A stretch of 64,000 bases of DNA from positions 372,001 to 436,000 of the forward strand of contig NZ_CP093397.1 of the NCBI RefSeq assembly GCF_029027585.1, in the 5' to 3' direction. The notes beneath the pieces were generated by a model. The model was given only the letters and a program-made list of their open reading frames with translations, was not told the DNA's origin and did not search any database. The DNA is from Sulfurimonas sp. Lineage in GTDB: Bacteria; Campylobacterota; Campylobacteria; Campylobacterales; Sulfurimonadaceae. Shown in pieces: positions 1 through 64,000 of this stretch (its first letter is position 1; the number at the start of each line of letters is the position of its first letter). The position numbers and the translations under genes are program-made.

Positions 1-584
1 TTTGGCGCGTATTTTACACCATTATCTATAATATTGTCAATGACTTTTGACAAACCTTTAGAATCGTTAAAAATTTGTGTTTTTTCAAGTTCTAAAACAA
101 ACTCAATTTGCGGATATATACTTTTTAAAAAATTAACTCTTTTTTGTACTAAATCATCAAGTGAAAAACTTTCTTTTATCTTTGATGAAGTCTGTTTTTT
201 TATCATATAGTCTAGTTCATTATAACGCTCACTAAGCATACCACAAGCACTTTGTATTCGTGAGAGTCTTTTTAAATCTTTTTCATTTTGTATATTTTTT
301 TGTAGCATTTGTGAATTTGTTATGATTGTAGATATTGGAAGATTTAACTCATGCAAGGTTTCTTTTGAAAGGTTCTGTAAAGATTCTATATACTCTTGTA
401 AAGGGTCAATGGCAAGTTTAGAAATCATAACTCCACCGAGAATACTAAAACATATCAAAACAACAGCTAAAATAAAAATATTTTCTACTTCTATAACAGC
501 TAAAAAATAGTGTAAAATTGCTAAAAAAGCGTTTACGGTTAAAAAATAATATATAAATATATTTATACGAAAATTACGAAACAA
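1..584 (-). CDS. Sensor histidine kinase, 3' part cut by window edge
   Basis: I translated this partial gene on the minus strand; it is open to the window edge. About 194 residues are visible. They hold two short hydrophobic helices near the N terminus, an H-box (LSKETLHELNLPIST, with His followed by ELN-P), and the start of the ATP-binding N-box (IIDNGVKYAP). The rest of the ATPase domain lies outside. The best start is TTG at 582-584, overlapping the end of the response regulator gene by 11 bases; an in-frame TAG lies just upstream and GGAATAGG may serve as ribosome site. The overlap marks the two as a two-component pair. The sensory region between the helices is very short, so the signal is probably read in the membrane or through a partner. 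Signal unknown. Confidence 0.85.
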   Translation of the reverse strand, partial: MFRNFRINIFIYYFLTVNAFLAILHYFLAVIEVENIFILAVVLICFSILGGVMISKLAIDPLQEYIESLQNLSKETLHELNLPISTIITNSQMLQKNIQNEKDLKRLSRIQSACGMLSERYNELDYMIKKQTSSKIKESFSLDDLVQKRVNFLKSIYPQIEFVLELEKTQIFNDSKGLSKVIDNIIDNGVKYAP

Positions 585-1227
585 GTTTGTAACCTATTCC
601 ACGAATATTTTCAATTTGCATCTGAGGAAGCAGTTGTTTGATACGGTTAATATAAACTCTTATCGCTCCATCACTTCCCATTTGTGAAGCACTCCACAAC
701 TCATCACTAATCAACTCTTTTGGTACTGTATGATTTGCATGACTCATCAAAAGAACCAAAAGAGTATACTCTTTATTAGATAGTTCAAGTTCTTTCTCAT
801 CGTATAAAATGCGTTTATGAATTTCATCATGACATAGTAGTTTTTCGCATTTTGAACTTAAATAACTAGTCCTTTTTAGTAGAGCATTTATGCGTAAAAG
901 TAACTCTTCATTATCAAATGGTTTAGAGATATAATCATCAGCTCCGCTTTGAAAACCATTTTTTAACATCTCTTTATCTTTATGAGATGTTAAAAAAATC
1001 GCTGGTGTTTTGTCATCTGCTTCTCTAAGTTCTTTTAAAAGAGTAACTCCATCAATAAGAGGAACATTTATATCCAACAAATATAAGTCAAATTTTTGCT
1101 CAAAACAAGCGTCTAAAGCATCTTGTCCATTTCTTAGATGCAAAACTTCAAAACTATTTTCTTCTAGTAAATCAACAAGACTCTCACCAAAAAGTAAATC
1201 GTCTTCTAAAAATAAAATCTTACTCAA
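574..1227 (-). CDS. OmpR/PhoB-family response regulator
   Basis: 217 residues. The N-terminal receiver domain has the acidic pair D9/D10, phospho-acceptor D52 (LYLLDINVP) and a conserved Lys in the SKPF motif. The C-terminal half is a winged-helix DNA-binding domain ending in the typical RGIGYKL strand. It overlaps pyrC upstream by 8 bases and the kinase gene downstream by 11, so pyrC, regulator and kinase are likely co-transcribed. The kinase is its obvious partner. Target genes cannot be told from the sequence. Length is normal for the family. Confidence 0.93.
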
Positions 1228-2227
1228 CGCTCTTTATTGCCCAGTTAATTGCTTGACCTGCATACATAGGTACAACAGAAGCATATTTTTCAGGTATAAC
1301 AAAAGTTCTTTTTTCTAATACAATTTCTTTAAATTCTGGGCAAATGCCATAGATGCTTTGTGCATTATCACTTACAAAAGCTTGAAGATTATCAAGTTTT
1401 CCATATTGTTCAAATATCTCACATAAAAGTTGAAGTGCGATTGGTGCTGTAAAAACTCCTGCCGCACAACCACAACTCTCTTTTTTATCTTGAGGGTGAG
1501 GTGCTGAATCTGAACCGAACATAACTTTAGGGTGAGCATTAAGTGCCACGCTAAGAAGTGCGTCCAAATCCTCAGGTCGTTTTGCAATAGGTTTACAGAA
1601 GTTGTGTGGCATCATCATTCCACCAACAACATCATCAAGAGTTAAAAGAAGATGATGAACTGTTATAGTTGCATAAAGATTCTCATATTTGTCTAACATA
1701 TCAACTGCCGCTTTTGTTGTAATATGCTCCATAATAATTTTTAACTTTGGAAAATTAGTTGCAAGAAGTTCATAGATACTCATAAACTCAGCTTCTCTAT
1801 CCATAACAAAACCATCAGTTTCACCATGAACACAAAGAGGAATCTCCAACTCGCTCATAGCATCTAAAGTTTCTCGCATCTCTTCTATGTCAAAAGATGA
1901 AACTCCACCTTCAGAGTTTGTAGTAATCCCCGCAGGATAAAGTTTTATAGCTGTTATCTCATCTGACACACTTTGCAAAAATGCTCTATTATAGTTTTTA
2001 TAAAACAGTGTCATATATGGCTCAAAATAATCATTTGGCACTGCAGCCATGATTCGTGCTCTATAATCTTGTAAATCTTGTAATGAAGCAACAGGTGGAA
2101 CAAGATTTGGCATAACAATAGCACCGCTAAAGCTGTACGCACTAAGAGGTGCAACATTTTCAAGCATTACTCCATCTCTAAGATGAAGGTGCATATCTAG
2201 TGGCATTAAAAGAGTATGAGTTTGCAT
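1220..2227 (-). CDS. pyrC: Dihydroorotase, class II
   Basis: 335 residues, the usual length of the E. coli PyrC type. It is a zinc amidohydrolase that interconverts N-carbamoyl-aspartate and dihydroorotate in pyrimidine synthesis, in the cytosol. The metal-binding HxH lies at H13/H15 (DMHLHLRDG). Further family motifs are visible: a Lys in AIKLYPAG, a His in CVHGE, IMEHITT, and FGSDSAPHP with the catalytic Asp. The start ATG gives the motif its usual position near the N terminus. It is first in a tight run with the two-component genes, an arrangement with no obvious functional logic. Confidence 0.95.
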
Positions 2228-2313
2228 TTTTGTCCTTGGATTATAACTTTAATATATAAAAATAATTATATCTAAATATATATTAAATTTTATTCTGATT
2301 AAACTTATTAAAA

Positions 2314-3444
2314 CTAACCAGCAGGTACAGCAAAAATAGTAATAAAAGCTAAAATAAGTGCCAATATAAGCATGAAAAAAATTTGTATCAAATTTTTTGA
2401 AATACTAATAGCTACTAAGGTTTGCAGTAGATAATAAAGTGCAAAAGCACGAGAAGCTAATGCTAAAATTTCTAAAGTATGCATGCTCCATGTAATAACT
2501 ATTGCGACTATTCCAACTAATAGATAACTTGTGTTTAAACTTATTTTTTTTCTCGTAAACTCTTGAATATTACCAGTTGCTGCAAGTGTATCAGCAATAG
2601 CAGCTGAAAACTGAGAAAGTGCTGCAATTATAATTAAAGGAGCAACAAGAATGGCAGAAACAAAACCAACTAAAACAATAAGCGAGTTATCATCATAAAC
2701 ACCATTTAATTTATGTACTATTGGAATGGCTAAGGTTATAAAAGTCATATAAACAACTGAAGAGATTATTTGAGAATATTTTGATGTTAATATCCTAGTT
2801 TCCATACTATAACTCGAGCCTAAATATCTGCTAGTTTCAAACCCCTGAATAACTATTAACATACCTGCTAAAATAGTTATAATTTCCCATAGACTGTGCT
2901 TAGATGCTATTGGCATTATAAAATCTTTAGAAGATTTATATATATTAAAATCATATATCCCAAAAGATATTATTAAAATCACAACTATCATTAAGGTAAC
3001 AAATAGTGCGTATTCTTCCAATATTTCTAAAGGTTTAAGTCCTTTAGTTACTCCAATAAATGTGATTGTAACAATAACTACTGTGGTTAAGATATCTTCA
3101 TTAAAATTACTATCTAAGTTAAGCCCAGTTAATACAAAGACAGACATTATGTGAAGATAAAGGCTGATTGAAACTATATAGGCAAGAACTAAGGAAAAAT
3201 CAGATGCTTTTTCAAGCTTAAGAGTTATTTTTGATGCACCAAACTCCAACAATGGCTCTATGTTTTTTATATTAAAACGAATTACATTACCAACATTGTA
3301 AGCTAAAATTATTATTGCCATCATTGCATATAGAGCGTATTGTCCAACTGCACTAACCAATATAGGTATCATAACTAAAAAACCACTACCAAATATCGAA
3401 GCTAGTGGTGTACTAATAGCAGATGTAAACTCTTTAATTTGCAT
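2314..3444 (-). CDS. Polytopic membrane protein, APC-superfamily-like permease
   Basis: 376 residues, almost wholly hydrophobic with about ten to eleven membrane helices. The N-terminal helix is broken by a glycine-rich stretch (SIFGSGFLVMIP), and a later segment reads IQGFETSRYLG. Both are reminiscent of amino-acid/polyamine permeases, where broken helices 1 and 6 hold the substrate. I do not recognise the exact family and the substrate is unknown. The start codon overlaps the stop of the upstream phosphomannomutase gene by one base (TAATG), so translation is coupled. No periplasmic signal or soluble domain is seen. Confidence 0.6.
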   Translation of the reverse strand: MQIKEFTSAISTPLASIFGSGFLVMIPILVSAVGQYALYAMMAIIILAYNVGNVIRFNIKNIEPLLEFGASKITLKLEKASDFSLVLAYIVSISLYLHIMSVFVLTGLNLDSNFNEDILTTVVIVTITFIGVTKGLKPLEILEEYALFVTLMIVVILIISFGIYDFNIYKSSKDFIMPIASKHSLWEIITILAGMLIVIQGFETSRYLGSSYSMETRILTSKYSQIISSVVYMTFITLAIPIVHKLNGVYDDNSLIVLVGFVSAILVAPLIIIAALSQFSAAIADTLAATGNIQEFTRKKISLNTSYLLVGIVAIVITWSMHTLEILALASRAFALYYLLQTLVAISISKNLIQIFFMLILALILAFITIFAVPAG

Positions 3445-4814
3445 TAATTATTTATAAGTAAAGTTTTTTGTGCATCTAAAATTAAGTCATTTATGGCTTT
3501 TTCATAAACTAAAGCCTCTTGTTGTGAAGTCGACTCAAAACGAGTCACTAAAACAGGAGTTGTATTACTTGCTCTTACTAAACCCCATCCATTCTCAAAG
3601 TTTATGCGAACGCCATCTACCTCTATAATATCTTTTATCTTTGGAAATGATAAAGGTGGATTTTTAAGTAAAACTTTAATAGCATCTATGATTTTAAACT
3701 TTTCTTCTTCGCTTGTTTCTACTTTAATCTCCTCTGTTGAAAAAACTTTTGGTAGCTTTTCTAACTCAGCATCTAGGTCTATGCCATCATACACTAACTC
3801 TAACATTCTTAAAGTTGCGTAGATTGCGTCATCATAACCAAAGTAACGATTCTTAAAAAAGACATGTCCACTTACTTCACAAGCTAAATCTGCATCTATC
3901 TCTTTCATTTTTACTTTGAGGTTTGAGTGTCCTGTTTTATACATTACTGCCTTGCACCCTCGTCTTCTAAGTTCATCATACATAACTTGCGAACATTTCA
4001 CTTCGCCAACAACTGTTGGTTTGTCCATTTTCATAGAGTACAAAAGAGCCATCATATCGCCCTTAATATTGTTCTTATGAGTTAAAACTGCTATACGGTC
4101 AGCATCTCCATCATAAGCAAATGCAATATCACCATCAGATGCCAAAAGCTTTTTAACATCTTCTAGATTTTTTTCTTCAGATGGATCAGGGTGATGATTT
4201 GGAAACTCACCATCTGGCTCTATATATAAACCTTTTGTTTTTAGCTCTAAGCGAGAAAATATATCCTCTGTAACAATGCCAGCAACACCATTTCCACAAT
4301 CATAAACTATCTTTGTATCCATCGCTTTTAAATGTTGGAATTCAGATACTAAAAAATCCACATAACGACTAACAGCATCTATCTTCGTAACTTCTCTCCC
4401 AACTTTTGCAGGAAACTCCATCTTAGAACACTCATCTCCAAGAGCATAAATATCATCACTAAAAAATGGTGCTTTGTCTATTGTGATTTTAAACCCATTG
4501 TACTCACTTGGATTATGTGAACCTGTTATCATGATAGAAGCACTTGGAGTAACTCCATCCCATTCTTGGTAATTTGTAAAGTAGTTTACAGGAGTAGGAA
4601 CCATTCCCATGTCAAGAACTTTTTTCCCACCTGCATTTAGTCCATGAACTAAATATTCAAAAAGTATAGGTGAGTGACTTCTAGCGTCATAACCAACAGA
4701 CACATACTCGCCATCTATCTTAGATGCCAAAGCAAAACCAATACGAACAACACTCTGCTCATTTAACTCTTTTTCATAGATGCCACGGATGTCGTACTCT
4801 CTGTAAATGCTCAT
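3444..4814 (-). CDS. Phosphomannomutase/phosphoglucomutase
   Basis: 456 residues, normal for the bacterial AlgC/ManB type. It interconverts hexose 1- and 6-phosphates for polysaccharide and nucleotide-sugar synthesis. The active-site phosphoserine is S99 in TGSHNPSEYNG, the Mg-binding loop is YDGDADRIAV, the sugar-specificity loop reads CEVSGHVFF, and the phosphate-binding loop near the C terminus is RASNTTPVL. The N-terminal REYDIRGIY motif fixes the start. It is translationally coupled to the downstream permease. AlgC and ManB cannot be told apart from sequence alone, so no symbol is given. Confidence 0.92.
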   Translation of the reverse strand: MSIYREYDIRGIYEKELNEQSVVRIGFALASKIDGEYVSVGYDARSHSPILFEYLVHGLNAGGKKVLDMGMVPTPVNYFTNYQEWDGVTPSASIMITGSHNPSEYNGFKITIDKAPFFSDDIYALGDECSKMEFPAKVGREVTKIDAVSRYVDFLVSEFQHLKAMDTKIVYDCGNGVAGIVTEDIFSRLELKTKGLYIEPDGEFPNHHPDPSEEKNLEDVKKLLASDGDIAFAYDGDADRIAVLTHKNNIKGDMMALLYSMKMDKPTVVGEVKCSQVMYDELRRRGCKAVMYKTGHSNLKVKMKEIDADLACEVSGHVFFKNRYFGYDDAIYATLRMLELVYDGIDLDAELEKLPKVFSTEEIKVETSEEEKFKIIDAIKVLLKNPPLSFPKIKDIIEVDGVRINFENGWGLVRASNTTPVLVTRFESTSQQEALVYEKAINDLILDAQKTLLINN

Positions 4815-4924
4815 TTAAATCTCCTCAAACCTTGTCTAATCTCTCTGTCAAATTTATTCATATTTGAGGAACTCTCAAGGGACTAAATTTGAACTAAAAA
4901 TAAATTTTATATTTATCAAATGAA

Positions 4925-5336
4925 ATGATACAGTTAAAAACATTAAAAAAAAGAACAGCAACAAGGTCGCAAGGAGTCTTTTATAAGTCCATTGTAAACG
5001 ATGAAGAAAAAGAGGTTGATAAAGTTTATTTAATCAGATGGATAGATAACGATGGAAGAACAAAACTTAAAACTGTTGGCAAACATTCACAAGGTGTAAG
5101 AATTACAACTTGTATAGCACTTAGAAATAATACGATTAGTGCAGTTACATTAGGAAATGATGCCCCACATTTAACAAAAATAAAAAGCCAGTTAACTTTA
5201 AACGATATAGCTAAAGAGTATTTTAATTCCTCAAAAGCAAAAGATATAGATAGGTTAGAAAATAGATTTAATATTCATTTTGAAAATAACCTAGGAAAAA
5301 AGAGAATAGATAATATAACTCTTGAAGATTTTATAA
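4925..5336 (+). pseudogene. Tyrosine recombinase (integrase), 5' fragment cut by IS3 element
   Basis: About 137 residues remain. The start (SQGVFYKSI... KVYLIRWID... KTVGKHSQGVR) looks like the N-terminal arm-binding domain of integrases found in Campylobacterota genomic islands. It is followed by a piece of the SAM-like core-binding domain (LTLNDIAKEYFN... LEDF). The catalytic domain (R-H-R-Y) is missing because the IS left end starts at 5337. The open frame runs another 36 codons into the IS; those codons are not integrase. No clear ribosome site precedes the ATG. Identification rests on resemblance, not on catalytic residues. Confidence 0.7.
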
Positions 5337-5378
5337 TGGTTCCCTTTTTCAAGACCAGTAAAACAAGTTTTCTTATTT
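5337..5378 (+). repeat. IS3 element, left terminal inverted repeat
   Basis: Pairs with 6633-6674. Identical blocks are the terminal TG, CCCT, ACCAGTAAAA and GTTTTCTTATTT. Thirteen mismatches are clustered in four short patches. Confidence 0.8.
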
Positions 5379-5385
5379 TACCTCT

Positions 5386-6591
5386 TTACGATACCAGTGG
5401 TAACAGTTTTGCTCCTTTAGGATCTAAATTATTGACAGCTTTATAATAAACTTCATTTGGAGTTTTATATCCAATCGCCGAATGTAATCTTTTTTTGTTG
5501 TAAGAGTTCATATATATTTTTATTGCTCGATTGAGAGATTTTATATTCTTATATTCATTCAGATAAATTTCTTCATACTTAATACTTCGCCAGAATCTTT
5601 CGATGCAAATATTATCAGTAGCTCTACCTTTTCCATCCATTGAAATTTTAATGTTGTGTTTTTTGAGAATATCAACATGAACTTTTGAAGTATATTGACT
5701 TCCCTGGTCTGTGTTAAATATCTCTGGTTTAGGATAAAATGCGAGTGCTTCATTTAACACACTTTTAACTAAGGAAATATCCATTGTGTTAGAAAGTTTC
5801 CATGAGAGTATTTTTTTACTATGCCAATCTATTATTGCGGCTAAATATACAAAGCCTTTTTCCAGTTTGATATAAGTAATATCTGTACTCCAGACTTGAT
5901 TAGTTTTTTCAATTACAACACGTCCAGCATAATCTCTAAAATCTTTTAGGAGATATGGATACTTATAATGTTCTTTGTTTGCTGTAGTGGTCTTAGGCTT
6001 AGGATACAAGGCTTCTATACCCATATACTTCATAGCTTTCTTAACGAACTTTTTCCCTATGCTATACCCATCTCTTAAAAGTTGAGCATGAATTCTTCTA
6101 CTTCCATATGATGGAAAGTCTGAATATATATTATTTATAGCATCTAATATTTTCAAGTCTTTACCTCTACTAAACGGTTTAGTTGGAGTATAGTACAAAC
6201 TCGACTTACTTACCTGTAGCAATTGACACTGCTTATTCTGTGATAATTTATGCTTAGCATCAAGTAGAGTTTTTCTCTCTTTAGATGAGGCCAAGCTTTT
6301 TAGCTTTTCCACAAGAAAATCCTTCTCAACAATTGTCTCTCCAAGTTTTTTTGCAATTGCATCTTTTTCATATTTAAGAGTATCAATTTCATCTTTGTAT
6401 TCTTTTACAACAGTACTTTTATCAAATGCTAATGACATATTCTCAAGAAACTGTTTTTTCCAATTTCTTAAACTTAGAGGTAGGACTTCATATCCACTAG
6501 CTATTTCATTAACAGTTTTTTCACCCTCTAAAACTTCCAGTACTACTTTTGCTTTAAAATTTGCACTATAACTTTTTCTTTTTGCACTCAT
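5386..6591 (-). CDS. IS3-family transposase, OrfA and OrfB in one reading frame
   Basis: 401 residues. The first 100 are the OrfA-type helix-turn-helix (YSANFKAKVVLEVLEGEKTVNEIA) followed by a leucine-zipper-like stretch. The rest is the OrfB-type part: an HTH_21-like segment, then an rve DDE integrase core with WSTDITYI (first Asp), NTDQGSQYTS (second Asp) and ERFWRSIKYEE (Glu), ending in the usual RLHSAIGYKTPNE. All three catalytic acids are present, so the enzyme looks intact. Most IS3 elements make this protein by a -1 frameshift between two overlapping frames; here one uninterrupted frame encodes it. Confidence 0.93.
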   Translation of the reverse strand: MSAKRKSYSANFKAKVVLEVLEGEKTVNEIASGYEVLPLSLRNWKKQFLENMSLAFDKSTVVKEYKDEIDTLKYEKDAIAKKLGETIVEKDFLVEKLKSLASSKERKTLLDAKHKLSQNKQCQLLQVSKSSLYYTPTKPFSRGKDLKILDAINNIYSDFPSYGSRRIHAQLLRDGYSIGKKFVKKAMKYMGIEALYPKPKTTTANKEHYKYPYLLKDFRDYAGRVVIEKTNQVWSTDITYIKLEKGFVYLAAIIDWHSKKILSWKLSNTMDISLVKSVLNEALAFYPKPEIFNTDQGSQYTSKVHVDILKKHNIKISMDGKGRATDNICIERFWRSIKYEEIYLNEYKNIKSLNRAIKIYMNSYNKKRLHSAIGYKTPNEVYYKAVNNLDPKGAKLLPLVS

Positions 6592-6632
6592 ATTTAATTC
6601 CTATATTCTCTATTTCAATTTTATCATTTTTG

Positions 6633-6674
6633 AAATAAGAAAACAAATTTTACTGGTTCAGTTTTAGGGGTTCA
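6633..6674 (-). repeat. IS3 element, right terminal inverted repeat
   Basis: Reverse complement of the left end with 29 of 42 identities. It lies just upstream of the transposase start (6591), as expected for the end that carries the element's own promoter. Confidence 0.8.
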
Positions 6675-7008
6675 TTATATTACTTTATATGAACTATCAT
6701 ATGGGTTAAATACATTTGATGGTGCTAGTGAAAATAAATATATTTTTGAGGATGCTCTAATGTTTATTAGAGAGTACCTTGATATATATTCTTTAGATAT
6801 TGGAGAAGTAGATATTTTTGGTATTTTAAAATCTGGATATAAAGAATCTACAGGAATACCTAAAATAGCAATCAAAAAAAATGACTTAGATTTTTTGATA
6901 CTTGCAACCGCAATAAATCATAATGCTGTACTAATTAGTAATGATACAATTTTTAGCAAGATAGCCCAAACCTCACCAAATTTAAAATATGAAAATTGGA
7001 CAAAATAA
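6675..7008 (+). pseudogene. VapC-type PIN-domain toxin, 3' fragment
   Basis: Reading upstream of the first in-frame ATG (6760) to the IS border gives about 110 residues, starting YITLYELSYGLN and ending LKYENWTK. TLYELSYG matches the conserved Glu-containing helix of VapC-type PIN RNases. DLDFLILATAINHNAVLISND matches the later acidic region. The N-terminal strand with the first catalytic Asp (normally a DTN motif) is missing, removed at the IS border. It should not be an active toxin, and no antitoxin gene remains next to it. Confidence 0.72.
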
Positions 7009-7118
7009 AATTTTATCAAATAGTTTTTCTATCGAACTCTATCTAAAAGCCTCGCTTGGTTCTCAAAATAAATTGACTAATTCTTAGTAGATTTGATTTA
7101 AAGTAAATACTCATATAT

Positions 7119-7886
7119 TTATTTACCTAGCCACTTCTTACCTAGAACTTCAAAGAGTCCCATTTTGTTTGCTCTAACTGAAAAGTTTTGAATCCAGTTT
7201 AATAGATGAGTATTTTGTGGTGCGATAGCAATTCCTATCGGCTCGTAAGATAAAGTAGATGGAATAGGTATAAAATTATCTTTTGGATTATTTGCCACAA
7301 CTGATAAACATACTGGGTAATCTGTAAGCATTGCAGCTACTTTTGATTCTCGTACCATATTTATCGCTTCTTCTTCTGACTCAACTGTTATAGCTTGAAC
7401 TTTTGGCATACCGATTTTTATAAACTCTTCACTTGTAGAGCCCTTTATAACAACCATTTTATTAAATGCTTTGTTAAGTTCTTCTTTTTGTGCGGATGCT
7501 AAAGATGGTTTTTTTGTTATAAGACATTTTCCAGATGTTAAATATGGTCCAACAAAAGCAACCTGAGTGTTTCTTCTTGGCGTGATTGTCATGTTTGAGA
7601 TAACTATATCCACTTTTCCACTTTTTAATGCAGGGATTAGTTTATCAAATGCTATTACCTTTATAACAAGTTCAACTCCCATAGTATCTGCCATAGTTTT
7701 TGCCAAATCTATATCAAAACCAACTGCATCTTTTCCGCCATTTATGGAACGAGTCATTGGTGTCATATTTCCAGATGTACCTAAAACAAGTTCACCTTTT
7801 TTTACTATCTTTTGTAGTCTTGTATCAGCATTTAGCGTTGTCAATGCAAGAATTGCTATTAACATTACCTTTAAAATATGTTTCAT
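7119..7886 (-). CDS. Periplasmic amino-acid-binding protein (ABC transporter, SBP family 3)
   Basis: 255 residues. A cleavable signal peptide (MKHILKVMLIAILALTTLNA) is followed by a family-3 solute-binding fold: LVLGTSGNMTPMT, the motif GFDIDLAKTMAD, DIVISNMTITPRR and the hinge region with GSTSEEF. Such proteins bind polar amino acids or their analogues in the periplasm. No permease or ATPase gene lies next to it, so it must serve a transporter encoded elsewhere or act as a sensor partner. It is a single-gene unit divergent from pepN. Confidence 0.9.
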   Translation of the reverse strand: MKHILKVMLIAILALTTLNADTRLQKIVKKGELVLGTSGNMTPMTRSINGGKDAVGFDIDLAKTMADTMGVELVIKVIAFDKLIPALKSGKVDIVISNMTITPRRNTQVAFVGPYLTSGKCLITKKPSLASAQKEELNKAFNKMVVIKGSTSEEFIKIGMPKVQAITVESEEEAINMVRESKVAAMLTDYPVCLSVVANNPKDNFIPIPSTLSYEPIGIAIAPQNTHLLNWIQNFSVRANKMGLFEVLGKKWLGK

Positions 7887-7978
7887 CTTATCTCCATTAA
7901 ATTTTATGGCAGTATTTTACACTAAATTTCTTAAGTTATTAGTGATACAATAATGCAAAATAAATATAAAAGATTAAT

Positions 7979-10516
7979 ATGAAAAAGATTAAAACTATTT
8001 ACTTAAAAGATTACAAAAAGCCAGAGTTTGATATTCAAAAGACTCAACTAATTTTTGAACTATTCCAAGAACATACAGTAGTTACAAATACTATGAAAAT
8101 TAAAAAGCTAGATGCCACAATAAAAGATATAAAACTAGATAGTATCGACTTGGAACTTTTAGATATTTGGTTAAATGATTTAAAATTAAATGATAGTAGA
8201 TATATTATAGATAAAGAGAGTTTAACTATTTTAAATGTTCCATCAGAATTTAGTTTAAAAATCATCAATAAGATTTATCCGCATAAAAATACAGAACTTG
8301 AGGGACTTTACAAATCTGGTTCTATATTTTGTACTCAAAATGAGCCTGAAGGTTTTAGAAAAATCACACCATTTCTAGATCGACCAGATGTTATGAGCAT
8401 CTATACAACAACAATCATTGCAGATCAAGATAAGTACCCTACTCTTTTGAGTAATGGAAACAAAAAAAACTGTCATGATTTTTTAAATGGCAGACATGGA
8501 ACTACTTGGCATGACCCTCATCCAAAACCATCGTACCTTTTTGCTTTAGTTGCTGGTGACTTAGGTATCGTTAGTGATGAGTTTACAACTGCATCTGGTG
8601 AAGAAGTAGAGTTAAATATATACTGCGACAAAGGAAATGAATCAGAGTGTTCGCATGCTATGAAGTCTTTAAAAGAAGCTATGGTTTGGGACGAAGAAAA
8701 ATATGGACGGGAGTATGATTTAGAGATTTATAACATAGTTGCTGTTGATAGTTTTAACATGGGAGCGATGGAAAACAAAGGCTTAAATATTTTTAATTCT
8801 CACTATGTTTTAGCCGATGAAACAAAAGCAACAGATGCTAATTTTATGGGCATACAGAGTGTTATCGCTCATGAATATTTTCACAATTGGACAGGCAATC
8901 GCATAACTTGTCGTGACTGGTTTCAACTTACTCTAAAAGAAGGACTAACTGTTTTTCGTGACCAATGCTTCTCTGCTGATTTAAACTCTAGTGAAGTACA
9001 ACGAATAGAAGATGTAAAATCATTAAGAGAGCGTCAATTTGTAGAAGACGCTTCACCAACAACTCACCCTATTCAGCCAAAATCATACATATCTATGAAC
9101 AATTTTTATACTGCCACAGTTTATGAAAAAGGTGCTGAAGTCATTAGAATGATTCATACTCTTTTGGGTGAAAAAAAATACAGAGATGCAACAGATTTAT
9201 ATTTTAAAACATTTGATGCTAGGGCAGTTACAACAACTGACTTCTTGTGGGCTATGAGCGAGGCTAGTGGTGTTGATTTAAAAGCATTTGAGCTTTGGTA
9301 TCATCAGTCTGGAACTCCAAAACTTCAAGTATCTCAAAAGTTTGAAAATGGCATCTATACTCTTAGCTTAACGCAAGTAATCCCTAAAAGTGTAGATGCT
9401 AAAGAACAAAAGCCTTATTATTATCCGTTAAAAGTAGGACTTATTGGTTTAGATGGAAATGAAATATTGGAACAAATTTTAATCATTTCAAAAGAAAAAG
9501 AAGATTTTATATTTGAAGGGTTAGCATCTAAGCCTTACTTATCTATAAATCGTGATTTTTCAGCACCAATAATAATTGATCAAGATGTAAAAGAGTACTC
9601 ATTTTTAATGAAACATGACACAAATAGTTTTATAAGGTATGAATCAACACAATCTTTTGGCATCGATACAATAGAGCAAATCATCTCCAATGGCTTGATA
9701 GATAATGAATATATAGACTCATTTGGTTATCTACTTGACCTAGATATTGAGCTTTCTTACAAAGCTTTGCTTTTAGAACTACCATCTATTTCTACTCTAA
9801 TGCAAAGACAAAAAGAAGTTGATGTTGAGCCTTTATATTTTGCGAAAAACAGACTACTTAAAGAGTTAGCATCTATACATAAAGAAAAACTATTAAAAAT
9901 TTACAAAGACTTAGATTCTTTAAGTATTGGAAAAAGAGCTATAAAAAATAGAGTTTTAAATATATTATCAGCATTAGAGAGTGAAGAAATTATAATCTTG
10001 GCAAAAAAGCAATATGAAGAATCTTTAACTATGACTGATAAAATGGCTGCTTTAATAATCCTTGAAGATATATCAAAAGAAGAATCTAACGAAGCATTAA
10101 AACATTTTTATGGCATCTATAAAGATGATACTTTAGTTATGAACAAATACTTTGGGATTTTAGCCTCATCTTCAAGAGAAGGTGTTTTAAAACGAGTTAT
10201 TGATTTACAAGACGACAAATCCTATGATAAAAAAATTCCAAATTTAGTGCGTTCTTTAATTGGTACATTTACAAGAAACTACAAATATTTTCACTCTAAA
10301 GATGGAGATGGATATAAATTTATAGCAGATAAAATTATTGAAATAGATAAAATAAATGCTCAAATGGCTTCAGGACTCTGTTCTTCATTTAGAATTTATG
10401 ATAGATTGAACAAATCTAATAAAAATGTGATGAAAATTGAGCTAGAGCGTATCATTTCTACACAGAGTCTTTCTAAAAATTCTTATGAAATCGTTAGTAA
10501 AATCTTAAAAGATTAA
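7979..10516 (+). CDS. pepN: Aminopeptidase N (M1 metallopeptidase)
   Basis: 845 residues, in the normal range of bacterial PepN. It removes N-terminal amino acids from peptides in the cytosol. The substrate-binding GAMEN motif is followed by the zinc motif HEYFHNW (first His at residue 298) and the third ligand in LKEGLTVFRDQ. The C-terminal half is the helical Ig-like and ARM-type region usual for PepN. A TACAAT box lies just upstream in the gap shared with the divergent binding-protein gene. Single-gene unit. Confidence 0.95.
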   Translation: MKKIKTIYLKDYKKPEFDIQKTQLIFELFQEHTVVTNTMKIKKLDATIKDIKLDSIDLELLDIWLNDLKLNDSRYIIDKESLTILNVPSEFSLKIINKIYPHKNTELEGLYKSGSIFCTQNEPEGFRKITPFLDRPDVMSIYTTTIIADQDKYPTLLSNGNKKNCHDFLNGRHGTTWHDPHPKPSYLFALVAGDLGIVSDEFTTASGEEVELNIYCDKGNESECSHAMKSLKEAMVWDEEKYGREYDLEIYNIVAVDSFNMGAMENKGLNIFNSHYVLADETKATDANFMGIQSVIAHEYFHNWTGNRITCRDWFQLTLKEGLTVFRDQCFSADLNSSEVQRIEDVKSLRERQFVEDASPTTHPIQPKSYISMNNFYTATVYEKGAEVIRMIHTLLGEKKYRDATDLYFKTFDARAVTTTDFLWAMSEASGVDLKAFELWYHQSGTPKLQVSQKFENGIYTLSLTQVIPKSVDAKEQKPYYYPLKVGLIGLDGNEILEQILIISKEKEDFIFEGLASKPYLSINRDFSAPIIIDQDVKEYSFLMKHDTNSFIRYESTQSFGIDTIEQIISNGLIDNEYIDSFGYLLDLDIELSYKALLLELPSISTLMQRQKEVDVEPLYFAKNRLLKELASIHKEKLLKIYKDLDSLSIGKRAIKNRVLNILSALESEEIIILAKKQYEESLTMTDKMAALIILEDISKEESNEALKHFYGIYKDDTLVMNKYFGILASSSREGVLKRVIDLQDDKSYDKKIPNLVRSLIGTFTRNYKYFHSKDGDGYKFIADKIIEIDKINAQMASGLCSSFRIYDRLNKSNKNVMKIELERIISTQSLSKNSYEIVSKILKD

Positions 10517-10658
10517 ATTAACTACCTAAAATAAGGCTTCTAAAGAAACTATAATTTAAATTTATAATAATTATTTATTTTTTTATAATTATTTTGTGAT
10601 AAATTTATGATACAATTATTATGAAATTATTAAAAAAACTAAATTATAGGGGACGAAT

Positions 10659-12125
10659 ATGGCAAGATTAGTTATTCTTGGTGCTGGTGTAGCAGGTCAT
10701 ACGGCGGCATCTTTTGCTGCAAAATGGCTTGGAAAGGAGCATGAGGTAGTAGTAGTTACTCCAAATGCAAAATGGAACTGGATTCCTTCAAACATCTGGG
10801 TAGGTGTTGGAGAGATGAGTAAAGAAGAAGTTACTTTTGACTTAGCGCCTGTGTATGAAAAAGCAGGGGCAACTTACAAACAAGCAAAAGCGGTTTCTAT
10901 AAATCCTGAGGGTAGTGAAGCAATTGACAAGTCTTTTGTAACTATCGAATATACAGGACAAGACAAAATTGGTACTACTGAAGAAGTTGAATATGATTAT
11001 CTTATCAACGCAACAGGACCAAAACTAAACTTTGGTGCAACTCCAGGACTTGGTGAAGGTACTAACCTAGGGGAGCATACTGTTTCTGTTTGTACTGCTG
11101 ACCATGCTGTTCATGCATCTCATAAATTAAATGAATGTATTGATAAAATGAAAGCTGGGCAAAAACAAAAATTCCTAATTGGAACTGGACATGGAATGTG
11201 TACTTGTCAAGGTGCAGCATTTGAGTATATCTTCAACATTGAACACAAACTTCAAGAGAAGGGTGTTAGAGATATGGCTGACATCACATGGATTTCAAAC
11301 GAATCTTTCTTAGGTGACTTTGGTATGGGCGGTTTGCATTTTAAAATGGGTGGTTTTATTACTTCATCTAAAGTATTTGCTGAATCTCTATATGCTGAAC
11401 GCGGTATGGATTGGATTATAGGAGCACATGTTAATAAAGTTGAATCAGGTATGGTTACTTATGAATCACTTGATGGAAGTATTGATACTCAAGCATTTGA
11501 TTTTGCTATGCTTATCCCACCATTTGCTGGTGTTGGTATGAAAGCTTATAGCAAAGATGGCAGTGATATTACAGATACAGTTTTTGCTCCAAATGGAATG
11601 ATGAAAGTTGATGCTGATTATACAAAAACTTCGTATGCTGATTGGGAACCAAAAGATTGGCCAAAAACTCTTCAATCTCCTGTATATAAGAATATTTTTG
11701 CTGCTGGTATTGCTTTTGCACCTCCACATCCGATTTCAAAACCTATGAAAACACCAAATGGAACTCCAATCGTACCAACTCCACCAAGAACGGGTATGCC
11801 TTCTGCAATGATGGGTAAAGCTGTTACTCAAAGTATTGTTGATATGATAAATGGAGCTAGCGAGCCTACACATACATCATCTATGGCAGAGATGGGAGCA
11901 GCTTGTGTTGCTTCTGCTGGGAAAGGATTCTTTAGTGGAACTGCTGCAGCAATGACTGTTTTTCCAATTGTTCCAGACTTTAAAAAATATCCAGGAACTG
12001 GTCGTGATATCAATGGTACAACAGGTGAAGTTGGTCTTGCAGCACACTGGGTGAAACATTTACTTCACCATTTATTTATGTGGAAAGCTCAACTTAAACC
12101 AGGCTGGACTTTAATACCAGAATAA
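10659..12125 (+). CDS. Sulfide:quinone oxidoreductase-family flavoprotein
   Basis: 488 residues. The N-terminal FAD-binding motif is GAGVAGHTAASFAAK; the second dinucleotide fold follows near residue 170. The segment PPRTGMPSAMMGKAV corresponds to the end of the SQR catalytic core, and the C terminus (HHLFMWKAQLKPGW) is a membrane-interacting amphipathic tail. SQRs oxidise sulfide at the periplasmic face of the membrane and reduce quinone. Where classical SQRs have their second redox Cys (FAAGVC-type motif), this protein has FAAGIAFAPP, while a C-x-C (MCTCQG) occurs near residue 186. It may therefore be a divergent SQR type or a relative with another substrate. AGGGGAC precedes the ATG. Confidence 0.75.
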   Translation: MARLVILGAGVAGHTAASFAAKWLGKEHEVVVVTPNAKWNWIPSNIWVGVGEMSKEEVTFDLAPVYEKAGATYKQAKAVSINPEGSEAIDKSFVTIEYTGQDKIGTTEEVEYDYLINATGPKLNFGATPGLGEGTNLGEHTVSVCTADHAVHASHKLNECIDKMKAGQKQKFLIGTGHGMCTCQGAAFEYIFNIEHKLQEKGVRDMADITWISNESFLGDFGMGGLHFKMGGFITSSKVFAESLYAERGMDWIIGAHVNKVESGMVTYESLDGSIDTQAFDFAMLIPPFAGVGMKAYSKDGSDITDTVFAPNGMMKVDADYTKTSYADWEPKDWPKTLQSPVYKNIFAAGIAFAPPHPISKPMKTPNGTPIVPTPPRTGMPSAMMGKAVTQSIVDMINGASEPTHTSSMAEMGAACVASAGKGFFSGTAAAMTVFPIVPDFKKYPGTGRDINGTTGEVGLAAHWVKHLLHHLFMWKAQLKPGWTLIPE

Positions 12126-12164
12126 TCAGCATTTAGTGCTAGAAATAATAACTCAGGAGATACT

Positions 12165-12368
12165 ATGAGCGAAGAAAAAAAAGAAAAAGTTGTTGCTGAT
12201 AAAGAACATGAGCATGTACAGCATGTAGAACCATATACACCTCAATTTGGTACCATGATACCAAGCGGTACTCAAAAGTTCATGAGAACTTGTGTGATTT
12301 GGCAACTATTTAGATTTATTGCTATAAATATAAAAATGACTATATTAATTATTAAGAGTCACCACTAA
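12165..12368 (+). CDS. Small conserved-looking protein next to SQR-like gene
   Basis: 67 residues. A charged, His-rich N terminus (KEHEHVQHVEPYTPQFG) is followed by SGTQKFMRTCVIWQ and a hydrophobic or amphipathic C-terminal helix ending KSHH. AGGAGA precedes the ATG, and it starts 39 bases after the SQR-like gene, so the two probably form an operon. I do not know its function. A membrane-associated helper of the flavoprotein is possible, since it has one potential membrane helix and a single Cys. The good ribosome site and non-random composition support a real gene. Confidence 0.7.
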   Translation: MSEEKKEKVVADKEHEHVQHVEPYTPQFGTMIPSGTQKFMRTCVIWQLFRFIAINIKMTILIIKSHH

Positions 12369-12376
12369 TATTTCTC

Positions 12377-12400
12377 GTTCCTTCAATTTTGAAGGAACGA
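12377..12400 (+). terminator. Perfect hairpin after the SQR operon
   Basis: CGTTCCTTCAA pairs perfectly with TTGAAGGAACG, giving an 11-bp inverted repeat with a 2-base centre. It lies right behind the 67-residue gene. No T-run follows on the plus strand (A-rich sequence does), so it is not a textbook intrinsic terminator; it may protect the 3' end of the transcript. Confidence 0.5.
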
Positions 12401-12435
12401 AGAAAAAAATCATTTCAATTTTACAAGGTTAAATT

Positions 12436-13239
12436 ATGATTAAAAATATAATCACATACCCAACGCCTACAGGTGTGGAATATGCTCCTGACATTAGAGT
12501 TTTTGATGAGCAACTATTTATTTTTATTGATGATTTAAAAGAAACTGCTGAGGCTAACAAGCTTGAGGGACTTGCTGCAACTCAAGTTGGAAGTTATTAT
12601 AATGTAGTAATAGTTAAAAAAGATGAAGAATTTTTAGAGCTTATAAATCCAAGAATTCTTCGTAAATCAGGAAAAGTAACTTCAAATGAAACAACTTCTT
12701 ACTTTCCAAATACAAGTGCTAAAATGCAAAGATATGAATCCATAAGCCTAGTTTATGAAGATAGAAATGGAGATTCTCATTCACTAAAAGCCGATGGAGA
12801 TTTTTCTATACTCCTTCAAAGAAAGATTGACTATCTTTTTGGAGCAAATTTTTTAACACAACTAAAAGGAAAAGATAAAGAAAATTTTGAAACTAGTTTA
12901 AATGCAAACGGGGCAAGTTGTCCAACAACTCCTTCAACATTTAGTCGAGATTATTTCATAAAAGCTTCAAACTTTATTTTAGTTGCGATGCTTTTACTAC
13001 TTATATCATCATTTTTTATAAGTCAAAAAGATATACTAGATGATATGTGGAATTATCAGCTATTTCTTTCATTTACTGTTTTGGGCATAAATATTTTTTA
13101 TGCTCTGTATTCATACTATGAAAATAAAAAGTTTAGCATCTGCACAAATTGTTATAATATGAGCATCTTTGGTGTTGTTGCAATGGGGTTTTTTAGATTA
13201 ACTATGATTATGCTAGTATCTCTTTTATTAATAAATTGA
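12436..13239 (+). CDS. Degenerate peptide-deformylase domain fused to membrane helices
   Basis: 267 residues. Residues 1-150 follow the peptide-deformylase fold: motif 1 is kept (LEGLAATQVGSYYNV), as is the strand ELINPRIL. Motif 2 (normally EGCLS) reads TTSYFPNTS without Cys. Motif 3 (normally HExDHLxG) reads RKIDYLFG without either His. All three metal ligands are therefore lost, and it cannot act as a normal deformylase. Residues about 173-267 form three membrane helices with a short CTNCYN loop. It sits 25 bases upstream of a hybrid kinase gene on the same strand, so a sensory or scaffold role is possible. That role is inference. Confidence 0.7.
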   Translation: MIKNIITYPTPTGVEYAPDIRVFDEQLFIFIDDLKETAEANKLEGLAATQVGSYYNVVIVKKDEEFLELINPRILRKSGKVTSNETTSYFPNTSAKMQRYESISLVYEDRNGDSHSLKADGDFSILLQRKIDYLFGANFLTQLKGKDKENFETSLNANGASCPTTPSTFSRDYFIKASNFILVAMLLLLISSFFISQKDILDDMWNYQLFLSFTVLGINIFYALYSYYENKKFSICTNCYNMSIFGVVAMGFFRLTMIMLVSLLLIN

Positions 13240-13264
13240 GTTTTTTCTGATTAAGGAGTTGTAG

Positions 13265-15547
13265 ATGTATGAAGAATTACCAAACTTAGTTAAACATAGA
13301 AATATTTTTATTGACTCTAAACATGAGATAGTAATAAACTGGTTATCTTATACTTCTCCCCAAAAAATATTAAAACAATATAACATAGATAAAGAGTTTT
13401 TTTTATCAAAATATGCTGGTGGTGTTTTTGATTACTTTATGAATGTAATCCAAGGAAGTGTTAAAATAGGGCAATGTCCTGTTATGAATGAGTTCTTACT
13501 TTACTTAAAAAACAAAGAGATGAGTGCTGATGAATTATTTGAAATATGTAATCATTTTCGTCGTTCTATGATTGACTTTTCTTATGATAAAAACCTTGAT
13601 TCAAAAGATATGACAAATGAAATATCTTTTATTTTTGATAAAAACTTTAGAGGTGTTTTAAAGTTTCATACAGAAACAGTTTTTCAAAAACTAACAGATG
13701 CCAGACAAACAGCAGATTCTGCCTCACATGCAAAAGAGTATTTTTTATCAAATATGTCTCACGAGATAAGAACACCGCTTAATGCAATCTTGGGTTTTGT
13801 AAATCTTCTTATGGATGAGAGTATTTCAAAAAAACATAGAAACTATCTAAACATTATCTTTAATAGTGGAGAAAATCTTTTAAGCATTATAAATGATATC
13901 TTAGATTTCTCAAAACTTCGTAGTGGTGAGTTTACTATCGAAGCAAAAAACTTCTTACCACATGATGAAATCAGCCAAACAATGGAACTTTTTGTAGCAA
14001 GTGCAAATGAAAAAAACATAACCATCACATCTTTTATAGACCCTTACATCCCAAAAGAGTTATATGCAGATTCTCTAAGAATGAAACAAATTTTATCAAA
14101 TTTTTTAAGTAATGCCATAAAATTCACCCCAAGTAGTGGACATATTTGCGTAGAAGCATCTTATAAAAAACAACATCTTATACTTAGTGTAAAAGACAAT
14201 GGGGTAGGAATAAAAAAACATGATTTAGACAGTATTTTTACTGCTTTTGTTCAAGCAAACTATGACCAACTAAAAGACCTAGATGGAACAGGTTTAGGAC
14301 TCTCAATCTGCCATCAACTTGTACAAAGAATGGGAGGGGAAATTGATGTTAAATCAACTTTCAAAGAGGGAAGCACTTTTTCCATAAGTATTCCAGCATC
14401 TTCTCAAAGTGAACTATGCCCTATTTATGAAAATTTGTTAAATTTTCAATCTTTAAAAATTGTTATTTATTCAGAAAATAAAAAGGATTTTTATAAAGCA
14501 GACTCTTTTTTAAAATATGCAAAAGTATTTGATATGAATGTAGAAGTTGTCGATAATTTAGATACTAATTTTGATATAGCATTTTTTTTAAATGAAGACG
14601 CTAGTGCAGATTTCAAAGCACAACTAATAAACTCAGATAAAAAATTTATAGCAATGGTTAATAAACCAAGTGATGAATATGATAAATATGACAACATTGC
14701 TTTTATATCTTTTCCTTTTTATTGCTCAAAAATTAAAGATACTTTTAGTGAAATTTTTAATCCAGATGCTTATTCCCCGCATAAGAAAAATATAGCTGCA
14801 AAATTTATTGGTCATATACTTATTGCAGAAGACAATGAAGCTAACCAAGAGCTTATAAAAATCATACTTACAAAATATGGACTTAGTTTTGATCTTGCTC
14901 ACAATGGTTTAGAGGCAGTAAATCTTTATAAACAAAATCATTATGATTTAATCCTTATGGACGAGCAGATGCCAATCATGGATGGTACACAAGCGGTTAA
15001 AGAAATTTTAGAATATGAAATAAGCAAAGGACTTGGACATACCCCTGTTTCAGCACTTACAGCAAATGTAATCAAAGGGGCGAAAGAAAAACGATTAAGT
15101 AGTGGCTTTGATTCATTTTTAGGTAAGCCAATTATCTTAAAAGATGTAGAAGAAGTTTTTACTCTTTACTTGAAAATCGACCTTAGCCAAGAAAATAAAG
15201 TAGAAATAAAAAACTCCAAAGATGCCATAATTGGATTAGATGCGACTAAACTAAAAGAAGAACTTATGCTAGATCAAGATGAGTTACTTATGCTTTTAAG
15301 GTTGTTTATGAAAAAGATGAAAACACAACTGCCACAATTAACAGATGCTATAAAAAACAGAGATTACAAAAAAATTGCACTTAATGCACATAGTATAAAA
15401 GGTTCTAGTGGAAACTTTAGAATAGAGTCAGTTCAACATGACGCTGGTGAAATGGAAGCAATGTCTAAAGATGAAAATGATACTTATGACTATGAGAAGT
15501 GTTTAAAAAGTATAAAGCAAAGAATTCAAGAGATAGAAATCTCTTAA
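13265..15547 (+). CDS. Hybrid sensor histidine kinase with receiver and HPt domains
   Basis: 760 residues, no membrane helix. Residues 1-140 are an all-helical N-terminal region of unknown family. The HisKA domain carries H166 (MSHEIRTPLNAILG). The ATPase domain has NAIKFT, DNGVGI and GTGLGLSI. A segment near 385-495 looks like a worn receiver domain without its acidic pocket. A true receiver follows with D566 (LILMDEQMP), and an HPt domain ends the protein with H709 (NAHSIKGSSGNF). All phosphorelay residues are present, so signal can pass His-Asp-His to a separate regulator. AAGGAG precedes the ATG. It is probably co-transcribed with the deformylase-like gene. The convergent response regulator at 15551-16300 is a possible output. 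Confidence 0.92.
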   Translation: MYEELPNLVKHRNIFIDSKHEIVINWLSYTSPQKILKQYNIDKEFFLSKYAGGVFDYFMNVIQGSVKIGQCPVMNEFLLYLKNKEMSADELFEICNHFRRSMIDFSYDKNLDSKDMTNEISFIFDKNFRGVLKFHTETVFQKLTDARQTADSASHAKEYFLSNMSHEIRTPLNAILGFVNLLMDESISKKHRNYLNIIFNSGENLLSIINDILDFSKLRSGEFTIEAKNFLPHDEISQTMELFVASANEKNITITSFIDPYIPKELYADSLRMKQILSNFLSNAIKFTPSSGHICVEASYKKQHLILSVKDNGVGIKKHDLDSIFTAFVQANYDQLKDLDGTGLGLSICHQLVQRMGGEIDVKSTFKEGSTFSISIPASSQSELCPIYENLLNFQSLKIVIYSENKKDFYKADSFLKYAKVFDMNVEVVDNLDTNFDIAFFLNEDASADFKAQLINSDKKFIAMVNKPSDEYDKYDNIAFISFPFYCSKIKDTFSEIFNPDAYSPHKKNIAAKFIGHILIAEDNEANQELIKIILTKYGLSFDLAHNGLEAVNLYKQNHYDLILMDEQMPIMDGTQAVKEILEYEISKGLGHTPVSALTANVIKGAKEKRLSSGFDSFLGKPIILKDVEEVFTLYLKIDLSQENKVEIKNSKDAIIGLDATKLKEELMLDQDELLMLLRLFMKKMKTQLPQLTDAIKNRDYKKIALNAHSIKGSSGNFRIESVQHDAGEMEAMSKDENDTYDYEKCLKSIKQRIQEIEIS

Positions 15548-15550
15548 ATA

Positions 15551-16300
15551 TTACTCTTCTATGCAGTAACCAATACCAGAAGCATTTTTAATAATTTCTT
15601 TTGGTAGCTTATTTCTTAATCTCCAAACGAGTGTTCTAACACTATTTGCTGTTGCTCCGCTTTCCTGCCAAACATAATCCATAGCTTGTTCAAATGTCAC
15701 AACACTTCCAAGCTGAGCGACTAAAAGACGCAAAAATGCATTTTCTTTTTTTGTAAGTTTAATTTTTTTATCTTTATAAAATGTTTCACTAATTTTAATA
15801 TCTATATAATATTCGCCTCCAAAATAAACTATTGGTTTATCAGATTCTTGTTTTGTAAGAAGTAACTTTTCTACATTTAAGATATCAATACCAGAAATCA
15901 CAGTATTAATTTTTCTTGCATTTTCAACTTCATACTTAAAAATAGCCATTTGAAGAGTTGCATGAAGTGATGAAGGGTCAAATGGTTTAACAATGTAACC
16001 ATAAGGCTCAGTAAGTTTTGCTTGAGCGATAATATTGTCATCGCTATAAGAGGTAAGATATATAAAAGGAATGTGATATTCCCGTCTAACTATGTCACCT
16101 AGTTCTATTCCGTCATTGCTTTCATCAAGAGATATATCTATGATTACTATATCTGGTTCCAACTCCTCAATTTTAACTTTTGCATCTATGGCATTATCGC
16201 ATACTGCAATAACATCATATCCATGCTTTTGCAGAGATAGATTAAGATTTAATGCTGTAATTTCATCATCTTCTACAATAATTATACTATTTTCAACCAT
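15551..16300 (-). CDS. Response regulator with winged-helix output
   Basis: 249 residues. The receiver has DD at 11-12, phospho-acceptor D55 (IVIIDISLDESNDG) and a VKPF Lys. A linker of about 40 residues is followed by an OmpR-type winged helix with the typical C-terminal strand (NASGIGYCIEE). The receiver resembles those of regulators paired with soluble or hybrid kinases, and it converges with the hybrid kinase gene, ending three bases from it. It is the likely acceptor of that phosphorelay, although no shared promoter proves it. Confidence 0.88.
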   Translation of the reverse strand: MVENSIIIVEDDEITALNLNLSLQKHGYDVIAVCDNAIDAKVKIEELEPDIVIIDISLDESNDGIELGDIVRREYHIPFIYLTSYSDDNIIAQAKLTEPYGYIVKPFDPSSLHATLQMAIFKYEVENARKINTVISGIDILNVEKLLLTKQESDKPIVYFGGEYYIDIKISETFYKDKKIKLTKKENAFLRLLVAQLGSVVTFEQAMDYVWQESGATANSVRTLVWRLRNKLPKEIIKNASGIGYCIEE

Positions 16301-16423
16301 TAAAATTCCCCCTTTTAATTTTTAAAAATGTGATTATTCTGTGATATTATAATATAACTTTGTGCTATTTACAATACTATAAAGATTATATGAATAGTGT
16401 GTTACTAAATAACACAAATCTAG

Positions 16424-17374
16424 CTAATTATTGAGCTTACACTCACTAGGATACAACACTTTTCCACATGGTACAACTAAAGAAGAGTTCTCTAGGTGTA
16501 CATCTTGGTCATCAAAAAATATATGTGCTCTAAAGGCTTGTAATATTTTACTTTTTTCGATACCACCTAAGAAAAATGCTTCATCAACATAAACACCCCA
16601 ATGTCTTAATGTTTTTATGACTCTTATATCTGACGGTGCATTTCTTGCTGTAACAAGTGCAATTCTAACTGGAGAAAATTCCATCTTCATAGGAAGTCTT
16701 TCTTGTAAAGATGCTAACTTTTTCAAAAAAGATGCAAATGGTCCTTCTTTCATTGGAGTATTTTGTGCATTTTTTTCATTTTCATGAAAGGCTTCTATAC
16801 CTTTTTCTTTATAAACTATCTCACTCTCTTCATCAAAAAGTACAGCATCCCCATCAAAGGCAATTCTAACTTGCTCATCACTAATATCACATTTATACTC
16901 AGGAGAAACTGACAAGACTGCTGAAGCACAAACTCTATTGTCTATCACTACTTGGGCATCTACCTCATTTGTTCTAAGAAACAAATCAACATTAAAAGCT
17001 TCAAGATAATCAGCACTAGACTCTCCTGCAGTAAAGGCAGAACGAGTTATATTCAGGTCTATCTCTCTTATGGTATTTAAAACTCTAACTCCAGTATCTG
17101 GCGAATTTCTTGACATTACAACTACTTCAACTAAAGGAGTTTCATCTTTTTTTTGAAATCTATTTAAGTTTAAAAGTGCTTTTATCAGAGGAAATCCAAC
17201 CCCTTTGTCTAGTGTTACTTCTTCATTTTTAAGCATATAAGCTCTATAAACTTCTATGGCTTTATCAGGATGCAAGGCATATTCTTTTTTATAAAGTTTA
17301 TCTGCCTCAGACAAATCAAATAAAGCAGTAGCAGAGATGCCAACAACAAGAGTGTTTTGTAAGTTTAGTGCCAA
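16424..17374 (-). CDS. 5'-nucleotidase (cytosolic, PF06189-type)
   Basis: 316 residues. The sequence matches the bacterial relatives of cytosolic 5'-nucleotidase I: LVVGISATALFDL near the start, VVVMSRNSPDTGVRVLNTI, and the acidic motif IAFDGDAVLFDEESE (Asp nucleophile and Asp partner). Toward the C terminus come VTARNAPSDIRVIKTLRHWGV and a final acidic IFFDDQDVH. It would dephosphorylate nucleoside monophosphates. Single-gene unit, with about 120 bases of non-coding sequence on its downstream side. Confidence 0.85.
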   Translation of the reverse strand: MALNLQNTLVVGISATALFDLSEADKLYKKEYALHPDKAIEVYRAYMLKNEEVTLDKGVGFPLIKALLNLNRFQKKDETPLVEVVVMSRNSPDTGVRVLNTIREIDLNITRSAFTAGESSADYLEAFNVDLFLRTNEVDAQVVIDNRVCASAVLSVSPEYKCDISDEQVRIAFDGDAVLFDEESEIVYKEKGIEAFHENEKNAQNTPMKEGPFASFLKKLASLQERLPMKMEFSPVRIALVTARNAPSDIRVIKTLRHWGVYVDEAFFLGGIEKSKILQAFRAHIFFDDQDVHLENSSLVVPCGKVLYPSECKLNN

Positions 17375-17412
17375 GATATATCCTTTAATGCTTATTATAG
17401 TAAAATTCTTTT

Positions 17413-17670
17413 ATGTCTTACTTTGTTTATATAGTTAAATGTTATGACAACACTCTTTACACTGGTATCGCTACTGATGTTACAAGACGCTTAGATGAGC
17501 ATAACAACGCAGATAAAGGCGCAAAATATACAAAAGTTCGCCGTCCTGTTAAACTTGTATATAGCGAAGTTCAAGCTGACAGAAGTAGTGCTTCAAAAAG
17601 AGAATATTTTATAAAAAAACTCTCACGAGATAAAAAACTTCAACTCATAAATCAATCAAGCCTCCAGTAA
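17413..17670 (+). CDS. GIY-YIG nuclease-superfamily protein (YhbQ type)
   Basis: 85 residues, the usual size of stand-alone YhbQ-type proteins. The motif is FVYIVKC followed by YTGIATDVTRRLDEHN, with Tyr, Tyr-x-Gly and Arg of the active site, then KYTKVRRPVKLVYSE and SASKREYFIKKLSRDKK. It is probably a structure-specific DNA nuclease or repair accessory. It converges with the napL-like gene and overlaps its end by 19 bases. Confidence 0.9.
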   Translation: MSYFVYIVKCYDNTLYTGIATDVTRRLDEHNNADKGAKYTKVRRPVKLVYSEVQADRSSASKREYFIKKLSRDKKLQLINQSSLQ

Positions 17671-18614
17671 AAAATCTCTCTTCTAGCATCTGAGCTAAAA
17701 AGCTCTTTTTCGTTTATAAAAACTATGTTATTTGGTGGTGTTTTATGTCCAACTAAACGATCCTTGAATTCTTTTGTTTCTGGATTAAATAATTGTAAAT
17801 AATTTTCTTCACCACTAGAAAAAACACCTACTTTAGCACTTGGACTTAAGCCAACACAGTAAACTAAAAAATCATTTTTTATATAATAAGGTTTTTGATT
17901 TTTAATATATACTGCCATTCGTCTATCTTGCCCTGCGGTTAAAATAACACCATTTTTATATGCTACATGAAAAATATTATCAACATTTTGTCCTTTATAA
18001 ATTTTTTTAACTTTTGAGCTTATAGCATCTATGAGTTTTACTTCGCCACCTTCATCAACTATTATCATCTCTTTTTTATCACTACTTAAGAGCATATCAC
18101 CCAAAGCACTATATGATATATGGGTTTTATAAATATTATAATTTTCAGTAGTATCTCTTAAAATGACTTCTGAACCAAGTGTTCCAAAGACAATCTTAGT
18201 GCCATCTATAAAACGAGCTTCTTTTATCGCTAGTTTTTTTTCTTCATTTATAATATTTTTAAGCTCATTATTTTCATAAATCCATACATTTGAATATGCC
18301 TTTTTCCCCATGCTAACCATAAGAATTTTTCCATCTATATAGTCAACACTTAAAATATTTGGAGTTATCAGTTTGTCCATATCGTTAATGATAGTTGGAA
18401 GGATAATTTGTTTAATAATTTTTCTTTTTTTTATATCAAAAACATCAACTACACCCAAATCATTTGCGGCATATAGATAGTTTTGATGTATGACAAAATC
18501 GTTCACAAAACCGACGGATTTAAGTTTAAATGTAGGGGAGATATCTTTTGCATATATATTTGTCAAAACTAAACAAATAAACAAAATATATTTAATAAAA
18601 ATACTTATCTCCAT
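17652..18614 (-). CDS. napL: NapL-like WD40/beta-propeller protein
   Basis: 320 residues. An N-terminal signal sequence (IFIKYILFICLVLTNIYAKD) is followed by repeated strands in propeller style (FVIHQNYLYAANDLGVVDVFDI; LVGHKTPPNNIVFINEKELFSSDARREIFYW). This is the pattern of NapL, a periplasmic propeller protein encoded in epsilonproteobacterial nap (periplasmic nitrate reductase) operons. No napA or other nap gene is next to it here, so it is an orphan copy or a relative with another client. Its start overlaps the preceding gene by 23 bases, so it is coupled to the two small genes upstream. Confidence 0.7.
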   Translation of the reverse strand: MEISIFIKYILFICLVLTNIYAKDISPTFKLKSVGFVNDFVIHQNYLYAANDLGVVDVFDIKKRKIIKQIILPTIINDMDKLITPNILSVDYIDGKILMVSMGKKAYSNVWIYENNELKNIINEEKKLAIKEARFIDGTKIVFGTLGSEVILRDTTENYNIYKTHISYSALGDMLLSSDKKEMIIVDEGGEVKLIDAISSKVKKIYKGQNVDNIFHVAYKNGVILTAGQDRRMAVYIKNQKPYYIKNDFLVYCVGLSPSAKVGVFSSGEENYLQLFNPETKEFKDRLVGHKTPPNNIVFINEKELFSSDARREIFYWRLD

Positions 18615-18948
18615 TTTTCAAAAAAAGACTTTCTAAAAATTTGAATTCATTTTGTTGTTTTTTTGCTCCATCATATTCTGACACAGTATATGAAAAATTA
18701 AACTTATCTTTTATTTTATCAATAAAAAGGGTAGATTCATTTTTAGTGGTATGAGATAAAAATACGATTATGGTATCTGCATCTATCTGCTGAAGCACAT
18801 CTGATTGACGAATAAGTTTTTCTAGTACATTAAAAGCTTCTTTGTCCTCTGTGTTTATTAGCATCACTGTGAGGCAAAGTCTATATCTCAATGCTCTATA
18901 AAATTCATCAGTTCCAATATTTAAAGCATTTTCGATTAACATATCCAT
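18592..18948 (-). CDS. Small protein of unknown function, GGDEF-like fold possible
   Basis: 118 residues, soluble. The order of strands and helices (CLTVMLINTEDKEAFNVL, then SDVLQQIDADTIIVFLSHT, then IDKIKDKFNFSYTVSEYDG) resembles a worn diguanylate-cyclase fold in which the GGDEF loop would fall at QIDADT. The catalytic residues are absent, so no cyclase activity is expected. NapD is an alternative given the napL-like gene downstream, but I see no clear match. It lies between two coupled genes: 2 bases from the one upstream and overlapping the one downstream. Confidence 0.55.
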   Translation of the reverse strand: MDMLIENALNIGTDEFYRALRYRLCLTVMLINTEDKEAFNVLEKLIRQSDVLQQIDADTIIVFLSHTTKNESTLFIDKIKDKFNFSYTVSEYDGAKKQQNEFKFLESLFLKNGDKYFY

Positions 18949-18950
18949 TT

Positions 18951-19277
18951 TTAGTCTTCTTTATCTTCTAGATTCTTTTTCAGTAGTTCAAATTCATCTT
19001 TGTATAGTATATCATCTCTAAACATATTGAGCAATTCTTTTTGTCTTCTATCTTTAAACTCTTTACCTTTTGTGCTAATTATTCTTATTTCTTTCTCTTG
19101 GACTGCTTTTTTTGCTGCTCGTCTTTGCTCTAGTGGATTATCTATCTCATATTTTTTAGCATTTCTTCTAGACCAAAACCAAGATATTATTGACATTGTT
19201 GTAAAAACTATAACAAATAAAATAGCTTCATTGTAGATACCTTCTAATGTTTTTGGATCGATACCTTCTGTATTCAT
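18951..19277 (-). CDS. Small membrane protein with SHOCT-like tail
   Basis: 108 residues. There is one membrane helix at about 17-34 (AILFVIVFTTMSIISWFW), then a strongly basic linker. The tail, LLNMFRDDILYKDEFELLKKNLEDKED, is the pattern of short C-terminal oligomerisation (SHOCT-type) domains. It is the first gene of the three-gene unit leading to the napL-like gene. Function unknown. Confidence 0.6.
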   Translation of the reverse strand: MNTEGIDPKTLEGIYNEAILFVIVFTTMSIISWFWSRRNAKKYEIDNPLEQRRAAKKAVQEKEIRIISTKGKEFKDRRQKELLNMFRDDILYKDEFELLKKNLEDKED

Positions 19278-19421
19278 TTTTTTTCCTTAATTTCAAGTTG
19301 GCATTATAACCAATATAGATGATAAATTTCACAAATTTAAATAAAAAACAGATAGTTTAAAATATTTTAAAGCTTATATTGGATATAAACTTTGACATAA
19401 AAATATTTAAGGTTTTTTTTA

Positions 19422-19673
19422 ATGGCTTTACTAATAAATGATCAATGTATTGCATGTGATGCATGTCGTGAAGAGTGTCCAACAATAGCAATAGAAGAAG
19501 GTGATCCAGTTTACTATATAGACCCTGACAGATGCATAGAGTGTGTTAGCATCTATGACGAACCAGCTTGTATATCAGTATGTCCCGTTGATTGTATTGT
19601 CTTAGATAAAGACAATGTAGAATCAATAGCAGAACTTCAGTTTAAATTTAAAAATTTAAAAACAGAAGAATAA
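19422..19673 (+). CDS. 2[4Fe-4S] ferredoxin, Alvin type
   Basis: 83 residues. Cluster 1 is CIACDACREECP. Cluster 2 has the longer loop typical of Allochromatium-type ferredoxins (CIECVSIYDEPACISVCP), followed by a C-terminal helix (VESIAELQFKFKNL). It is a low-potential electron carrier in the cytosol. It lies 11 bases upstream of ppx on the same strand, so the two are co-transcribed. Confidence 0.93.
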   Translation: MALLINDQCIACDACREECPTIAIEEGDPVYYIDPDRCIECVSIYDEPACISVCPVDCIVLDKDNVESIAELQFKFKNLKTEE

Positions 19674-19684
19674 CTAAACTTCCA

Positions 19685-21145
19685 ATGGCAAAACGAGTAG
19701 CAGTTATTGACATAGGCTCTAGTTCAATAAGACTAGCTGTTTATGAAAAAACTTCTCGATTTGCCTTTCATCTATTAAACGAATCAAAAAGTAGAGTTAG
19801 ACTCTCTCAAAACGCTTACCAAAATAACAATAATCTTCAAGAAGAAGCTATGCAAAGAACAATAGACTCTCTAAAAGATTTTTTAACTATCATATCTTCA
19901 TATAAAGCAAGAAAAACTTTGTGTGTTGCCACATCAGCACTCAGAGAAGCACCGAATAAGCAAGAGTTTATACTTAGAGTGAGAGAAGAGTTAAAACTCA
20001 ATATTAAAGTCATAGATGGGCAAAGAGAAGCATATCTCGGTGGTATTGCTTGTGCTAACTTACTTCCAACACAACATAATGCACTTAGTATTGATATAGG
20101 TGGTGGTTCAACTGAGTTAGCTCTTATAAACGATAAAAATATTTCAAAAACACTCTCCATCAATTTAGGTACTATTAGAATTAAAGAACTCTTTTTAGAT
20201 TCAAAGAATACAGATGAAGCTATAGCCTATATTGACTCAAAACTTCAAATGATAGATAACTTAGATGTTGATACACTTGTTGGAGTTGGAGGAACTTTTA
20301 GAGCCATCTCAACGGCGATACTTAAAAATACAAAATACCCACTACATAAAATACATGCTTTTTCTTATAAGGAAAATGAACTCAGAGAGTTTTTAGTATC
20401 TGTTTTAGATGCAAACGAGAAAGAACTTCTAAGTCTTGGAATAAGAAGTGATAGATTTGACATCATCAAACCAGGAGCTTTAATCTTACAAAGAGTTCTT
20501 AAAAAACTTTTAATTAAAAAAATCATAACAAGTGGTGTTGGAGTTAGAGAGGGTGTTTTTTTAAGTGACTTATTAAGAGGTTCAAAAGACAAATTTCCAA
20601 CTCATTACAATACATCTATGCGATATCTATTAGATGCTCATGTAAGTGAGAAAAAATTTGCAAATTTACTAAACTCTCTTGCTAAAAAAATCTTTGATTT
20701 AACGCATAAGCATCTAGGCATAGATAAAAAATATCGCAAAGACTTAGCAATGGCAGCAAAACTATACCCTAGTGGTGGAGATGTACATTTTTACTCCAAA
20801 AACAAGCATAGTTATTATCTAGTTCAAAGTGCATTAGAGTATGGGGTAACTCACAATCAAATTACTCTTATTGCTACTTTATGTAAATATGCTAAAAAGA
20901 AACTTCCATCTTCTTCGCATCTACAAAAGTATGCTTTACTTCTTCCAGATACAAATACTACAAATGCACTTAGTTATCTACTCTCTCTTAGTATCTCTTT
21001 ACTTGTTCATAGACCTAGAAATATTGACTTTGAATTAGTTTTTTGCGAGGGAATATTAAAAATAAAATCTAGTAAAAATCTTTGTCTTAGTAAAGAAGCA
21101 GTAGAAAAACTAGAAGTTATAGAGAATTTAAAGACAGAATTTTAA
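19685..21145 (+). CDS. ppx: Exopolyphosphatase / guanosine pentaphosphatase (Ppx/GppA)
   Basis: 486 residues. Sugar-kinase/actin fold: phosphate-1 motif AVIDIGSSSIRLAVYE, phosphate-2 motif ALSIDIGGGSTELALI, then VGVGGTFRA. A helical C-terminal region of HD-like type follows. It hydrolyses polyphosphate or pppGpp; the two activities cannot be told apart by sequence. It runs in series with the ferredoxin gene and ends 3 bases from the convergent bamA gene. Confidence 0.92.
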   Translation: MAKRVAVIDIGSSSIRLAVYEKTSRFAFHLLNESKSRVRLSQNAYQNNNNLQEEAMQRTIDSLKDFLTIISSYKARKTLCVATSALREAPNKQEFILRVREELKLNIKVIDGQREAYLGGIACANLLPTQHNALSIDIGGGSTELALINDKNISKTLSINLGTIRIKELFLDSKNTDEAIAYIDSKLQMIDNLDVDTLVGVGGTFRAISTAILKNTKYPLHKIHAFSYKENELREFLVSVLDANEKELLSLGIRSDRFDIIKPGALILQRVLKKLLIKKIITSGVGVREGVFLSDLLRGSKDKFPTHYNTSMRYLLDAHVSEKKFANLLNSLAKKIFDLTHKHLGIDKKYRKDLAMAAKLYPSGGDVHFYSKNKHSYYLVQSALEYGVTHNQITLIATLCKYAKKKLPSSSHLQKYALLLPDTNTTNALSYLLSLSISLLVHRPRNIDFELVFCEGILKIKSSKNLCLSKEAVEKLEVIENLKTEF

Positions 21146-21148
21146 AAC

Positions 21149-23392
21149 TTAAAATCTCTGTCCCATGGTAAATTCAAAACTTGAAGTTCTATCATTTGGT
21201 TGGTTATTAAGTGGTCTTGCAAACATCAATTGAACTGGTCCAACAGGTGAAAACCACTCTAGTCCAAGTCCATAACCACCACGAGAAAATTCACTTAAAG
21301 AATCATCACCGATAAAACCCCAGTCAACAAAGACAACCATTCGCATCTTAGCTTTTGGAACAAGTGGTAAAGAAAGTTCAACACTATTTGAAAATGTCTG
21401 AGTACCACCAATAAGCCTTTCTGTACCATCTTTTTCTTTAACACTTGGAGAGATAGAGTAAGACTCATAACCCCTAACGCTTCCAAGTCCACCCATATAA
21501 AATCTTTCTGCAACTGGTAAGTAACCAGTATCTGCGGCAAAATAAAACCTAGCTTTATATCTAAAAATAGCATCAAAACCTATATGATCTTCAAGCCCAT
21601 AATATTTTCCAAAATTTGTTCTTGTTTTAAAGAAATTTGCTTCTCCACCCAAACCAGATTTTTCAAAACTCTGCCTAAAAGTTAAACCTTCTCTAGGAAG
21701 ATAATAATCATCTGTATTATCAAAACTAGCACTAATTGTAATAGCACTTTTTGAATAACTTTCAAAATAATAATTTACAGTTTCATTATTTTCATCTACA
21801 CCAAGAACATCATGTAAATTATAATCATTTTTTGAATAGTTATAGCCTACATATCCACTAATATTTCTAGAAAATCTATGACCTGTTCCAACACCAGCAC
21901 CAATAGTACTAACATCATAATCGTTATACTCAATATCTGACATATAGACAGAGAAGTTACCGCTAAAATCGCTATCGTTTAAGCGTGGATTTGAAATATT
22001 AAAAGAGTAGTTTTTTGTCTTCCCCGAGCGTTCTACCTTTACACCCATATTTATACCTGAACCCCAAATATTTCTGTCATTTACAGCTAAAGTTACTAAA
22101 AGACCACCATAACTTCCATATCCACCACCGATTTGTATATTACCTGTTGGTGCCTCTTTTAGTTTTACCACTAAGTCCATCGTAGAGTTATCTATTCTTT
22201 TTTCTTCTATGGTATTTCCATCAAAAAATCCAAGTCTTCCAAGAGAATTTCGCGAGTCTTTTAAATCTGTAAGCGAGTACATATCCCCTGGTCCTAAGTA
22301 TAACTCTCTTCTTACAATTCTATCAAGAGTTCTTGTATTACCAGAAATCACAACATTTCTTATTTTTACTCTCTGTCCAGGTGTGATTTTAAAAACAACT
22401 TCAACAGTTTGGTCTTTTTTATTTTTTCTTAAATCTGGCGTCACTTGAACAAAGGCATAACTCAAATCAGCTATAAGAGTTTTTATTTTTTGGGCATCTT
22501 CACGAAATGTTTTAATATTAAAAGGTTCACCTTCTTCTAACTCTATAATTTCTCGTATTTTTGCATCATCTATAACTTTATCTACTTGATGAAGAGAAAT
22601 TTTTCTTATCTTATAAACTTCACCTTCTTCTATCTGGTAACTCATTTGGGCTGTATAATCATCAAAGTTTACTCTAACAAAAGGCTCATCTACTTTAGCA
22701 TCTAAATAACCATGTTGCATATACATATCACGAATTCTAAGTGGGTCATATGCTAAATCAGATAGCTTCATATCTCCACTATTTCGTCCCCAAAACCAAC
22801 CCATAAACTGATGTTCTTTATTGGCGATAACTTCATCAAAGAGATCTGTATCTAATTTCTTAACACCGCTATAATCAAGACTTTGGATGATAATCTCTTC
22901 ACCTTCATTTGCGATAAATGTTACTTTTATACTTCCATTATCAAGGTGTTCTTCTTCTATCTCCACAACGCTATCAATCTTTCCATCTTGACTTATTGCT
23001 TCTATAATTCTTTTTTTAGCTGCTAGTAATTTCTTTTTATCGTATAAAGAACCTCTTTTAATCTGGATAACACTATCCATGATATCTTTATCGTTCTCTT
23101 TCCAACCCTTTAACTCAATCTTAGAAATAATTGCTTTTTCTTTAAAATGAAAAGTTAAATTTCCATCATCAAACTCAGCCCAAACATCACTAAAATAACC
23201 TTGTTTAAAGTATTTTTTAATTGCTTTATCTAAAATTTTCTCATTAATATTGTCATTTACTTCAAAGTCCAACATTCTTAATGCAACAGGCTTAGATATA
23301 TGTACCATGCCTTCGTATTTTATAGACTTAATTGTGATTGCTGATAGATTTACACTTAGTAATATTAGCAAAAGTGCTAAAAAGTTTCTCAT
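21149..23392 (-). CDS. bamA: Outer membrane protein assembly factor BamA
   Basis: 747 residues. A signal peptide (MRNFLALLLILLSVNLSA) precedes five POTRA domains (about 20-410), then a 16-strand Omp85 barrel. FYMGGLGSVRGYESYS contains the VRGY motif of the barrel-lining loop, and the last residue is Phe, the usual beta-signal. It inserts barrel proteins into the outer membrane and is expected to be essential. Divergent from tyrA. Confidence 0.95.
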   Translation of the reverse strand: MRNFLALLLILLSVNLSAITIKSIKYEGMVHISKPVALRMLDFEVNDNINEKILDKAIKKYFKQGYFSDVWAEFDDGNLTFHFKEKAIISKIELKGWKENDKDIMDSVIQIKRGSLYDKKKLLAAKKRIIEAISQDGKIDSVVEIEEEHLDNGSIKVTFIANEGEEIIIQSLDYSGVKKLDTDLFDEVIANKEHQFMGWFWGRNSGDMKLSDLAYDPLRIRDMYMQHGYLDAKVDEPFVRVNFDDYTAQMSYQIEEGEVYKIRKISLHQVDKVIDDAKIREIIELEEGEPFNIKTFREDAQKIKTLIADLSYAFVQVTPDLRKNKKDQTVEVVFKITPGQRVKIRNVVISGNTRTLDRIVRRELYLGPGDMYSLTDLKDSRNSLGRLGFFDGNTIEEKRIDNSTMDLVVKLKEAPTGNIQIGGGYGSYGGLLVTLAVNDRNIWGSGINMGVKVERSGKTKNYSFNISNPRLNDSDFSGNFSVYMSDIEYNDYDVSTIGAGVGTGHRFSRNISGYVGYNYSKNDYNLHDVLGVDENNETVNYYFESYSKSAITISASFDNTDDYYLPREGLTFRQSFEKSGLGGEANFFKTRTNFGKYYGLEDHIGFDAIFRYKARFYFAADTGYLPVAERFYMGGLGSVRGYESYSISPSVKEKDGTERLIGGTQTFSNSVELSLPLVPKAKMRMVVFVDWGFIGDDSLSEFSRGGYGLGLEWFSPVGPVQLMFARPLNNQPNDRTSSFEFTMGQRF

Positions 23393-23491
23393 TAAAATTC
23401 CATAATTGTAAAATAAAAAAAGATTTTACCTTTAATGAGGTTAATATCAAGTAAATCTTGTATAATTTGTCAATTAAATATAAGAAGAATT

Positions 23492-24322
23492 ATGAATATA
23501 GCTATTGTTGGACTTGGACTTATGGGCGGCTCACTTGCTCTTAGTCTGAAAAAATTAGATTTTGTAGATGAAATTGTTGGAAGTGACCATAATGAAGAGC
23601 ATAAAAAAGAAGCTTTAAAATTAAGTTTAGTTAGTAAACTCGTAGAGTTTGAAGATGTAAAAAACTATGATGTTATTTTTCTAGCTATTCCTGTTGATGG
23701 CGTCATCTCTGCACTAAATGATTTAAAAGATGTAGATGCAAATGTCACTATTATAGATTTAGGTAGTACAAAATCAAAAATCATCTCTTGTATTCCAGCA
23801 TCTATACGAAAAAACTTTGTCGCTGCTCACCCTATGACAGGAACAGAATATTTTGGTCCTTCAGCTGCTGTTGATGGCTTATATGCAGGTCAAGTTGTTG
23901 TTCTTTGTGGTTTAGAAGACAGTGGAGAGCATCAGCAAAAAGTTAGCAAAAAAATCTTTAAAGCACTTGGAATGAAAAAGCATTTTATGAAAGCTGATGA
24001 ACATGATCGCCACGCCGCTTTTATTTCACATATGCCTCATGCTATCTCTTATTCTATTGCCAACACCGTTATGAAACAAGAAAATAAAAATAATATCTTA
24101 GCTCTTGCAGCAGGTGGATTTCGTTCTATGAGTAGGCTTGCTAAGAGTTCTCCAAATATGTGGGAAGATATTTTCAGACAAAATAAAAAAGATTTACTTG
24201 AAGCAATAACTCTTTTTGAAGCAGAGTTAACAGGTCTAAAAAAATCAATCCAAAATGATGAATGGGAAAATGTCAATAAAAATATGACTGACGGAAATAA
24301 ACTACACGATATTTTAGACTAA
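23492..24322 (+). CDS. tyrA: Prephenate dehydrogenase
   Basis: 276 residues from the ATG at 23492. A longer frame opens at 23435, but its first 19 residues (MRLISSKSC...) are not conserved-looking, while MNIAIVGLGLMGGSLA at the internal ATG is the NAD-binding start of the family and AAGAAG lies just upstream. Further motifs are DLGSTK, AAHPMTGTEYFGP, FISHMPHAISYS and AAGGFRSMSRLA. It converts prephenate to 4-hydroxyphenylpyruvate in tyrosine synthesis. It converges with batD and overlaps it by 4 bases. Confidence 0.94.
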   Translation: MNIAIVGLGLMGGSLALSLKKLDFVDEIVGSDHNEEHKKEALKLSLVSKLVEFEDVKNYDVIFLAIPVDGVISALNDLKDVDANVTIIDLGSTKSKIISCIPASIRKNFVAAHPMTGTEYFGPSAAVDGLYAGQVVVLCGLEDSGEHQQKVSKKIFKALGMKKHFMKADEHDRHAAFISHMPHAISYSIANTVMKQENKNNILALAAGGFRSMSRLAKSSPNMWEDIFRQNKKDLLEAITLFEAELTGLKKSIQNDEWENVNKNMTDGNKLHDILD

Positions 24323-24338
24323 GAAATATCGTGTTTTT
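24304..24338 (+). terminator. Intrinsic terminator inside the converging ends of tyrA and batD
   Basis: ACACGATATTT (24304-24314) pairs perfectly with AAATATCGTGT (24324-24334), with a 9-base loop and then five T. The loop contains both stop codons: tyrA TAA at 24320-24322 and batD TAG on the other strand at 24319-24321. It serves plus-strand transcription from tyrA. Confidence 0.85.
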
Positions 24339-25746
24339 GAATTATGTCTTTTAAAAGTTTTTTATCTACTTCTATCTTAGCATTTTCATAAATATTTTTT
24401 TCCAAAATATCCATTATATTTTTAACATCTTCATCATTTTTATATGGAAGTAGTTTTACTAAAAGTATCTTTGGCTCTTTTATGCAAACTTCTTGTTTTT
24501 TAGTTTTAAACTTGTATGATTTTAAAAACATTATCAAAACCCCAGATGCTAAACCTAGAGTAAAAATAAGAACAAACCAATACTCTGAAATTCCACTGTT
24601 TTGACTTAGAATTACTTTTTCTTTTTCTTTTACTTTTTCTTTTTTTATAATTAACTCAACTTTAGGTTTTGAGTTTTTTACTTTTATGTTTATGGCATCT
24701 GTTGAAATTGTTTTTATCTCTTTTGTTAAAGGATTAAAATATTTAAGAGTAAAAGGTTTTATACTAAAGTCACTCTCCCCAACAAAAACTATCTTTTGAG
24801 TTAAAGAATCACCTTTTAAAACTATCTTTTCATCAAAAATATTTACGCCATCTATATATGGTTTAAAACTTTTTATATCTTCTAGGTTTCCATTTCCTTG
24901 CACTTTTATAGTTAGATTTATCGCTTCATTTACATTTATCTCCCTCTTATCAGAAGTTGCAGTTATAGTAAATTCTCCAACTAAATGCACACCTTTTGGA
25001 AGTTCTTTTACTTCTATATTTAACTCATTAGAAAAGTAAGTTTTCCATTTTATTTTTGGTATCCAAGAACCCCAACTATCACGAACATGCGCTCTAGACG
25101 CTATTCGCATCTGTGCTGAAGTTATCTTTAATCTTCCTACTCTTTGCGCTGCCATTTGGTATGTTATTTTTGTTATTGAGTATTGTCCATCTTGGCTTCT
25201 TGTAGGTTCTGATTCACTTTTTATCCAAAACCCTTTTAGTTTTGGAGCTACAAATTTACTATCAACTGCCTCAGCATTTCTTTTTTGTTTAAAAAGTAAG
25301 TTTACTTCAAAAGCTTCTCCAACGAAAACTTCTTTTTTAGAACTCTCTAAAACCAAAATAAAATCAGCATCTTTATTTGCTACAACTTTTTGAACATTTA
25401 CTTCAACCTTATTACTCTTATGTGTTTTTCCATCTATTTCAACTTCAATCGCTTCTATAACACAACTTTTTTGAGGGATAAACTTATAGCTCAAAATATT
25501 ACTTCGCGAGATACTTCCATTTATCATCTCAATAGAAGTTTGGGATGCCGTAGAAATCACATCAACACCACAAAGAGAGTTGATAATAGGTCTTGTAATA
25601 TCAGAACCTGACAGATGTAAATAGTATGTTACCATCTCTCCAATCTCAACATTTTTAGCATCTACACTTGCTCTAACACTAGCAAATATTACTAATGGAG
25701 TCATTAAGAGTATTAATATTATTTTACCAAGGTTTTTCATTGTCAT
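24319..25746 (-). CDS. batD: BatD-like oxygen-tolerance protein (downstream Bat module)
   Basis: 475 residues. A signal peptide (MKNLGKIILILLMTPLVIFA) precedes beta-rich Bat-type domains (VGEMVTYYLHLSG; EVFVGEAFEVNLLFKQ; NVNEAINLTIKVQGNGNLEDIK). One membrane helix lies near residue 395 (YWFVLIFTLGLASGVLIMFL), followed by a cytoplasmic tail. The internal Met at residue 3 aligns with the paralogue at 34867-35973 and may be the true start. The start overlaps the end of the upstream Bat gene by 23 bases. Bat proteins are linked to aerotolerance and envelope stress; the molecular role is not settled. Confidence 0.85.
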   Translation of the reverse strand: MTMKNLGKIILILLMTPLVIFASVRASVDAKNVEIGEMVTYYLHLSGSDITRPIINSLCGVDVISTASQTSIEMINGSISRSNILSYKFIPQKSCVIEAIEVEIDGKTHKSNKVEVNVQKVVANKDADFILVLESSKKEVFVGEAFEVNLLFKQKRNAEAVDSKFVAPKLKGFWIKSESEPTRSQDGQYSITKITYQMAAQRVGRLKITSAQMRIASRAHVRDSWGSWIPKIKWKTYFSNELNIEVKELPKGVHLVGEFTITATSDKREINVNEAINLTIKVQGNGNLEDIKSFKPYIDGVNIFDEKIVLKGDSLTQKIVFVGESDFSIKPFTLKYFNPLTKEIKTISTDAINIKVKNSKPKVELIIKKEKVKEKEKVILSQNSGISEYWFVLIFTLGLASGVLIMFLKSYKFKTKKQEVCIKEPKILLVKLLPYKNDEDVKNIMDILEKNIYENAKIEVDKKLLKDIIQKHDIS

Positions 25747-27577
25747 TTGCCTCTTTAGGTTTTTCTTTATTTAGTTTATACATATATGTATTTTTCTCAA
25801 GATTTATTTCATTTAGCCATTTTGCTTCTTCTGCATCACTCATTTTTGACTTTTGCATATTTTGAGCCTTATTCGCCGATTTATCATTTTTTTTATCTTT
25901 ATTTTTTTCTAACTTTTCAAGTTTTTGTTTTTCTTGTTTTTCTTGTTCTTCTTTTTTCGCTTTATCCTTTTGTTCTTTTTGAGAATCTTTTTCTTCTTTA
26001 CTCTTCATATCATCAGATTTTTGTTTTTTATCTTTTGACTCTTTTGATTTAGAGCTATCTTTATCTTTTTTATTTTTATCTTTTTCTTTTTCTTTAGAGT
26101 CTTTATCTGCATCTTTGGAATCTTTAGATTTTTTATCTTTGTCATTTTTATCTTTATTTTTACTATCTTTTGATTTACCTTTATCTTTTTGTTTTTTTAT
26201 AAGTTTTTTAACTTCCTCTAAATTTTCTCTAGTATCTTTGTCTTCTTTTATCTTTAAAGATTTTTCATAAGATTCAACTGCCTTTTGAAGATTTTTGTTT
26301 AAAGCCTGAGCATTTCCAAGATTTGAGAAATTTTTTGCTCTGTTATCTTTAGTATCAAAAGTTGCTTTTTCATAAGATTTTATAGCTTCTTTGTATTTTT
26401 TTTGTTTATATAAAGAGTTCCCTGCATTAAAATGACTCTCGCCATTTTTATTTTTTTCACCATACAACTCATATATAGATGCAGACTTTTTATAGTCTCC
26501 CTTTTCATAAGCAACTTTTGCCTCTCTAAGTTGCATAAAATCTAAAACTCCTGCTTTAGCATCTATAGATGCCAAGACTAAAACAGATAAAAACAAGACA
26601 CTAGCAGATGAATTCTTAAATACTCTACTCATAGAACTAGTCGCAATAAGCAATAACAAAAGTGCCATTGCTAAAGGATAGTAAAACAAAGGTATATACT
26701 TGTGTATCTCTTCACTTTTTAACTCTTTTGTGTTGCTTGTACTTTTTATCTCTTTTAGCATTGCTAATATATCACTATTTGAAGTTGTGCTTTGTATATA
26801 AACTCCACCTGTCTTAACAGCTAAATCTGCTATATTTTCATTTAGTCTTGATACTAAAATCTTGCCCTTGTGTTTTATAAAGTTTCCATTTTTTAGTTTT
26901 ATGGGAGCACCTTTACTTGTACCTATTGCCAAGACAAAAACTACTATATTGTTCTCTTTAGCAAAAGATATTTCATCTGAAAAATCTTTGGCATCTCCTC
27001 CATCACTAAGAATTAAAAGATACTTTTGAGTTTTAGTTTTTGATGAAAGAGCAAACGACTCCAAGATGGAAAAAAAGTCTGTTCCTTTTTCTGTTATGGA
27101 AGTTGTGTCTAGTTGAGTTAGTAAAAAAGAAACTGCTTTTGCATCAAAACTAAGAGGAGAAACAAGGTAAGAGTTTTTTGCAAATGCCATTAAACCTACT
27201 CTTTGATTTGTGGAATGCTTAAGTAGTGTAAGTGCTTTTTGTTTTGCTAAATCTAAACGATTAGGATAAACATCCTGTGCAAGCATAGAATCAGAAATAT
27301 CAAAAGCTATCATAATATCTGAACTTTTAGCCTTTACTAAAACTTTTCCATCATCTATAACAGGCTCTCCTAAAGCAACTATAATAAAAAATCCCATAAG
27401 AAAAAAGAGTGCATTTCTTGCACGAGTAGTTAAAGTATTTGCACTAACTCTAAGTTTATCCATAACCTCTTTGCTAAAAAAATGAGCCTCACTCTCCTTT
27501 TGTGTAAGTAAAAGTCCAAAGAGTATAAATAGCGGAGGCAACAAATAGTATAAAAATTCAGGATGTAAAAAACTCAC
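25724..27577 (-). CDS. batB: BatB/BatC fusion: VWA domain, TPR and long charged tail
   Basis: 617 residues from GTG at 27577. The longer frame to 27625 is less likely, because GAGGGAGAG precedes this GTG and it overlaps the batA stop as TAGTG. Two N-terminal membrane helices precede a von Willebrand A domain with MIDAS motif DISDS (IAFDISDSM) and LSDGGDAKD. Then come a membrane helix, TPR units (SHFNAGNSLYKQKKYKEAIKSYEKA and the next), and about 130 residues of Lys/Asp/Ser/Glu low complexity, ending KPW. The VWA part matches BatB and the TPR part BatC. It probably interacts with batA and batD products at the inner membrane. Confidence 0.88.
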   Translation of the reverse strand: MSFLHPEFLYYLLPPLFILFGLLLTQKESEAHFFSKEVMDKLRVSANTLTTRARNALFFLMGFFIIVALGEPVIDDGKVLVKAKSSDIMIAFDISDSMLAQDVYPNRLDLAKQKALTLLKHSTNQRVGLMAFAKNSYLVSPLSFDAKAVSFLLTQLDTTSITEKGTDFFSILESFALSSKTKTQKYLLILSDGGDAKDFSDEISFAKENNIVVFVLAIGTSKGAPIKLKNGNFIKHKGKILVSRLNENIADLAVKTGGVYIQSTTSNSDILAMLKEIKSTSNTKELKSEEIHKYIPLFYYPLAMALLLLLIATSSMSRVFKNSSASVLFLSVLVLASIDAKAGVLDFMQLREAKVAYEKGDYKKSASIYELYGEKNKNGESHFNAGNSLYKQKKYKEAIKSYEKATFDTKDNRAKNFSNLGNAQALNKNLQKAVESYEKSLKIKEDKDTRENLEEVKKLIKKQKDKGKSKDSKNKDKNDKDKKSKDSKDADKDSKEKEKDKNKKDKDSSKSKESKDKKQKSDDMKSKEEKDSQKEQKDKAKKEEQEKQEKQKLEKLEKNKDKKNDKSANKAQNMQKSKMSDAEEAKWLNEINLEKNTYMYKLNKEKPKEANDNEKPW

Positions 27578-28506
27578 TATGCTCTCCCTCTTTTGTTTCT
27601 CAAATAAATATACCCCATTAAACAAAGTAATGATAAAAGAAGAGGGTATTTATAGTAGTATTTAATATATGAAAAAGTTTGAGCTTGAATCTTTGACTTT
27701 TCAAGCTTATCAATCATCGCATAAACTTCTTCTAACTCCATCGCACTTGCAGCTCCAAAAGCTTTACCACCCGTTTTCTCAGCAATGTTTAACAATACTG
27801 CTCTGTTGTACTCATGTGGCATTCCTATGCCTATAGGATAAACTTTTATATCCTCTTTTATAGCCATTTCAAGAGCTACTTCAAGAGGTATTTTGTCTAT
27901 GTTTGGTGTTGAGTATCCATCTGTAAGTAAGATAGCAACCTTACTTTTGGACTCACTCATCTTTAAAAGGTTTACCCCTTGAGCTAAAGAGGTATGAAGT
28001 GCTGTGTATTTTCCAGCCATTCCAATGTAGAGTTGAGAAAGAATCTTGTTTAAAATATTTGCATCATAAGTTAGAGGAGATGCTATAAAAGAGTAGGCTC
28101 CAAAAACAACTAAACCTATGTTGTCATTTTGTCTAGCTTTAATGAATTTACCTACTATATCTTTAACAACATCAAATCTTGATAGTTGAGGGTTAACAAC
28201 ATCAAAACCTTGAGCTTTCATGGACTGAGATGCATCTAGTATAAGTACTATTTCATATCCATCTCTTGGTTCTAACTCATAAGGCTCATCTTTTACAGGC
28301 GACATCAAAGAAATGATAAGCATTACAATTCCAAGCCATTTTAAAAAAAACAAAAGCTTAGATGCTGATACAGAAGAGTTCATAAATTGACGAGTATGTG
28401 GAAAATACAAAGAAGGAAGTTTCATTTTGCAATATTTCGCGCAAAGTATAAAAAGCAAAATAATCAATGAAAATAGAGGGAACTCAAAATAAAGTCCATC
28501 AAACAT
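27577..28506 (-). CDS. batA: BatA-like VWA membrane protein (downstream Bat module)
   Basis: 309 residues. N-terminal helices (SLIILLFILCAKYC; LFFLKWLGIVMLIISLM) precede a VWA domain with complete MIDAS: DASQS (IVLILDASQSM), the Thr in GMAGKYTALHTSLAQG, and LLTDGYS. A C-terminal membrane helix reads YPLLLSLLCLMGYIYL. It overlaps the DUF4381-like gene upstream by 8 bases and batB downstream by 3. Confidence 0.88.
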   Translation of the reverse strand: MFDGLYFEFPLFSLIILLFILCAKYCKMKLPSLYFPHTRQFMNSSVSASKLLFFLKWLGIVMLIISLMSPVKDEPYELEPRDGYEIVLILDASQSMKAQGFDVVNPQLSRFDVVKDIVGKFIKARQNDNIGLVVFGAYSFIASPLTYDANILNKILSQLYIGMAGKYTALHTSLAQGVNLLKMSESKSKVAILLTDGYSTPNIDKIPLEVALEMAIKEDIKVYPIGIGMPHEYNRAVLLNIAEKTGGKAFGAASAMELEEVYAMIDKLEKSKIQAQTFSYIKYYYKYPLLLSLLCLMGYIYLRNKRGRA

Positions 28507-28903
28507 TAAGCATACCTTTGTAAAGTTCTATATAATCTAAAACTTTACTATCAAACTCATCTACCTCTTGTTTATATTTATATATTTCTAGTCTTTGAAC
28601 TAAGTTCTCATATATCTCTTTGTGTTTTGGGCTATCATCTTTAAATATTAAGCCTAAAGAAGTAATCTGATAAGCTGATTTTTTTGTATCTTTTAAACTA
28701 AGTACATTTATGGATTTTAAATTCTCTTTTCTTTGATTAAAGGCATTTCTCGTTTTCATCCATCTATAAAGTACATAAGATAGTACAATTAACACTATTA
28801 TTGCAATAAAAATAAGAGCTGAAAAATAATAAAGAGAATACTCTTGTACTTCTAAAAGAGGTTTTATATCATGTAGTGGAATATCAAAACTTTTCTCTGC
28901 CAT
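28499..28903 (-). CDS. DUF4381-like membrane protein of the Bat module
   Basis: 134 residues: a short N-terminal segment (DIPLHDIKPLLEVQEYS), one membrane helix at about 24-45, then a cytoplasmic helical tail. The position between a DUF58 gene and batA, plus the LHDI motif before the helix, fit the DUF4381 family found in Bat operons. It has no known catalytic motif. Its ATG directly follows the stop of the DUF58 gene. Confidence 0.75.
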   Translation of the reverse strand: MAEKSFDIPLHDIKPLLEVQEYSLYYFSALIFIAIIVLIVLSYVLYRWMKTRNAFNQRKENLKSINVLSLKDTKKSAYQITSLGLIFKDDSPKHKEIYENLVQRLEIYKYKQEVDEFDSKVLDYIELYKGMLNV

Positions 28904-29734
28904 CTACCTACCCTCAAATAATCGTCTAAGTTCTACACTTGCTAAAGAGTGAGTATATATTTTTGTAAACCTGACCTGATATTTTCTAAAAGTTTCATAT
29001 AGATTATGGTCATGCATCTGTACTTTTTTTGCATAAGCTTTTACACTTGAAGCATTAAAGTCACCTTCTAGTGTCGCTCCACTCTCGGGGTCAACTAAAG
29101 AAGAAAATCCCATCTCAGGCGGTTTTTCTTCTAAAGTATCTCTAACTATTATAGATATAACTTCATGTTTTTTAGCTAAAAGTCTAAAGTCTGGTATTTC
29201 AAAAAAATCTCCAACTATGATGATTAAAGATTTTCTTTTTAAGCGTTTATAAAGTGTATCGGCGATAACTTTAAAATCAACTTTTTTGTTTATTGCATCA
29301 AAGTCTAAAATCTCAGATACATTTTTTTGAATTTGATGAAGTTTTTTACTTGGTTTAGTATTTGAAATCATTTCATCTGTAAATATATACGAACTTAGCA
29401 AATCTCCATTTTTTAGCGTTGAAAAACTTAAAAGTGCTGATATTTCAGCGATGCTTTCTTGTTTAAATTTTTTAGAACCAAAATGTACACTTCCGTTTAA
29501 GACAGAAACTAAAACAACATTCAGTTCCCTTTCTTCACGAAATATTTTTATAAATGGTTTTTGCATCTTAGCTGTGATATTCCAGTCAATATGACGAATA
29601 TCATCTCCTGCCATATACTCACGCAATTCTATAAAATCATAACCTTCACCTTGAAAAATAGATGGGTTATTTCCAACCATTTCACTAAAAACTTGGCGTC
29701 TTGCACGAACTAAAATCTTTTGTAATTTACTCAA
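28904..29734 (-). CDS. DUF58 protein (VWA-like, MoxR-associated)
   Basis: 276 residues. The family signature GEGYDFIELREYMAGDDIRHIDWNITAK lies at about 30-57, followed by a degenerate VWA-like fold (ELNVVLVSVLNGSVHFGS; KSLIIIVGDFFEIPDF). DUF58 genes nearly always follow moxR, as here with a 9-base gap. The product is thought to work with the ATPase in chaperone-like maturation or metal loading; that comes from family knowledge, not from this sequence. Confidence 0.92.
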   Translation of the reverse strand: MSKLQKILVRARRQVFSEMVGNNPSIFQGEGYDFIELREYMAGDDIRHIDWNITAKMQKPFIKIFREERELNVVLVSVLNGSVHFGSKKFKQESIAEISALLSFSTLKNGDLLSSYIFTDEMISNTKPSKKLHQIQKNVSEILDFDAINKKVDFKVIADTLYKRLKRKSLIIIVGDFFEIPDFRLLAKKHEVISIIVRDTLEEKPPEMGFSSLVDPESGATLEGDFNASSVKAYAKKVQMHDHNLYETFRKYQVRFTKIYTHSLASVELRRLFEGR

Positions 29735-29743
29735 AACAATAAC

Positions 29744-30697
29744 CTATGGAATCGCAACTGTCTCTAAAACTTTTTGTATTATCTCGTCAGTTGTAATACC
29801 CTCTGCTTCTGCTTCGTATGTCAATATTATACGATGACGCATTATATCTTTTACTATAAAAGCCACATCAACAGGAGTTACAAAATCTTTTCCTCTTAAG
29901 TATGCCATCGCTTTTACAGCTTTAAACATATCTATACTAACACGAGGGGATGCTCCAAATTGTATATAATTTTTTAACTCATCAAGACCGTACTCACTAG
30001 GGTTTCTTGTTGCACTTACAAGTTCTATGATGTACTTTTGAACTTCTTCATCTATGTGAATAGCTTTTATTTCTTCTTTTAACTCTTGAAGTTCTTCATG
30101 TGTTACAACTGCTTGTATTTCTTCAGCATTTCCACTAGAAATTCGTTTTGCAATTTCAAGTTCTTCTTCTTTGGTATTATAATCAACTACTATTTTTAGC
30201 ATAAATCTATCTAGTTGAGCCTCTGGAAGTTGATATACACCCTCTTGTTCAACTGGATTTTGAGTAGCCATTACAAAAAATGGTGGGTCTAGTTTAAAAG
30301 TTGTATCGCCAAGTGTTATCTGTTTTTCTTGCATAACTTCAAGCAAGGCAGATTGTACTTTTGCAGGAGCACGGTTGATCTCATCTGCTAAAAGTAAGTT
30401 TGTAAATATCGGGCCTTTTTTGATTTTAAAACTGTTGTTTTGAGGGTCATAAATCTCTGCACCAAGTATGTCAGAAGGAAGTAAATCTGGTGTAAATTGC
30501 GCTCGTTTAAAATTTAAGCCCAAGGATTTTGAAAGTGCATTTACGGTTGTAGTTTTTGCAAGTCCCGGAACACCTTCTATAAGTATATGTCCCTCACAAA
30601 GTAAAGCTATCAAAAGCCCATCTATCATTTTATCTTGTCCAACAACTACTTTAGCTACTTCTTCTTTGATTGTTTGTATTTTAGAAATCATACTCAA
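29744..30697 (-). CDS. moxR: MoxR-family AAA+ ATPase
   Basis: 317 residues. Walker A is GVPGLAKTT, Walker B is LLLADEINRAPAKVQSALLEVMQE, sensor 1 is ATQNPVEQEG, followed by LPEAQLDRFMLK and the lid domain with SPRVSIDMFKAVKA. It is the first gene of the complete Bat module (moxR, DUF58, DUF4381-like, batA, batB/C, batD), all tightly packed on the minus strand. It probably acts as a chaperone on the VWA partners. Confidence 0.94.
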   Translation of the reverse strand: MSMISKIQTIKEEVAKVVVGQDKMIDGLLIALLCEGHILIEGVPGLAKTTTVNALSKSLGLNFKRAQFTPDLLPSDILGAEIYDPQNNSFKIKKGPIFTNLLLADEINRAPAKVQSALLEVMQEKQITLGDTTFKLDPPFFVMATQNPVEQEGVYQLPEAQLDRFMLKIVVDYNTKEEELEIAKRISSGNAEEIQAVVTHEELQELKEEIKAIHIDEEVQKYIIELVSATRNPSEYGLDELKNYIQFGASPRVSIDMFKAVKAMAYLRGKDFVTPVDVAFIVKDIMRHRIILTYEAEAEGITTDEIIQKVLETVAIP

Positions 30698-30729
30698 GTG
30701 ACCTTATATTTAATGTAATAAAATTATAT

Positions 30730-31461
30730 CTAAGAGGGGTTAATCATTGGTAAAACAACTGCTTCTTTCCATCTATCTAAAAACTTTTTTCTTGTATAGA
30801 CCTCACAACCAAGTCGCTTTTTATATTCCATGTGAGGGTGACCTAAATTCCAAAAGCTAAAACCATTTTGCTCTAAATACTTTGAGAGTAAAACAAGTTG
30901 TAAGGTTCCATAGTTACTATATTTTTTATCCATAGAACTAAAACCACTTAAACTCGTATATGTTTTACCTATGATGTAGCCTAACTCTCCAGAAATTAAC
31001 TCATTTGTATCTTTACATATAACTTCAACTGAGAGGATTTTAAAGTTCTTTTGCTCTGTATTACTCTTATGAAGTTTTTTTAGAAGTTGCATATAGTCGT
31101 TTTTCAACCAACTGTATTTATGCTTAGCATCTATACTTTTTAAAACCTCATCAAACCTTGTATTTATACAAAATTTATAAGCTTTTTTATCTATAATCTT
31201 TTTAACTTTTTGTGAAATATGAAGATTTTTAAAGTCTAAAATAGCATAATCAAATTGAAGTTCAGGGAGTAAAACTAAACCTTCTTTAGCATCGTAAGTT
31301 GTACTTATAAAACCAGCGCGTGCAAGTTCTATATAAAACTCTTCACTCCAGTCTTCACTCCAATAATAGTTATTTTTAATATCTTCGCAGATATATTCAA
31401 AAAAAACTTTATCTTGAAGTTTTTGTAGTGAAATATTGTATATTTGAGGCTGAGAAAACAT
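30730..31461 (-). CDS. Aat-like aminoacyl-tRNA-protein transferase
   Basis: 243 residues. YYWSEDWSEEFYIELARAGFIST near the start corresponds to the region around YRxGIFPW in leucyl/phenylalanyl-tRNA-protein transferases. LHISQKVKKII matches the conserved LHISRSMKR-type motif, and ILSVEV, SGELGYIIG and SFWNLGHPHMEYKKRLGC match the GNAT-like C-terminal domain. It is more divergent than standard Aat and could add a different residue or act on another substrate. It sits between the lipoprotein genes and moxR, outside its usual contexts. Confidence 0.6.
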   Translation of the reverse strand: MFSQPQIYNISLQKLQDKVFFEYICEDIKNNYYWSEDWSEEFYIELARAGFISTTYDAKEGLVLLPELQFDYAILDFKNLHISQKVKKIIDKKAYKFCINTRFDEVLKSIDAKHKYSWLKNDYMQLLKKLHKSNTEQKNFKILSVEVICKDTNELISGELGYIIGKTYTSLSGFSSMDKKYSNYGTLQLVLLSKYLEQNGFSFWNLGHPHMEYKKRLGCEVYTRKKFLDRWKEAVVLPMINPS

Positions 31462-31497
31462 AGATGCTTATAGGTGGTAAATTAATCCAAAGAAGGA

Positions 31498-32502
31498 TTA
31501 ATTACCTGTTATAAAAGAAATGATACCTTTTTTCTCTATCATAGCTTCATATTTTGCAACTCTAGCGATTGCATCTGCAAAACCATCTGAAGAACCTGCT
31601 TTTGTTTTATACATAACATTTGAAACTACATTTCCTTTTCTATCAGTCGCTTTAATTACTGTTTTTCTAAGAGCAATTGTAATTTTTTTAAACTCTTCAT
31701 TTGTAGAATTAACTTTTCTCATTTTTGCTTTTGTTGTGATTTTTATAAGAACATTATAGTTTGTATTATTAAAAGTAGCATTCTGCGCACTTAGTTCTGA
31801 ACGAATAAGTGAAGCTAAAGACTCTGAATTTTTATCAGACTTTATCTTAAATACTAACTCACTTTTTGCTTTTCGCATCTCTTTAGTATATGTTAAATAT
31901 CTAGAAGTATATTTTGAGTCATCATAACTTGTATTTAAAGCATGTAAAAGAGGAAAAAAAGTATCTGTTTGTTTTAGGTATTTATTTATAACAGAAGAAA
32001 GTTTTAGTTTTTCAAAATAACCAGCATCTTGGTATATTTCCCATTCTACCTTTATCTTGTCATCTACTTTTTGAAGTTTTCTCTCATAAGTAGCAGTTAA
32101 AATATTTCTATCAACTTGAACTAAAAGAGTCCACTTTGCACCCTCATTTAAACTTTCTTGTACTTTAACATCACTATACTCAATATTTTTACTTTTACTT
32201 ACCACTTCATTCTTTGTAGTTTGTAAAATATCTTCGTTACCATCTTGACGACTAGCTGTCAATGAGTTTGAAAAATTAGACGCAACATCAACAGAAATCT
32301 TAGCACTTATAACACCTAGAGCGTCACTTTTAGCATCTTTTTGAGTATCTCCATACCCAACAGCATAAAAGTATCTACTTGTGTCTGAAGGTGGATTGTT
32401 TAACCAACTAAGAGCTGCACTATTTACTGATGGTGAAGCCGAAACTCCACATGCACTAAAAAAAGTAATTGTAAGTAATAAAAATAGTGTTTTTATTTGC
32501 AT
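31498..32502 (-). CDS. LPP20-type lipoprotein
   Basis: 334 residues. A lipoprotein signal with Cys in FFSACGVSA is followed by a domain starting ALSWLNNPPSDTSRYFYAVGYGDTQKDAKSDALGVISAKIS, the LPP20 pattern known from Helicobacter and Campylobacter. The rest is an alpha/beta region ending KYEAMIEKKGIISFITGN. It is the third of three lipoprotein genes in series (gaps of 15 and 11 bases), so they probably work together at the outer membrane. Exact role unknown. Confidence 0.75.
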   Translation of the reverse strand: MQIKTLFLLLTITFFSACGVSASPSVNSAALSWLNNPPSDTSRYFYAVGYGDTQKDAKSDALGVISAKISVDVASNFSNSLTASRQDGNEDILQTTKNEVVSKSKNIEYSDVKVQESLNEGAKWTLLVQVDRNILTATYERKLQKVDDKIKVEWEIYQDAGYFEKLKLSSVINKYLKQTDTFFPLLHALNTSYDDSKYTSRYLTYTKEMRKAKSELVFKIKSDKNSESLASLIRSELSAQNATFNNTNYNVLIKITTKAKMRKVNSTNEEFKKITIALRKTVIKATDRKGNVVSNVMYKTKAGSSDGFADAIARVAKYEAMIEKKGIISFITGN

Positions 32503-32513
32503 AAATATCCTTG

Positions 32514-33854
32514 TTATTTATCTGACTTCTGCTCTTCTTCAGCTTCCTCAGCCGCTTCTTTAGCCGCAAGTTCTTGTTCTACTTTAGCCTGATGAGCCAG
32601 TAAAATTATATTAGTTACGCTCTCATACTTCCCAGCTAAGCTTGACTGCTTATTAGCATAGTAAGTACCGATTAATATATTTGGTAGCAAGTATACAGCA
32701 TTTTTAACTAACCGTAGCAATCTTTCATCATAATTTGCTTGTAAATAAATTGGTACATTAGCTTTAGCAATAGCTAAACTTTCTAACTCTCTTGGAAACT
32801 TAAAAACAATATCACCAGATATAATATTTGCAGATGCTAACGAAAAAGAAGTATATGCTTGTATCGCACCAGTTTGAATCTCATTTGAAACGATATTTAC
32901 ATTTTTTGCAAGTTTTACATAGTTTTCATCATCTATATTTATATCACTCTCTAACGCTACAACTGCTTCATCAAGAAGTTCAAAATAAATAGCTTCTTTT
33001 TCATCTGCAACAGATTCAGCCGCCTTTATTCTTGTTTCTACTAAAATAATTTCTTTTTCTATATCAAGTTTTTCTTGAGTAGTTAATGGAGTATAGTCAT
33101 TATCTTCATCTTTTTGTTCTTGTGTTCTTGCTTCGTCAGCTTTAAGTTTAGTTTGAAAATAACCTTTTTCAGATTTTATAGATGCAACTTCAACATACTC
33201 ATCTAACATTTCACCTCTAGCAACGCTTAAGTCTTTTTGTAGGTTTACAGGAGTTAGTGAAATAACTGCTTCACCAAGAGTTTCATATACATCACCAGTT
33301 ACTGCCTCTATATCTTTAATATTTCCATCTTTAAACTCTAAAAAGTTATCAAGTGTACTGTCAAAGTTAAATATATTTGGCCAGTTTTCTTCATCTTCAC
33401 CATAAAAAATAATGATTTTTTGTATTGCTCTTTTTGTTAAAGGTTTTACTTTTTGATTTAAAATTGATGAAGCAAGATTAGCATAATTCCCAAACATACT
33501 CATACTAGAACTGCTTCCTAACATCCGTCTTTGAATAGCATCACTATAATGAACAGTTGAAAAATATGGACCATCCATCAAAAAATCAATTATAAACTTA
33601 TCTTGTGTTTCATTTATATCTGACGCAACTAAGGCAGGCCACTGAGCATCTGCTGAAATTGGCATTTTAAATGCCATTATATTGTTTTCACGAACTATTG
33701 TCATACCAATAGCAACACGATTTGCTTGATTTTCTAAAGTTGGGACTTCCATCTGTGACTGAAGTCCTTCCATCATTGAGCTACAGCCTGTCATTACTAA
33801 AGCTGTTAAACTAACTACAACAGCATTAATAACTAATTTTTTTATATTTCTCAC
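32514..33854 (-). CDS. Lipoprotein of unknown function, coiled-coil rich
   Basis: 446 residues. An N-terminal lipoprotein signal has lipobox VMTGCSS. Two charged helical stretches follow (around 225-290 and the Ala/Glu-rich tail AAKEAAEEAEEEQKSDK). There is no enzymatic motif I recognise. It is the middle gene of the three-lipoprotein series between the two Bat modules, and by context an outer-membrane partner of its neighbours. Confidence 0.65.
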   Translation of the reverse strand: MRNIKKLVINAVVVSLTALVMTGCSSMMEGLQSQMEVPTLENQANRVAIGMTIVRENNIMAFKMPISADAQWPALVASDINETQDKFIIDFLMDGPYFSTVHYSDAIQRRMLGSSSSMSMFGNYANLASSILNQKVKPLTKRAIQKIIIFYGEDEENWPNIFNFDSTLDNFLEFKDGNIKDIEAVTGDVYETLGEAVISLTPVNLQKDLSVARGEMLDEYVEVASIKSEKGYFQTKLKADEARTQEQKDEDNDYTPLTTQEKLDIEKEIILVETRIKAAESVADEKEAIYFELLDEAVVALESDINIDDENYVKLAKNVNIVSNEIQTGAIQAYTSFSLASANIISGDIVFKFPRELESLAIAKANVPIYLQANYDERLLRLVKNAVYLLPNILIGTYYANKQSSLAGKYESVTNIILLAHQAKVEQELAAKEAAEEAEEEQKSDK

Positions 33855-33869
33855 TCATTTCCCTTAATA

Positions 33870-34811
33870 TCATTTATATTCACTATCACTACTTCCCGTC
33901 ATAGAGTTTCTATCATTTCTAAGTTCTTGATTTGATTTGTCTTGTTCTTTTGTTTTGTTTAAAAGATTGTAAAAACTATCAAATCTTGCACTTGCACTTA
34001 CAACTATCTCATCATTAATTCCACCTAGACTTAAAGCTTTTTCATAATAATCAGCAGCTCTATTTAAAAGTTTCATATCTTCAGTATTACTAGCCTCTGC
34101 TTCATACAAAATAGCTAAATCATAAAAGTAATTCATGTCTTTTTTACCTTTATATTTCTCCATAATTTTTATAGCACCTTTGTAGTTCTTTCTTTTTGCA
34201 TAAGTTATAACATGTGTTATCTCTTGTGGTAAAGATTTAAACTCACGAAGTTGATTTGTCTTTAGTGGTGATATATCTGAGATAAAATATTTTACTACTT
34301 TACTAACAGCCGAAGAAGCTAGCTCGTTTTCACTTGGCAACTTACTTGCATCACGAGATTGACGATTTTTTCTAGCACGATAAGTTTTAACTAAAAACTC
34401 ATCACTACCACGAGAAAGCGTAAAACTTACTTCTAAAAAAAGAGATACTTTATTGCCATTTGGCTTGTACTCGTAACTTAGTATTTTCATGCCCAAAGCT
34501 ACATCACTGTTGCTCCCCATTGGGTCTAGTGTTACAAAGTTAGTTTCAGTAAGTCTTTGCTTAACATTGTATATAAGCATGTCTTGTAGCTTTAAATTAG
34601 CCTCTGCAGCACCTTTTACCATAGGATTTAACCATACAGCTAAATATGCTCCATCAGATATAAACTCATCTTTTGTTTGAATCTTAGATAATTTTGCTGC
34701 TTCTTTTGGTGCAGTATATGATGGTATAACTATTTTAGCACCACCACCGACACAACCTGTAAAGATGAAAATTATCATTGATAAAATAATCAAAGAAATT
34801 ATTTGTTTCAT
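33870..34811 (-). CDS. Lipoprotein with C-terminal TPR-like helices
   Basis: 313 residues from the ATG at 34811, chosen because AAGGGGA lies just upstream and MKQIISLIILSMIIFIFTGC gives a clean lipoprotein signal; the longer frame to 34838 adds nine residues before it. Residues 30-190 are an alpha/beta domain resembling secretin- or CsgG-like periplasmic assembly lipoproteins (NVKQRLTETNFVTLDP). The second half is helical with a TPR-like unit (NYFYDLAILYEAEAS... AADYYEKALSLGG). Function unknown. First of three lipoprotein genes. Confidence 0.65.
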   Translation of the reverse strand: MKQIISLIILSMIIFIFTGCVGGGAKIVIPSYTAPKEAAKLSKIQTKDEFISDGAYLAVWLNPMVKGAAEANLKLQDMLIYNVKQRLTETNFVTLDPMGSNSDVALGMKILSYEYKPNGNKVSLFLEVSFTLSRGSDEFLVKTYRARKNRQSRDASKLPSENELASSAVSKVVKYFISDISPLKTNQLREFKSLPQEITHVITYAKRKNYKGAIKIMEKYKGKKDMNYFYDLAILYEAEASNTEDMKLLNRAADYYEKALSLGGINDEIVVSASARFDSFYNLLNKTKEQDKSNQELRNDRNSMTGSSDSEYK

Positions 34812-34866
34812 TTTTATCCCCTTAAAAATAATCATCAATTTTAGTTAAAAAATATTTAACTTTATA

Positions 34867-35973
34867 TTAATTTAGTGCTATTTTCTTGCATTTATTCAAA
34901 TTTGTTATTTTTTTGTTTTCTATATCTAAAATCAATCTGGTATATTTTTTGGAATTTTCTAAGGCTAAAAGTATCATCAACTCTTGCAATGATTTTGAAT
35001 TTTGAATTTTGGCTTCAAAAGAGTTTTCTTTTATCTCTTTTTTATTCTTTTTTTTTAAACTTATCTTTGCTAAAATAAAACCTGCTATAAATGTTAAACC
35101 ATAATATATAAAATCAAAATCAAAGATAAAGTCTTCTTCTTTTTTATCTAATAGCTTTTCTTTTATATATGCTCTTTGTACTTCTACTTTTATCTCTTTA
35201 TTTGTCAAACTTTTTATCTTTTTTTCTTTTAAATCATAGTAAGGTATACTAAAGTGAGGAATAACAAAACTCTCATCACTTACAAAAGCAAGCTTTTGAC
35301 TCCAACTTCCTTTAAAACCCTCTTTTGTTAGTTTCAGATTTTTTATAACTTTTTGTGAAAATATTTTTACATCTTCTATCTTAAAGTTTATAGGTTTTAA
35401 CGCTTCAAAATTTCCAATACCTTCTATAATTATTTCAAGATGATAAGGCTCGTAAGATTTAAGATATAAGTTGGTCTTTTTCACCTTTAAAGTAAATTCT
35501 CCTACCAAGATGCAACCACTATCTTTCACATCTACGACTAAACTTTTTTGTTTTAAATATTTGTTTGTAAATGATTCTTTATCTCTATCATTATCTCTTC
35601 CACCAATAGTAGCATCTATGGACTCTTGTGTTGTTTTTTTCATAACTATATCAAAATCAAATGTTAACTTACCAGCATGCTTTGCATAAGCTATATATTC
35701 AAAACTATTTACTCTTTTACCATCAACTATCTTCTCTTGTTCTGCCAAAAGTTCAATAGTATAGTTCTCATAATCTCCAACAGGATTAAAATCAATCGTA
35801 TAAAGCTCACTTTTATCACTAAACATGCAAACATACTTTAAGTAAATAGCCTCATTTGTCATAACTTCACTTTTATTTACCTCAGCACTCCACTTATATG
35901 TAGATGCTGCGAGATTTATGTTGAAAAATATTAATATTATTAAAAATACTTTACCAAGGTTGTTTTTCATCAA
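34867..35973 (-). CDS. BatD-like protein (upstream Bat module)
   Basis: 368 residues, shorter than its paralogue at 24319-25746. It has a signal peptide (MMKNNLGKVFLIILIFFNINLAAS), beta-rich domains (CILVGEFTLKVKKTNLYLKSYEPYHLEIIIEGIGNFEALK), one membrane helix near 294 and a basic tail. The first residues MKNNLGKV and the 23-base overlap with the preceding batB-like gene match the other module closely, which supports descent by duplication. Confidence 0.85.
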   Translation of the reverse strand: MMKNNLGKVFLIILIFFNINLAASTYKWSAEVNKSEVMTNEAIYLKYVCMFSDKSELYTIDFNPVGDYENYTIELLAEQEKIVDGKRVNSFEYIAYAKHAGKLTFDFDIVMKKTTQESIDATIGGRDNDRDKESFTNKYLKQKSLVVDVKDSGCILVGEFTLKVKKTNLYLKSYEPYHLEIIIEGIGNFEALKPINFKIEDVKIFSQKVIKNLKLTKEGFKGSWSQKLAFVSDESFVIPHFSIPYYDLKEKKIKSLTNKEIKVEVQRAYIKEKLLDKKEEDFIFDFDFIYYGLTFIAGFILAKISLKKKNKKEIKENSFEAKIQNSKSLQELMILLALENSKKYTRLILDIENKKITNLNKCKKIALN

Positions 35974-37396
35974 CTCCCCTTTTATTTATTAACTCATACT
36001 GCTTTGAGCTTAGTTTTGCTTTAGATGCATTTAAATTTATATTTACCTCTGTTGAAGTTTTCTTACCCTTATCATTTGCGCCACTATTTGCACTCGCACT
36101 TACTTTCATGTTTGAGCTACCACCCTCTTTTGTTTTTTTATTTGACTTCTTTTTTTTAGCAATAGAAGATTTTTTAGAACTTTTTTGTTGCCCTGTATTC
36201 ATCTGCTTTTGTTCTTTTACATCTATGATATAAAGTAAGTTTTCATACGCCTCTTTTGAGTAAAAAAGAGTAAGCGATTTTTTATAAGCCTCTCTTGCCT
36301 CTTTAAACTTTTTCAAACGAACTAAAGAATTTGCTGTATTATAATAAACTATTGACTTAAACTCCGCATCTGAAGACTTTACAGTTTTATAAGACTCAAA
36401 CGCTTTTTCATACTTACCTTCTTTATAATAACTACTCGCTTGCTTAAACTCTAAGATATTTTTATCTTTAAACATATCTAAAACATTAGCATCTAGACTC
36501 ACTCCAAAAAGAAGAAAAAAAGCTAATAAGTATTTTTTTAGACTGGTAACACTTAGTAAAAATGTAATAATCGCTAAAACTATCAAATAGTAAAATAATT
36601 CAAAATTTTTAATAATTATAGTTTTTGATTTTTCATCTTGTGTTTTTTGTTCATTTAAAGCATCCAATAATTCGCCCAAATCTTTTGTGTAAACTCCACC
36701 CGTCGCACTACTTAATACTTTTATATTTGTATTTTCTCTACTAACTACAATATCAGAATTTTCATCTTTTAAAAGTTCTCCATTTGCAAGACTTAAAGTG
36801 CTACCTTGTTTTGTAGCTAACATAAAAATGTTTACTACCATGAAGTTCTCTTTTACAAATCTAACTTCATCTTCAAAGCTTGTAGCATCTGTACCATCAC
36901 TTAAAATAACAAGGCTTAGATGCTTAGACTCCGACATCTTTGTAGATAACTTTAAAGCTTCTATGATAGAACTACCTTTTGTTATGATTAGTTTATCATC
37001 AAGAGAATTAAACAGATGCTTTAAAAGTTCTGAGTCTTGTGTCATTGGTGATAAAATTATGGCATTTGTAGTGAAGCCAAGAACACCAAACCTACTCTTG
37101 TATTGTACTTTAACCAAAGTGTTTAAAATCTCTTTTGCTTTGTGTAACCTTGTAGGTTTTATATCTCTTGCTTGCATGGAGTATGATAAATCCACCGCTA
37201 TAACAACATCACTTAAAATTTGCTCACTTTGTATAGGTTCTTGCTCAATAACAGGGCGAGTTAAAGCTAATATGATAAAAACTAAAGTAAGTATATAACC
37301 AAAAGAAGTTATGCGTAACTCTTTAAAATCTTTTTTTATAAAACCAGCTATTAAAAATAAAAAAAGCCAAAAATACTCAGGATTTAGAAAAGTCAT
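35951..37396 (-). CDS. BatB/BatC-like VWA-TPR protein (upstream Bat module)
   Basis: 481 residues. Two N-terminal helices precede a VWA domain with MIDAS motif DLSYS (IAVDLSYSM), GSSIIEAL and LSDGTDAT. Then come a membrane helix, a TPR pair (FKQASSYYKEGKYEKAFESYKTV and the next), and a basic Ser/Lys-rich tail ending KQPW. The paralogue at 25724-27577 ends KPW and has a far longer charged tail. The start overlaps the upstream batA-like stop as ATGA. Confidence 0.88.
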   Translation of the reverse strand: MTFLNPEYFWLFLFLIAGFIKKDFKELRITSFGYILTLVFIILALTRPVIEQEPIQSEQILSDVVIAVDLSYSMQARDIKPTRLHKAKEILNTLVKVQYKSRFGVLGFTTNAIILSPMTQDSELLKHLFNSLDDKLIITKGSSIIEALKLSTKMSESKHLSLVILSDGTDATSFEDEVRFVKENFMVVNIFMLATKQGSTLSLANGELLKDENSDIVVSRENTNIKVLSSATGGVYTKDLGELLDALNEQKTQDEKSKTIIIKNFELFYYLIVLAIITFLLSVTSLKKYLLAFFLLFGVSLDANVLDMFKDKNILEFKQASSYYKEGKYEKAFESYKTVKSSDAEFKSIVYYNTANSLVRLKKFKEAREAYKKSLTLFYSKEAYENLLYIIDVKEQKQMNTGQQKSSKKSSIAKKKKSNKKTKEGGSSNMKVSASANSGANDKGKKTSTEVNINLNASKAKLSSKQYELINKRGVDEKQPW

Positions 37397-38316
37397 TTTC
37401 GCACTTCCCTATATAAAAGAAAAAGAAGTAGTCCAGATGCTAAAAGTAAAAATATTTGATAGAAATAATCTTTAAGAAGATACTCTCTACTTTTTATCTT
37501 TGATGATTCTAGTTTATCTATCTCACTGTAAACTCTTCTCAACTCTTTTGCAGAGGTAGCACTAAAAAACTCTCCATTACTTTGCTTTGCTATATGTTCT
37601 AAAAGTGCTGCGTCAGCTTCACCCTTGTTGCCCATCGCAATCGTATATACTTTAATCTTCTTATCAGTTGCTAGTTTTATGGCATCTTTGGGAGAGACAC
37701 TTCCGCTGTTATGTTCGCCATCACTTAAAAGTATGATGATTTTTGTTTTAGCACTAGAGTGTTTAAAAGCTCTAACACTCATAACAATCGCTTCACCAAT
37801 AGCAGTATTTTGTCCTGCCATACCTTGGGTCAAATAGGCAATCATTTTACTCACTATCTCTTTTTCATAAGTAATCGGTGAAGCTATAAAAGCAAAATCT
37901 CCATACAAAACCACACCAACATTATCACTAACTCTTTTTTGTATAAACTCAGTTGCTATAATTTTTGTTATTTCAAACCTTGATAATCTTTTACCTTCAC
38001 TAAATTCATCTTCAAAGTCAAAACCAGAAGAGTTCATTGAGCCACTTGCATCTATGGCTAAAACTATATCTTTTCCATCTCTATTGTAAGGATTTAATTT
38101 ATCTACAATGATAGGAGATGCTAAAGAGATACAAAGCAGAATAAATATAAGAATTTTTACAATCCACTCTAGTTTTAAAAAGTTCTTTTTTGCAGATAAA
38201 AACTGTAAATGCACAAAATATATTGGCTTCATATACTCTTTGCATCTATAAAGGCAATATATTATTGGAATAAGTAAAAATATAAGATAAGGATATTCAA
38301 AACTATAATAATTCAT
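37393..38316 (-). CDS. BatA-like VWA membrane protein (upstream Bat module)
   Basis: 307 residues from ATG 38316. The frame is open to 38415, but the extra 33 residues do not fit the family and would run into the tRNA promoter at 38399-38427; MNYYSFEYPYLIFLLIPII aligns with the paralogue's N terminus. VWA MIDAS: DASGS (IVLAIDASGSM), GMAGQNTAIGEA and LLSDGEHNSG. A membrane helix near the C terminus reads IFLLLASGLLLFLL. No moxR or DUF58 gene precedes this module. Confidence 0.85.
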   Translation of the reverse strand: MNYYSFEYPYLIFLLIPIIYCLYRCKEYMKPIYFVHLQFLSAKKNFLKLEWIVKILIFILLCISLASPIIVDKLNPYNRDGKDIVLAIDASGSMNSSGFDFEDEFSEGKRLSRFEITKIIATEFIQKRVSDNVGVVLYGDFAFIASPITYEKEIVSKMIAYLTQGMAGQNTAIGEAIVMSVRAFKHSSAKTKIIILLSDGEHNSGSVSPKDAIKLATDKKIKVYTIAMGNKGEADAALLEHIAKQSNGEFFSATSAKELRRVYSEIDKLESSKIKSREYLLKDYFYQIFLLLASGLLLFLLYREVRK

Positions 38317-38398
38317 TATAGATATTTTATCTAAAAAACCATTTTTATACCAAATCGCAACAAATTTTGAAATATCTTCTAATTTAGCATGAAATATC

Positions 38399-38427
38399 TT
38401 GACAACAAAAAGCAATTTGTCTATAAT
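38399..38427 (+). promoter_or_regulatory. Consensus sigma-70 promoter for tRNA-Lys/tRNA-Glu
   Basis: TTGACA (38399-38404), 17-base spacer, TATAAT (38422-38427): a perfect housekeeping promoter. TATAATTTCGGCTCA here recurs exactly at the tRNA-Asn promoter (52690); the GC-rich discriminator is typical of stable-RNA promoters under stringent control. Confidence 0.88.
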
Positions 38428-38459
38428 TTCGGCTCACAAACAGAAATGTTTGAGTTTAT

Positions 38460-38535
38460 GTCTTGTTAGCTCAGCTGGTAGAGCACGTCACTTTTAATGA
38501 TGTGGCCGATGGTTCGAATCCATCACAGGACACCA
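38460..38535 (+). tRNA. tRNA-Lys (anticodon TTT)
   Basis: Full cloverleaf: acceptor GTCTTGT/ACAGGAC, D-stem GCTC/GAGC, anticodon stem CGTCA/TGATG with loop CTTTTAA (anticodon TTT), T-arm GGTTCGAATCC, CCA encoded. 20 bases upstream of tRNA-Glu on the same transcript. Confidence 0.95.
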
Positions 38536-38555
38536 TTACATTTTACAACAAGAGT

Positions 38556-38630
38556 GGCCCCGTCGTCTAGCGGTTAGGATCCATGGTTTTCATCCATGTT
38601 ACAGGAGTTCAATTCTCCTCGGGGTCACCA
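38556..38630 (+). tRNA. tRNA-Glu (anticodon TTC)
   Basis: Acceptor GGCCCCG/CGGGGTC, anticodon stem CATGG/CCATG with loop TTTTCAT (anticodon TTC), T-loop GTTCAATTC, CCA encoded. Shares the tRNA-Lys promoter. Confidence 0.95.
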
Positions 38631-38689
38631 CTACTTAAAATAATTTCATCTATGATATAATCAAAACATTATTATTTTAAGGAATAACC

Positions 38690-39277
38690 ATAAAACATTT
38701 ACTATTAACGATCCTATTTTCAACCTTATTATTTTCAGCACAAAAACAAATTATAGTTGGGAGTTTCTTAAATCTTAACAATGCTTTAAATGATTTAAAA
38801 AAACTTGAAAAATATATCTCTAATGACACAAAATTAAAAAAACTTATAAACATAAACTCTTTACAAGCAGAATTCAACACCATAGGTAAATATCATGTAG
38901 TTGCTATTTCACCAATCGATAATTATGTACAATTACTCAGAATATTAAAATGTCTTGAGAGATACTACGATGATGCTTATGTTTTAGATTATCCGCTTAA
39001 AACTTCCATGTTTGAAGAAAAACCTTTACCTATTGAAGTTGAAACTTATAAAGAAAAAGAAGTTGAAATAGCCAAAGTAATTTTAGAAAGTCCAAAGCGA
39101 GAAGAAGAAGTAGTAGTTATCAAGAAAAAAATCATTAAAAAGACAATACTTGAAGAAGATAAAAGTAACTATATGTTAGAAATAGCTTTAGGAGTATTGC
39201 TTTTAATTGCTTTAGTTTATATCATCTATAAAAAAAGAAAAAAAACTATAAGGGCTGATATAGATTCTGAAATTTAA
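38690..39277 (+). CDS. SPOR-like secreted/membrane protein with apparent ATA start
   Basis: 195 residues if read from ATA at 38690-38692. Taking the only ATG in this frame (39008) would leave an 89-residue stub. From the ATA the frame gives a signal-like helix (KHLLLTILFSTLLFSA) and then QIIVGSFLNLNNALNDLKKLEKYI and IGKYHVVAISPIDNYVQLLRILKCLERYYDDAYVLDY, two halves of a SPOR-type fold (septal peptidoglycan-binding family). A Lys/Glu-rich linker and a C-terminal membrane helix (YMLEIALGVLLLIALVYIIY) follow. AAGGA stands 6 bases before ATA, and an in-frame TAA closes the frame above it. Confidence 0.68.
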   Translation: MKHLLLTILFSTLLFSAQKQIIVGSFLNLNNALNDLKKLEKYISNDTKLKKLININSLQAEFNTIGKYHVVAISPIDNYVQLLRILKCLERYYDDAYVLDYPLKTSMFEEKPLPIEVETYKEKEVEIAKVILESPKREEEVVVIKKKIIKKTILEEDKSNYMLEIALGVLLLIALVYIIYKKRKKTIRADIDSEI

Positions 39278-39685
39278 CTACCAGTCTAGAACTTCATAAT
39301 GACACTGAATACATTGTTTCATTATTTTTGCATGAGCTTGAGAAGCTGCTCTTGAGTCACCATCCCTAAATCTTTCTAAAATAGTTTTTACTTTTCTGTC
39401 TATATTCCTAACTATTTTATTACTAAAAATTACCCTATTATTTATATATCTAGCCATTGGGTCTTTTTCCACTTCTACTTCAATGGGTGGTTTAACTTTT
39501 CTAATCGTATCTGAAAGTAACATTGCACCATCTTTAACTATATCAATATTATTATATAAAATTCCAGTAGATATTGTTGACATTGCTTTTTCCATAATTT
39601 GCATATCTTTAATTCTATCTGCTTTTGTGTAAATACTAGCAAATATTACTATACTAGATAATATTAACAATGCAATTATTTTCAT
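39278..39685 (-). CDS. Small mono-heme cytochrome c, c'-like
   Basis: 135 residues. Signal peptide MKIIALLILSSIVIFASIY, then a helical region and a single heme site CIQCH at the very C terminus (IMKQCIQCHYEVLDW). Helices plus a C-terminal heme motif resemble cytochrome c' or c-556 proteins, four-helix periplasmic cytochromes. No Met ligand is evident in the usual place. It ends directly against the convergent SPOR-like gene. Function (electron carrier or gas sensor) open. Confidence 0.75.
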   Translation of the reverse strand: MKIIALLILSSIVIFASIYTKADRIKDMQIMEKAMSTISTGILYNNIDIVKDGAMLLSDTIRKVKPPIEVEVEKDPMARYINNRVIFSNKIVRNIDRKVKTILERFRDGDSRAASQAHAKIMKQCIQCHYEVLDW

Positions 39686-39832
39686 ATTTTACCTTTTAAA
39701 TAAATATTTTTACTATATATAAAAGGCAGTATAACGAAAATATCTAATGATTTTAATGATTTTTTACAAGAAAATGAATATTCATTCAGTTTTGCAACTT
39801 AATGTAATTGGTGACTTATAAATTAGTATATT

Positions 39833-40501
39833 TTAATTTATTATCAATGAGTAAGTCATAGGAACAGTAATAGTAAGCTCTTCTTTTGGTTTTGGAAATT
39901 CACCAGATAAATCTTCAATAGTTTTTACAGCTGCTCTACTAAGGATTTCGCTATTTGATGAGATTACTCTAATGGAGTGTGCTTTAGCATCTGTAGATAG
40001 TGTAAACTCGATTCTCACTTCTCCAACTATTCCTCTTTCTCTTGCTCTTCTTGGATAGTATAGGTTTTCTTGCAAAAGTCTTTGTATGTGTGCTATATGT
40101 TTTTGCAAATAATCATCTTCAACTTTTTTTTGTTTAGTCATTGTATTTTCTACTGCAACACTCTTTGCTATAATCACTTCCATAGTTTGTAAAACTTCTT
40201 CTTTTTCCTCAACAACTTCAGGCTCTTTTATAAACTCTTCTTTGATAACTTTTTGTACAGGAATTGGATCAAGTTTAGGTTTTGTTATTTTTTTAGCTTT
40301 TGGTATTTGTTTTGGCTTTGGTTTTGAAGGTGGTTTTATGATTTGTTTTTGACTTACTACATCACAAAGTTTAATGCAAATCTTATCATTGCACTCAATT
40401 TTTTTAACAGATGGAATACTCTTCCAAATAAAAAAAGCAGACACAAGCAAGATAATATGAAAGATAATCGATAAGAAAAATGAACTGCTGTGCCTAATCA
40501 T
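39833..40501 (-). CDS. tonB: Energy transducer TonB
   Basis: 222 residues. An N-terminal membrane anchor (SFFLSIIFHIILLVSAFFIW) is followed by a Pro/Lys-rich spacer (PPSKPKPKQIPKAKKITKPK) and a C-terminal TonB domain (YYPRRARERGIVGEVRIEFTLS... AAVKTIEDLSGEFPKP). It passes proton-motive force to outer-membrane receptors. No exbB, exbD or receptor gene is adjacent. Confidence 0.92.
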   Translation of the reverse strand: MIRHSSSFFLSIIFHIILLVSAFFIWKSIPSVKKIECNDKICIKLCDVVSQKQIIKPPSKPKPKQIPKAKKITKPKLDPIPVQKVIKEEFIKEPEVVEEKEEVLQTMEVIIAKSVAVENTMTKQKKVEDDYLQKHIAHIQRLLQENLYYPRRARERGIVGEVRIEFTLSTDAKAHSIRVISSNSEILSRAAVKTIEDLSGEFPKPKEELTITVPMTYSLIIN

Positions 40502-40555
40502 AAGCAGGATAATAACAAATTATATGTTACATAAATGTTAAAATCCTAAAAAATA

Positions 40556-41731
40556 TTATATTGCCCTTCTAAATTCTGGATATGCTTCCACACCACACTC
40601 ATTAACATCCATTCCCTCTTGTTGAGCATCATCATCTGCTCTAAACTTAGAAACTTTATTGATAAGATATAAAACTGTAAAAGAAACACTAAAAACAAAA
40701 ACTGCAACAACTACCACACCTTTAAGTTGAGCCATAAAAGAAACACTATCTACAAAAATACCAACTGCAAGTGTTCCCCAAATTCCATTTACAAGATGCA
40801 CAGATAAAGCACCAACTGGATCATCTAATTTTAACTTATCAAAGATAGGAACAGCAAAAACAACTAAGGTACCACCAACTAAACCTATTAAGATAGGAGT
40901 ATACATATCATATAAATCAGGTCCAGCAGTAACTGCAACTAAGCCACCTAGAGCACCATTTAAAATCATCGTAATATCAAAAAGTTTATATCTAACATAC
41001 ATTAATATTCCAGCAATTAAAGCACCTGCTAAACCCGCTGTGTTAGTATTCATAATGGTTTTAGCAACTAAGTTGGCATTTTCAACACTTGAGATTGAAC
41101 CAACACTTCCGCCATTAAAACCAAACCAACCTATCCAAAGTAAAAAAGCACCTAGAACAACAAGAGGGATATTTGAAGCTGGAATAACTCTAATCTTGCC
41201 GTTTGAATAACGACCTTTACGAGAACCCATAATGAGGATAGATGCCAAAAGTGCCCACCCACCAGTAGAATGGATAACAGTAGAACCTGCTAAATCATAC
41301 ATATCTAAATCAAACAAAGTTCCTGCTATCATATCTGCACCCCAGCTAATATTCACAACTGTTGGGTAGATAAAAGCACCCATAATAACGGCAAACAAAG
41401 CTAAAGGAAAGATACGAACTCTCTCACTAACACCACCACTCATTATATTTATAGTTTTACCAACAAAGGCCATTTGAAACATAAATGCAGCCCAGATGCT
41501 CATGCTATCATTTTCCCAAGAACCAAAAGCAAGCGTATAACCGATAAGTAAAAAAGATATTGATGCGACAGTATAAATCATAACATTTATAGTTAAAACA
41601 GAAGTGACATTTTTGGTACGAACAAGTCCTGCTTCTAGCATAGCAAAACCTGGTACCATGAAGATTATAAGCACCATTGAAAATAGTGCGAAAAAAGTGT
41701 CGATGATGTATTTAAAATCAGCTTCTAGCAT
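40556..41731 (-). CDS. amt: Ammonium transporter (second in the amt-PII-amt group)
   Basis: 391 residues, 11 helices, no signal peptide. The twin pore histidines lie in STVIHSTGG and LSVHLVNGIWG; MVPGFAMLEAGLVRTKN and GWFGFNGGS are further Amt motifs. It is shorter than the Amt at 42243-43499 and differs in sequence, so this is an old paralogue rather than a recent copy. It follows the P-II gene after a terminator-like hairpin, and its ribosome site lies in a second hairpin (41740-41762). Confidence 0.94.
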   Translation of the reverse strand: MLEADFKYIIDTFFALFSMVLIIFMVPGFAMLEAGLVRTKNVTSVLTINVMIYTVASISFLLIGYTLAFGSWENDSMSIWAAFMFQMAFVGKTINIMSGGVSERVRIFPLALFAVIMGAFIYPTVVNISWGADMIAGTLFDLDMYDLAGSTVIHSTGGWALLASILIMGSRKGRYSNGKIRVIPASNIPLVVLGAFLLWIGWFGFNGGSVGSISSVENANLVAKTIMNTNTAGLAGALIAGILMYVRYKLFDITMILNGALGGLVAVTAGPDLYDMYTPILIGLVGGTLVVFAVPIFDKLKLDDPVGALSVHLVNGIWGTLAVGIFVDSVSFMAQLKGVVVVAVFVFSVSFTVLYLINKVSKFRADDDAQQEGMDVNECGVEAYPEFRRAI

Positions 41732-41739
41732 GGAGGGAA

Positions 41740-41762
41740 CCCCTTTTTTTGTATTAAAGGGG
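41740..41762 (-). promoter_or_regulatory. Hairpin covering the ribosome-binding site of amt
   Basis: On the minus strand CCCCTTT (41762-41756) can pair with AAAGGGG (41746-41740), which contains the Shine-Dalgarno sequence 8 bases before the amt ATG. Melting would be needed for good translation. Regulatory use is inference. Confidence 0.5.
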
Positions 41763-41796
41763 CATTGTAGCTTAAAAAAAGTGCAATATTTTTATA

Positions 41797-41819
41797 AACT
41801 GCTTAAAATTTAAGCAGTT
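41797..41819 (-). terminator. Terminator-like hairpin between P-II gene and amt
   Basis: AACTGCTTA and TAAGCAGTT form a perfect 9-bp stem. On the minus strand it is followed by TATAAAAATATT, a weak U tract. A smaller stem, TGAGC/GCTCA (41819-41832), lies just upstream in that direction. It probably reduces read-through from the P-II gene into amt. Confidence 0.55.
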
Positions 41820-41845
41820 GAGCGTTTGCTCATTTAACCTGCTAC

Positions 41846-42199
<354 letters not shown>

Positions 42200-42242
42200 T
42201 TAATTTTAACATTTTAGCCACATTTGTGGCTAAAATCAACTT

Positions 42243-43499
42243 TTATAGATTAAGTGCCTTTTCACCATGAACTGTTTCATCAAGTCCACGCGATTCTGTT
42301 TCTTCATCAACTCTTCCACCACCTGTAAGTGCTGAAGCTATGTAAAATACGATTGCCGTAACTATACCTGAATAAACAATAGTTAAACCAATCGCAGAAA
42401 ACTGAGCTCCTAATTGAGTTATCATATTATAATCCTCTGCCATTGCATAATCAGCTATAAATATTGCAGTTGCGATTGAACCCCAGATACCAACAAGACC
42501 ATGAATCCAAAATGCATCTAAAGAATCATCAACTTTAAAGATTGTTTTTAGTTTAGAAACACCATAAAAACCAAGGGCACCACCAACTAGACCAATAATA
42601 ATAGCACCTTCAACACCAGCAGAACCAGATGCAGGAGTAATAGCAACTAATCCAGCAACAGCACCCGAAGCACCACCAACTAAAGTAGCTTTCTTATACA
42701 CTAACCACTCTACAAGTATCCAACCAATCACACCAAGTGAAGCAGCAACATTAGTTACAAGAAATGCAGATGCAGCAACACCATCAGCAGCAACTTCAGA
42801 CCCAGCATTAAAACCGAACCAACCGAACCATAGTAAAGCAGCACCAAGAACAACTAAGATAGGAGAGAAAGGTTTAATAGCAACTTTTCCATAATCTTTT
42901 CTTCTTCCAAGTATCATAGCTACAACAAAACCAGCAACACCAGCATTTAAGTGAACAACTGTACCACCGGCAAAGTCCATCTCTCCAAAGTTAAGTGTCT
43001 CACCACCACCCCAAGCCCAGTGTGTTATAGGTGCATAAACAGCTACTATCCATAAAGCTGCAAATACCATATAAGTTGAGAATTTAACTCTCTCAATCAT
43101 AGAACCACTAGCGATTGCAACAGCTATTGCAGCAAATGTTCCTTGAAATGCAACAAAAAGTAACTCTGGAATAGTTCCACTTAAAGTACCAGAAGTAATC
43201 CCTGACAACATAACTTTCCCTGTTCCTATTAAGTCACCATCACCAAACGCGATTGAGTAACCAACTAAAACCCATACTAAAGTACCAACAGCGTAAGCAC
43301 CTAAACTCATACCAATAGTATTAAGTACATTTTTACTTCTTGTAAGACCACCATAAAAAAGTGCAAGTCCCGCGGGAGTCATCAACATTACAAATGCCGT
43401 AGCCACTAACATCCAAGCGGTATCACCACTGTTTAACGAATCTTCTGCAAATACCAATGTAGGTAACGCAAATAAAGCAAGTAAATATCTCTTCATCAT
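42243..43499 (-). CDS. amt: Ammonium transporter with signal peptide
   Basis: 418 residues. A cleavable signal (MMKRYLLALFALPTLVFAED) precedes 11 helices, as in E. coli AmtB. Pore histidines lie in GGTVVHLNAG and FWIHGLVGIWG; the mature start reads SGDTAWMLVATAFVMLMTPAGLALFYGGLTRSKN. The cytosolic tail is short (HGEKALNL). It is the first gene of the amt-P-II-amt series and divergent from the DMT permease remnant. Confidence 0.95.
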   Translation of the reverse strand: MMKRYLLALFALPTLVFAEDSLNSGDTAWMLVATAFVMLMTPAGLALFYGGLTRSKNVLNTIGMSLGAYAVGTLVWVLVGYSIAFGDGDLIGTGKVMLSGITSGTLSGTIPELLFVAFQGTFAAIAVAIASGSMIERVKFSTYMVFAALWIVAVYAPITHWAWGGGETLNFGEMDFAGGTVVHLNAGVAGFVVAMILGRRKDYGKVAIKPFSPILVVLGAALLWFGWFGFNAGSEVAADGVAASAFLVTNVAASLGVIGWILVEWLVYKKATLVGGASGAVAGLVAITPASGSAGVEGAIIIGLVGGALGFYGVSKLKTIFKVDDSLDAFWIHGLVGIWGSIATAIFIADYAMAEDYNMITQLGAQFSAIGLTIVYSGIVTAIVFYIASALTGGGRVDEETESRGLDETVHGEKALNL

Positions 43500-43558
43500 T
43501 TATCCTTAATAATTTAACTGATAAAATTATACAAATTATTTACCACTATATAATCAAT

Positions 43559-43583
43559 AAACTGATTAATTTTTAATCAGTTT
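43559..43583. promoter_or_regulatory. Palindrome in the divergent amt / DMT promoter region
   Basis: AAACTGATTAA and TTAATCAGTTT form a perfect 11-bp inverted repeat with a 3-base centre. A TATAAT box follows on the plus strand 9 bases later (43593-43598). The placement suits an operator; with TTTT after it, a terminator on the plus strand is the alternative. Confidence 0.5.
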
Positions 43584-43625
43584 TGTTTTGGCTATAATTT
43601 TGAAAAAACTAAATTGAGAATACTG

Positions 43626-44436
43626 ATGAACAAAGAAAGACAAGGCGAATTATTTATGATAGGACTTGCTATTTTAGAGAGTTGGTTTCCTATTCTATCT
43701 ATTTCTGCTATGAAATATATTGGTGCATTACATACATATATGTATTCTCTTCTTATAGCTTTAGTTTTTTTTATTCTTATTATTTATAAAAGAAATAGAT
43801 TTACTTCTTACGACTCTTTTTATAACTCTACTCTTTACCTTTGTTTTTATAGGTATGCAATACACAAGCGCTGGGAACATGGCTGTCTTAATTTTTTTAC
43901 AACTTCTGTTTTCTTATCTGTACTTCAATATTTTAGGCAAAGAAAAGATGAATTCCTTGCATCTAGTAGGTGCTTTAGTTATCCTTCTTCCTGATGAACT
44001 TAGTTTTAATAAAGGTGACTTACTCATCTTAGTTGGTGCTATGATTGCTCCATTTGCAAATTTTTACCAAAAAAGAGCTAGAAAATTTTGTTCCGCTGAA
44101 ACTATTTTAGGTTTTAGAACAGTAATTGGTCTTCCCTTTATAGCTTTTCTAGCTATTTATTTTGAGCCAAGTATAAGTTATGAAAACTTCATTTTAGCAC
44201 TTCCCTACTTACTTTTTATAGGAATTGTAATCTATGTAGTTTCTAAAATTATGTGGATTGAAGCACTACATAGAATCTCTATAACTAAAGTTTCAGCGAT
44301 GATGGGGCTTGTTCCTATGATGACTCTCTTTTTTGCATATATTTATCTAAATGAAGTACCTCAGATGCAACAAATTATCGGCATCTTGCCTATTATCATA
44401 GGTGGATACTTACTTACAAAACCTAGCCCAAATTAA
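43626..44436 (+). pseudogene. DMT-family (EamA) permease with a frameshift
   Basis: The protein is split over two frames. The first frame reads MNKERQGELFMIGLAILESWFPILSISAMKYIG and on to ALVFFILIIYK. The second continues KEIDLLLTTLFITLLFTFVFIG and then MQYTSAGNMAVLIFLQ to the end LLTKPSPN. The two join at the AAAA run 43788-43791: deleting one A restores a single frame of about 270 residues with ten helices, the normal EamA size. Without a frameshift the product is a truncated N-terminal piece. A sequencing error or a tolerated slippage site are alternatives. Confidence 0.8.
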
Positions 44437-44493
44437 GGTAACACTCAACGATATTAAGATATTATCAGCAAAATTAATTTACTAGGTGTATTA

Positions 44494-46977
44494 ATGAGTG
44501 ATTTGCTAAACAATGACGACATTCAAACTATAAATATAGAAGAAACTCTTCAAAATAGTTATCTTGATTATTCTATGAGTGTAATCGTGGGTCGTGCCCT
44601 ACCAGATGTTCGTGATGGACTTAAACCAGTTCACAGAAGAATTTTATATGCGATGGACAAACTAAGTCTTTCTCATGGTGCAAAATTCAAAAAATCAGCT
44701 CGTATAGTTGGTGATGTTATTGGTCAGTACCATCCACATGGGGACAACTCTGTTTATGATGCTCTTGTTCGTATGGCTCAAGATTTTTCTATGCGTATGC
44801 AACTTGTTGACGGTCAAGGAAACTTTGGTTCTGTTGATGGAGATAGTGCAGCTGCTATGAGATATACAGAAGCACGAATGACAAAGTATGCTGGTGAACT
44901 TCTAAAAGATTTAGAGAAAAACACTGTAAACATGACAGATAACTACGATGGTACTACACAAGAGCCAGAAGTTATGCCTACTCGTGTTCCAAACTTACTT
45001 ATAAATGGTTCATCAGGAATTGCCGTTGGTATGGCTACAAATATTCCTCCACATAATCCTAGAGAAATTATGAATGGCTTAAAAGCACTTTTAACAAATC
45101 CAGATATATCTTTAGTTGAAATTATGGAGCATATAAAAGCACCTGACTTTCCAACCGGTGGTATCATCTTTGGTAAAAAAGGAATCATGGATGCTTATGA
45201 ATGCGGTCGTGGTCGCATAAAAGTTCGTGCTAAAACTCACATAGAGCAAAAAGGTAAAAGAGAAGTAATCGTAATAGATGAACTTCCTTACCAAGTAAAT
45301 AAAGCTCGTCTTATTGAAAATATTGCAAACCTAGTAAAAGACAAGATGATAGATGGTGTTTCTGAAGTTCGTGACGAATCAGACAGAGATGGAATGAGAG
45401 TCGTTATAGAACTAAAAAAAGATACTATGAGTGAAATAGTTCTTAACAATCTTTTTAAACAAACAAGTATGCAAACGACATTTGGTATCATCATGCTTTC
45501 TATATTAAATCAAGAACCTAGAATCTTTGGAATCATAGAAATCTTAAAACACTTTATTAATCACCGTAAAACAATCATAATCCGTCGTACTATTTTTGAT
45601 TTAGAAAAAGCAAAATCAAGAGCACATATCTTAGAAGGTCTGAAAAAAGCGATAGATATTATAGACAAAATTATTAAAACTATTCGTGGGTCAGAAGATG
45701 AAGAAGATGCTAAAAATAATCTTGTGACTGAGTATGATTTTTCTGAGATTCAAGCATCTAGCATTGTTGCAATGAGATTAGGTCGTTTAACTGGTCTACA
45801 AATCAAAAAAATCGAAGAAGAATTAGCTGAGTTAGTAAAACTTATAGAGTATCTAGAATCTATCTTAAAAAGTGAAGAGATTCTTCATGGTATCATAAAT
45901 GAAGAGTTTGATGAAGTTCTCGCAACTTATGGTGGTAATGAAAGAAGAACTGATATAGAAGATGATTATGATGATATAGATATAGAAGACCTTATCCCAA
46001 ATGAGCCAATGGTTGTTACTATTACACATAGAGGTTACATCAAACGCGTACCTCTAGCATCTTACGAAAAACAAAAACGAGGCGGTAAAGGTAAAACTGC
46101 TGTTACAACTTATGAAGATGACTTTATAGAAAACTTCTTTACTTGTAACACTCACGATACTCTACTTTTTGTTACAGACCGTGGTCAACTTCACTGGTTA
46201 AAAGTTTACCGTATTCCTGAAGGAAGCAGAATCGCAAAAGGAAAAGCAGTTGTAAATCTTATAAATCTAGTAGCAGATGAAAAAATATGTTCTGTTATAC
46301 CAACTACAGATTTTAGTGAAGATAAAGGTCTTGTATTTTTCACTCAAAGAGGAGTTGTAAAAAGAACAAATCTAAGTGAATTTTCAAACATAAGAAGTAA
46401 CGGAGTAAGAGCAATCGTTCTTGATGATAATGACACTCTAATTACAGCAAAAATAGCAAATCAAAATGTTAAATACCTGTTTATCGTTACAAAACTAGCT
46501 CAATGTATCAAGTTTGAGATAGAAAAAACAAGAGAGCAAGGTCGTAGCACTCGTGGTGTTAGAGGTATCAAGTTTAAACATGACAACGATGTAGTTATAG
46601 ATGCTAACATCATAGAAAATGATGAACAAGAGATTTTAATCATTGCAGAGAAAGGTATCGGAAAAAGAACAGATGCTGGTGAGTATCGCTTAACTAACCG
46701 TGGTGGTTCTGGTGTTATAGCTATGAAAATGACTGCTAAAACTGGTAAAAATATCGTTGGTTGTCTAATGGTAGATGAAGGTATGGATATGATGGCTCTT
46801 ACAAAAGCTGGAAAAATGATACGAGTAGATATGCAAACTATCTCTAAATCAAGTAGAAATACTTCTGGTGTATATATAGTAAAAGGTGATGATGTTGCAA
46901 GTGTTTCTCGTTGTCCTAAACAGCCTAAGGAAGATGAAGAGGATGAAAATCCATCAACTTCACTTGATTTGGCATAG
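44494..46977 (+). CDS. gyrA: DNA gyrase subunit A
   Basis: 827 residues. The winged-helix cleavage domain has [25 protein letters not shown] and the active-site Tyr in [11 protein letters not shown] coiled-coil arm and six-bladed C-terminal DNA-wrapping domain follow; the GyrA box is QKRGGKGK. The position matching E. coli Ser83 is Asn, which I recall as wild type in some relatives such as Helicobacter pylori. It heads the run with flgP, flgQ, flgR and asd. Confidence 0.97.
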
Positions 46978-47012
46978 TATTTGCTTTTAGCTTAAATATA
47001 AACAATAAGGGA

Positions 47013-47606
47013 TTGACTATGAAATACACTCTACTTCTAATAGCACTTATTAGTGCTTCCTCGTTAGTAGCTGCTCCAGCAAAAACTATTGAGAGCTATG
47101 ATAGAATGGACTCTATTGATGTTCAGTTAGTGGATATAGATACTAAAGTTTCAGGAATGAATACAAAAGTAACTGGCATCGACACAAAGGTTAGTGATGT
47201 TGAAGATAAGCTTGCTTCTTTAGAAACAAAATTAGAACAAGTTAAAGAAAATGCAAAAACAGCTAAAGAAGAATCAGAACAAACTTTAAGTGAAGCTTCT
47301 GATGTTAGAATCAGCGTAACGGGACAAGGTGTTGCACCGATGAATACTTCTTCTCCAGCTCAAGCTTATGCACTTGCTAAGCGCGCTGCAACTGCAGATG
47401 CTTATAGACTAATAGCTGAAAAAGTTAAGGGCGTTCGTATTGATGGTCAAGACTTAATCAAAAATATGATGGTTAAAAGATCAACTGTTCGTACTTCTGT
47501 AAAAGCAATGGTTAGAAATGCAAATGTTGTTGAAACAACTTTTAAAGATGGTTTATGCGAAGTAGAGATGGAAATCGTTCTATCACACGCGCAATTTGCT
47601 CACTAA
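47013..47606 (+). CDS. flgP: FlgP-like LPP20-family flagellar protein
   Basis: 197 residues. Signal peptide MKYTLLLIALISASSLVAA. A coiled-coil region with heptad-like repeats follows (DTKVSGMNTKVTGIDTKVSD), then an LPP20-type domain (VRISVTGQGVAPMNTSSPAQAYALAKRAATADAYRLIAEKVKGVRIDG). The gene order gyrA-flgP-flgQ-flgR-asd matches what I recall of C. jejuni, where FlgP forms a basal disk of the flagellar motor. The coiled coil before the domain appears to be an addition relative to the short Campylobacter protein. Confidence 0.8.
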   Translation: MTMKYTLLLIALISASSLVAAPAKTIESYDRMDSIDVQLVDIDTKVSGMNTKVTGIDTKVSDVEDKLASLETKLEQVKENAKTAKEESEQTLSEASDVRISVTGQGVAPMNTSSPAQAYALAKRAATADAYRLIAEKVKGVRIDGQDLIKNMMVKRSTVRTSVKAMVRNANVVETTFKDGLCEVEMEIVLSHAQFAH

Positions 47607-47965
47607 TATTACTTAACTCTTTAGCTCTAGATGCTAAAGAGTTTCTTATCTCTTACCGCTATATGGTAAAAGACGCTACTCTTTATAATGAAACACTATC
47701 TATATCTCCCGCTATGAAAAAATGTTCTGGTAACTCTCACAAAAGCCTTGTAATTTCAAGTTTTGGAGATGATAACATTAAACTCACCATAGAAAAAAAC
47801 TCTGAAGCTTTTTTAAATTTTATACACAAACTTGGTCTTCATGTCCAACACAATGAAGTAACTCAAAATGCACAAAATAAATCTACAACAATACTCACTT
47901 TAAAAACAACTTGCTTCAAAGTCGATTTTAATGAAAATTCTGCTAAAATTGCACCTTTAAAATAA
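47555..47965 (+). CDS. flgQ: FlgQ-like flagellar motor accessory protein
   Basis: 136 residues. The frame overlaps flgP by 52 bases; no other usual start codon lies in a better place. A short basic stretch precedes a signal-like helix (AICSLILLNSLALDA), then EFLISYRYMVKDATLYNETLSISPAMKKC. The assignment rests mainly on position: in C. jejuni flgQ follows flgP and is needed for motility. Two or three Cys in the mature part could form a disulfide. Confidence 0.65.
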   Translation: MRSRDGNRSITRAICSLILLNSLALDAKEFLISYRYMVKDATLYNETLSISPAMKKCSGNSHKSLVISSFGDDNIKLTIEKNSEAFLNFIHKLGLHVQHNEVTQNAQNKSTTILTLKTTCFKVDFNENSAKIAPLK

Positions 47966-47978
47966 GGAAAAAAGAGTC

Positions 47979-49121
47979 GTGAAAATTGCAATAGTTGAAG
48001 ATGATATTAACATGAGAAAATCTCTTGAAATAGCTATGAGCGACTACAAAGAGTTTGAAATCCTAACATTTAAAAATCCCATAGATGCATTAAAAAAACT
48101 TGATGATTCTTTCGATTTGATAATTACAGATATAAATATGCCAAAAATGGATGGTATAGAGTTTGTAAAAGAGTTAGATGGAAAGTTTGAAGTCATCATA
48201 ATGACAGGAAATGCAACACTTACTCGTGCAATAGAATCTATCCAACTTGGAGTTAAAGACTTTTTACTAAAACCTTTTGATGTTGATGATTTAATATCTG
48301 CAATAAGAAGAGAAGATAAAGTACAAAAAGTACAAAAATCTGTTGTTAAAAACTCTAAAAAAACAGATAGATTTTTAGGAACATCAGAAGCACTTACTAA
48401 AGTCATAAATATTGCAGACAAAGCATGTAAAACGGACGCTAGCATACTTCTTTTAGGTCAAAGTGGAGTAGGAAAAGAAGTTTTTGCTTCTTACATCCAT
48501 AAAAATTCACCAAGAGCTAAAAAACCATTTATAGCAATTAACATGGCAGCTATTCCTGAGAATCTCATCGAGAGTGAACTTTTTGGTTTTGAAAAAGGTG
48601 CTTTTACAGACGCAAGTGAAGCAAAAGCAGGACAGTTTGAACTTGCTAATGGTGGAACACTTTTTTTAGATGAAATAGCAGAGATGCCTTATGGGGTTCA
48701 AGCAAAACTTCTTCGTGCTTTACAAGAAAAAGAAATACGAAGATTAGGTTCATCTAAAAATATAAAAATAGATATAAGAGTTGTATCTGCAACAAATGCA
48801 AATATTTTAGAGAAGATTAAAAATGGAGAGTTTAGAGAAGATTTGTATTATCGTTTAAATACAATCCCACTAGTCATTCCTCCTCTAAAAGATAGAAAAG
48901 ATGAAATCTTACAAATTGCAAATGCGATGAGTGAGATTAACTGTAAAAAGTATGGTTTTGATTTAAAAACTTTTAGTGATGAAGCAAAAGAACAACTCTT
49001 ATCATACAGCTGGCCAGGAAATATTCGAGAGTTAATCTCGGTAGTTGAGAGAGCTGTCATTTTAAGTGAAAACCAAGAGATAACAGTTGAAGAACTTTTT
49101 TTACAAAACAAAATACAATAA
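47979..49121 (+). CDS. flgR: Sigma-54-dependent response regulator FlgR
   Basis: 380 residues, starting with GTG after AAGGAAAAAAGAG. Receiver with D51 (LIITDINMP); AAA+ domain with Walker A GQSGVGKEV, the sigma-54 contact loop as GAFTDA instead of the common GAFTGA, Walker B GTLFLDEIAEMP and the arginine finger region. The protein stops right after the AAA+ lid (EELFLQNKIQ), so there is no Fis-type helix-turn-helix. It would activate sigma-54 flagellar promoters from solution, as described for H. pylori FlgR. Confidence 0.92.
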   Translation: MKIAIVEDDINMRKSLEIAMSDYKEFEILTFKNPIDALKKLDDSFDLIITDINMPKMDGIEFVKELDGKFEVIIMTGNATLTRAIESIQLGVKDFLLKPFDVDDLISAIRREDKVQKVQKSVVKNSKKTDRFLGTSEALTKVINIADKACKTDASILLLGQSGVGKEVFASYIHKNSPRAKKPFIAINMAAIPENLIESELFGFEKGAFTDASEAKAGQFELANGGTLFLDEIAEMPYGVQAKLLRALQEKEIRRLGSSKNIKIDIRVVSATNANILEKIKNGEFREDLYYRLNTIPLVIPPLKDRKDEILQIANAMSEINCKKYGFDLKTFSDEAKEQLLSYSWPGNIRELISVVERAVILSENQEITVEELFLQNKIQ

Positions 49122-49130
49122 GGAAAAAAT

Positions 49131-50165
49131 ATGTCAAAAAAATATAATTTAGCAGTAGTAGGTGCCAACGGTGCAGTTGGTGAAGAAATTTTAAGAGTTT
49201 TAGAAGAAATAGATTTTCCATTAAGCAACTTAATCCCTCTTGCTAGTAAAAGAAGTGCTGGAAATAAAGTTTCATTTCATGGTAAAGACATAGTTATAAA
49301 AGAACTAACAAACGAAATTTTTGCTGATGAAAATATTGATATAGCACTTTTTAGTGCTGGTGGAAGTGTAACAGCAGCTTATGCTCCTGCGGCAGTTAAA
49401 GCTGGGACAGTTGTTATTGACAATACTTCACACTTTAGAATGGATAAAAATGTTCCTCTAGTAGTTCCTGAAGTTAATCCACAAGATATTGCTTTATGGA
49501 GAGAAGCTGGTATCATTTCAAATCCAAACTGTTCAACTATACAGATGGTTCAAGTATTAAAACCATTAGATGAAGCTTATGACTTGATAAGAGTAGATGC
49601 TAGTACTTATCAAGCAACTTCTGGTGGTGGAAAACCTGCAATGGAAGAGTTATTAACTCAGATGAAAGACCTCTTTGAGTTTAAACTAGAAGATTCTGAA
49701 CACAAAGCATTTCCTCATCAAATAGCTCTAAATGTTATCCCTCAAATTGATGTATTTATGGAAAATGGTTATACAAAAGAAGAGATGAAAATGATTAATG
49801 AAACAAGTAAAATAATGCATAAAGATATAGAAGTAAGTGCAACTTGTGTTCGTGTTCCAACACTTCGTGGTCATGCTGAATCTTTAACACTTACTTTTGG
49901 CTCAGATATAGATGCTAATGAAGCAAGAGAAGTTTTAGCAAAAGCTCCAAACATTGTTATACTTGATAATCCTGCTGAGAGTCTTTACCCTATGCCTGCA
50001 ACTTGTCAGGAAATGAATGAAACTTTTGTAGGTCGTATTAGAAATGACCCATATAGAAAAAATATGCTTCATATGTTCATAGTTGCAGATAACCTAAGAG
50101 TAGGAGCAGCTACAAATGCTGTAAGAATCGCTCAAAAATGGGTAGAAATGGAAGGCGAAAAATAA
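49131..50165 (+). CDS. asd: Aspartate-semialdehyde dehydrogenase
   Basis: 344 residues. NADP-binding start AVVGANGAVGEEILRVLEE, catalytic Cys in SNPNCSTIQMVQVL, substrate-binding QATSGGGKPAMEEL, and His in RVPTLRGHAESLTL. It makes aspartate semialdehyde for lysine/diaminopimelate, threonine and methionine. It lies 9 bases after flgR in the conserved gyrA-to-asd run. Confidence 0.96.
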   Translation: MSKKYNLAVVGANGAVGEEILRVLEEIDFPLSNLIPLASKRSAGNKVSFHGKDIVIKELTNEIFADENIDIALFSAGGSVTAAYAPAAVKAGTVVIDNTSHFRMDKNVPLVVPEVNPQDIALWREAGIISNPNCSTIQMVQVLKPLDEAYDLIRVDASTYQATSGGGKPAMEELLTQMKDLFEFKLEDSEHKAFPHQIALNVIPQIDVFMENGYTKEEMKMINETSKIMHKDIEVSATCVRVPTLRGHAESLTLTFGSDIDANEAREVLAKAPNIVILDNPAESLYPMPATCQEMNETFVGRIRNDPYRKNMLHMFIVADNLRVGAATNAVRIAQKWVEMEGEK

Positions 50166-50170
50166 CCAGT

Positions 50171-50683
50171 ATGGAAAAAATATTCGAGAGTACCCTCTGG
50201 GCATCAAGGTTTATGGTTATAACTGCTGTTGTTTTTGGACTACTAGGAGCAGTTATCCTTTTTATAGTTGCTTCATTTGATATATATGAAACGGCAAAAT
50301 TTGTATTAAATACTTATATAACACATGCTCACCCAGAAAACTTTCATGAAGATGTTGTTGGTGGGATAATTGGGGCAGTTGATTTGTATCTCATCGGTGT
50401 TGTGATGCTTCTGTTTTCTTTTGGACTTTATGAACTGTTTATATCTGAAATAGATGCAGCAAAAAGTGAAGATGGTCAAGAAAATAAAATCTTAGCTATT
50501 CACTCACTAGACCAACTAAAAGACAAGATATCCAAAGTAATTGTGATGGTTTTAGTTGTTGGCTTTTTTCAAAAAGTCGGTCATACGCAATATAATAATC
50601 CACTAGATATGCTATACTTCGCGCTATCTATAACTGCCATAGCAGTTGGTTTATATTTTTTAGGAAAAGTAGGTAAGAAATAA
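50171..50683 (+). CDS. UPF0114 (YqhA-like) membrane protein
   Basis: 170 residues from ATG 50171 ([31 protein letters not shown]); the longer frame to 50138 would overlap asd. Three to four membrane helices with the family pattern: the ESTLWASR start, [22 protein letters not shown] in the middle and the C-terminal helix pair. The function of the family is unknown. Its stop overlaps the hemE start by one base (TAATG), so the two are coupled. Confidence 0.85.
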
Positions 50684-51723
50684 TGAATAAAATATTTGTA
50701 GATGCCTGTTTAGGCAAAGAAACTCCATATACTCCAGTTTGGATGATGAGGCAAGCAGGTCGTTATTTACCAGAGTATATGGCTGTAAGAGCTGAGGCTG
50801 GAAACTTTTTAAACCTATGTCATAATCCTAAAAAAGCTTGTGAAGTTACACTTCAACCTTTAGATATTGTAGGTGTAGATGCTGCTATATTATTTAGCGA
50901 TATTCTTGTTATTCCTGATGAGATGGGGATGGATTTGAGTTTTGTAAAAGGTGAAGGTCCAAAATTTAGCGACCCTATCAAAACTGAAGCTGATATTGAC
51001 AGACTTATCGGTGGAGATGAAGCGGCTAGTAAACTTACTTATGTTTTTGATACTATTAAACTTATCAAACAAGATTTAGATAAACGCGGTGGCGAGATAG
51101 CACTCATAGGTTTTACTGGTGCACCTTGGACTTTAGCAACATATATGATAGAAGGTGAAGGTACAAAAACTTACAATGTTTGTAAAAAAATGATGTACTC
51201 AAACCCTAAACTTTTACATAAGATACTTGCGAAAGTAACTGAGGTTGTAAAGCTTTATATGGAAAAACAAATCCAAGCTGGTATAGATGTTGTTCAGATT
51301 TTTGACTCGTGGGCAGCAGCGATAGAACCTTCAAAATATGATGAATTTTCTTGGAAATATATGGTAGAAATAGCAGAGTATTTAAAAGAAAAATATCCTC
51401 ATATTCCTGTTATCATGTTTCCAAAAGGCATCCCTTCATTTTTAGATAAAGTATATGGGAATTTTGATGTATTTGGTGTGGATTGGTCAACTCCAATGGA
51501 ATTAGCAAAAGAAAAACTTGGAAGCAAATATGTTCTTCAGGGAAATATGGAACCATGCAGACTATACTCAAAAGAGATGACTACACAAAGTGTGCAAGAT
51601 ATTCAAGATATCATGGGTACTTCAAGACATATCTTTAACCTTGGACATGGAATCCTTCCAGATGTTCCAGTAGAAAACGCAATCCACTTTGTTAAAGAGT
51701 GCCAAAGAGTTAGTAAGAAATAA
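50683..51723 (+). CDS. hemE: Uroporphyrinogen decarboxylase
   Basis: 346 residues. [19 protein letters not shown] carries the conserved Arg and Gln of the active site, [17 protein letters not shown] the catalytic Asp, and [15 protein letters not shown] is the C-terminal signature. It makes coproporphyrinogen III in heme synthesis, in the cytosol. Translationally coupled to the upstream membrane protein gene; the radical SAM gene begins right after its stop. Confidence 0.96.
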
Positions 51724-52656
51724 ATGAATACAATTTTCGGTCCTATAAACTCAAGAAGATTTGGTTCTTCTTTGGGTATAGACCTCTCCCCTGCCCTTAA
51801 GCAATGTAATTTTGACTGTCTTTACTGTGAACTTGCACCAACGGCTACGGTAGATGCTCAAAGTCATACAGTTTTAGTTTCACAAATCATAAATGATTTA
51901 AAACAACATCTAGACGCTAAAATAGATGTTATAACTCTTACAGCCAATGGTGAACCAACTCTATACCCAAACCTAGATGAACTGATAGATGCAATAGATG
52001 CTATAAAAAATAAAACTCAAACACTCATACTTACAAATAGTGCAACGCTAGTAAATGATAAAGTTTTTACAACACTTTTAAAACTCGACCAAGTAAAACT
52101 ATCTTTAGATGCCATAAGTGATGATATTTTTAAAAAAATAGATAGACCTCATGCAAAAATAGATATAAAAGATGTTATACAAAAAGTGCAAGAGTTTAGT
52201 AAAGTATTTACTGGTAAGCTTTTTATTGAGATACTTTTTGTACATGGATTAAACGATACAAAAGAAGAGATACAAAAACTAAATGATGTTTTATTGGATA
52301 TCGATGCATCTAGAGTTGACTTGGGGACAATAGATAGACCTCCTGCTTATCCTGTTGTGGGTATAAGCTACAAAGAACTACATGAGGCTTCTTTACTATT
52401 TGATAGCTCCATTCCTATACATATAGCTTCTAGAGTTCATGCCCAACCTAATAACAGTGAGTACAGTAATGAAGAAATACTCAATACTTTAGATAAAAGA
52501 CCTCTTACGATGGACGATATAAACTTACTCTTTGATGACTCAAGTAAAAAACGACTAAATCTACTTATAAAAAGCTCAAAAATACTAAAAAAAGTAGTTG
52601 GGAATTTAGAGTTTTTAGTGCCAGATACAAATCTTAAAAGAAAACTCCAAAAGTAA
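51724..52656 (+). CDS. Radical SAM protein (COG0731-like)
   Basis: 310 residues. The radical SAM cluster motif is at CNFDCLYCE (C-x3-C-x2-C) near residue 28, followed by DVITLTANGEPTLYPNL (the GGE-equivalent), LTNSAT and SLDAISDDIFKKI. The C-terminal region (about 240-310) looks like a small winged helix. The family is found after hemE in Campylobacterota, so a link to porphyrin or tetrapyrrole chemistry is possible, but the substrate is unknown. It starts on the base after the hemE stop. Confidence 0.85.
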   Translation: MNTIFGPINSRRFGSSLGIDLSPALKQCNFDCLYCELAPTATVDAQSHTVLVSQIINDLKQHLDAKIDVITLTANGEPTLYPNLDELIDAIDAIKNKTQTLILTNSATLVNDKVFTTLLKLDQVKLSLDAISDDIFKKIDRPHAKIDIKDVIQKVQEFSKVFTGKLFIEILFVHGLNDTKEEIQKLNDVLLDIDASRVDLGTIDRPPAYPVVGISYKELHEASLLFDSSIPIHIASRVHAQPNNSEYSNEEILNTLDKRPLTMDDINLLFDDSSKKRLNLLIKSSKILKKVVGNLEFLVPDTNLKRKLQK

Positions 52657-52666
52657 CCCAAAAACC

Positions 52667-52695
52667 TTGACTTTTACGCTCCTCTAAAGTATAAT
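52667..52695 (+). promoter_or_regulatory. Sigma-70 promoter for the tRNA-Asn pair
   Basis: TTGACT (52667-52672), 17-base spacer, TATAAT (52690-52695). The box and discriminator TATAATTTCGGCTCA are identical to those before tRNA-Lys at 38422. Confidence 0.85.
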
Positions 52696-52712
52696 TTCGG
52701 CTCAATAAATAA

Positions 52713-52787
<75 letters not shown>

Positions 52788-52812
52788 TTTATCGAAAATA
52801 CTTTTTATATGT

Positions 52813-52887
<75 letters not shown>

Positions 52888-52921
52888 TACACTTTTTAAA
52901 CAATCAAAAATATATTATAAA

Positions 52922-55177
52922 CTAATTAAATTTTAACTTCTGTGCAACAAGTTCATTCACAATTTTTGGGTTCGCTTTTCCACCAGTACTTTTTAGGACT
53001 TGTCCGACAAAAAATCCTAAAAGTTTAGTGTTTCCTGCTTTAAACTTAGCCACATTTTCTGGATTATTTTTAATTACTTCATCAATAATAGGCAAGATTT
53101 TAGAGGGGTCACTTATCTGAACAAGTCCTTTATCTTCAACTATTACGCTTGGATTTTTTCCACTTTCGACCATCTCTTCAAATACTTGTTTTGCGATTTT
53201 ATTTGAAATAATTCCATCATCAATCATTTTAACAAGGTCGGCTATCTGTTTAGGACTAAACATTAACTGATATGTAAGAATCTCCTTTAGCTCTCTAGCT
53301 ACCTCATTTGTCACAATATTAGCTAGACTTATAGGGCTGTTAAGAATAGATAGAGTGATTTCATAATACGAAGAAAGTTCTTCATCACGAGCTAAAATAT
53401 TAGATACTTCACTATTTAGTCCAAGTTCGTTAGTGTACTTATCAAATAATATTTTCTGCTCTTCACTCATAGCTACTTCTTCACCAACTACTTGTACTTT
53501 TTTATCTTGAGGCTTAGATGCAGGTTTTGTCACTTTTGTCTTTTTAGCCCAAGAATCTTTAAGAGATACAATTTTATTAAATACAGGTTTTTCATCAGTG
53601 TAATCAATAGGATCTGCATAAAAATAACCCTGTCTTTCAAACTGAAATCTCTCATCTGGTTTTTCAATTATCACAGCAGGTTCAACAAGAGCATTTTTTA
53701 TAACTTGTAAAGAATCTGGATTTAAATCTTCAATACCTTCAGGAGCTTCACAAGAATACAGTCTGTCATAAAGTCTTACCTCTACTGTTTTAGAAGTCTT
53801 TGCATCTACCCATTGAATAGCACTTTTTACTTTGATACCACTAGTGTCTGAACCACTTTTAGAGTCAGGATAATACTCTACTTTTATCTCTATAATATTT
53901 CCATTATCATCTTTAATCACTTCCTTACAAGAGATGATAAATCCGTGTCTAAGTCGTACAGACTGCGTAGGAGTAAGACGAAAATAATCTTTTGGAGGGT
54001 TCTCATTAAAATCATCGCGTTCAATATAAATCTCACGAGAAAAAGGTATCGCTCTTGTACCCTCTTTTGGTACATCATGCGGATAATATGGAGCTTCAAT
54101 CTCTTCACTACCCTCATAATTTTCGATAGTTACTTTTAGTGGGTCTAGCACACACATCACGCGTGGTACTTTTTTATTTAAATCATCTCTTATACAAAAT
54201 TCAAGTTGTGCAACATCAACCATTGAGTTTGCTTTTGCTATACCTATTTGATTGCAAAAGTTTAAAATAGACTCAGGAGTATAACCTCTTCTTCTATATC
54301 CAGCAATTGTAGGTAAACGAGGGTCATCCCAGCCACTAACTTGTCCACCTTTTACTAGTTCTAAAAGTTTTCTTTTACTCATAACCGTATAGTTAATATT
54401 CAATCGTGCAAACTCATGCTGATAAGGGCGTGGCAACTCAAGCCCAAGAGTATCAAGTACCCAATTATATATATCACGGTTATTTTCAAACTCTAGTGTA
54501 CAAATAGAGTGAGAAATACCTTCAATATAATCAGATAAGCAATGAGCAAAGTCATACATTGGATAAATAGACCACTCATTCCCTGCTCTAAAATGATGTG
54601 CGTGTCGTATGCGATATAAAAGAGGATCTCTCATTTTCATATTAGCAGCACTCATATCAATCTTAGCTCTTAGTACATGTTCACCATCTTTAAATTCACC
54701 CTTTTTCATTCTCTCAAAAAGGTCTAAATTTTCCTCAACACTACGCATGGCATATTTACTGCGTTTTCCTGAGTCTGTAACAGTACCACGATATTCGCGA
54801 ATCTCTTCTTCATTAAGTGAATCAACATATGCTTTATCCATTTTAATAAGTTGTACAGCGTAATCATATAGTTTATGGAAGTAATCAGAAGTAAAATATA
54901 CATTAGCACCCCAGTCAAATCCAAGCCACTCTACAGCACTTGAAAGAGCCTCAACATATTTTGTGTCTTCTTTAGTTGGATTAGTATCATCCATTCTAAG
55001 GTTACAGTGACCATTATAATCACTAGCAATACCAAAATTTATAAAAATAGACTTAGCATGTCCAATATGGGGGAATCCATTAGGCTCTGGAGGAAATCTT
55101 GTGACAATCTCTTTATACTTACCAGACTTTAAGTCCTCTTCAACTATTGTACTTAAAAAATTTTTGCTCTCATTCAT
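52922..55177 (-). CDS. glnS: Glutaminyl-tRNA synthetase with C-terminal GatB/YqeY domain
   Basis: 751 residues, about 200 more than E. coli GlnRS. The catalytic domain carries the HIGH motif (FPHIGHAKSIFINF), RMDDTNPTKE and the KMSKS-type loop (VMSKRKLLELV), followed by the two-barrel anticodon-binding region. From about residue 560 to the end lies a helical domain with the pattern of the GatB/YqeY tail (LIDDGIISNKIAKQVFEEMVESG-type and LLGFFVGQVLKSTGGKANPKIVNELVAQKL). The tail is expected to help tRNA-Gln binding, as in Deinococcus GlnRS. Confidence 0.93.
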   Translation of the reverse strand: MNESKNFLSTIVEEDLKSGKYKEIVTRFPPEPNGFPHIGHAKSIFINFGIASDYNGHCNLRMDDTNPTKEDTKYVEALSSAVEWLGFDWGANVYFTSDYFHKLYDYAVQLIKMDKAYVDSLNEEEIREYRGTVTDSGKRSKYAMRSVEENLDLFERMKKGEFKDGEHVLRAKIDMSAANMKMRDPLLYRIRHAHHFRAGNEWSIYPMYDFAHCLSDYIEGISHSICTLEFENNRDIYNWVLDTLGLELPRPYQHEFARLNINYTVMSKRKLLELVKGGQVSGWDDPRLPTIAGYRRRGYTPESILNFCNQIGIAKANSMVDVAQLEFCIRDDLNKKVPRVMCVLDPLKVTIENYEGSEEIEAPYYPHDVPKEGTRAIPFSREIYIERDDFNENPPKDYFRLTPTQSVRLRHGFIISCKEVIKDDNGNIIEIKVEYYPDSKSGSDTSGIKVKSAIQWVDAKTSKTVEVRLYDRLYSCEAPEGIEDLNPDSLQVIKNALVEPAVIIEKPDERFQFERQGYFYADPIDYTDEKPVFNKIVSLKDSWAKKTKVTKPASKPQDKKVQVVGEEVAMSEEQKILFDKYTNELGLNSEVSNILARDEELSSYYEITLSILNSPISLANIVTNEVARELKEILTYQLMFSPKQIADLVKMIDDGIISNKIAKQVFEEMVESGKNPSVIVEDKGLVQISDPSKILPIIDEVIKNNPENVAKFKAGNTKLLGFFVGQVLKSTGGKANPKIVNELVAQKLKFN

Positions 55178-55292
55178 TATTTTTAAACCTTTTGACTTTG
55201 AAACTTTTATAAGAATGGTATTTTATCAAATTAGAGCTTATAGGTAAAATATTATTAGAAGTTTTGATGAAGTACTTAAAGATTCTTTAGGA

Positions 55293-55320
55293 TTGGACAC
55301 CCATAAGGTAGGATGTCCAA
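55293..55320 (-). terminator. Hairpin after groEL
   Basis: On the minus strand TTGGACATCC can pair with GGGTGTCCAA (10 bp with one G-T pair, 8-base loop), 15 bases past the groEL stop. No long U tract follows, so it may be a weak or factor-assisted terminator or an mRNA 3' stabiliser. Confidence 0.55.
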
Positions 55321-55334
55321 AGTGTTTAACTGGA

Positions 55335-57150
<1,816 letters not shown>

Positions 57151-57411
57151 TTAGCCAATAATGCCAAAAATATCATCTGTATCTATTACTAAATATTTTT
57201 CATTTTTTAAAGTTACTTCATTACCTGAATACTTGCCAAATAAAACAATGTCACCATTTTTTATCTCACTAACTTCTTTGCTAACTGCTACAACTTCTGC
57301 TTGAGAAGGCTTTTCTGTTGCACTATCTGGTATGATTATTCCTGAAGCAGTTGTAGTTGCTTCTTCTACTCTTTTTACTAAAACTCTTTTTCCTAAGGGT
57401 TGAAAGTTCAT
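57151..57411 (-). CDS. groES: Co-chaperonin GroES
   Basis: 86 residues. [29 protein letters not shown] with the mobile loop, [11 protein letters not shown], and [15 protein letters not shown]. It forms the lid of the GroEL cage. No CIRCE element (TTAGCACTC inverted repeat) is visible in the about 140 bases upstream, so HrcA control is not supported here. Same strand as groEL. Confidence 0.96.
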
Positions 57412-57524
57412 TTATATCCTTCATTTATTATTATAATCGAGATAATATCTAATTATAGGTAAATGTTTGATAAATAGTAGTCTTTTATTTAAATCAATAA
57501 AGATTATATAAAGCTTTGCATGGT

Positions 57525-57530
57525 TATAAT
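57525..57530 (+). promoter_or_regulatory. -10 box for tRNA-Met
   Basis: TATAAT followed by the G/C-containing discriminator TCCGTCC, 18 bases before the tRNA. The -35 region is weak. Confidence 0.55.
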
Positions 57531-57548
57531 TCCGTCCTACAAACGGAT

Positions 57549-57625
57549 GTCAGGGTAGCTCAGCTGGTTAGAGCACTGGTCTCATAAGCCGGGGGTCGGG
57601 GGTTCGAGTCCCCCCTCTGACACCA
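57549..57625 (+). tRNA. tRNA-Met (anticodon CAT, elongator type)
   Basis: Acceptor GTCAGGG/CTCTGAC, anticodon stem CTGGT/GCCGG with loop CTCATAA (CAT), T-arm GGGGGTTCGAGTCCCCC, CCA encoded. The fully paired acceptor top rules against the initiator; tRNA-Ile2 (lysidine-modified CAT) cannot be fully excluded. Its 3' end borders the mobile element and is a natural integration site. Confidence 0.9.
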
Positions 57626-57648
57626 TCTTATTAAGATACTTTACTTTG

Positions 57649-57672
57649 TAGGTCATACTTTAGGTCATACTT
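57649..57672 (+). repeat. Tandem 12-bp repeat after tRNA-Met
   Basis: TAGGTCATACTT occurs twice head to tail (57649-57660 and 57661-57672), 23 bases beyond the tRNA. Its position at the presumed element border would suit an arm-type recombinase or excisionase site. Confidence 0.75.
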
Positions 57673-57692
57673 TTCCATATTAACCTCAAGTA

Positions 57693-57708
57693 GTAACTAC
57701 ACAATTAC
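57693..57708 (+). repeat. Palindromic box, copy 1 (GTAACTACACAATTAC)
   Basis: Imperfect copy of the 16-base palindrome found perfectly at 57757. The outer arms GTAAC and TTAC are kept. Confidence 0.65.
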
Positions 57709-57756
57709 CCCATAACTTTTTAACCAACCAATCATTCATTAATCAATTACCACCTA

Positions 57757-57772
57757 GTAACTGTACAGTTAC
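57757..57772 (+). repeat. Palindromic box, copy 2 (perfect, GTAACTGTACAGTTAC)
   Basis: A perfect 16-base palindrome. An extra half site, AATTACC, lies at 57745-57751 just before it. Confidence 0.75.
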
Positions 57773-57800
57773 CTATTGTATATGCATTAATTACTCACTA

Positions 57801-57816
57801 GTAACTGTACAATTAC
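57801..57816 (+). repeat. Palindromic box, copy 3 (GTAACTGTACAATTAC)
   Basis: One base from a perfect palindrome, preceded by CTA as in copy 2. A further half site, CTAGTAAC, lies at 57876-57883. Likely binding sites for a dimeric regulator or initiator of the element. Confidence 0.7.
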
Positions 57817-57883
57817 CTTATGCCTCTTTAAAGTGCCTTATAGAGGAGTACAAATTAGAATTTTTGCTACATATACTAGTAAC

Positions 57884-58268
57884 ATTATCTTTTTACATAT
57901 ATCTTTTACACTACAGTGCATTTGAAATTTTGATGCCGGAACCTCTAAAAGGAAAATCGCCTGATTCCATCAGTCAATCTTTCTATTTGATTGTCTGGAG
58001 TTCTACGAACTCTAAAAGGTCTCTTGATTTTCTCCTAAGGTCGATAATCGCTTTTTACCTTTTCGCTATCGCTCTTTTAAGAGAGTGTATTTAGGCGAGT
58101 AACTTCGTTCCTCAGGCTAGTGACAATAAGCATTACTTGAACTCTGTTTGATGAACTTCCAAGCAGTAGCGTATTAGTGTTACGAGCTAACGCTCTCTAT
58201 TCGCTACGCTCATTTTCAAATTTGCTCTCTAAAGCATTTCTAGGTGATAAACAGTATTGATTTCTATA
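57884..58268. other. Non-coding stretch of the element without recognised gene
   Basis: About 385 bases. The one open frame crossing it (57864-58094, 76 codons) has an amino-acid make-up typical of chance frames. Several short hairpins are visible, for example GAGTTC-TAC-GAACTC near 57990 and CTCTTTTAAGAG near 58072, and the segment 58140-58230 is richer in G and C. I cannot assign a function; remnants of a former gene or an untranslated RNA are both possible. Confidence 0.5.
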
Positions 58269-58358
58269 AACACAAGCATATACTCATATGACACACACAT
58301 TATTATAAACGACACAGTGTAATATTTCATCGACACAGCCAAAAATGATGCTGACACA
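58269..58358 (+). repeat. Phased GACACA boxes at exact 21-bp spacing
   Basis: GACACA begins at 58290, 58311, 58332 and 58353, each exactly 21 bases after the last; AACACA at 58269 fits the same register. The bases between the boxes are not conserved, so this is a set of protein sites on one face of the helix (two turns apart), not a simple tandem repeat. It lies about 45 bases from the oriT-like palindromes. Confidence 0.8.
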
Positions 58359-58403
58359 CTTCAAAACTAACAAAAGCACTAAAATATACGAGATTTTTCT
58401 TTT

Positions 58404-58464
58404 CAACCTAAATAAATTAATTTATTTAGGTTGGCAGGATAGGGAATTTGTATGACAAATTCCC
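58404..58464 (-). other. oriT: Candidate oriT with IncP/RP4-type nic core
   Basis: Read on the minus strand: a perfect 10-bp hairpin with 3-base loop (58464-58442; arms GGGAATTTGT and ACAAATTCCC), then CCTATCCTGCC (58443-58433), then a perfect 30-base palindrome (58433-58404; arm CAACCTAAATAAATT). TATCCTG|C is the nic core of RP4 and other MOBP oriTs, with an inverted repeat next to it as here. The predicted cut lies between 58435 and 58434 on the minus strand. A MOBP-type relaxase is encoded in the same element. Confidence 0.75.
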
Positions 58465-58498
58465 AAAACCGACTATGATTTTTCTTTCTTTTTAGATA

Positions 58499-58524
58499 CA
58501 ATTAGTTGCTAATTAAACTAATTG
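58499..58524 (+). promoter_or_regulatory. Inverted repeat, probable operator of the RHH gene
   Basis: CAATTAGTT (58499-58507) and AACTAATTG (58516-58524) are perfect inverted repeats around 8 bases, 4 bases before the gene's first possible start. The left arm overlaps a GATACAAT -10-like box. Auto-repression by the encoded ribbon-helix-helix protein is plausible. Confidence 0.6.
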
Positions 58525-58528
58525 TTAG

Positions 58529-59284
58529 GTGCTTATATTGACAAAGAATAAGAGAGTATTAACTAGAATTGATGATAGACTTTTGCTTAAAATCAACCGT
58601 AAACTGGCGTTAAAAAAATTTAGCAGTTACGACATAAGTAAATTAATAAGAGCATCTATTGAAAGCTTTTTCAATAAGGATTTATTTGCTTATGTGCAGA
58701 ATACAAATATAATTATTAAAGTTTTAAATGAACTTAAACTTGATTTATCTGGAGTTATCTCAAACTTCAGTCAAATACAAGAACATATAAAAAAGTTTAC
58801 AAGTTCTAGTGAGCTAGTCAATTCTTTAGAACTTATGCAGCAAGATGTTAAAAAGCAAATATTAGATATTAATTTTCTTGTCCAATTATTAAAACCATTT
58901 AATGATCTAAATATAAAAGACAATATAATAACTCTAAGAATTGAGTCTAATGTCTACTCCCAAATTATGTCTAAAATTGAGGAGTACTCATTTATAAATT
59001 TTGATAGAAGTAAATTCATAAGAACCTCGTTGAAATACTATTTAGATAAAAAATATTTTGTTATATCAGATAAAAAAATAGTTTTGGCTCGTGAGCTTAT
59101 GAAAAATGCTTCTCAAGTAGATGCTGCATCTAATGACATTAATCAAATAGCATTTTATTTTAATGTTGAAAAAGAAGTGGATATAAATGATATTAAGGGT
59201 GTTTTGAATAGTTTTGATAAGTATCTAGGAGATACTTACCTTTTAGTTAATAAACTTCATCAAGAGAGTTTAAAAGAGTTTTAG
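58529..59284 (+). CDS. Relaxosome accessory-like protein with two RHH/MobC-type units
   Basis: 251 residues from GTG 58529; TTG 58538 is an alternative with a better ribosome site (TTAGGTG). The chain appears duplicated. Residues 9-48 (RVLTRIDDRLLLKINRKL... ISKLIRASIESFF) and 132-172 (ITLRIESNVYSQIMSKI... SKFIRTSLKYYL) each have the strand-helix-helix pattern of ribbon-helix-helix DNA-binding domains. Each is followed by a helical MobC-like stretch (LSGVISNFSQIQEHIKK; SNDINQIAFYFN). Being next to the oriT-like site, it probably binds there and assists the relaxase. Only gene of the element on the plus strand. Confidence 0.7.
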   Translation: MLILTKNKRVLTRIDDRLLLKINRKLALKKFSSYDISKLIRASIESFFNKDLFAYVQNTNIIIKVLNELKLDLSGVISNFSQIQEHIKKFTSSSELVNSLELMQQDVKKQILDINFLVQLLKPFNDLNIKDNIITLRIESNVYSQIMSKIEEYSFINFDRSKFIRTSLKYYLDKKYFVISDKKIVLARELMKNASQVDAASNDINQIAFYFNVEKEVDINDIKGVLNSFDKYLGDTYLLVNKLHQESLKEF

Positions 59285-59290
59285 GAGAAT

Positions 59291-59563
59291 TTAAAATTTA
59301 CCAGTATTCTTTGTTTCCTTGGATATTATTTTATAGCCTTTAGCTTTAAGACACATATCTCTAAGTTTTTTAACTCGTTCATTGGCAGCGTATTCGCTAA
59401 TCATGCCTTTTTGAGTATTTAAATTTGCTTCATATACACACTTATTTAAATCTTCTCTAAACACTGTATCGTTAGTTACAGATGTATCCCAGTGAGTTGT
59501 AGTTTCTACACAACCTGTAAGAAGTAAGCCAAGAATCGAGGCAATTAAAACTATTTTTTTCAT
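59291..59563 (-). CDS. Small lipoprotein of the element
   Basis: 90 residues. Lipoprotein signal MKKIVLIASILGLLLTGC with Cys18, then a hydrophilic domain with two further Cys (NKCVYEANLN; RDMCLKAKGY), probably disulfide-linked. AAGGAT precedes the ATG. Small lipoproteins of plasmids often act in entry exclusion or surface processes; the role here is unknown. Ends 7 bases from the convergent RHH gene. Confidence 0.78.
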   Translation of the reverse strand: MKKIVLIASILGLLLTGCVETTTHWDTSVTNDTVFREDLNKCVYEANLNTQKGMISEYAANERVKKLRDMCLKAKGYKIISKETKNTGKF

Positions 59564-59585
59564 TTTGTATCCTTGTTGTAATTTA

Positions 59586-59605
59586 GATGAGCAATTAAGC
59601 TCATC
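59586..59605. other. Hairpin between the lipoprotein and the 35-residue gene
   Basis: GATGAGC and GCTCATC form a perfect 7-bp stem with loop AATTAA. It lies 12 bases after the stop of the small minus-strand gene; no clear U tract follows on that strand. Confidence 0.5.
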
Positions 59606-59617
59606 ATTTTGTTTATG

Positions 59618-59725
59618 CTATAATTTCTCTGTTAAGACAAATTTAGCAAGGTCGCTAATTGTTTTTAATACAATGCCTTGTACTGTCGCCAAACTTTGCA
59701 AGGCTATCATTTTTTGATAACTCAT
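59618..59725 (-). CDS. 35-residue peptide gene with a strong ribosome site
   Basis: Translated by hand: MSYQKMIALQSLATVQGIVL then KTISDLAKFVLTEKL and stop. AAAGGAGG lies 7 bases before the ATG, the best ribosome site in this element. The peptide is amphipathic and largely helical, with no charge cluster or signal. It follows the ParA-partner gene by 23 bases and is probably in the same operon. Function unknown. Confidence 0.6.
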   Translation of the reverse strand: MSYQKMIALQSLATVQGIVLKTISDLAKFVLTEKL

Positions 59726-59748
59726 ACTTTTTTACCTCCTTTATAAAT

Positions 59749-59988
59749 TTAATTTTTTATTATTAGTCCTTCTTCTTTAGCAAGTTTTAGCCCAGCTCTT
59801 TTCAAAAAACCGCTCAAACTTTCTCCAGATGCTTCCGCAGCATCTTGTAATTCTACAGATATGCCATAGACCATTCGATCTATCTTTTTTTTTATCGGAA
59901 CTGTTAAGATAGTCTCTTTTAAGTGACTATCTTTTTTCAAGTTTTTTACTTTAACAGTTTTCAATAAATCAAATTTATTTTTTGCCAC
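59749..59988 (-). CDS. Small ParA partner (partition/DNA-binding protein)
   Basis: 79 residues, starting at GTG one base after the parA stop, hence co-translated. A basic N terminus (KFDLLKTVKVKNLKKDSHLKETILTVPIKKK) is followed by two helices (VELQDAAEASGESLSGFLKRAGLKLAKEEG), the layout of small ribbon-helix-helix ParB-like partners of plasmid ParA proteins. DNA-binding and centromere recognition are inferred from context. Confidence 0.68.
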   Translation of the reverse strand: MAKNKFDLLKTVKVKNLKKDSHLKETILTVPIKKKIDRMVYGISVELQDAAEASGESLSGFLKRAGLKLAKEEGLIIKN

Positions 59989-59989
59989 A

Positions 59990-60643
59990 TTATGCCTTTT
60001 CTATAATTTCTTGAACTAAAGATTGAATCTCTTTAGATGGTTTACTAAAAAATTGTTTTTCTACAACATTTTGCCCAGTTGATAATAATCTTTTATGCAA
60101 CTTGTTATCTCTAACTACAGTATCAAATACATTGATTATAGTATTTTCTACATATTTTGTTAAGTCTCTATGTGTTGATTTATCAGCGTGATGAATACGA
60201 TTAATTAAAACAAATGCTTTGGAATCTGTTCTAATCTCAAAAGTTTTTTCTATTAGATGAGCAAATTCTCCGAAACCATCTATATCATTATCACTATCTG
60301 ACATGGGTATAATAATCATATCAGCAAGTAGTAGTATAACTCTAGAAAGATCACTGTCGTAACCACCTGAATCGATTATCGTAAGACCTTTATCATTACG
60401 CAAGAACTGCTCTAGTTCTTTTTCATCCTTAATTACAACACTATTCATAGGTTCTTCTCTATTATTGTTATACTTTGTCATTTGCTGTAAATTGTCAAAG
60501 TCTATGAATGTAGTTGTAAATTTTTTAGATAACTCAGTAGAAACATTCATACAAGTTGTACTTTTTCCACTACCCCCTTTTTGATGAGCGAAGAAAATTA
60601 CATAAGGTAACTTACTTAATAACTTCTCAAGTAGTTTATTCAT
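59990..60643 (-). CDS. parA: ParA-family partition ATPase
   Basis: 217 residues, the short ParA type without N-terminal DNA-binding domain. Deviant Walker A HQKGGSGKSTTCMN; Walker A' region FIDFDNLQQ; Walker B LTIIDSGGYDSDLS; later PMSDSDNDIDG. With the small partner gene downstream and the inverted repeats upstream it makes a complete-looking partition cassette. AAAGGAT precedes the ATG. Confidence 0.9.
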   Translation of the reverse strand: MNKLLEKLLSKLPYVIFFAHQKGGSGKSTTCMNVSTELSKKFTTTFIDFDNLQQMTKYNNNREEPMNSVVIKDEKELEQFLRNDKGLTIIDSGGYDSDLSRVILLLADMIIIPMSDSDNDIDGFGEFAHLIEKTFEIRTDSKAFVLINRIHHADKSTHRDLTKYVENTIINVFDTVVRDNKLHKRLLSTGQNVVEKQFFSKPSKEIQSLVQEIIEKA

Positions 60644-60704
60644 AGATATCCTTTAATACTTATATTAAAATGATAGTATAATTAACTTTAAATAGATATT
60701 AAAC

Positions 60705-60756
60705 CAATATTGTATAAATATCTAAACAATGCTATATAAATATTTATACAATATTG
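60705..60756. promoter_or_regulatory. 17-bp perfect inverted repeats upstream of parA (parS/operator candidate)
   Basis: CAATATTGTATAAATAT at 60705-60721 is the exact reverse complement of 60740-60756. The 18 bases between contain a related direct copy (CAATGCTATATAAATAT, 60727-60743). It lies between the relaxase stop and the parA start, 62-113 bases from the parA ATG, where small ParA systems carry their centromere and autoregulatory site. Confidence 0.65.
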
Positions 60757-60761
60757 ATTTT

Positions 60762-63700
60762 TTATCTTTCCATATCTCTTTGTTTTAGGTTTTTTACTTG
60801 TTCTTTATGTAACTTAGTAATAGTTCGTTCTTGCTTCCAAGTAGGGTTTAATTTATTAAAGTCTTTTAATAGTTGTGATGATTTATCCAATAGTTCTAAT
60901 TTAGTTTCTTTATCAATCTTTGGAGTTTCCAACTGCTTGTTTATTAGTTTAAAATGCTCTATCCCTCTATCTAGCATCTCATTTTTAATACTTGGTACAA
61001 CATTTGTTATTCGTTCGCTATATCTGTATTTAGCTAACTCATCATATAAACCTAATTTATACTCTAGTTTAGATTTATTATCTAAATCACTTTTATCTAT
61101 TGTTTCTATATATTGTTTTACTGCATCATTAGTTTTATTAGCTTTAGAAAAGAAATCATTTAAATTTTCTTCTAAACACTTCTTTTCGACTTTGTAATTT
61201 TTTGGCATCTCTTCTAATACTCTCTTGATATCTTCAATTTGGTTTACATTTCTTTTGAGTTCACTGGAGAGTGTTTTAGAAGCTTTAAATATCATGTCTT
61301 TATAATCATGTACCTTTTGCTCATTTAGTGATTTATCGAGCGTTACGATGAGTTTGTTTATAAACTCTTTTTCTTTATTAACATATTGCACTTTTAGTTT
61401 GTCATACTTTGTAGGATCAATCGGCTCTAGTTGCTCTTTAGTTCCTGTTGGTATTGTCACTAGCGGAGTTAAATCAGTCTCAAGCTCTTTTGCAATTTCT
61501 TTAGGCTTAATGAATTCTTGTTCTTTCTTAGGTGGATATTTATATTTATCATTTTCAACAAAATCTTTTAAAAGATATGTTTTCTGTTCAAGTTCATTTT
61601 CTTTATTAATATGTGATGCTGCTAACTCTAAATCATTAGCAAACATATCAATATGCTCTTCATAATAGCCATCTAAAATCTTTATATCAACCTCACCAAG
61701 ATTTGAATTTTCTATAACTTCTCTAGCCGATTTGAACTCTCCATATTTTAAGTGTTCTTTTACTGATTCTATATTTTTTTGATATTCTTCATTTAAAAAG
61801 TATTCTTCTTTAAAATCTTCTAATCCTTTGTTAAACTGGTCTATATTTTTTTGAATAAGCTCTTCAGACATATCGCTTTTTTCGGACATAAATAAAAGGT
61901 ACTCCATAGAAATTTCATTTACATATTCTTCTATAAACTGTTCTTTATAATCATGCACCATAGTTTCTAAAACAAAATCATTTGTTTTATCCCAAACTTC
62001 TGGCGGTGGTTGTTTAGTATTGTTATACCAAATATTTTTTTTAATATTTTGCGGATTTACATTTAATGCTTTTCCAAAATCCTTTATCATTTGGCTTTTG
62101 TCGCTAAGGCTATCTAATTTGTAGGCTTCAACCAGTGTATCAATATCTTTAGCATCTTTTGCATTTGAGATTACAGCAAATAGTTTATAAAAGTCATTTT
62201 TATTCTTTTCCATAGATAAATTTTCAAATTTCATATTTTCTATTTCAGTAAAAACTTCTTTATAGTTTTGATTTTCAATAATCTTATATGCTTCTTTGGA
62301 AAATGAATCTAAATTAATATTTTCATTTATGCTACTAAACTCTTCAATATTATTATTTAGATATTTATGAAAGCTTTCAATATTTAAAATTTGAACTTCA
62401 ATATTTTTTTTATCTAGTTCTAGTGATAATTTCATGTCAATTGGGAGTGATGTTATTTTTGCTTTTTGCAGAGTATATTCAAAACTTTTATTTGTTAATC
62501 TATTCTCTATTATCTTTTGAGTTAAGTTTTGATAAGTTATATCATCAATTAAATCTTTAAATTTTTCAAACTCTTTTAAATTAGCTGGAGTATTTTTTAT
62601 ATGATCAACTTTATAGACTTTGCTAAAAGTCTCAAAATCATTTATATTAAATCCTATATTTTTTATTTCGTTAACAAATACATCTTTGTCATTGTTAATT
62701 TTTTTTATTAGTGTATTTATTTTTTTATCTATAAGTACGATATCTTTGTTTTTAATATTAATTTCATGTAAGACCTTAATAAAATCTGCTTTGACTGTCT
62801 CTTTATATTTATCTCCTTGCAAATCTTTTTTTAGTTGTTTTATTTCTTTTACTAGTTTTGATTTTGGCATCTTTGTTTCTAATGTGTTAAGTCTATATAA
62901 TAAACTATTTATATCTTTTTTTGAATCATCCTTTAAATAGTCATTTAAATAATACAAAGTATCTTTTTTTATCTTACTGCTAAATGTAAGTTTACCTTTT
63001 GTAGTTTCAATATAAAGTTGAGCTTTATTTAGCTCAAGCTTCTTTTGAATAACTAGCTCTTGAGCTTCATTAGTTCTTTTATCTATTTCTTTATAAGCAC
63101 CTGTTTGTTTTAAATACCACTCTATGCTATCTCTTTTTTTTATCAAGCTCGTATAATTCTTTGTTGCCTGTTGCAAATCATACTCTAAGCCATTTAGCTT
63201 GTGGATAATAGCTCTTTTATCTGCATATAAATGACTTATATTATCACTTATAACTTTTTTATCTTTTCTTGAAAGTTTTATATTTTCTTTTTGTTTTATT
63301 AAAATTTCCAAATTTTTGTCTATACTTTTGATAGTTTTAAGTAGTCCATCGATGTTTTCATTTTCAAACTTTTTCATGTTTGATTGAAACCAACTTAAAT
63401 CATTATGTTGTAGATATTTGAGTTGGCTATTAATGCCTAAAATTTTATTAAAATTTATAAAATTCTCGTAATTTAATCCTCTTGAACGAAGTTCACTGGC
63501 AAATGTATCTTTTACCTTATTTATGTCATCTTTTTTTATATCTAATCTCTTATCTTCCATAGCATTGTGTACTCTGACGATAGCATGTACATGGGTATGT
63601 TCTGTATCTCTATGTAAAACAAATATATAGTTATAACCATCTTTTGCAAATTGTTTAGATAAAGTTTGTCGTGCTGCATCTAGAATTTCTTTATCATGAG

Positions 63701-64000
63701 TACCTGGTGTTTCTTTAGTTGATAGTAAAATATGTTCAAAATCCTTACCATTTTTTCTATTTGTAAAAGTTTCTTTCCATTCGTTATATAAGATTAACCT
63801 GTCTTGTTTTGATTCAAGTTTTCTACCATCATCACATTCTAAAACCAAATTTTTATCTAAAAAGTCTGGTCTATCTTGTTCCATCTGTTCTATTTTATCA
63901 AGTGCTTCATCTTCATTAAGTTCGTCTACATCACGAGCTAAATAATCAAGAGCTTTCATCGTTGAGTAGCCTACATTTCTATTTGTTTTACCAGTTGCTT
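60762..64000 (-). CDS. MOBP-type relaxase, 5' end beyond the window
   Basis: The frame has an ATG at 63959 (1065 residues), but it is open to the edge, adding about 13 residues (TGKTNRNVGYST...). Motif I is probably ALDYLARD, with the catalytic Tyr at residue 6 counted from the ATG. Motif III is HRDTEHTHVHAIVR with H116, H121, H123 and H125. This HxDxxHxHxH arrangement is of the VirD2/MOBP class. After about residue 170 come some 900 residues of mostly charged helices and coiled coils with no helicase or primase motif I can see. It should nick the oriT-like site at 58434/58435. Confidence 0.87.
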   Translation of the reverse strand, partial: ATGKTNRNVGYSTMKALDYLARDVDELNEDEALDKIEQMEQDRPDFLDKNLVLECDDGRKLESKQDRLILYNEWKETFTNRKNGKDFEHILLSTKETPGTHDKEILDAARQTLSKQFAKDGYNYIFVLHRDTEHTHVHAIVRVHNAMEDKRLDIKKDDINKVKDTFASELRSRGLNYENFINFNKILGINSQLKYLQHNDLSWFQSNMKKFENENIDGLLKTIKSIDKNLEILIKQKENIKLSRKDKKVISDNISHLYADKRAIIHKLNGLEYDLQQATKNYTSLIKKRDSIEWYLKQTGAYKEIDKRTNEAQELVIQKKLELNKAQLYIETTKGKLTFSSKIKKDTLYYLNDYLKDDSKKDINSLLYRLNTLETKMPKSKLVKEIKQLKKDLQGDKYKETVKADFIKVLHEINIKNKDIVLIDKKINTLIKKINNDKDVFVNEIKNIGFNINDFETFSKVYKVDHIKNTPANLKEFEKFKDLIDDITYQNLTQKIIENRLTNKSFEYTLQKAKITSLPIDMKLSLELDKKNIEVQILNIESFHKYLNNNIEEFSSINENINLDSFSKEAYKIIENQNYKEVFTEIENMKFENLSMEKNKNDFYKLFAVISNAKDAKDIDTLVEAYKLDSLSDKSQMIKDFGKALNVNPQNIKKNIWYNNTKQPPPEVWDKTNDFVLETMVHDYKEQFIEEYVNEISMEYLLFMSEKSDMSEELIQKNIDQFNKGLEDFKEEYFLNEEYQKNIESVKEHLKYGEFKSAREVIENSNLGEVDIKILDGYYEEHIDMFANDLELAASHINKENELEQKTYLLKDFVENDKYKYPPKKEQEFIKPKEIAKELETDLTPLVTIPTGTKEQLEPIDPTKYDKLKVQYVNKEKEFINKLIVTLDKSLNEQKVHDYKDMIFKASKTLSSELKRNVNQIEDIKRVLEEMPKNYKVEKKCLEENLNDFFSKANKTNDAVKQYIETIDKSDLDNKSKLEYKLGLYDELAKYRYSERITNVVPSIKNEMLDRGIEHFKLINKQLETPKIDKETKLELLDKSSQLLKDFNKLNPTWKQERTITKLHKEQVKNLKQRDMER

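Follow-up and report, generated by a model that had tools for sequence, protein, structure and literature searches.

A membrane-anchored pseudo-deformylase linked to sulfide:quinone oxidoreductase loci in Campylobacterota

Sulfur oxidisers of the Campylobacterota rank among the major primary producers at vents and redoxclines. Among the regulators that respond to sulfide or persulfide, SqrR, CstR and FisR are DNA-binding proteins. The gene described here lies in a 64,000-nucleotide stretch of Sulfurimonas sp. DNA (the window; contig NZ_CP093397.1, positions 372,001 to 436,000) and bears a partial likeness to four known systems. It encodes a pseudo-deformylase of 267 aa with a three-helix membrane tail, hereafter PDFL (12436..13239, + strand), which was delineated by its ORF, Pfam, AlphaFold and homologue alignment.

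PDFL is like peptide deformylases (PDFs; PF01327) in its fold and the overall order of its motifs, and unlike them in that the catalytic ligands are all replaced as a set, a membrane domain is added and the gene neighbourhood is a different one. Its locus is like sulfide:quinone oxidoreductase (SQR) operons in that PDFL and an SQR-like gene are packed into a tight operon-like unit; it differs from the SQR operons in the portions of the literature covered by our search, where no deformylase-fold or three-helix CxxC accessory of SQR is described. Searches of that literature for deformylase pseudoenzymes, and for deformylase together with Sulfurimonas, returned nothing relevant. If PDFL were a sensor, it would share with SqrR, CstR and FisR the reading of sulfane sulfur by cysteines; unlike them, it has no DNA-binding domain by Pfam and is membrane-anchored. 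Finally, like membrane-anchored input partners of hybrid kinases, PDFL is paired with a hybrid kinase gene at many window-family loci; unlike such partners, no pair was seen in the fetched loci outside that family, and within it the pair is broken both ways.

The fold assignment is supported by sequence profiles and by structure prediction. PDFL matches PF01327 over residues 2-148 (12439..12879, + strand) with an E value of 7.5e-27 and a score of 94.3 bits (cut-off 22.8), while the cut-off of the NCBIfam equivalog TIGR00079 for true PDFs is not reached (64.8 versus 103.95 bits). The AlphaFold model, built from a 59-row alignment, has a mean pLDDT of 82.8 and consists of a PDF domain followed by three long helices; residues 1-19 are mostly of low quality. 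PDFs occupy the top ranks of a Foldseek search with this model (1icj, E 4.4e-10), and model residues 21-165 form the span matched to solved PDFs by Foldseek and VIA. The nearest solved structure is the Helicobacter pylori PDF, which gives a profile match of E 2e-30 (2ew5) and a VIA-align superposition with Z 16.2 and rmsd 2.2 over 135 residues (model residues 21-158). A preliminary description of the locus, made from the sequence alone, had proposed a deformylase fold, and the profile search, AlphaFold and Foldseek all agree with it. A structure search of a viral library returned only phage PDFs, weaker than the cellular ones, and a viral origin of PDFL was rejected.

We then compared the ligand positions with those of the normal PDF that the same genome encodes separately (G000:C1:1321479), which carries EGCLS and QHEVDH. 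At the metal-ligand Cys of motif 2, PDFL has T87 (12694..12696, + strand), and the H-E-x-D-H of motif 3 is replaced by R129-K130-I-D-Y133 (12820..12834, + strand). Across 143 distinct long-form PDFL proteins, the Cys position is occupied by Thr (116), Ser (20), Asp (6) or Asn (1), and never by Cys. The first His has become Arg in 127, Gln in 10 and Val in one, and is kept in five; the catalytic Glu has become Lys (124), Gln (14), Met (3), Tyr (1) or Thr (1), and the second His has become Tyr (128), Phe (6), Met (6), Ile (2) or Leu (1), so that neither is kept in any homologue. Three further loci (L210, L211 and L215) carry a PDFL that fell outside the 143 because a longer overlapping ORF was taken instead, and these proteins likewise lack the Cys, the Glu and the second His. 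L214, a filler stretch of 100 bases, was set aside as well. The replacement of Cys, His and His was thus read correctly at the outset. That description had also named two observations that would overturn it, a homologue with an intact metal set and a fold prediction without a deformylase domain; the complete set occurs in 0/143 homologues, and the domain is predicted. Since the loss is seen across 143 homologues, it is family-wide and is not due to chance, sequencing error or decay, and on these homologues decay or a frameshift artefact was rejected as the origin of PDFL. Judged from its residues, PDFL cannot be a peptide deformylase by known chemistry.

Other parts of the pocket are retained. 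Asn71, Asp132 and the equivalents of the substrate-side residues Glu88 (the Glu of motif 2) and Arg97 are kept in all 143 proteins, and the Gln50 equivalent is kept in 133 (Glu88, Arg97 and Gln50 in E. coli PDF numbering). The GxG of motif 1 has mostly turned into L-[DEN]-[AG]. New residues have become fixed in the family as well, namely a CxxC, E229 (141 proteins), Y222 and Y225.

The membrane domain spans residues 172-265 (12949..13230, + strand). Its helices lie at 172-192, 198-232 and 237-265 in the AlphaFold model, and hydropathy also gives three hydrophobic segments, in keeping with the three membrane helices noted earlier behind the PDF domain. Overlooked at that time were the cysteines and the genes upstream. 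The CxxC (C236 and C239; 13141..13152, + strand) sits in the loop between helices 2 and 3 and is present in all 142 homologues that reach it, and a linker cysteine preceding the first membrane helix, C162 (12919..12921, + strand), is near-invariant (140/143). Across PDFLs the median net charge is -1 (acidic) for the loop that joins helices 1 and 2 and +1 (basic) for the CxxC loop. These charges would fit, as a tentative reading, a cytoplasmic position of both the PDF domain and the CxxC loop.

To analyze the distribution of PDFL, we ran a 28-row profile (A1) on 397 genomes sampled across the phylum, which belong to a single order; a sample taken at class level likewise consisted of this order. 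The genomes split cleanly, with a PDFL match of at least 210 bits in 79 and the next matches at 132 bits or below, which look like ordinary PDFs in length. PDFL-positive genomes make up 45/52 of the window's own family (f1) and 19/29 of f4, which we infer to be Sulfurimonadaceae and Sulfurovaceae, respectively, from the names of relatives and from a synteny shared with Sulfurovum mangrovi (rpsI and rplM downstream), as well as 10/11 of f8, 2/2 of f9, 2/4 of f11 and one genome of f7; none was found in f2, f3, f5, f6, f10, f12 or f13. A protein search also recovered full-length relatives in most of 200 genomes of the window's family, and the best 80 of 196 relatives from a contig scan belong to Campylobacterota, mostly Sulfurimonas, or are named only ‘bacterium’. 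One metagenome-assembled genome among these 80 is labelled Helicobacter pylori, and the label looks wrong. In a PF01327 search of 60 genomes, those with a PDFL-type match also carry a strong normal PDF, except G333, where the other match has a stop, and G558, whose assembly is 82% complete. A quick IQ-TREE phylogeny of 79 PDFLs, 31 normal Campylobacterota PDFs and 2 outgroups places PDFL in one clade apart from the 31 PDFs (SH-aLRT 98), with long branches between the two groups.

The most constant neighbour of PDFL is an SQR-like gene. In the window it encodes a flavoprotein of 488 aa (10659..12125, + strand), assigned from its match to the Aquifex aeolicus SQR 3hyv (E 8.6e-38), three aligned cysteines, synteny and co-occurrence. 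Residues C145, C183 and C416 are fixed in 120/120 proteins and align with Cys of 3hyv, where we take them to have active-site roles. When the SQR was typed against NCBIfam, type III was matched weakly and only in part (39.7 versus 525 bits). The SQR-like gene lies upstream on the same strand, two or three ORFs away, in 120/143 PDFL loci from several families, at a median distance of 272 bases, and such synteny in related genomes in part reflects shared ancestry. Among the 397 genomes, 111 have this SQR: 79 have both genes, 32 SQR alone, none PDFL alone and 286 neither. This one-way co-occurrence has a Fisher value of 1e-57, which is not a true probability because the genomes are related.

Between the two genes, 119 of the 120 SQR-linked loci have a small ORF. 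The exception (L069) probably reflects a PDFL start over-extended across the small gene, and the neighbourhood labels c6 and c8 proved to be spurious antisense ORFs masking it. In the window the small gene (12165..12368, + strand), recognised by locus conservation, encodes a peptide of 67 aa (48-67 aa are typical) with a C-terminal KSH(H). The peptides share the core RTCxIWQFIRFIxINIKMxxVVxKSH, and their hydrophobic, Arg/Lys-bearing C-terminus mostly ends in KSH (window and L222-L241). Pfam and NCBIfam searches with the peptide gave no match. We also fetched the SQR loci of 20 genomes without an adjacent PDFL, comprising 18 of the 32 SQR-only genomes and two with PDFL elsewhere (G016 and G497); the small gene directly follows SQR in all 20. 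Thus, SQR and the small gene appear to be the older pair, with PDFL as an added third gene, and the small peptide appears to be older and more widespread than PDFL. The SQR of sulfur-oxidising Campylobacterota therewith comes with two uncharacterised conserved partners.

A 12-bp perfect inverted repeat (12375..12400, + strand) separates the small gene from PDFL, and it is the position of this hairpin that is conserved, not its sequence. Of the small gene-PDFL gaps of at least 30 bases, 97/106 fold at z < -2 relative to base shuffles, and their sequences differ; a perfect stem of at least 8 occurs in 56/120 gaps and in 1/120 shuffled ones (the shuffles keep base content, not dinucleotides). The hairpin often has no T-run, and a consensus scan of the window found no canonical terminator there, so that this candidate was dropped. 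The hairpin may set the level of PDFL below that of SQR and the small peptide; its conserved place between the pair and PDFL is more in keeping with unequal expression than with a fixed stoichiometry.

We then propose that PDFL, a dead deformylase anchored in the membrane, has been recruited in Campylobacterota to serve SQR-type sulfide oxidation as an accessory, a reading to which we give an even chance. In this model, a single PDF duplication in the ancestry of the sulfur-oxidising Campylobacterota would have produced a copy that lost its metal and catalysis and gained the C-terminal three-helix membrane domain. The copy would have been recruited to a membrane-associated SQR that already travelled with the tiny conserved peptide. 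On the cytoplasmic face, the dead domain could dock SQR and its small partner or act for them as a ligand-binding module, and the membrane-proximal CxxC together with C162 could take up, relay or report the sulfane sulfur or the redox state that SQR produces. We infer from these features the physical contact with SQR, the sulfur chemistry of the cysteines and the membrane orientation of PDFL, which probably acts through its cysteines. The data suggest that the second job of the fold lies in the handling of sulfide, rather than in the sensing of peptides. As 32 of the 111 SQR genomes have no PDFL, this SQR functions in its absence, and PDFL is no obligate subunit; the paralogues found away from SQR also count against the accessory reading. 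PDFL is a clean example of how an essential enzyme of housekeeping can become a membrane pseudoenzyme, and its link to sulfide oxidation is testable.

It is tempting to extend the accessory model, at the cost of a clear drop in probability, to a membrane sulfide or polysulfide receptor joined to a sulfur relay. Here the emptied pocket, with its Arg, its Lys and the kept Arg99 and Glu85, would bind a sulfur anion, C162 and the CxxC at the inner membrane face would accept or report the sulfane sulfur of SQR, and the micro-protein would be the third partner. If true, Campylobacterota would possess here a sulfide-oxidation complex, or a sensor, of a new type. The PDB titles 4az4 and 4al2 describe E. 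coli PDF with bound hydrosulfide, and, by analogy, the ancestral PDF site could have met sulfide; this is a lead, as the metal is present in those structures and its ligands are gone in PDFL.

PDFL also occurs in a second recurrent, sulfur-related context. Of the 143 loci, 23 have no SQR, five of them at contig ends, and 14 of the 23 show part of a set consisting of a divergent MerR gene, an AhpD-like CMD protein, a periplasmic DsrE-like protein and sometimes YeeE sulfur transporters. None of the 120 SQR-linked loci has MerR, CMD or DsrE nearby, and one has YeeE. Four of the 23 (L055, L057, L064 and L191) have other contexts though their contigs had room to show one. In L053, L059, L148, L067 and L206, PDFL paralogues lie by a divergent MerR gene and an AhpD-like protein, and some of these loci add a secreted DsrE-like protein or a pair of YeeE-type transporters. 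The second-context PDFLs fall in two places of the tree, a clade of 13 (SH-aLRT 99; the context is not seen in all 13) and a group of three that lies within the SQR-linked rows (89). PDFL thus seems to have entered the MerR/AhpD-like/DsrE setting on at least two occasions.

The divergent MerR regulators bear on one alternative, in which PDFL is a sulfide or polysulfide sensor that uses its cysteines, or an anion held in the Arg/Lys pocket, to signal through the adjacent kinase, where there is one, to SQR expression. The membrane tail and the conserved cysteines would suit such a sensor, and so would the gene downstream. As the preliminary description had it, a hybrid kinase follows immediately (13265..15547, + strand), at a gap of 25 bases; Pfam, a structural model and synteny define a globin-like N-domain, HisKA, HATPase, receiver and Hpt. 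A kinase stands directly downstream in tandem on the same strand at 83 of the 143 anchors, with a median gap of 13 bases, in many cases in the window's family. However, it is not beside PDFL in any of the 23 fetched loci of f4, f8, f9 and f11 (some on short contigs), nor in L035, L036, L071 and L208; L035 and L036 are two of the four closest relatives of the window PDFL. Conversely, it directly follows SQR and the small gene in L228, L229 and L240, where there is no PDFL. The kinase has, moreover, its own input domain: the N-terminal 150 residues form a confident fold (pLDDT 92.1) with weak globin/RsbR matches only (best E 0.049; TM about 0.65 to the RsbR N-domain), and at least one relative has an inserted PAS domain (L087). 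Synteny thus fails both ways, and on this ground a kinase-input module was rejected as the deep core function of PDFL; the kinase is better seen as an attachment to the SQR operon in this family. It is a neighbour in many window-family loci and lies outside the deep conserved core. PDFL may nevertheless have a signalling role in the window's family, where the tandem is frequent; the sensor explanation as a whole we regard as doubtful. Within the kinase N-domain (13265-13714), alignment A3 shows C71, P72 and C95 to be invariant and H39 and H97 near-invariant.

Less probable still is that PDFL serves as a maturation factor, holding the formylated N-terminus of the small membrane peptide or of nascent SQR during insertion without cleaving it. 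The small gene stands directly before PDFL in nearly every SQR-linked locus and the substrate-side residues are kept, as such a role would ask; however, the same peptide is present in the 20 SQR loci where PDFL is not adjacent, and its N-terminus is variable in length and sequence. A slightly lower standing, and a decidedly improbable one, belongs to the original proposal that a dead formyl-peptide pocket acts as an fMet-peptide receptor or an inhibitor module for the kinase. The fold is intact and the equivalents of Glu88, Arg97 and, mostly, Gln50 persist, but Arg, Lys and Tyr fill the metal hole, motif 1 is altered, the kinase has a globin-like N-terminal domain of its own, and the conserved partner is SQR. 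Of the features to be checked for conservation among homologues, the ligand loss held throughout, and the kinase neighbour did not. It is very improbable that PDFL is either a paralogue in decay or an active deformylase whose metal site is unusual: its descent from a deformylase and the single His left in five proteins would allow it, but the open frames, the fixed new residues, the long-term synteny and the strong normal PDF alongside speak against it.

Two further observations concern the neighbourhood and the annotation of PDFL. In many window-family loci an aminopeptidase N gene (pepN, 7979-10516), an N-terminal processing gene, lies just 5' of SQR; none was seen there in the fetched f4 and f8 loci, and the adjacency is probably coincidental. 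A plasmid search returned one record that covers most of the query, from Sulfurovum mangrovi, in which PDFL lies in two frames (L272, 7001-7816) and is split into two CDSs annotated ‘peptide deformylase’. PDFL thus carries this label in a public record, and such genes should not be counted as PDFs. The record is 395 kb long and labelled a plasmid; it carries rpsI and rplM and may be chromosomal.

What the first reader, a model, noticed from the sequence alone, without database searches (positions are those of the whole stretch)
58404..58464. An RP4-type oriT flanked by perfect inverted repeats
The sequence shows CCTATCCTGCC on the minus strand. TATCCTG|C is the nic core known from RP4 and other MOBP plasmids, and GGCAGGATAGG matches the RP4 region as I remember it. 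On its 5' side a perfect 10-bp hairpin abuts the core, as in known oriTs; on its 3' side is a perfect 30-base palindrome, which is unusual. A MOBP relaxase and an RHH/MobC-like protein are encoded within 5 kb. The element should be transferable if a mating channel is supplied.
Basis: partly seen in the sequence, partly recalled or inferred. Interest (0 to 1): 0.75.

Follow-up and report, generated by a model that had tools for sequence, protein, structure and literature searches.

The report
Transfer origin with an extra palindrome
This is the cutting site from which a 30-kb chromosomal mobile element of a Campylobacterota-type bacterium starts copying itself into another cell; the core is a well-known type, but a long palindrome added right behind the cut has no counterpart in the relatives examined.

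Summary
Observation confirmed. On the minus strand a perfect 10-bp hairpin (58464-58442), the nick core TATCCTGC (58441-58434) and a perfect 30-bp palindrome (58433-58404) abut; hairpin plus core never occurs in 60 shuffles. The oriT identification is now comparative: 12 of 18 surveyed loci with related relaxases, plus one IMG/VR contig, carry the same layout, where mobC is annotated 84-143 nt from it on the opposite strand (88 nt here). In the ten oriTs sharing the 23-nt hairpin frame, hairpin bases covary. A sister element in another species of the genus has the same oriT. The host element is a ~29.8-kb ICE in tRNA-Met with integrase, relaxase, ParA/VirC1-like ATPase, coupling protein and its own VirB-type channel; VirB11 is frameshifted here, so self-transfer is doubtful. 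The 3' palindrome is the unusual part: none of 13 comparators has it, and the sister keeps only its outer 10-bp arms. The adjacent 251-aa protein has two ribbon-helix-helix-like repeats and a MobC-like motif but no profile match; I propose it as the palindrome's ligand (untested). Verdict: new variant of a known kind.

The parts
58442..58464 (-). 5' inverted repeat of oriT (10-bp perfect arms, 3-nt loop), abutting the nick core
   Evidence: covarying hairpin in relatives
58434..58441 (-). nick core TATCCTGC; predicted nic between G58435 and C58434 on the minus strand
   Evidence: invariant in 13 comparators; same 8-mer as RP4 and H. pylori tfs4 (PMC3772185)
58404..58433 (.). perfect 30-bp palindrome on the 3' side of nic (first bases of the transferred strand); absent from the comparators
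   Evidence: sister element keeps only the outer 10-bp arms
58498..58525 (.). inverted repeat (10-bp arms, 8-nt loop) just upstream of the accessory gene; candidate autoregulatory operator
   Evidence: I14; unchanged in the sister element; function inferred by analogy with RA3 MobC operator (PMC4175270)
58529..59284 (+). 251-aa accessory protein: internal repeat of two RHH-like units plus a MobC-like motif VDAASNDINQIAFYFN; candidate relaxosome protein
   Evidence: no Pfam/NCBIfam match; hhalign to MobC not significant
59749..59988 (-). 79-aa small protein, possible RHH (weak TacA1/MobA-like hits only)
59990..60643 (-). ParA/VirC1-like ATPase
   Evidence: (PF07015 VirC1 24.7 bits against cut-off 24; CbiA 1.3e-12)
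60762..64000 (-). MOBP-type relaxase (1135 aa; gene continues to window-equivalent 64169); Y76 region MKALDYLARD, HRDTEHTHVH motif
   Evidence: (PF03432 1.4e-10)
57549..57625 (+). tRNA-Met (CAT), integration site of the element; 63-bp identical direct repeat 57580-57642 recurs at window-equivalent 87408-87470
   Evidence: in 9 other species of the genus homology ends just after the tRNA

Best explanation
This is the oriT of a ~29.8-kb integrative and conjugative element (ICE) sitting in tRNA-Met. After excision as a circle (inferred), the MOBP relaxase, positioned by the 5' hairpin and the MobC-like accessory protein, nicks the minus strand at TATCCTG|C (58435/58434) and stays bound to the 5' C. 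The minus strand is then exported, leaving first through the attL side. In the circle the integrase therefore enters early and the tra, relaxase and accessory genes last. The 5' hairpin ends up at the 3' end of the transferred strand and serves re-joining, as in other MOBP systems. The palindrome, which starts right after the core and one nucleotide past nic, is an added accessory site; I think most likely a binding site for a dimeric RHH protein, probably the adjacent tandem-RHH protein. Shown: anatomy, conservation, covariation, gene context, ICE boundaries. Inferred: nicking, strand, polarity of transfer, termination role, palindrome function.
For: Same hairpin/core layout in 12 of 18 surveyed relaxase-bearing loci plus an IMG/VR contig, on the strand opposite mobC and 84-143 nt from it where mobC is annotated. 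Two-sided hairpin covariation at 4 of 10 pairs in the ten oriTs that share the 23-nt frame: 9 cells against 3.8 in shuffles, 0/500. Sister ICE in G366: no difference over 58420-58545, whereas four-fold sites in most ICE genes differ 7-16% and the DNA left of 58393 differs 25%. The pattern TGT-N3-ACA-N7-TATCCTGCC has hits in 3 of 397 genomes of the phylum: the two sister ICEs and one site with 4-bp arms only. ICE parts: tRNA direct repeats, integrase, VirD4, VirB2/4/6/8/9/10. Published nicking of the same 8-mer by a Campylobacterota relaxase (H. pylori tfs4, PMC3772185).
Against: No nicking or transfer data. The relaxase domain is only ~30-46% identical to those of the comparator plasmids over short stretches. 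The accessory protein has no significant profile match to MobC. Six of the 18 surveyed loci gave no site by this search. VirB11 is frameshifted and the relaxase C-terminal region is shorter than in the sister, so the copy may be decaying.
Confidence: 0.88

Rival explanations
1. The 3' palindrome acts as single-stranded DNA: it folds into a hairpin at the leading (5') end of the transferred strand, next to the covalently bound relaxase, protecting that end or aiding re-joining or second-strand start in the recipient.
For: It begins one nucleotide past nic and folds strongly as ssDNA (-10.4 kcal/mol, z -7.1); the sister still folds 10 pairs (-7.4).
Against: No comparator has such a hairpin 3' of nic, so it is not a general need. 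The sister's two centre changes weaken the stem without compensation.
Confidence: 0.25
2. The 3' palindrome has no function; it is an AT-rich dyad that arose by chance or local duplication next to a normal oriT.
For: No comparator has it; the inner 10 bp are not symmetric in the sister. Rhizobium plasmids carry TATCCTGCCAACCAAATAATTC without a dyad, so only the proximal arm may be old.
Against: Dyads this long are absent from 60 shuffles. The outer arms and their 10-bp spacing are unchanged in the sister, while DNA just to the left differs 25%.
Confidence: 0.25
3. The oriT is genuine but this copy of the element is dying: it can at best be mobilised by another conjugative system.
For: One-base frameshift in the VirB11 Walker A motif, intact in the sister; relaxase lacks ~300 residues of its C-terminal part relative to the sister.
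Against: The frameshift is a single T and could be a sequencing error; the other tra genes recognised are open.
Confidence: 0.4
4. The site is not an oriT but an operator, terminator or partition site.
For: Palindromes are common operators; a ParA gene lies nearby; a weak promoter-like site overlaps.
Against: No T-run follows either palindrome and no terminator is found. The invariant TATCCTGCC plus covarying hairpin at the mobC-flanking position in relatives is specific to oriT.
Confidence: 0.03

Closest known systems
oriT of Methylocystis/Rhizobium/Agrobacterium plasmids with LPD7-type MOBP relaxase, mobC and a divergent ParA-like NTPase (e.g. M. rosea pGW6_2 NZ_CP034088.1, R. lusitanum p_3 NZ_CP050305.1)
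   Same: Hairpin immediately 5' of TATCCTGCC, ~100 nt upstream of mobC on the opposite strand, related relaxase, ParA/P-loop NTPase in the neighbourhood
   Different: No palindrome on the 3' side of nic; canonical short MobC; relaxase gene directly after mobC; carried on plasmids, not on a Campylobacterota-type ICE
Helicobacter pylori tfs4 ICE oriT (PMC3772185)
   Same: TATCCTGC core, 9-10-bp arms of a hairpin directly 5' of it, chromosomal ICE with VirD2-like relaxase and VirC1-like ATPase
   Different: Sequence and spacing of the arms; no long palindrome is described 3' of nic (the 30-mer in the paper holds only 9 nt after the core G); VirC1 operon organisation differs
RP4 (IncP) oriT
   Same: 11 identical bases CCTATCCTGCC; inverted repeat directly 5' (PMC3772185)
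   Different: RP4 has a 16-bp repeat and, from general knowledge, TraJ, TraK and TraH; none of these genes was found here
RA3 (IncU) mobC-nic/oriT region (PMC4175270)
   Same: RHH accessory protein with an LxxugxNlNQiaxxLn motif encoded next to oriT; palindromic operator between oriT and its gene
   Different: RA3's operator is imperfect and lies on the mobC side of nic; here the long palindrome lies on the other side

Membership tests
MOBP-type oriT with YATCCTG|Y nick region | nick region (C/T)ATCCTG(C/T) | tested here: met
   TATCCTGC at 58441-58434, minus strand
MOBP-type oriT with YATCCTG|Y nick region | inverted repeat immediately 5' of the nick region, variable in sequence | tested here: met
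   10-bp perfect arms, gap 0; hairpin covaries among relatives
MOBP-type oriT with YATCCTG|Y nick region | cognate MOBP-type relaxase (PF03432, HxDxxHxHxH, N-terminal Tyr) in the same element | tested here: met
MOBP-type oriT with YATCCTG|Y nick region | site- and strand-specific nicking, 5' covalent attachment | not testable with these tools
   needs purified relaxase
RP4/IncP subtype of oriT | TraJ/TraK/TraH-type relaxosome genes | tested here: not met
   no such genes among the ORFs next to the oriT by Pfam and NCBIfam
ICE (integrative and conjugative element) | site-specific integrase and direct repeats at a tRNA gene | tested here: met
   63-bp repeats 29.8 kb apart, tyrosine recombinase at the right end
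ICE (integrative and conjugative element) | complete, intact conjugation machinery | tested here: not met
   VirD4, VirB2/4/6/8/9/10 found, but VirB11 is frameshifted; intact in the sister. 'ICE' is therefore used for the element type; this copy may be defective
ICE (integrative and conjugative element) | excision as a circle and self-transfer | not testable with these tools
   needs attP PCR and mating
MobC accessory protein (PF05713) | significant match to the MobC profile | tested here: not met
   hhalign probability 0.4%
MobC accessory protein (PF05713) | RHH domain followed by the LxxugxNlNQiaxxLn motif of MOBP auxiliary proteins | tested here: inconclusive
   internal RHH-like repeat (score 63, 0/2000 shuffles); motif-like VDAASNDINQIAFYFN by eye; AlphaFold model too poor to judge

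The most novel reading that the evidence does not exclude
The palindrome 3' of nic and the tandem-RHH accessory protein form an added second docking module of the relaxosome. The extra RHH unit binds the palindrome on the leading-strand side while the MobC-like half works at the classical hairpin side, so that proteins clamp nic from both sides; a MOBP relaxosome geometry not described in the papers I could search.
Probability: 0.22. Interest if true: 0.55.

Novelty: new variant of a known kind. Interest (0 to 1): 0.36.

Why it matters
It gives a comparatively validated oriT for an ICE lineage for which I found no description in the searchable papers. It also gives a search signature (TGT-N3-ACA-N7-TATCCTGCC with pairing arms) that reads across to alphaproteobacterial plasmids, and a simple test of whether a palindrome on the leading side of nic can be a relaxosome part.

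Tried and rejected
Chance: rejected by shuffles and by conservation. Intrinsic terminator: no T-run, none found. Exact 14-mer TTCCCTATCCTGCC in G005, G044 and G147: no hairpin, chance. IMG/VR core hits other than L067: arms of 3-4 bp, or (L068, 7 bp) inside a primase-like gene, chance. IMG/VR hit to core plus palindrome arms (L114): inside an ORF, chance. Two scans of GTDB contigs and two of IMG/VR with relaxase or accessory-protein queries returned nothing. AlphaFold of the 251-aa protein: pLDDT 41, unusable. The idea that the sharp divergence step at 58392/58393 marks oriT-mediated recombination between elements is possible (the accessory gene also has unusually low four-fold divergence, 3% against 7-16%), but strong constraint on oriT explains it as well; left open. 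I did not fetch C. jejuni plasmid relatives.

Full report
Observation. The minus strand reads GGGAATTTGTCATACAAATTCCC-TATCCTGC-CAACCTAAATAAATTAATTTATTTAGGTTG. The core 8-mer alone is expected about once in 64 kb. A (C/T)ATCCTG(C/T) directly preceded by a perfect hairpin of 8 bp or more occurs once in the window and in none of 60 dinucleotide shuffles. A perfect dyad with 15-bp arms likewise occurs once and in none of 60 shuffles. The palindrome is found nowhere else in the genome.

Context. The window is G000:C1:372001-436000 of a 2.6-Mb genome. The element begins at tRNA-Met (57549-57625). A 63-bp identical repeat of the tRNA 3' part recurs 29,828 bp further on, next to a tyrosine recombinase. 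In nine other species of the genus, homology stops just after the tRNA, which fits an insertion there. Between the ends lie the relaxase (1135 aa, starting beyond the window end), VirD4, VirB11 (frameshifted), VirB10, VirB9, VirB8, VirB6, VirB4 and VirB2, a ParA/VirC1-like ATPase, two small proteins and a 251-aa accessory gene 88 nt from the core.

Sister element. Another species of the genus (G366) holds the same ICE at the same tRNA, with a 93%-identical relaxase N-terminus and intact VirB11. From 58420 to 58545 the two are identical. The only differences between 58393 and 58545 are two bases in the centre of the palindrome (58414, 58419). To the left, 32 of 129 positions differ. Four-fold degenerate sites in most ICE genes differ by 7-16% (3% in the accessory gene). 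The oriT block is therefore under strong constraint or recently shared. In the sister the palindrome keeps its outer arms CAACCTAAAT/ATTTAGGTTG at the same spacing but is no longer symmetric inside. Spaced half-sites thus look more important than a perfect dyad.

Relatives. tblastn with the relaxase led to alphaproteobacterial plasmids. Of 18 surveyed relaxase loci, 12 show the same structure: a hairpin, 0-5 nt, then TATCCTGCC. Where mobC is annotated beside it, the oriT lies 84-143 nt upstream on the opposite strand; here the distance is 88 nt. A pattern search of IMG/VR for TGT-N3-ACA-N7-TATCCTGCC gave 33 loci. All but two had chance-level arms; one of those two lies in a primase-like gene, and the other (L067, 10-bp arms) sits beside a small gene with an RHH-like start and an NLNQI motif. 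Across the ten oriTs that share the 23-nt frame, 4 of 10 hairpin pairs change on both sides; the paired percentage, the two-sided cells and the covariation score exceed all 500 shuffles and all slid controls. This is the strongest evidence that the hairpin and core are an oriT of a shared type.

The palindrome. None of the 13 comparators has an inverted repeat longer than 5 bp in the 43 bases after nic. As single-stranded DNA it would form a 13-pair hairpin starting one base past nic. It is not a terminator. Precedent for RHH auxiliary proteins binding palindromes beside a MOBP oriT exists: RA3 MobC binds an imperfect palindrome in the mobC promoter, and MobC raises transfer (PMC4175270). The 251-aa protein contains two similar 48-residue RHH-like units (score 63, none of 2000 shuffles as high) and VDAASNDINQIAFYFN, resembling the LxxugxNlNQiaxxLn motif of MOBP auxiliary proteins. 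Profile comparison with MobC is not significant, so I call it MobC-like, not MobC. That an additional RHH unit and an additional palindrome occur in the same lineage suggests, but does not show, that one binds the other.

Working model. Shown: anatomy, conservation, covariation, gene context, element ends. Inferred from established knowledge of MOBP systems: nicking at 58435/58434, relaxase bound to the 5' C, export of the minus strand starting toward tRNA-Met and, in the excised circle, continuing into the integrase end, with the accessory gene entering last. Published work shows a relaxase of an H. pylori ICE cutting the same TATCCTGC and binding a VirC1-like ATPase (PMC3772185); a ParA/VirC1-like gene is present here too.

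Caveats. VirB11 has one extra T in its Walker A codons relative to the sister. This may be real decay or a sequencing indel. The relaxase lacks about 300 C-terminal-region residues compared with the sister.

Verdict. New variant of a known kind; interest moderate.

Noticed in passing
L007 ~9283 (genome ~438283), window-equivalent ~66283: virB11 has a one-base insertion in its Walker A motif; the sister element's gene is intact. Pseudogene or sequencing error.
   Followed up: yes
window 62353-62355: Relaxase gene lacks 871 bp present in the sister element (1135 against 1436 aa), in the part after the relaxase domain.
   Followed up: partly
window 60694-60772: Large imperfect palindrome between the relaxase stop and the ParA gene, also present in the sister element; candidate terminator, operator or centromere.
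   Followed up: no
window 57680-57820 and window-equivalent 87500-87630: Repeated motif AGTAACTNNACARTTACC near both element ends; likely integrase or excisionase arm sites. The two ends share ~220 bp at 86% identity beyond the 63-bp core.
   Followed up: partly
L008 3683-4690 and 6830-8035: Two copies of what looks like an IS3-type transposase inside the ICE, in a stretch largely absent from the sister element.
   Followed up: no
window 58392/58393: Abrupt step in divergence between the sister ICEs (25% to the left, about 1-3% to the right) at the outer edge of the oriT; could reflect constraint or recombination at oriT.
   Followed up: partly
L096:2501, L098:2468 (Rhizobium/Agrobacterium plasmids): Sequence after the nick core, TATCCTGCCAACCAAATAATTC or similar, resembles the proximal arm of the window palindrome; the distal arm may be the later addition.
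   Followed up: no
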